10,302 nt of DNA, taken from NCBI GenBank assembly GCA_023251275.1, contig JAHEZC010000041.1, positions 1-10,302 on the forward strand. Reading direction: 5' to 3'. Of the stretch, positions 1-10,302 are shown piece by piece (positions within the stretch are counted from its first letter, which is position 1; each line of letters starts with the position of its first letter). The notes beneath the pieces are model-generated. The model ran no database searches, was not told the DNA's origin, and saw nothing but the letters and a program-made list of their open reading frames with translations. The position numbers and the translations under genes are program-made. The DNA comes from Parafilimonas sp. Lineage in GTDB: Bacteria; Bacteroidota; Bacteroidia; Chitinophagales; Chitinophagaceae.

Positions 1-30
1 CATATTGTAGGCTACAGGCTTTTTATGGGG

Positions 31-62
31 AAACAGCCATCGGCTTTGGTTATTGGCTGTTT
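31..62. repeat. 9-bp inverted repeat (hairpin) in the left-edge gap
   Basis: AAACAGCCA (31-39) and TGGCTGTTT (54-62) are perfect reverse complements around a 14-nt loop. The repeat lies about 180 bp beyond the 3' end of the decarboxylase gene. Neither side has a long T tract, so it is not a convincing intrinsic terminator, though it could be a 3' end structure for a transcript from either side. Positions 1-150 are also open on the + strand but have no recognisable protein content. Otherwise 1-237 is AT-rich (notably 109-141) with no gene I can support. Confidence 0.4.
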
Positions 63-237
63 GCCCGTGGCCTGTGCTCGCTATAAAGTTATAATAAAAG
101 CAGGCGGTATTTTTTTAAAAAATTTAATAAAAAACCAAATGCTATTTTGACTTTGCCTTCTGTCTCTCTTGCGTTGACTTCTGTTAGTCTCGAAATATGT
201 TCTGCTGTCTATTTGATTCGAAAGCATATTGCTTCCT

Positions 238-1671
238 TTACCTCCCCCCCATTTCCTCCTCCGCCTCTTTGCAATGCCCCTGCAATGTTTGAAACAAAGC
301 ATCCATCGTTTCAATCGTTGTATAAATATTCACCGGGTTTATACGGAACCATGTTTTTCCTTTCATCATGGTGGTGGCGAACCAGAAATTCCCCTCTTTC
401 TCAATTTGTGCTGCTACTTCGTGATGCAGATTTGCAAGTTGCTCATCATTCAAGCCATTTCCTTTATAGCGAACACAGACAGCAGACATCATCGGCTCGG
501 TTGCAGATTCGAAATCCTCACTGTTGCCGGCAAGTGTATGTAAATGCCTTGCCTGCGCCACATTATTGTCAATCCATTGTCCTATCTGGTCTTTGCCATA
601 ATGCTGAAAACTCATCCAGACTTTCAAACTGCGGAAACGTTTGGATTGCTCAAAGCCATTTACAAAAAACTGGTAGCGTTCATTTTTCTGCTCACTCTGA
701 TCGGTGAGGTAAGCGTGCTGCATGCCGAATGAAGCCCTCAGCCTGTCATGATTCTTTACCAGTATTGCGCCTGCATCAAGCGGCGCATAGAACCATTTGT
801 GCGGATCAATCGTTACAGAATCTGCAAGCTCCAATCCTTTCAATAAGCCGGGGTTTTGTTTGGAGAGCAACATGCCGCCACCATAGGCAGCATCAGCATG
901 CAGCCAGCATTTTTCACGCATAGCAATCTGGTGTAATTTTTCAAGATCATCCACAGCGCCAAGGTTTGTTGTGCCCGCCAGCGCAATGATGCATAAAGGT
1001 CGAATGTCTTTTGCTTTGTCAAGCTCCAGCGCTTTTTCCAATGCTTCAATATCAAGTTGATATTTGTCATTGGTCGGTAATGTTCTCAGGTTTTTTCTTC
1101 CCAACCCGATTGCATCTGCAGCCTTATCAACTGACACATGTCTTTCCTCCGAAACATAAGCAGCCCATTTACCCTGCAAGCCTTCATGCTGTGCAGTATC
1201 ATTGGTGGTACAATCTCTTGCCAGCTTCAGCCCGATAAAATTGGCTGTCATGCCACCGCTGGTAAGATTGCCACCTGCATTTTCACCATAACCAATCAAG
1301 TCGTTCAGCCAACGTATCACACGCAGTTCCATCGCTACTGCTGAAGGGCCGATGGAATAAACACCCACATTCTGGTTCAATGCTGACGCCAAAAGATCGC
1401 CTAAGATTCCGGCGGGATTTGGGGTAGGAGTGATGAGACCCATATAGCCGGGATGACTTACGTGCGTACAATAGGGCAACAGTTTTTCTTCCAGTAATTT
1501 TTGCACGTCATGCAATGATTGCGGATGGCTCGGAACAGGTTCATCAAACAGATCATACAGCAATCGCGGTTCCACATCAGGAAAAAGCGGTTTGTCTTTT
1601 ACTTCTTCAAGATAGCTGGATAGATAATCAATTAAATAGTGCCCGGCTTCGCGGAATTCGTCATAGTTCAT
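238..1671 (-). CDS. Group II PLP-dependent amino-acid decarboxylase (aromatic-L-amino-acid decarboxylase family)
   Basis: A 477-residue cytosolic enzyme of the glutamate/aromatic-amino-acid decarboxylase superfamily (fold type I PLP enzymes), which convert an L-amino acid to its amine plus CO2. Visible signatures: TSGGMTAN at about 137-144 (phosphate/cofactor loop), His178 in EERHVS (ring-stacking His), HADAAYGGG at 258-266 with Asp260 (pyridine nitrogen), TIDPHKW at 287-293 with Lys292 as the predicted PLP Schiff-base lysine, and FRSLKVWMSFQHYG at 346-359. The length matches the family (about 470-490). Substrate is not readable; aromatic amino acids are most likely, 2,4-diaminobutyrate or glutamate less so. 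The start is supported by AAAAAGG six bases upstream of ATG. The C-terminus (EEEMGGR) is encoded over a run of seven C on the + strand, a place where sequencing or slippage errors could change the tail. It appears monocistronic, and I saw no clear promoter. Confidence 0.93.
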   Translation of the reverse strand: MNYDEFREAGHYLIDYLSSYLEEVKDKPLFPDVEPRLLYDLFDEPVPSHPQSLHDVQKLLEEKLLPYCTHVSHPGYMGLITPTPNPAGILGDLLASALNQNVGVYSIGPSAVAMELRVIRWLNDLIGYGENAGGNLTSGGMTANFIGLKLARDCTTNDTAQHEGLQGKWAAYVSEERHVSVDKAADAIGLGRKNLRTLPTNDKYQLDIEALEKALELDKAKDIRPLCIIALAGTTNLGAVDDLEKLHQIAMREKCWLHADAAYGGGMLLSKQNPGLLKGLELADSVTIDPHKWFYAPLDAGAILVKNHDRLRASFGMQHAYLTDQSEQKNERYQFFVNGFEQSKRFRSLKVWMSFQHYGKDQIGQWIDNNVAQARHLHTLAGNSEDFESATEPMMSAVCVRYKGNGLNDEQLANLHHEVAAQIEKEGNFWFATTMMKGKTWFRINPVNIYTTIETMDALFQTLQGHCKEAEEEMGGR

Positions 1672-1748
1672 TTTGTGCCTTTTTATGAGAGTAAAATTAG
1701 TTGTTACTGCGTAATGTGAGGCTTGGGCTACAGTTCAATTAATCTAAA

Positions 1749-1882
1749 GTGACTATCGGTTTGACTGAGCCACAGATAGTACACAATAGCGGAAAAACAC
1801 ATAGTTTTCTATGTGAAGAACTATGTTTCTATATGCCTATGTGGTTCAAAATGCTTTATGGTTTCTTTAATCCGATAGTCAC
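1749..1882. repeat. 134-bp intergenic element with inverted-repeat ends and CTATGTG array
   Basis: The ends are a perfect 11-bp inverted repeat, GTGACTATCGG (1749-1759) and CCGATAGTCAC (1872-1882). Inside is a perfect 7-bp palindrome around TTTT (CACATAG 1798-1804, CTATGTG 1809-1815). It is followed by spaced variants of the same word: CTATGT (1821-1826), CTATATG (1829-1835) and CTATGTG (1837-1843). The left half carries the imperfect complement GCCACAGATAG. There is no ORF. The structure resembles a small non-autonomous repeat (MITE-like or REP-like) between the decarboxylase and the lipoprotein genes, or a transcribed structured RNA. Mobility is not shown, because no flanking target-site duplication is obvious. 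Confidence 0.6.
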
Positions 1883-1966
1883 GTAATCTAAAATTTATTG
1901 CAACTTTGCCTTTTGTATCATTCTTTTACAGTCTCTTTTATTTATTAATTATTAAAATCAAAATCA

Positions 1967-2692
1967 ATGAAACGGTCCAAATTTACCGGCCTGCTATTTG
2001 GGGCAGCAGCGGCATTCTTTTTAGCCTCATGCGGTGGGAGAGGCAGTAACGAGCAAACAAACACTGACACCACCAGTGCGGTGACGCCGCCGGCAAATAC
2101 TATTGATACCACACCGCAAAATACAATGACTGTAATACACAGAGTGGCAAATTTTGCAAAATGGAAAGCCTCCTACTATACCTATGATTCCATGCGATCA
2201 GCTAATGGTGTACATAGTTTCGTAGTAGCCCGTGGTTTTACTGATTCCAATATGGTAATGGTAGTTGTAAAAGTAGATGATATGGCGAAAGCTAAGGCAT
2301 TTGCCAAAGACGCCAGCCTGAAGAAGGCTATGCAAAAAGGAGGCGTAACAGGCCCGGCTACCATCTCCTTTACTATGGACACCTGGCGGGATACTGCTTT
2401 TCTAAGTCAGGACATCCTCCGTGCAAAGACAACGTTTACTGTTAAAGATTGGGACGCCTGGTTAAAAGTCTATGAAGACGGTATGCAGGAAAGAACGGAT
2501 AATGGTATTAAGGTAAAGGTAATCAGCCATGATGCGGATGATGATAAAAAGGTATCACTCATCACAGCTTTAGTGGATACTGCAAAAGCCTTTGCCTACT
2601 ACAAATCAGATGCGCTGAAAAAAAGAAGAGAAGCAGGTGGTGTGACAGGCGAGCCGGACCGGTTCCTTTTCAAAATTGTAGCCCGGTATTGA
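1967..2692 (+). CDS. Lipoprotein with two tandem dimeric alpha/beta-barrel-like repeats
   Basis: A 241-residue predicted outer-membrane or periplasmic lipoprotein. A positively charged start and hydrophobic segment (residues 7-20) lead to the lipobox LASC, with Cys22 as the lipidated residue, followed by a Thr/Asn-rich linker (about 25-52). The rest is an internal duplication of about 90 residues (54-140 and 151-240). Each copy has beta-strand, W-containing helix (FAKWKASYYTYDSMR; DWDAWLKVYEDGMQ), Val/Ile-rich strands, an AKAFA helix with following lysines, and the landmark GGVTG (125-129 and 224-228). The layout suggests a pseudo-dimeric ferredoxin-like barrel of the antibiotic-biosynthesis-monooxygenase/DUF type; this is fold inference without known catalytic residues. 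The ATG has an A/T-rich leader and no Shine-Dalgarno, as is common in Bacteroidota. The gene is monocistronic, ending at a strong terminator. Function unknown. Confidence 0.88.
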   Translation: MKRSKFTGLLFGAAAAFFLASCGGRGSNEQTNTDTTSAVTPPANTIDTTPQNTMTVIHRVANFAKWKASYYTYDSMRSANGVHSFVVARGFTDSNMVMVVVKVDDMAKAKAFAKDASLKKAMQKGGVTGPATISFTMDTWRDTAFLSQDILRAKTTFTVKDWDAWLKVYEDGMQERTDNGIKVKVISHDADDDKKVSLITALVDTAKAFAYYKSDALKKRREAGGVTGEPDRFLFKIVARY

Positions 2693-2720
2693 CATAAAAA
2701 CCATAATAAACGAAGATAAA

Positions 2721-2748
2721 AGATGAAGCAGGCGCTTCATTTTTTTTT
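2721..2748 (+). terminator. Rho-independent terminator of the lipoprotein gene
   Basis: ATGAAGC (2723-2729), loop AGGC, GCTTCAT (2734-2740), then T2741-2748, giving an unbroken T run from 2740. It begins about 30 bp after the lipoprotein stop. Flanking A and T can extend the stem. It is weaker in the reverse direction (CTTTTATC on the minus strand). Confidence 0.93.
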
Positions 2749-2778
2749 GTCAGGTGCATCGTATGTATTCGGGAGAGG

Positions 2779-3063
2779 ATGCGATACGATAAAACCTGTT
2801 ATGTAGTTTTTCAGTTCCGTTCACCGAACGGTTTTTATCAAAGTTTCCAATTCACACTGATGGAAGACCCGGAACAACACATTGGAAAACAGATGATCTT
2901 TTGTAAGGCTAATGCTGCAATGTCCCTGCCACTCACAAAGCATTCAGAGGTGACATTGCAGGGAAGGAACGCGGGGAGACCTAAAGAAGTAAATTGTGTT
3001 TTAACCAATGGGTTGAAAAGCGGGATTGCTTTCAATCATTTCAAGGCAATCGTTCAGGGTTAA
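2779..3063 (+). CDS. Doubtful small ORF, 94 residues
   Basis: Open frame starting MRYDKTCYVV, with codon choice not unlike the neighbouring genes, but with no recognisable motif, signal peptide or membrane segment. It lies just after the lipoprotein terminator. GGGAGAGG abuts the ATG, which is too close to act as a normal ribosome-binding site. Its last 63 bases overlap, tail to tail, the 3' end of the opposite-strand gene at 3001-3411, which looks more protein-like. A 10-bp inverted repeat (2915-2961) lies inside it. It could be a real orphan gene, a decayed remnant, or chance. Without it, 2749-3000 holds no gene I can support. Confidence 0.3.
   Translation: MRYDKTCYVVFQFRSPNGFYQSFQFTLMEDPEQHIGKQMIFCKANAAMSLPLTKHSEVTLQGRNAGRPKEVNCVLTNGLKSGIAFNHFKAIVQG
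2915..2961. repeat. 10-bp perfect inverted repeat
   Basis: CTGCAATGTC (2915-2924) and GACATTGCAG (2952-2961) can form a hairpin with a 27-nt loop. On the minus strand it lies 40-86 bases beyond the stop of the gene ending at 3001, so it could be a 3' structure of that transcript. There is no U tract, so it is not called a terminator. Confidence 0.4.
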
Positions 3064-3411
3064 ATCGATTGCAATTAAATGCCATTGCCCGGTGTGCCGG
3101 AAATATGAAAAATTAAAGCGTCCGGTACCTGTATATTCTAATCTTACAAACCACTCTTCGAACTCATCCGCAATTCTGTCTGTAAATTCTGATTTATACT
3201 TTGCGCAAAAAATTAAATAATTCCCATGCCATTTGGTATAAATATCTGCAAGATAATTAAATTGTTTGTCGGGGTTTGCAGGAATGGCTTGCTGCTTCAA
3301 ACGATCTACAAGCGGCTGACAATGATTTTTTATTTCTGCTTTTTTGTAAACGAGAATTTTTGTTTTGGGTTTTGCCTTGCCGGTAAATACCCATGCTTTT
3401 GAACGCTTCAT
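3001..3411 (-). CDS. Hypothetical protein, 136 residues, aromatic-rich
   Basis: Not assigned to a named family. The basic N-terminus (MKRSKAWVFTGKAKPKTK) is followed by a predicted helix (about 25-42) and an aromatic-rich central part (FNYLADIYTKWHGNYLIFCAKYK, 51-73). An acidic helix (EFTDRIADEFEEWF, 75-88), beta strands ending FSYFRHTGQWHLIAI (101-115) and a short helix LNDCLEMIE (119-127) complete it. There is no signal peptide or transmembrane segment, so it is probably cytosolic. The arrangement looks like a compact conserved small protein rather than a chance frame. It is 34 bp downstream of the gene at 3446-3718 on the same strand, probably co-transcribed with it, and its start codon is preceded by a nearly identical leader. 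Confidence 0.75.
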   Translation of the reverse strand: MKRSKAWVFTGKAKPKTKILVYKKAEIKNHCQPLVDRLKQQAIPANPDKQFNYLADIYTKWHGNYLIFCAKYKSEFTDRIADEFEEWFVRLEYTGTGRFNFSYFRHTGQWHLIAIDLTLNDCLEMIESNPAFQPIG

Positions 3412-3415
3412 TTGA

Positions 3416-3433
3416 TTTTATTTTTTCTTCAAT
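3416..3433 (-). repeat. Leader repeat copy 1, upstream of the 136-residue gene
   Basis: On the minus strand this reads ATTGAAGAAAAAATAAAA and ends four bases before the ATG at 3411. It matches copy 2 (3719-3737) except for one A in the homopolymer. Its position suggests a translation-initiation leader (TTGAAG plus A-rich spacer) shared by the two genes, possibly through segmental duplication. Confidence 0.55.
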
Positions 3434-3445
3434 TATTTTTTTGCT

Positions 3446-3718
3446 TCAATCTAAACTTTTTATATTGTCAACAATCCTTTTCAGAGCTTTCAACAATTCA
3501 TTTTTATTTGGCGGATTGCCAAAAAACATATCGTCAATTTCCGCCAGATTCATTTTTTTAATCGCATTTATCAACCGAATTGATTTTTGAATGTATTCTT
3601 TTTCATCACTGCATTGATATGACAACACACCGAACCGCAAGGTCAAATCGTGATTGAATTTTTCAGCTTCAACAAGAATTGCCTGATAGGTTTTTTCTGA
3701 TAATTCGTCTGTGTCCAT
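3446..3718 (-). CDS. Small hypothetical helical protein, 90 residues
   Basis: Begins MDTDELSEKTYQAILVEAEK and ends IVDNIKSLD. It is mostly helical: 1-22, a middle stretch with FGVLSYQCSDEKEY, IQKSIRLINAIKKM, AEIDDMFFGNPPNKNELLKALKRIVDNI. The FGNPP turn before the last helix is distinctive. No signal peptide or catalytic motif is visible, and I cannot assign a function. The frame stays open upstream to a TTG at 3736, but ATG at 3718 is preferred because the TTG version would only add lysines encoded by the A-rich leader repeat. It appears to be the first gene of a two-gene unit with 3001-3411. A small regulatory or toxin-antitoxin-like pair is conceivable but unsupported by any motif. Confidence 0.72.
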   Translation of the reverse strand: MDTDELSEKTYQAILVEAEKFNHDLTLRFGVLSYQCSDEKEYIQKSIRLINAIKKMNLAEIDDMFFGNPPNKNELLKALKRIVDNIKSLD

Positions 3719-3737
3719 TTTTATTTTTTTCTTCAAT
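3719..3737 (-). repeat. Leader repeat copy 2, upstream of the 90-residue gene
   Basis: On the minus strand this reads ATTGAAGAAAAAAATAAAA, directly abutting the ATG at 3718. It is the partner of the copy at 3416-3433, differing only in homopolymer length. The preceding bases (AAATG versus AAATA) also match, so the similarity extends to about 23 bases. Confidence 0.55.
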
Positions 3738-3881
3738 CATTTTTACCTTTTCTGTCTTGCAGGTATGGTGCATCACGATGAACCGAACCTCTTTCCCGAT
3801 TGTTCCGGAGTGGGATTAAGTTTATGTTGGTCAGATTTTTTGCAATGATTTTTGGCTATAAAAATTATTTTTAAATGTAGG

Positions 3882-3914
3882 CAAAAATATTAATCTATTT
3901 CCCAGGTTTGACAA
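3882..3914 (-). promoter_or_regulatory. Bacteroidota-type promoter for the two small genes
   Basis: On the minus strand TTG (3914-3912) is followed after 22 bp by TATTTTTG (3889-3882), a full match to the Bacteroidota sigma-70 consensus TTG-N(17-23)-TAnnTTTG. The predicted start near 3878 gives a leader of about 160 nt before the ATG at 3718. The rest of 3738-3989 shows no ORF or strong hairpin that I can see. Confidence 0.55.
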
Positions 3915-3989
3915 AGTGCCTTCAATAGAAATTTTATTTATTGTAAAGTATTGACCTGGTTGACGATTAGTGTAGGGCTCCCAGAGCAA

Positions 3990-4026
3990 TAAACAAAGTC
4001 TTCCAGTATAAGAAAGACTTTGTTTA
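3990..4026 (-). terminator. Hairpin terminator after the sulfite reductase gene
   Basis: TAAACAAAGTCTT (3990-4002) and AAGACTTTGTTTA (4014-4026) form a perfect 13-bp stem with an 11-nt loop, starting 23 bases after the reductase stop codon. The distal arm is U-rich on the minus strand (GACTTTGTTTATTG), but no separate long U run follows, so termination efficiency is uncertain. It could also serve as a 3' stabilising structure. Confidence 0.65.
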
Positions 4027-4048
4027 AAAGTTGGTATGATAAAAATGA

Positions 4049-6166
4049 TTAAACGGCTTTAGCTACTGCTACGAATGAGGTACGGTATTGCCTGGCCCTG
4101 TTTACAAAATCTATTGCCTGCTGCTGATAGTTTAAAGCAAATTCTTCAGATGGTTCCACCTTATTGATCTGCAATACGAGACTTGGGAAATCTTCATAGT
4201 CAGCAAAATCACCGTCCTGCACAAAGTGCTTATCGAAATCTCGTATGATACCATGCTGTGTATTGCACTGCACACCTTTTTGTAATAACAATGCTTTGGC
4301 AGTATGAACAAAGGCAGCATAAGCATGATAAATGCCATCGGCCCATTGGTTTTTTTCAAAACATTCCTGCGACCATTCGAGTTTTTCATCAGCTTCGAGT
4401 ATCAGTGTTGCCACAAGGTCAATCATCACACCGGCGCATTCGCCAACACCAATGGCTGTTGCAAATTTTTCTTCCTGCCCCCAGTCAATAAAATCTTCAT
4501 CCCTGAGCAGATCAACGTTTGTTAATGGTTTCAGTAATTCATAAAAATATCTTTCTCCTTTGCGCTCTGCATACTGATAGAATACTTCATCCTCGATTGC
4601 ATTGTTTTTAAAATCTGTGAGGAGCAAACGAATGGCATCAGGCCCTTTTTTGCTTGGAATTTTTATTACTTTTTCCGCAATACGGCCGTTGCCGCTGCCC
4701 AACACGCCTCCGCCAATCAGCACCTGCAAGGCAGGCAGCACTTTGCCTTTTGCTTTCAGTGAACTTCCGTGAAAACCAATGGATGCCATGCCATGCTGCC
4801 CGCATGAATTCATGCAACCACTTATTTTGATGGACACATCTTTGTTGAATAAAAATTCGGGGAATTCCTCTTCAATCACTTCTGACAACACATTACTGAT
4901 TCCTGTGCTGTTCGAGATTCCCAAATTACAGGTATCGGTTCCCGGGCATGCAGTGATATCGGCAGTGCTTCCAAAGCCAGGCCCGGCAAGCCCTTCTGAA
5001 TCAAGTACGCGATACACATACTTTATATGTTCCGGTTTTACATATCGGAATTGTAATCCCTGGTTCACTGTTATCCTCACATCATCAGCAATAGCAGGTG
5101 CAAGCTTTTCAATCAGCCGCCTGCTGACGTCAGAACTTATATTACCCAATGGCACTCTTACATAAACAGCAAAATATCCTTCCTGTTTTTGTTGAAAGAC
5201 ATTGGTCTTCCTCCAATATTCAAATTTCAATTCATTTTTTACAGGTTCATTTATTTCAGGCAATTCACCGACCGGTAAAGCCGGTTGTATAAACCGCGAG
5301 GTATCAACTTTATAAGACTGGCAGGTCAATGCTTTTTGTTCTGCATTTACTAATTCATTAAAACTGTCAATCCCTATTTTTTGTATCAGGTATTTTATTC
5401 TCGCCTTATGACGGCTGGTACGTTCTCCATGCCTGTCAAACACCCGAAGCACTGCTTCTGTATATGGCATCAAAAGATCTTCTTCTAAAAATTCGTATAT
5501 AGTATGAGCGAGGAATGGTTGTGCGCCAAGACCGCCACCTACCAATATTTTAAATCCTCTTTTTTCGATGCCATCAATTATACGAATACGTGGAATGGCG
5601 CCGAGGTCATGCATAAATGTATAGGCAGTATCCGCTTCGCTGCTGGAGAATGCGATCTTGAATTTCCGGCCAAGTTCCTGGCAGACGGGCTTACGTAAAA
5701 AATATTCAAATGCAGCATGTGCATAAGGTGTTACGTCAAAGGGTTCATCAGGATCAATTCCCGCCTGGTCTGATGCCGTAATATTCCTTACGGTATTGCC
5801 GCATGCTTCACGGAGGGTGATATTATCCTGCTCCAGCAACGACCATAATTCCGGGGTGCGCTCAAGGCTTACAAAATGGATCTGTATATCCTGTCTTGTA
5901 GTAAGATGCAGGTTGCCTGTGGCAAACTCATCAGATACATCGGCTATGCGTTTCCATTGAGCGAGGGTCATTTTACCTTGTGGTAATTTGATTCTTACCA
6001 TTTGCACACCCTGTTGCCTTTGGCCATATACGCCCCGTGCAAGACGCAGGCTGCGGAATTTTTCATCCGGGATATTTCCTGCCCTGAATTCGCGGATCTT
6101 TTTTTCCAGTTCAATGATGTCCCTTTCAACCAAAGGGTTTTCCAGTTCTGTACGAAAACTCTGCAT
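4049..6166 (-). CDS. Siroheme/4Fe-4S sulfite (or nitrite) reductase with C-terminal HEPN-like domain
   Basis: A 705-residue cytosolic enzyme predicted to reduce sulfite to sulfide by six electrons for cysteine synthesis. Two ferredoxin-like/siroheme half-domains are visible: GNLHLTTRQDIQIHF (84-98), ACGNTVRNIT (121-130) and GGGLGAQP (210-217) in the first. The second holds the cluster ligands, C407-x5-C413 (ACPGTDTCNLG) and C451-x3-C455 (SGCMNSCGQHG), the spacing of the family. TACPGTDTC looks more like sulfite than ferredoxin-nitrite reductases, but nitrite cannot be excluded. No flavin domain is present, so ferredoxin or a separate partner should supply electrons. Residues from about 565 to 705 exceed a standard reductase. 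AYAAFVHTAKALLLQKGVQ with QHGIIRDF resembles HEPN helical-bundle domains. The gene stands alone between a terminator and an attenuator-like leader with a Cys-rich peptide, which supports a role in sulfur assimilation. Confidence 0.93.
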   Translation of the reverse strand: MQSFRTELENPLVERDIIELEKKIREFRAGNIPDEKFRSLRLARGVYGQRQQGVQMVRIKLPQGKMTLAQWKRIADVSDEFATGNLHLTTRQDIQIHFVSLERTPELWSLLEQDNITLREACGNTVRNITASDQAGIDPDEPFDVTPYAHAAFEYFLRKPVCQELGRKFKIAFSSSEADTAYTFMHDLGAIPRIRIIDGIEKRGFKILVGGGLGAQPFLAHTIYEFLEEDLLMPYTEAVLRVFDRHGERTSRHKARIKYLIQKIGIDSFNELVNAEQKALTCQSYKVDTSRFIQPALPVGELPEINEPVKNELKFEYWRKTNVFQQKQEGYFAVYVRVPLGNISSDVSRRLIEKLAPAIADDVRITVNQGLQFRYVKPEHIKYVYRVLDSEGLAGPGFGSTADITACPGTDTCNLGISNSTGISNVLSEVIEEEFPEFLFNKDVSIKISGCMNSCGQHGMASIGFHGSSLKAKGKVLPALQVLIGGGVLGSGNGRIAEKVIKIPSKKGPDAIRLLLTDFKNNAIEDEVFYQYAERKGERYFYELLKPLTNVDLLRDEDFIDWGQEEKFATAIGVGECAGVMIDLVATLILEADEKLEWSQECFEKNQWADGIYHAYAAFVHTAKALLLQKGVQCNTQHGIIRDFDKHFVQDGDFADYEDFPSLVLQINKVEPSEEFALNYQQQAIDFVNRARQYRTSFVAVAKAV

Positions 6167-6189
6167 ACGATACAGTTTAATTGGTCATT

Positions 6190-6218
6190 AAAAAAAACTT
6201 CCGCATCATGTGCGGAAG
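6190..6218 (-). terminator. Intrinsic terminator inside the reductase leader (attenuator)
   Basis: On the minus strand CTTCCGCA (6218-6211), loop CATGA, TGCGGAAG (6205-6198), then eight T (6197-6190). The stem is a perfect, GC-containing 8 bp. It ends 23 bp before the reductase ATG and lies downstream of the leader promoter. It therefore interrupts the reductase's own transcript rather than simply ending the amidohydrolase gene, whose stop is about 300 bp upstream. Confidence 0.93.
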
Positions 6219-6267
6219 CCTTTAATGTGAAATATTATTTTAAATAGCTTATCCGCACCATTGGGTG
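6210..6267 (-). promoter_or_regulatory. Antiterminator and competing hairpin of the reductase attenuator
   Basis: On the minus strand GTGCGGATAAGC (6258-6247) can pair with GCTTCCGCAC (6219-6210): six plus four base pairs around a two-base AT bulge. The second strand is the 5' arm of the terminator, so the two structures exclude each other. The first strand covers the last codons and UAA stop of the leader peptide. A ribosome at the stop would mask it and allow termination; one stalled at Cys codons 8-10 would leave it free. A small hairpin, CACC-CAAT-GGTG (6267-6256), can also sequester part of the antiterminator when nothing is translated. Confidence 0.75.
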
Positions 6268-6311
6268 ATGTTACATATTTTACAACAGCATACAGTAACG
6301 GAAACTATCAT
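6249..6311 (-). CDS. Cysteine-rich leader peptide of the sulfite reductase attenuator
   Basis: A 20-codon ORF encoding MIVSVTVCCCKICNITQWCG followed by TAA. Five of 20 residues are cysteine (8, 9, 10, 13, 19), with three consecutive codons TGC TGT TGT. Its ATG lies about 20 bases after the predicted transcription start. There is no Shine-Dalgarno, only an A-rich upstream stretch, as for other starts here. The stop codon sits inside the antiterminator strand and the intrinsic terminator follows 30 bases later, with the reductase gene beyond it. This is the layout of the trp, his and leu leader peptides of enteric bacteria, with cysteine as the sensed amino acid. The peptide itself probably has no function beyond being translated. 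The sequence facts are direct; translation and regulation are inference. Confidence 0.75.
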   Translation of the reverse strand: MIVSVTVCCCKICNITQWCG

Positions 6312-6333
6312 TCTACTATTTTGATGGACTGTA

Positions 6334-6364
6334 CAAAAGTAAAGCTGAGAATGCATTGTCCCAA
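6334..6364 (-). promoter_or_regulatory. Bacteroidota-type promoter of the reductase leader transcript
   Basis: On the minus strand TTG (6364-6362), 20 bp, then TACTTTTG (6341-6334) fit the consensus TTG-N(17-23)-TAnnTTTG exactly. The predicted start near 6330 puts the Cys-rich peptide ATG about 20 nt into the RNA and yields a leader of about 160 nt before the reductase ATG. The gap 6365-6513 shows no other ORF. It contains only an AT-rich 6-bp hairpin (6460-6474), which may loosely end the amidohydrolase transcript. Confidence 0.75.
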
Positions 6365-6513
6365 AAATATTTTCAGGATGTGAAAAGAAATTAACTTATT
6401 GGAAGAAACAAACATTTGTTAATCAGTTGCTCGATTTACAGATTTGAATTTTTGAGATTAAATTCAGTGAATTTCACATCTTTATTCTTCTTTAATGGAT
6501 CTGATAAAACAAA

Positions 6514-7794
6514 TTACCTGATGTTGTATTTATACTTATACTTTTCATACAACTGTTTTTGTTTGTTGTCGAGATTGATCTGCCTTCCCTGTATGAATGC
6601 ATAAATGACATTACTGGTTTTCATGTCGAGAATATCACCATCGGTGACGATGATGTTGGCATCTTTTCCTTTTTCGATTGTGCCGGTGCGGTCATCAATG
6701 CCAAGTATTTTTGCAGCATTGTATGTGATCGCCTGCAAAGCCTGTTCTTTTGTTAATCCGTAAGCGACTGCCGTACCTGCATTGTAAGAAAGATTTTTAT
6801 ATCGTGTTTCATTATTATTATCGGCAAGACAATAAAGCACTCCTGCCTGTTGCAAAAGATAGGGAGTTTTATAGGGCAGATCCACATCATCATCCTGTAT
6901 CACGGGCAAAGTATGTGTTTCGTTGATGATAACAGCAATATTATTTTCCTTCAGGTAATCGGTGATTTTCCAGCTATCAGTGCCCCCGATAATCACAGTA
7001 TGAAATCCAAATTCTTTTGCAAACTCGACAGCGATCATCATTTCTTTTACAAGTTCACAATGCACAAAGAATGTTTGTGTTTTATTAAATAAACCTTTTA
7101 CAGCTTCGAACTTAAGATTGGTATGCTCATGTTTTGCTTCATCAAAATATGCTTTTGCTTCGCGGAAAAATATGCGCACTTTCTCTATTTGTTCCAATGC
7201 ATCTTTTACAGGATCGCTCTGTGACGGATCACCAAAACTGAAACGAATGAGAGATGGCATGCGGAAATGAATACCGCCATCCGGTTTATAAATAGCATCT
7301 TCCCAATTCCATGCGTCTAACTGCATCACGGATGAAGAGCCACTGATAATGCCGCCCTGCGGGACAACATTGCATAATAAAATTCCATTGCATCGTATAG
7401 TGTTGATGATTTTCGAATCGGTATTATAAGCGATAACAGACCGGATATTTGAATTTATGTCGCCTAATTCGTATTCATCGCGGGTGGACCTTACTGCACT
7501 GATTTCATCCAGGCCGAGATTCGTAGCAGCATCAATAAGACCGGGATAAATCTGTTTGCCGCTGCAGTCAATCACTTTTGCATCAGCAACGGGTGCAGTA
7601 GCTCTTACATCAGTAATTTTTCCGTTGGAGAAAACGATCATTCCATCCTCTAATACTTGTCCATTTCCAATATGAATCGTTGCATGCGTGAGGGCTATTG
7701 TTTGTGATTGCCCAAGGGCGGGGTACATTGTTTCCTGTGCGCTTGATTGTATGATCAGAAGAAAAGTCGATAAGATTATGATTATTTTTTTCAT
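6514..7794 (-). CDS. Secreted amidohydrolase-fold protein with degenerate metal site
   Basis: A 426-residue exported protein. Residues 1-19 form a signal peptide (MKKIIIILSTFLLIIQSSAQ, likely cleaved after Ala19). The family frame is clear: N-terminal beta-sandwich with IHIGNGQVLEDGMIVFSNGKI (40-60), PGLID (84-88), TIM-barrel centre, and C-terminal GTIEKGKDANIIVTDGD (371-387). The HxH metal motif that normally follows PGLID is replaced by AAT (89-91). His245 (VHCEL), His265 and Asp325 (CLADNN) may correspond to later ligands. It is therefore either a non-catalytic homologue or a one-metal variant. It lies downstream of the large amidohydrolase on the same strand, probably as a partner or paralogue in one unit, with a four-helix-bundle gene in between. 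Family members act on cyclic amides, peptides or related C-N bonds; the substrate here is unknown. The start is ATG after an A-rich stretch. Confidence 0.88.
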   Translation of the reverse strand: MKKIIIILSTFLLIIQSSAQETMYPALGQSQTIALTHATIHIGNGQVLEDGMIVFSNGKITDVRATAPVADAKVIDCSGKQIYPGLIDAATNLGLDEISAVRSTRDEYELGDINSNIRSVIAYNTDSKIINTIRCNGILLCNVVPQGGIISGSSSVMQLDAWNWEDAIYKPDGGIHFRMPSLIRFSFGDPSQSDPVKDALEQIEKVRIFFREAKAYFDEAKHEHTNLKFEAVKGLFNKTQTFFVHCELVKEMMIAVEFAKEFGFHTVIIGGTDSWKITDYLKENNIAVIINETHTLPVIQDDDVDLPYKTPYLLQQAGVLYCLADNNNETRYKNLSYNAGTAVAYGLTKEQALQAITYNAAKILGIDDRTGTIEKGKDANIIVTDGDILDMKTSNVIYAFIQGRQINLDNKQKQLYEKYKYKYNIR

Positions 7795-7830
7795 TTTTTA
7801 GTATTTGAAGTTTTATCAGTTTAAAGTTTA

Positions 7831-7870
7831 AAGTTCACATGTTCACGAGTTTACGAGTTCAAAAGTTCAT
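7831..7870. repeat. Left AGTTCAC-type repeat array flanking the four-helix-bundle gene
   Basis: Tandem degenerate units of about 8-9 bp on the + strand: AGTTCACAT, GTTCACG, AGTTTACG, AGTTCAAA, AGTTCA. GTTCACATGTT (7833-7843) is the exact reverse complement of 8296-8306 on the other side of the gene. The last unit overlaps the TGA stop of the four-helix-bundle gene (7867-7869). Confidence 0.7.
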
Positions 7871-8271
7871 TTATCTTGTCTTGATTTGTATTTTGGCCCT
7901 TTCATTTCTGATTTATCCAGGTAGTCTATCAGTTTCTGAAGCAGTACAATGATATCCAAAGCCAATTTATAAAGCATATCAAATTCAGTTTGAATTAAAT
8001 ATCCTCTGTCCATAGCACGATATAGCTGAGATCTGAATTCTCCGCAGGAACCTTTTGAAATATACAGAAATTGGAGAAATTCTCTGTTGCCGCCTCTTTC
8101 AAATCCTTCGGCAATATTATCCATGATCGAACCAGCTGAACTTTCTATCTGATCTATCAATTTATAACTTTTCCCGAATTTGCCACTGTCAATCATTTTA
8201 CCAACTATTTTATTCATTTCCCTTGCTTTCTGCCATGAAACAATATCTTCAAATTTTTTTATCGTTGCCAT
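7867..8271 (-). CDS. Four-helix-bundle protein (23S rRNA intervening-sequence protein family)
   Basis: A 134-residue all-helical cytosolic protein of the S23/IVS-encoded four-helix-bundle family. The family pattern is complete: FEDIVSWQKAREMNK (7-21), LIDQIESSAGSIMDNIAEGFERG (39-60 region), EFLQFLYISKGSCGEFRSQLYRA (64-86), a final helix (95-119) and a basic tail. In spirochaetes such ORFs lie in 23S rRNA insertions. In Bacteroidota they are mostly solitary genes in intergenic positions and their function is not established. Here it sits between two amidohydrolase genes and is bracketed by inverted AGTTCAC-type arrays, one overlapping its stop codon, which suggests insertion as a unit. I saw no promoter of its own. 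Confidence 0.92.
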   Translation of the reverse strand: MATIKKFEDIVSWQKAREMNKIVGKMIDSGKFGKSYKLIDQIESSAGSIMDNIAEGFERGGNREFLQFLYISKGSCGEFRSQLYRAMDRGYLIQTEFDMLYKLALDIIVLLQKLIDYLDKSEMKGPKYKSRQDK

Positions 8272-8295
8272 AACTAATCAATTTTAGCATTAAAC

Positions 8296-8348
8296 AACAT
8301 GTGAACTTGTGAACTGCCGAACTCTTAAACAGTTTATTGAGTTCGTGA
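8296..8348. repeat. Right AGTTCAC-type repeat array, overlapping the amidohydrolase 3' end
   Basis: Inverted relative to the left array. AACATGTGAAC (8296-8306), TTGTGAACT, GCCGAACT and, after a break, GAGTTCGTGAA (8338-8348) repeat the same word. The last unit lies inside the end of the large amidohydrolase ORF and encodes its final residues (SRTQ) and stop, so the repeat defines the C-terminus of that protein. Confidence 0.65.
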
Positions 8349-10302
8349 ATTAAAAATATTATTTGTTACACGCCTGTCTTCCTCACACTCATTCAGCTTA
8401 TCGAAAGAATATACAGCCGGTGTTGTTTTTGCTCCGTCTTTTTTTGCTGCGATCATTTTCTGAATCAAACGGTTTCTTTCCGTTGCAATCCATTGGCGCA
8501 TCTGCGCATCTTTTACAGCATCATAGTAAACTATTCCGTCCACTATTGTCTTATCTGCTTTTGCATAAATACTCAACGGATCGTCAGTCCATAATACCAC
8601 ATCTGCATCTTTACCCACTTTAATGCTTCCCACACGATCAGCCACATGCAACATGATGGCCGGATTAAGCGTGCATATTTTCAATGCTTCATCTTCACTC
8701 AAACTCCCGTACCTGATGCTCTTCGCAGCTTCCTGGTTCAGGTGTCTTGCCTGTTCCGCATCATCGCTGTTCACGGCAACATTCACCCCGACTTTTGTCA
8801 TGATAGCCATGTTGTAGGGAATGGCATCAACCACTTCATATTTGTATGCCCACCAGTCACTGAATGTAGAAGCATTGGCGCCATGCGCTTTCATTTTATC
8901 CGCCACTTTATAACCTTCTAAAATATGTGTGAAAGTATTTACCTTAAAGCCGAATGAATCTGCCACATGCATCAACATATTGATCTCGCTTTGCACATAA
9001 GAGTGGCAGGTAATGAATCTTTTGTGATTGAGAATTTCTGAGAGTGCATCCAGTTCCAAATCTTTTCTTTTACCCGGACCTGCATTCTGGTAATCCCTTG
9101 CACGGGTGAATGCATCTACGAGTACCTGTTCCACTCCCATGCGTGTATCGGGAAAACGGTTAATACTTGGACCATAAGAACGTTTTACATTTTCACCGAG
9201 TGCAAACTTGATAAAGGGATCCCAGTTGGCAAACTTCATATCTTCTGCATTTCGCCCCCACCGAAGCTTGATAAGTTGCGTTTGTCCGCCAATGGTATTA
9301 CAACTGCCATGTAATACATGTGCTGCAGTGACGCCTCCTGCCAGTTGCCGGTATATCTGTATATCTTCTGGGTTGATGACATCTGCAATTCTTACTTCAG
9401 CCGTGACAGACTGAGAACATTCATTCACATTGCCTTCTACTGCAATATGAGAGTGCTCATCAATGATACCTGCAGTCAATTGTTTGCCTGTACCGTCAAT
9501 TATTTTTGCATTTCCTCCGTTCAGATTTTTTCCGATCTCTGCAATTTTGCCATTCTTTATCAACACATCCGTATTCTGCAGGTCGCCTTCTTTTTCATTT
9601 GTCCATACGGCAGCATTTTTTATCAGCAGGTCTTCCTGTTTTGGCGCTTCCGTCCAACCATAGCCAGTGAAGGGATACATGACTGTTGCATTCACCGGTT
9701 CTTTTTTCTTTTCTTCTTTTTTTGAAGTATCTGCATACGCAGAAACATATTGCATATTCCAGGTGATCACATCACCCGCGCTATTGTAACCATTGCCCAT
9801 CCATAGTTTTTCACGGATCATACCGGTGAGCGCATTTGTTTTGCTGCTGTCTGCTTTTGCACTCCAGGTAAGCTTTACCAGATTATTATTCACCGTAACA
9901 TTTATGTCTGTTTTTACCGTGTCGCCTGCGGGCTTCAGTGATGCAGCAAGTTTATCAGGGGTGCCTTTCACTTCCACTTCATATTCTTTAATTTGATTAT
10001 TTTGTTTGGCTGTGAGTTTGTAATTGCCGCGGAGATCATTCCAGCCGTTTTCCGTGATAATATATTTTTTCCCCTGCACCCAGTTCTGAAAGAAAATAGA
10101 TTTATCATCAAAGACGGGGCCACTTGTGATAATAAAATTTGCAATCTTCCCTGCATCGAGGCTGCCTGTTTTATCATACATATTTATTAAAGTTGCGGGA
10201 GTTTTGGTCAATGCTTCCAATGCTTTTGCTGTGCTTAAACCATTATCAATCGCCTTACGCATGTTAGCAAGAAAATCATCGGCGCTTTTCAATCCTGATG
10301 CT
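8334..10302 (-). CDS. Tandem-domain amidohydrolase, N-terminal part outside the window
   Basis: About 655 residues are visible; the frame stays open through the right edge, so the real start and probably a signal peptide lie outside. Counting from codon 10290-10292, residues 1-75 resemble the C-terminal end of one amidohydrolase domain (TKTPATLINMYDKTGSLDAGKIANFII). A beta-rich linker (about 90-210) with a lysine/glutamate-rich stretch follows. A complete second domain starts at about 220: GIIDEHSHI with His280 and His282, ITCHSYVQSE with His430, FTHILEGY with His456 and VNSDDAE with Asp510. All ligands of a metal-dependent amidohydrolase are present, closest in layout to imidazolonepropionase or cyclic-amide/peptide hydrolases of Bacteroidota. 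It contrasts with the downstream 426-residue paralogue, which lacks the HxH. The last residues come from the flanking repeat. Confidence 0.9.
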   Translation of the reverse strand, partial: ASGLKSADDFLANMRKAIDNGLSTAKALEALTKTPATLINMYDKTGSLDAGKIANFIITSGPVFDDKSIFFQNWVQGKKYIITENGWNDLRGNYKLTAKQNNQIKEYEVEVKGTPDKLAASLKPAGDTVKTDINVTVNNNLVKLTWSAKADSSKTNALTGMIREKLWMGNGYNSAGDVITWNMQYVSAYADTSKKEEKKKEPVNATVMYPFTGYGWTEAPKQEDLLIKNAAVWTNEKEGDLQNTDVLIKNGKIAEIGKNLNGGNAKIIDGTGKQLTAGIIDEHSHIAVEGNVNECSQSVTAEVRIADVINPEDIQIYRQLAGGVTAAHVLHGSCNTIGGQTQLIKLRWGRNAEDMKFANWDPFIKFALGENVKRSYGPSINRFPDTRMGVEQVLVDAFTRARDYQNAGPGKRKDLELDALSEILNHKRFITCHSYVQSEINMLMHVADSFGFKVNTFTHILEGYKVADKMKAHGANASTFSDWWAYKYEVVDAIPYNMAIMTKVGVNVAVNSDDAEQARHLNQEAAKSIRYGSLSEDEALKICTLNPAIMLHVADRVGSIKVGKDADVVLWTDDPLSIYAKADKTIVDGIVYYDAVKDAQMRQWIATERNRLIQKMIAAKKDGAKTTPAVYSFDKLNECEEDRRVTNNIFNSRTQ

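Follow-up and report, generated by a model that had tools for sequence, protein, structure and literature searches.

A predicted cysteine-responsive attenuator precedes a likely sulfite reductase gene

The minus strand of the 10,302-nucleotide stretch of Parafilimonas sp. DNA analyzed here (hereafter the window) very probably carries a leader-peptide transcription attenuator: slow passage of a ribosome over cysteine codons is predicted to let RNA polymerase proceed into a likely sulfite reductase gene. Within approximately 175 bp, this strand presents, in order, a promoter, a Cys-rich upstream ORF (uORF), an antiterminator and a terminator, with the reductase gene following. The region combines a Cys-rich ORF located between promoter and gene, an intervening terminator and an antiterminator that shares an arm with it, in an architecture that is conserved in relatives. 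If the prediction is true, it would define a cysteine-responsive switch for sulfide supply in Bacteroidota. The positions originally proposed for the promoter, the uORF, the terminator with its T8 tail and the reductase ATG were all found to be correct on re-reading the sequence, and the following features were delimited:

6334..6365, minus strand: promoter, read from the sequence, with TTTG at 6365-6362, a spacer of 20 nt and TACTTTTG at 6341-6334
6313..6327, minus strand: operator-like palindrome CCATCAAAATAGTAG, which covers the expected transcription start, a candidate transcription-factor site
6249..6311, minus strand: leader ORF (uORF), 20 codons plus TAA, reading MIVSVTVCCCKICNITQWCG, with its ATG at 6311
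6292..6309, minus strand: strand 1 (protector), pairing with strand 2 in the full-length fold
6282..6290, minus strand: Cys codons 8-10, the putative regulatory stall site, based on the sequence and on Cys enrichment in relatives
6240..6258, minus strand: strand 2 (5' strand of the antiterminator), spanning Cys19, Gly20 and the stop codon
6210..6225, minus strand: strand 3, serving as 3' strand of the antiterminator and as 5' arm of the terminator
6190..6223, minus strand: intrinsic terminator, a 13-pair fold (6223-6211 with 6205-6193) with its T8 tail at 6197-6190
4049..6166, minus strand: siroheme/4Fe-4S nitrite/sulfite reductase gene, 705 aa, with its ATG at 6166 and its stop at 4049

The uORF contains five Cys codons, at positions 8, 9, 10, 13 and 19. 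When charged Cys-tRNA is scarce, a ribosome would wait at codons 8-10 and cover part of strand 1, leaving strand 2 free to pair with strand 3, so that the terminator would be blocked and the reductase transcribed. With ample Cys-tRNA, the ribosome would instead reach the TAA codon inside strand 2 and mask that strand, and the terminator (6218-6190) would halt transcription. If the uORF were not translated at all, strand 2 would be engaged by strand 1, and here too the terminator would form. We infer that the uORF is translated, that ribosomes stall at codons 8-10, that transcription ends at 6190 and that the leader responds to cysteine.

Competing hairpins within the leader

Because strand 3 is common to both, antiterminator and terminator exclude each other. 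For a transcript ending at 6210, in which strand 3 is complete and the terminator 3' arm (strand 4) is not, the computed fold is a 16-pair antiterminator joining 6258-6240 with 6225-6210 (-18.9 kcal/mol, z -1.0, not unusual for a fold taken as a whole). For the full leader to 6190, the fold consists of the strand 1:2 pairing plus the terminator (-31.0 kcal/mol, z -2.9). Terminator and tail together (6222-6190) give -15.1 kcal/mol with a z-score of -4.5; the terminator stem is placed at 6218-6198 in the anatomy of the leader, directly ahead of T8, and just 23 nt separate T8 from the reductase ATG. The proposal that an antiterminator lies over the uORF stop codon and pairs with the 5' arm of the terminator was hence borne out, the pairing being longer, at 16 pairs, than had been stated. 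A simple consensus scan with a fixed terminator rule listed the terminator stem only on the opposite strand.

A structured leader equipped with a terminator would also be expected if a metabolite-binding RNA were acting here and the Cys codons were incidental. However, no Rfam family matched the window at the curated gathering score, a scan of 40 related loci returned no matches either, and, by eye, the leaders share Cys codons and a plan, not one fold or one sequence. A riboswitch at this position, which the empty scans led us to reject, is almost certainly not the explanation.

Cysteine codons are enriched upstream of terminators in related loci

To place the leader among its relatives, 159 regions upstream of the reductase and related genes were collected, and 17 identical duplicates were dropped, yielding 142 distinct regions. 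One locus (L155) was left out, its gene start not having been found, as were partial matches lacking a gene start (G454, G533, G460:C32 and G592:C337); the distant matches L013-L030 lie outside the analysis, except for two that were refetched as L126 and L127 and are counted among the 142. For matches that began past residue 1, an upstream in-frame ATG was taken as the start (none was found for L119), and distances are approximate for L010-L012, L085, L095, L104, L113, L115, L116 and L118-L124. Terminators were called in the last 260 nt before the gene at a fixed strength (score of at least 17) set without regard to Cys. Under the strict Cys rule, a uORF had to contain at least three Cys codons, including a pair, and to lie within 200 nt before the terminator.

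A strong terminator was present near the gene in 35 of the 142 regions, and 25 of these 35 carried a uORF satisfying the strict Cys rule, versus 0.64 expected by shuffling (39-fold). This count is the highest among all 20 amino acids, none of the others exceeding 7/35. Met ranks second (7/35 versus 0.08 expected) and its ratio is larger than that of Cys, because Met accompanies Cys in one set of leaders. The same criterion was applied, as a control, to 98 further terminators in these loci: nine presented a Cys uORF, and eight of these nine are leaders located where these reductase operons begin (the operon-start leaders among these positives being those of L048, L049, L050, L053 and L064), so that the frequency at unrelated terminators is 1/90. 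A strict Cys uORF was found in 4 of the 107 terminator-less regions; three of these four (L008, L011 and L056) show weaker hairpin-plus-T stretches. Ten terminator-bearing regions fail the strict Cys rule; five of them (L047, L070, L072, L073 and L165) harbor uORFs with two or three Cys codons, and no Cys uORF was accepted in L069, L075, L082, L163 and L173, where the L163 region reaches just 118 nt upstream. When whole-window dinucleotide shuffles were searched for a uORF with at least five Cys codons, a Cys triplet and a following terminator, none of 300 contained one, and the window itself contains one. These shuffles, together with the Cys enrichment and the terminator control, led to the rejection of a chance ORF. 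A poly-TTG repeat is in general an unlikely source of the Cys runs, as TGT and TGC are mixed in most leaders; in the L012 leader, where nine of ten Cys codons are TGT, a repeat of this type may account for the length.

Pairing between the antiterminator strand and the 5' arm of the terminator was stronger than in shuffles in the window (z -4.5, p 0.003), as it was in L129 (p 0.003), L032 (p 0.007) and L031 (p 0.013). Among the 30 leaders evaluated, 16 reached p values up to 0.05, with a mean z of -2.0, and 14 fell short of that level, the wrong ORF having been chosen by the script in L169. In 26 of the 30, the antiterminator strand starts 12-31 nt past the first Cys run. Folds, related loci and Cys enrichment all support the reading of the window as a cysteine-sensing attenuator, as a prediction made from sequence. 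Apart from these features, L135, L159 and L166 (from genomes G486, G742 and G539) each show one stop codon within the reductase frame.

The closest leaders preserve the plan and little of the peptide

The three leaders closest to that of the window (L001) occupy the same position and read MITAVWGSCCKSRCFIQICG (L031), MFTPSFICCCKSCCWLVTCG (L032) and MKLPAPAYCCTSCCLVTLCG (L129). All four span 20 codons and have Cys at codons 9, 10 and 19; most other residues differ, save for Gly20, and the antiterminator core is alike. The conservation of Cys19 and Gly20 may itself come from RNA pairing, since both fall inside strand 2. In a four-row alignment, 51 of 52 terminator cells hold standard pairs, and of ten core antiterminator pairs (54-102 to 65-93) nine are standard in all rows, the tenth failing in L031. 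Strand 1:2, which forms in the full-length fold of the window, and the outer antiterminator pairs are not kept column by column across the four rows. The computed fold switches in L031 and L032 as it does in the window, and in L129 the antiterminator wins only with strand 1 masked. Covariation is weak among the four leaders because few core pairs vary. A stronger argument is that leaders of other sequence keep the complementarity with different letters (the 16 of 30 at p 0.05).

These comparisons bear on whether the uORF could encode a small functional Cys-rich peptide, for instance a metal-binding one, with the hairpin serving as its own transcription terminator. A short Cys-rich ORF followed by a good terminator is what such a gene would look like, but beyond Cys and Gly20 little sequence is kept in the four closest leaders, and some other leaders, when the nearest ATG is taken, have Cys ORFs no longer than MCSCCKTM or MCCCHNSIR. 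In addition, the antiterminator overlaps the uORF stop codon and the distance from T8 to the reductase ATG is a mere 23 nt. We regard a functional peptide as scarcely credible, and attenuation as the reading that these leaders favor.

The downstream gene is likely an assimilatory sulfite reductase

Both halves of the siroheme reductase family (PF03460 and PF01077) are present in the product of the downstream gene. The closest curated model is PRK09567 (NirA family), which scores 229 bits versus a cut-off of 523. Among solved structures, the closest is chain 1zj8, which carries the annotation ferredoxin-dependent nitrite reductase NirA. With PRK09567 below its cut-off and the nearest structures annotated as nitrite reductases, the sequence alone leaves the choice between sulfite and nitrite unsettled. 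Gene neighborhoods in relatives point to sulfite. In all seven f22 genomes searched (G428, G412, G313, G191, G175, G152 and G134), the reductase is followed on its own strand, at a distance of up to approximately 5 kb, by one or two PF01507 genes whose size matches cysH or cysD, and in L036, a locus without attenuator, a uroporphyrinogen-III methyltransferase gene and CysN lie beside the reductase. In the genome of the window (G000, 83% complete), a search for a PF01507 gene of the cysH/cysD type found none. On the basis of these PF01507, CysN and siroheme-synthesis neighbors, the product is likely an assimilatory sulfite reductase, and the amino acid enriched in the leader (Cys) matches the pathway of such an enzyme. 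At its C-terminus, the reductase is extended by a segment matching the HEPN domain (PF05168, residues 588-653). Elsewhere in the window, at 7867-8271, a 23S rRNA-intervening-sequence/four-helix-bundle protein is encoded between two amidohydrolase genes.

A start-site palindrome hints at an additional control layer

The box TAnnTTTG has been reported for the flavobacterial housekeeping sigma factor (PMC9723704). The window element TACTTTTG fits this box, making its promoter one of the Bacteroidota type, and it recurs in L031 and L032, with TATTTTTG in L129. The promoter at 6365-6334 was not among the calls of a simple consensus scan based on E. coli-type hexamers, which reported a different sigma-70-like site at 6384-6355. 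The palindrome over the expected start site, which the original prediction had not seen, would add a second control layer to its scheme. At least 13 of the 15 positions of its general form CYAYTAAATTARTRG are matched in 36 of the 142 upstream regions versus 21 of 1,420 shuffled regions, a contrast somewhat flattered by a consensus drawn by eye from the same loci. The palindrome often comes shortly after a TTTG box, and it occurs both with and without an attenuator. We take it as a candidate transcription-factor site, which would act as a second layer of control over the reductase gene.

This distribution is also the argument for regarding a transcription factor bound at the palindrome as the main control, with the uORF and terminator as a minor or decaying addition. 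Such control, however, leaves unexplained the Cys enrichment (25/35 versus 0.64), the antiterminator pairing and the retention of Cys at codons 9 and 10 throughout the four nearest leaders, and it can coexist with attenuation. We therefore consider it highly unlikely that the attenuator is a mere accessory to the palindrome.

Predicted attenuators of differing sequence recur in other Bacteroidota families

The plan recurs with a different sequence in leaders preceding the reductase of genus g7 (Chitinophaga-like genomes; MCGCCWGNSTD, MCKCCRDRSAD), of f22 (NCCM type) and of Bacteroidota MAGs (MCMCCM, MMCCMMC), and in leaders of distant reductases at 37-39% identity (L119-L122), whose gene starts are uncertain. 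When the strict rule is applied, nine loci show a pair of attenuators, one after the other, ahead of a single operon (L010, L048, L049, L051, L057, L059, L061, L063 and L064).

The distribution of the device was analyzed on a FastTree phylogeny of 91 reductases, 30 with and 59 without it and two unlabelled (L069 and L075), which left out the 51 of 142 rows having fewer than 550 aa of reductase. The labels, partly set by hand, count as positive several cases missing the strict rule (L008, L011, L047, L056, L070, L072, L073, L151 and L153) and the operon-start leaders (L048, L049, L050, L053 and L064). The device label changes seven times on this tree versus approximately 25 times in shuffles. 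The window and its three closest partners branch beside a clade of 35 reductases, all without the device (support 99), so the device is not universal in the family of the window. The expectation that orthologous leaders would share a Cys-run uORF, a terminator and a competing stem is thus upheld in the three nearest leaders and in other families, and fails in this sister clade. The device is likewise absent from a flavobacteria-like group and from single rows such as L007, L009, L045, L077 and L078; for the flavobacteria-like loci (f24, among L079-L112), searches of 1.5 or 4 kb upstream found no strict-rule Cys uORF with terminator. The simplest reading, for a tree whose deep branches are long and whose labels are partly manual, would be an old device that has disappeared from the sister clade, from the flavobacteria-like group and from a few individual lineages. 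The device would be a leader-peptide attenuator that keeps its plan while its sequence turns over.

Searching 395 genomes for the pattern ATGTGYATGTGYTGYATG returned four matches (L209-L212). L209 was rejected as a Cys leader, not being leader-like in appearance. In L210 and L211, a terminator separates the match from downstream sulfur genes. In L210 (1500-1849), MCMCCM with a terminator is followed by a SAM-I riboswitch (RF00162, 87.9 bits) and then by an O-acetylhomoserine sulfhydrylase gene (TIGR01326). In L211, MCMCCMCCMC with a terminator is followed by a sulfurtransferase-like gene and then by the first part of a sulfite reductase-like one; the leader and terminator of L212 are identical to those of L211.

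Met comes right after the first Cys run in 18 of the 38 leaders having a Cys pair, versus 4.4 expected under random placement of non-Cys residues, many of these leaders being related and hence representing fewer independent cases. L012, L051, L056-L059, L061, L063, L070, L072-L074, L116, L118 and L119 are among them; window-type leaders have Lys or Thr after the Cys run, not Met. The pattern makes dual sensing of sulfur amino acids a testable question.

Leaders of a related kind were found before cysH in two g241 genomes, g241 being the genus of the three nearest leaders. They read MNATNTQCCCCCC (L193), MQHFLHKYRISRQCCC (L182) and MVLYKFSISKRPCCC (L207) and end in CCC or CCCCCC, at the following positions (0-based, gene strand):

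L182, 1290-1341: cysH leader
L193, 1302-1344: cysH leader
L207, 574-622: cysH leader

In all three the Cys run sits at the stop codon, and no intrinsic terminator was found. A check of 18 cysH loci revealed, immediately ahead of the cysH start in L182 and L193, a uORF that closes with a Cys run, and no such leader in most of the others. For L207 and L208 the start assigned by the script was that of the following gene, and the L207 leader was found separately. L181, another cysH locus, has two uORFs with two or three Cys codons that are outside the count.

Taken across loci, these leaders could reflect an old and widespread circuit of the Bacteroidota in which ribosomes read sulfur status, a proposal to which we give even odds. 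Cys leaders of unrelated sequence, many with Met next to the Cys run and perhaps sensing Met too, would attenuate sulfite reductase and occur in tandem in several lineages; in one genome such a leader and a SAM-I riboswitch would act one after the other ahead of O-acetylhomoserine sulfhydrylase, and terminator-less cysH leaders would be the counterpart in the nearest genus. Charged Cys-tRNA (perhaps also Met-tRNA) would thereby act as the gate to sulfate assimilation, one level below a promoter site for a transcription factor.

Comparison with known leader-peptide systems

The leader-peptide attenuators of the trp, his and leu operons are the classical examples among amino acid operons, and are named in PMC1262725 and PMC9723704. 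The window resembles this type in that a short ORF carries consecutive codons for the pathway product, antiterminator and terminator are mutually exclusive, and the stop codon falls inside the antiterminator strand. Unlike that type, it would read cysteine, precedes a likely sulfite reductase in Bacteroidota and has a TAnnTTTG promoter, and some of its relatives carry two attenuators in series.

For cysteine, reportedly, judging by the title of a 2020 study by Canestrari, a mycobacterial Cys leader is cysteine-responsive. Mycobacterial polycysteine leader ORFs lie before cys operons, with the Cys run near the stop and no conserved intrinsic terminator (PMC1262725), and have been described as acting by translation attenuation (PMC13236596). 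As described there, they share with the window a Cys-run leader ORF before a sulfur gene, whereas the window has a terminator and its Cys run lies at codons 8-10 of 20, not near the stop; the cysH leaders L182, L193 and L207 are closer to this layout than the window leader is. The uORFC-8-2 motif (PMC8632094) is located upstream of cysS in Rhodobacterales, with a Cys pair usually at codons 14-15 and a 3' intrinsic terminator, and is predicted only, with read-through presumed when charged Cys-tRNA is short. On that description, tandem Cys codons, an intrinsic terminator and presumed read-through at Cys-tRNA shortage are common to both, and both are predictions; unlike this alphaproteobacterial cysS motif, the window has a reductase gene and Cys codons at 8, 9, 10, 13 and 19.

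Within the phylum, leader-peptide attenuation has been inferred upstream of amino acid operons of Flavobacterium psychrophilum (PMC9723704), in line with the window in both respects. In the main text of that paper, which keeps its leader list in supplementary tables, 'sulfite' is absent and 'cysteine' appears once, in 'cysteine protease'. Our literature search, which had most subscription papers beyond its reach, found no Cys attenuator recognized for Bacteroidota. Cys leaders and leader-peptide attenuation are both known elsewhere, and it is the tandem and riboswitch-coupled variants that go beyond the known kind; such versions would be natural two-step and two-input gates.
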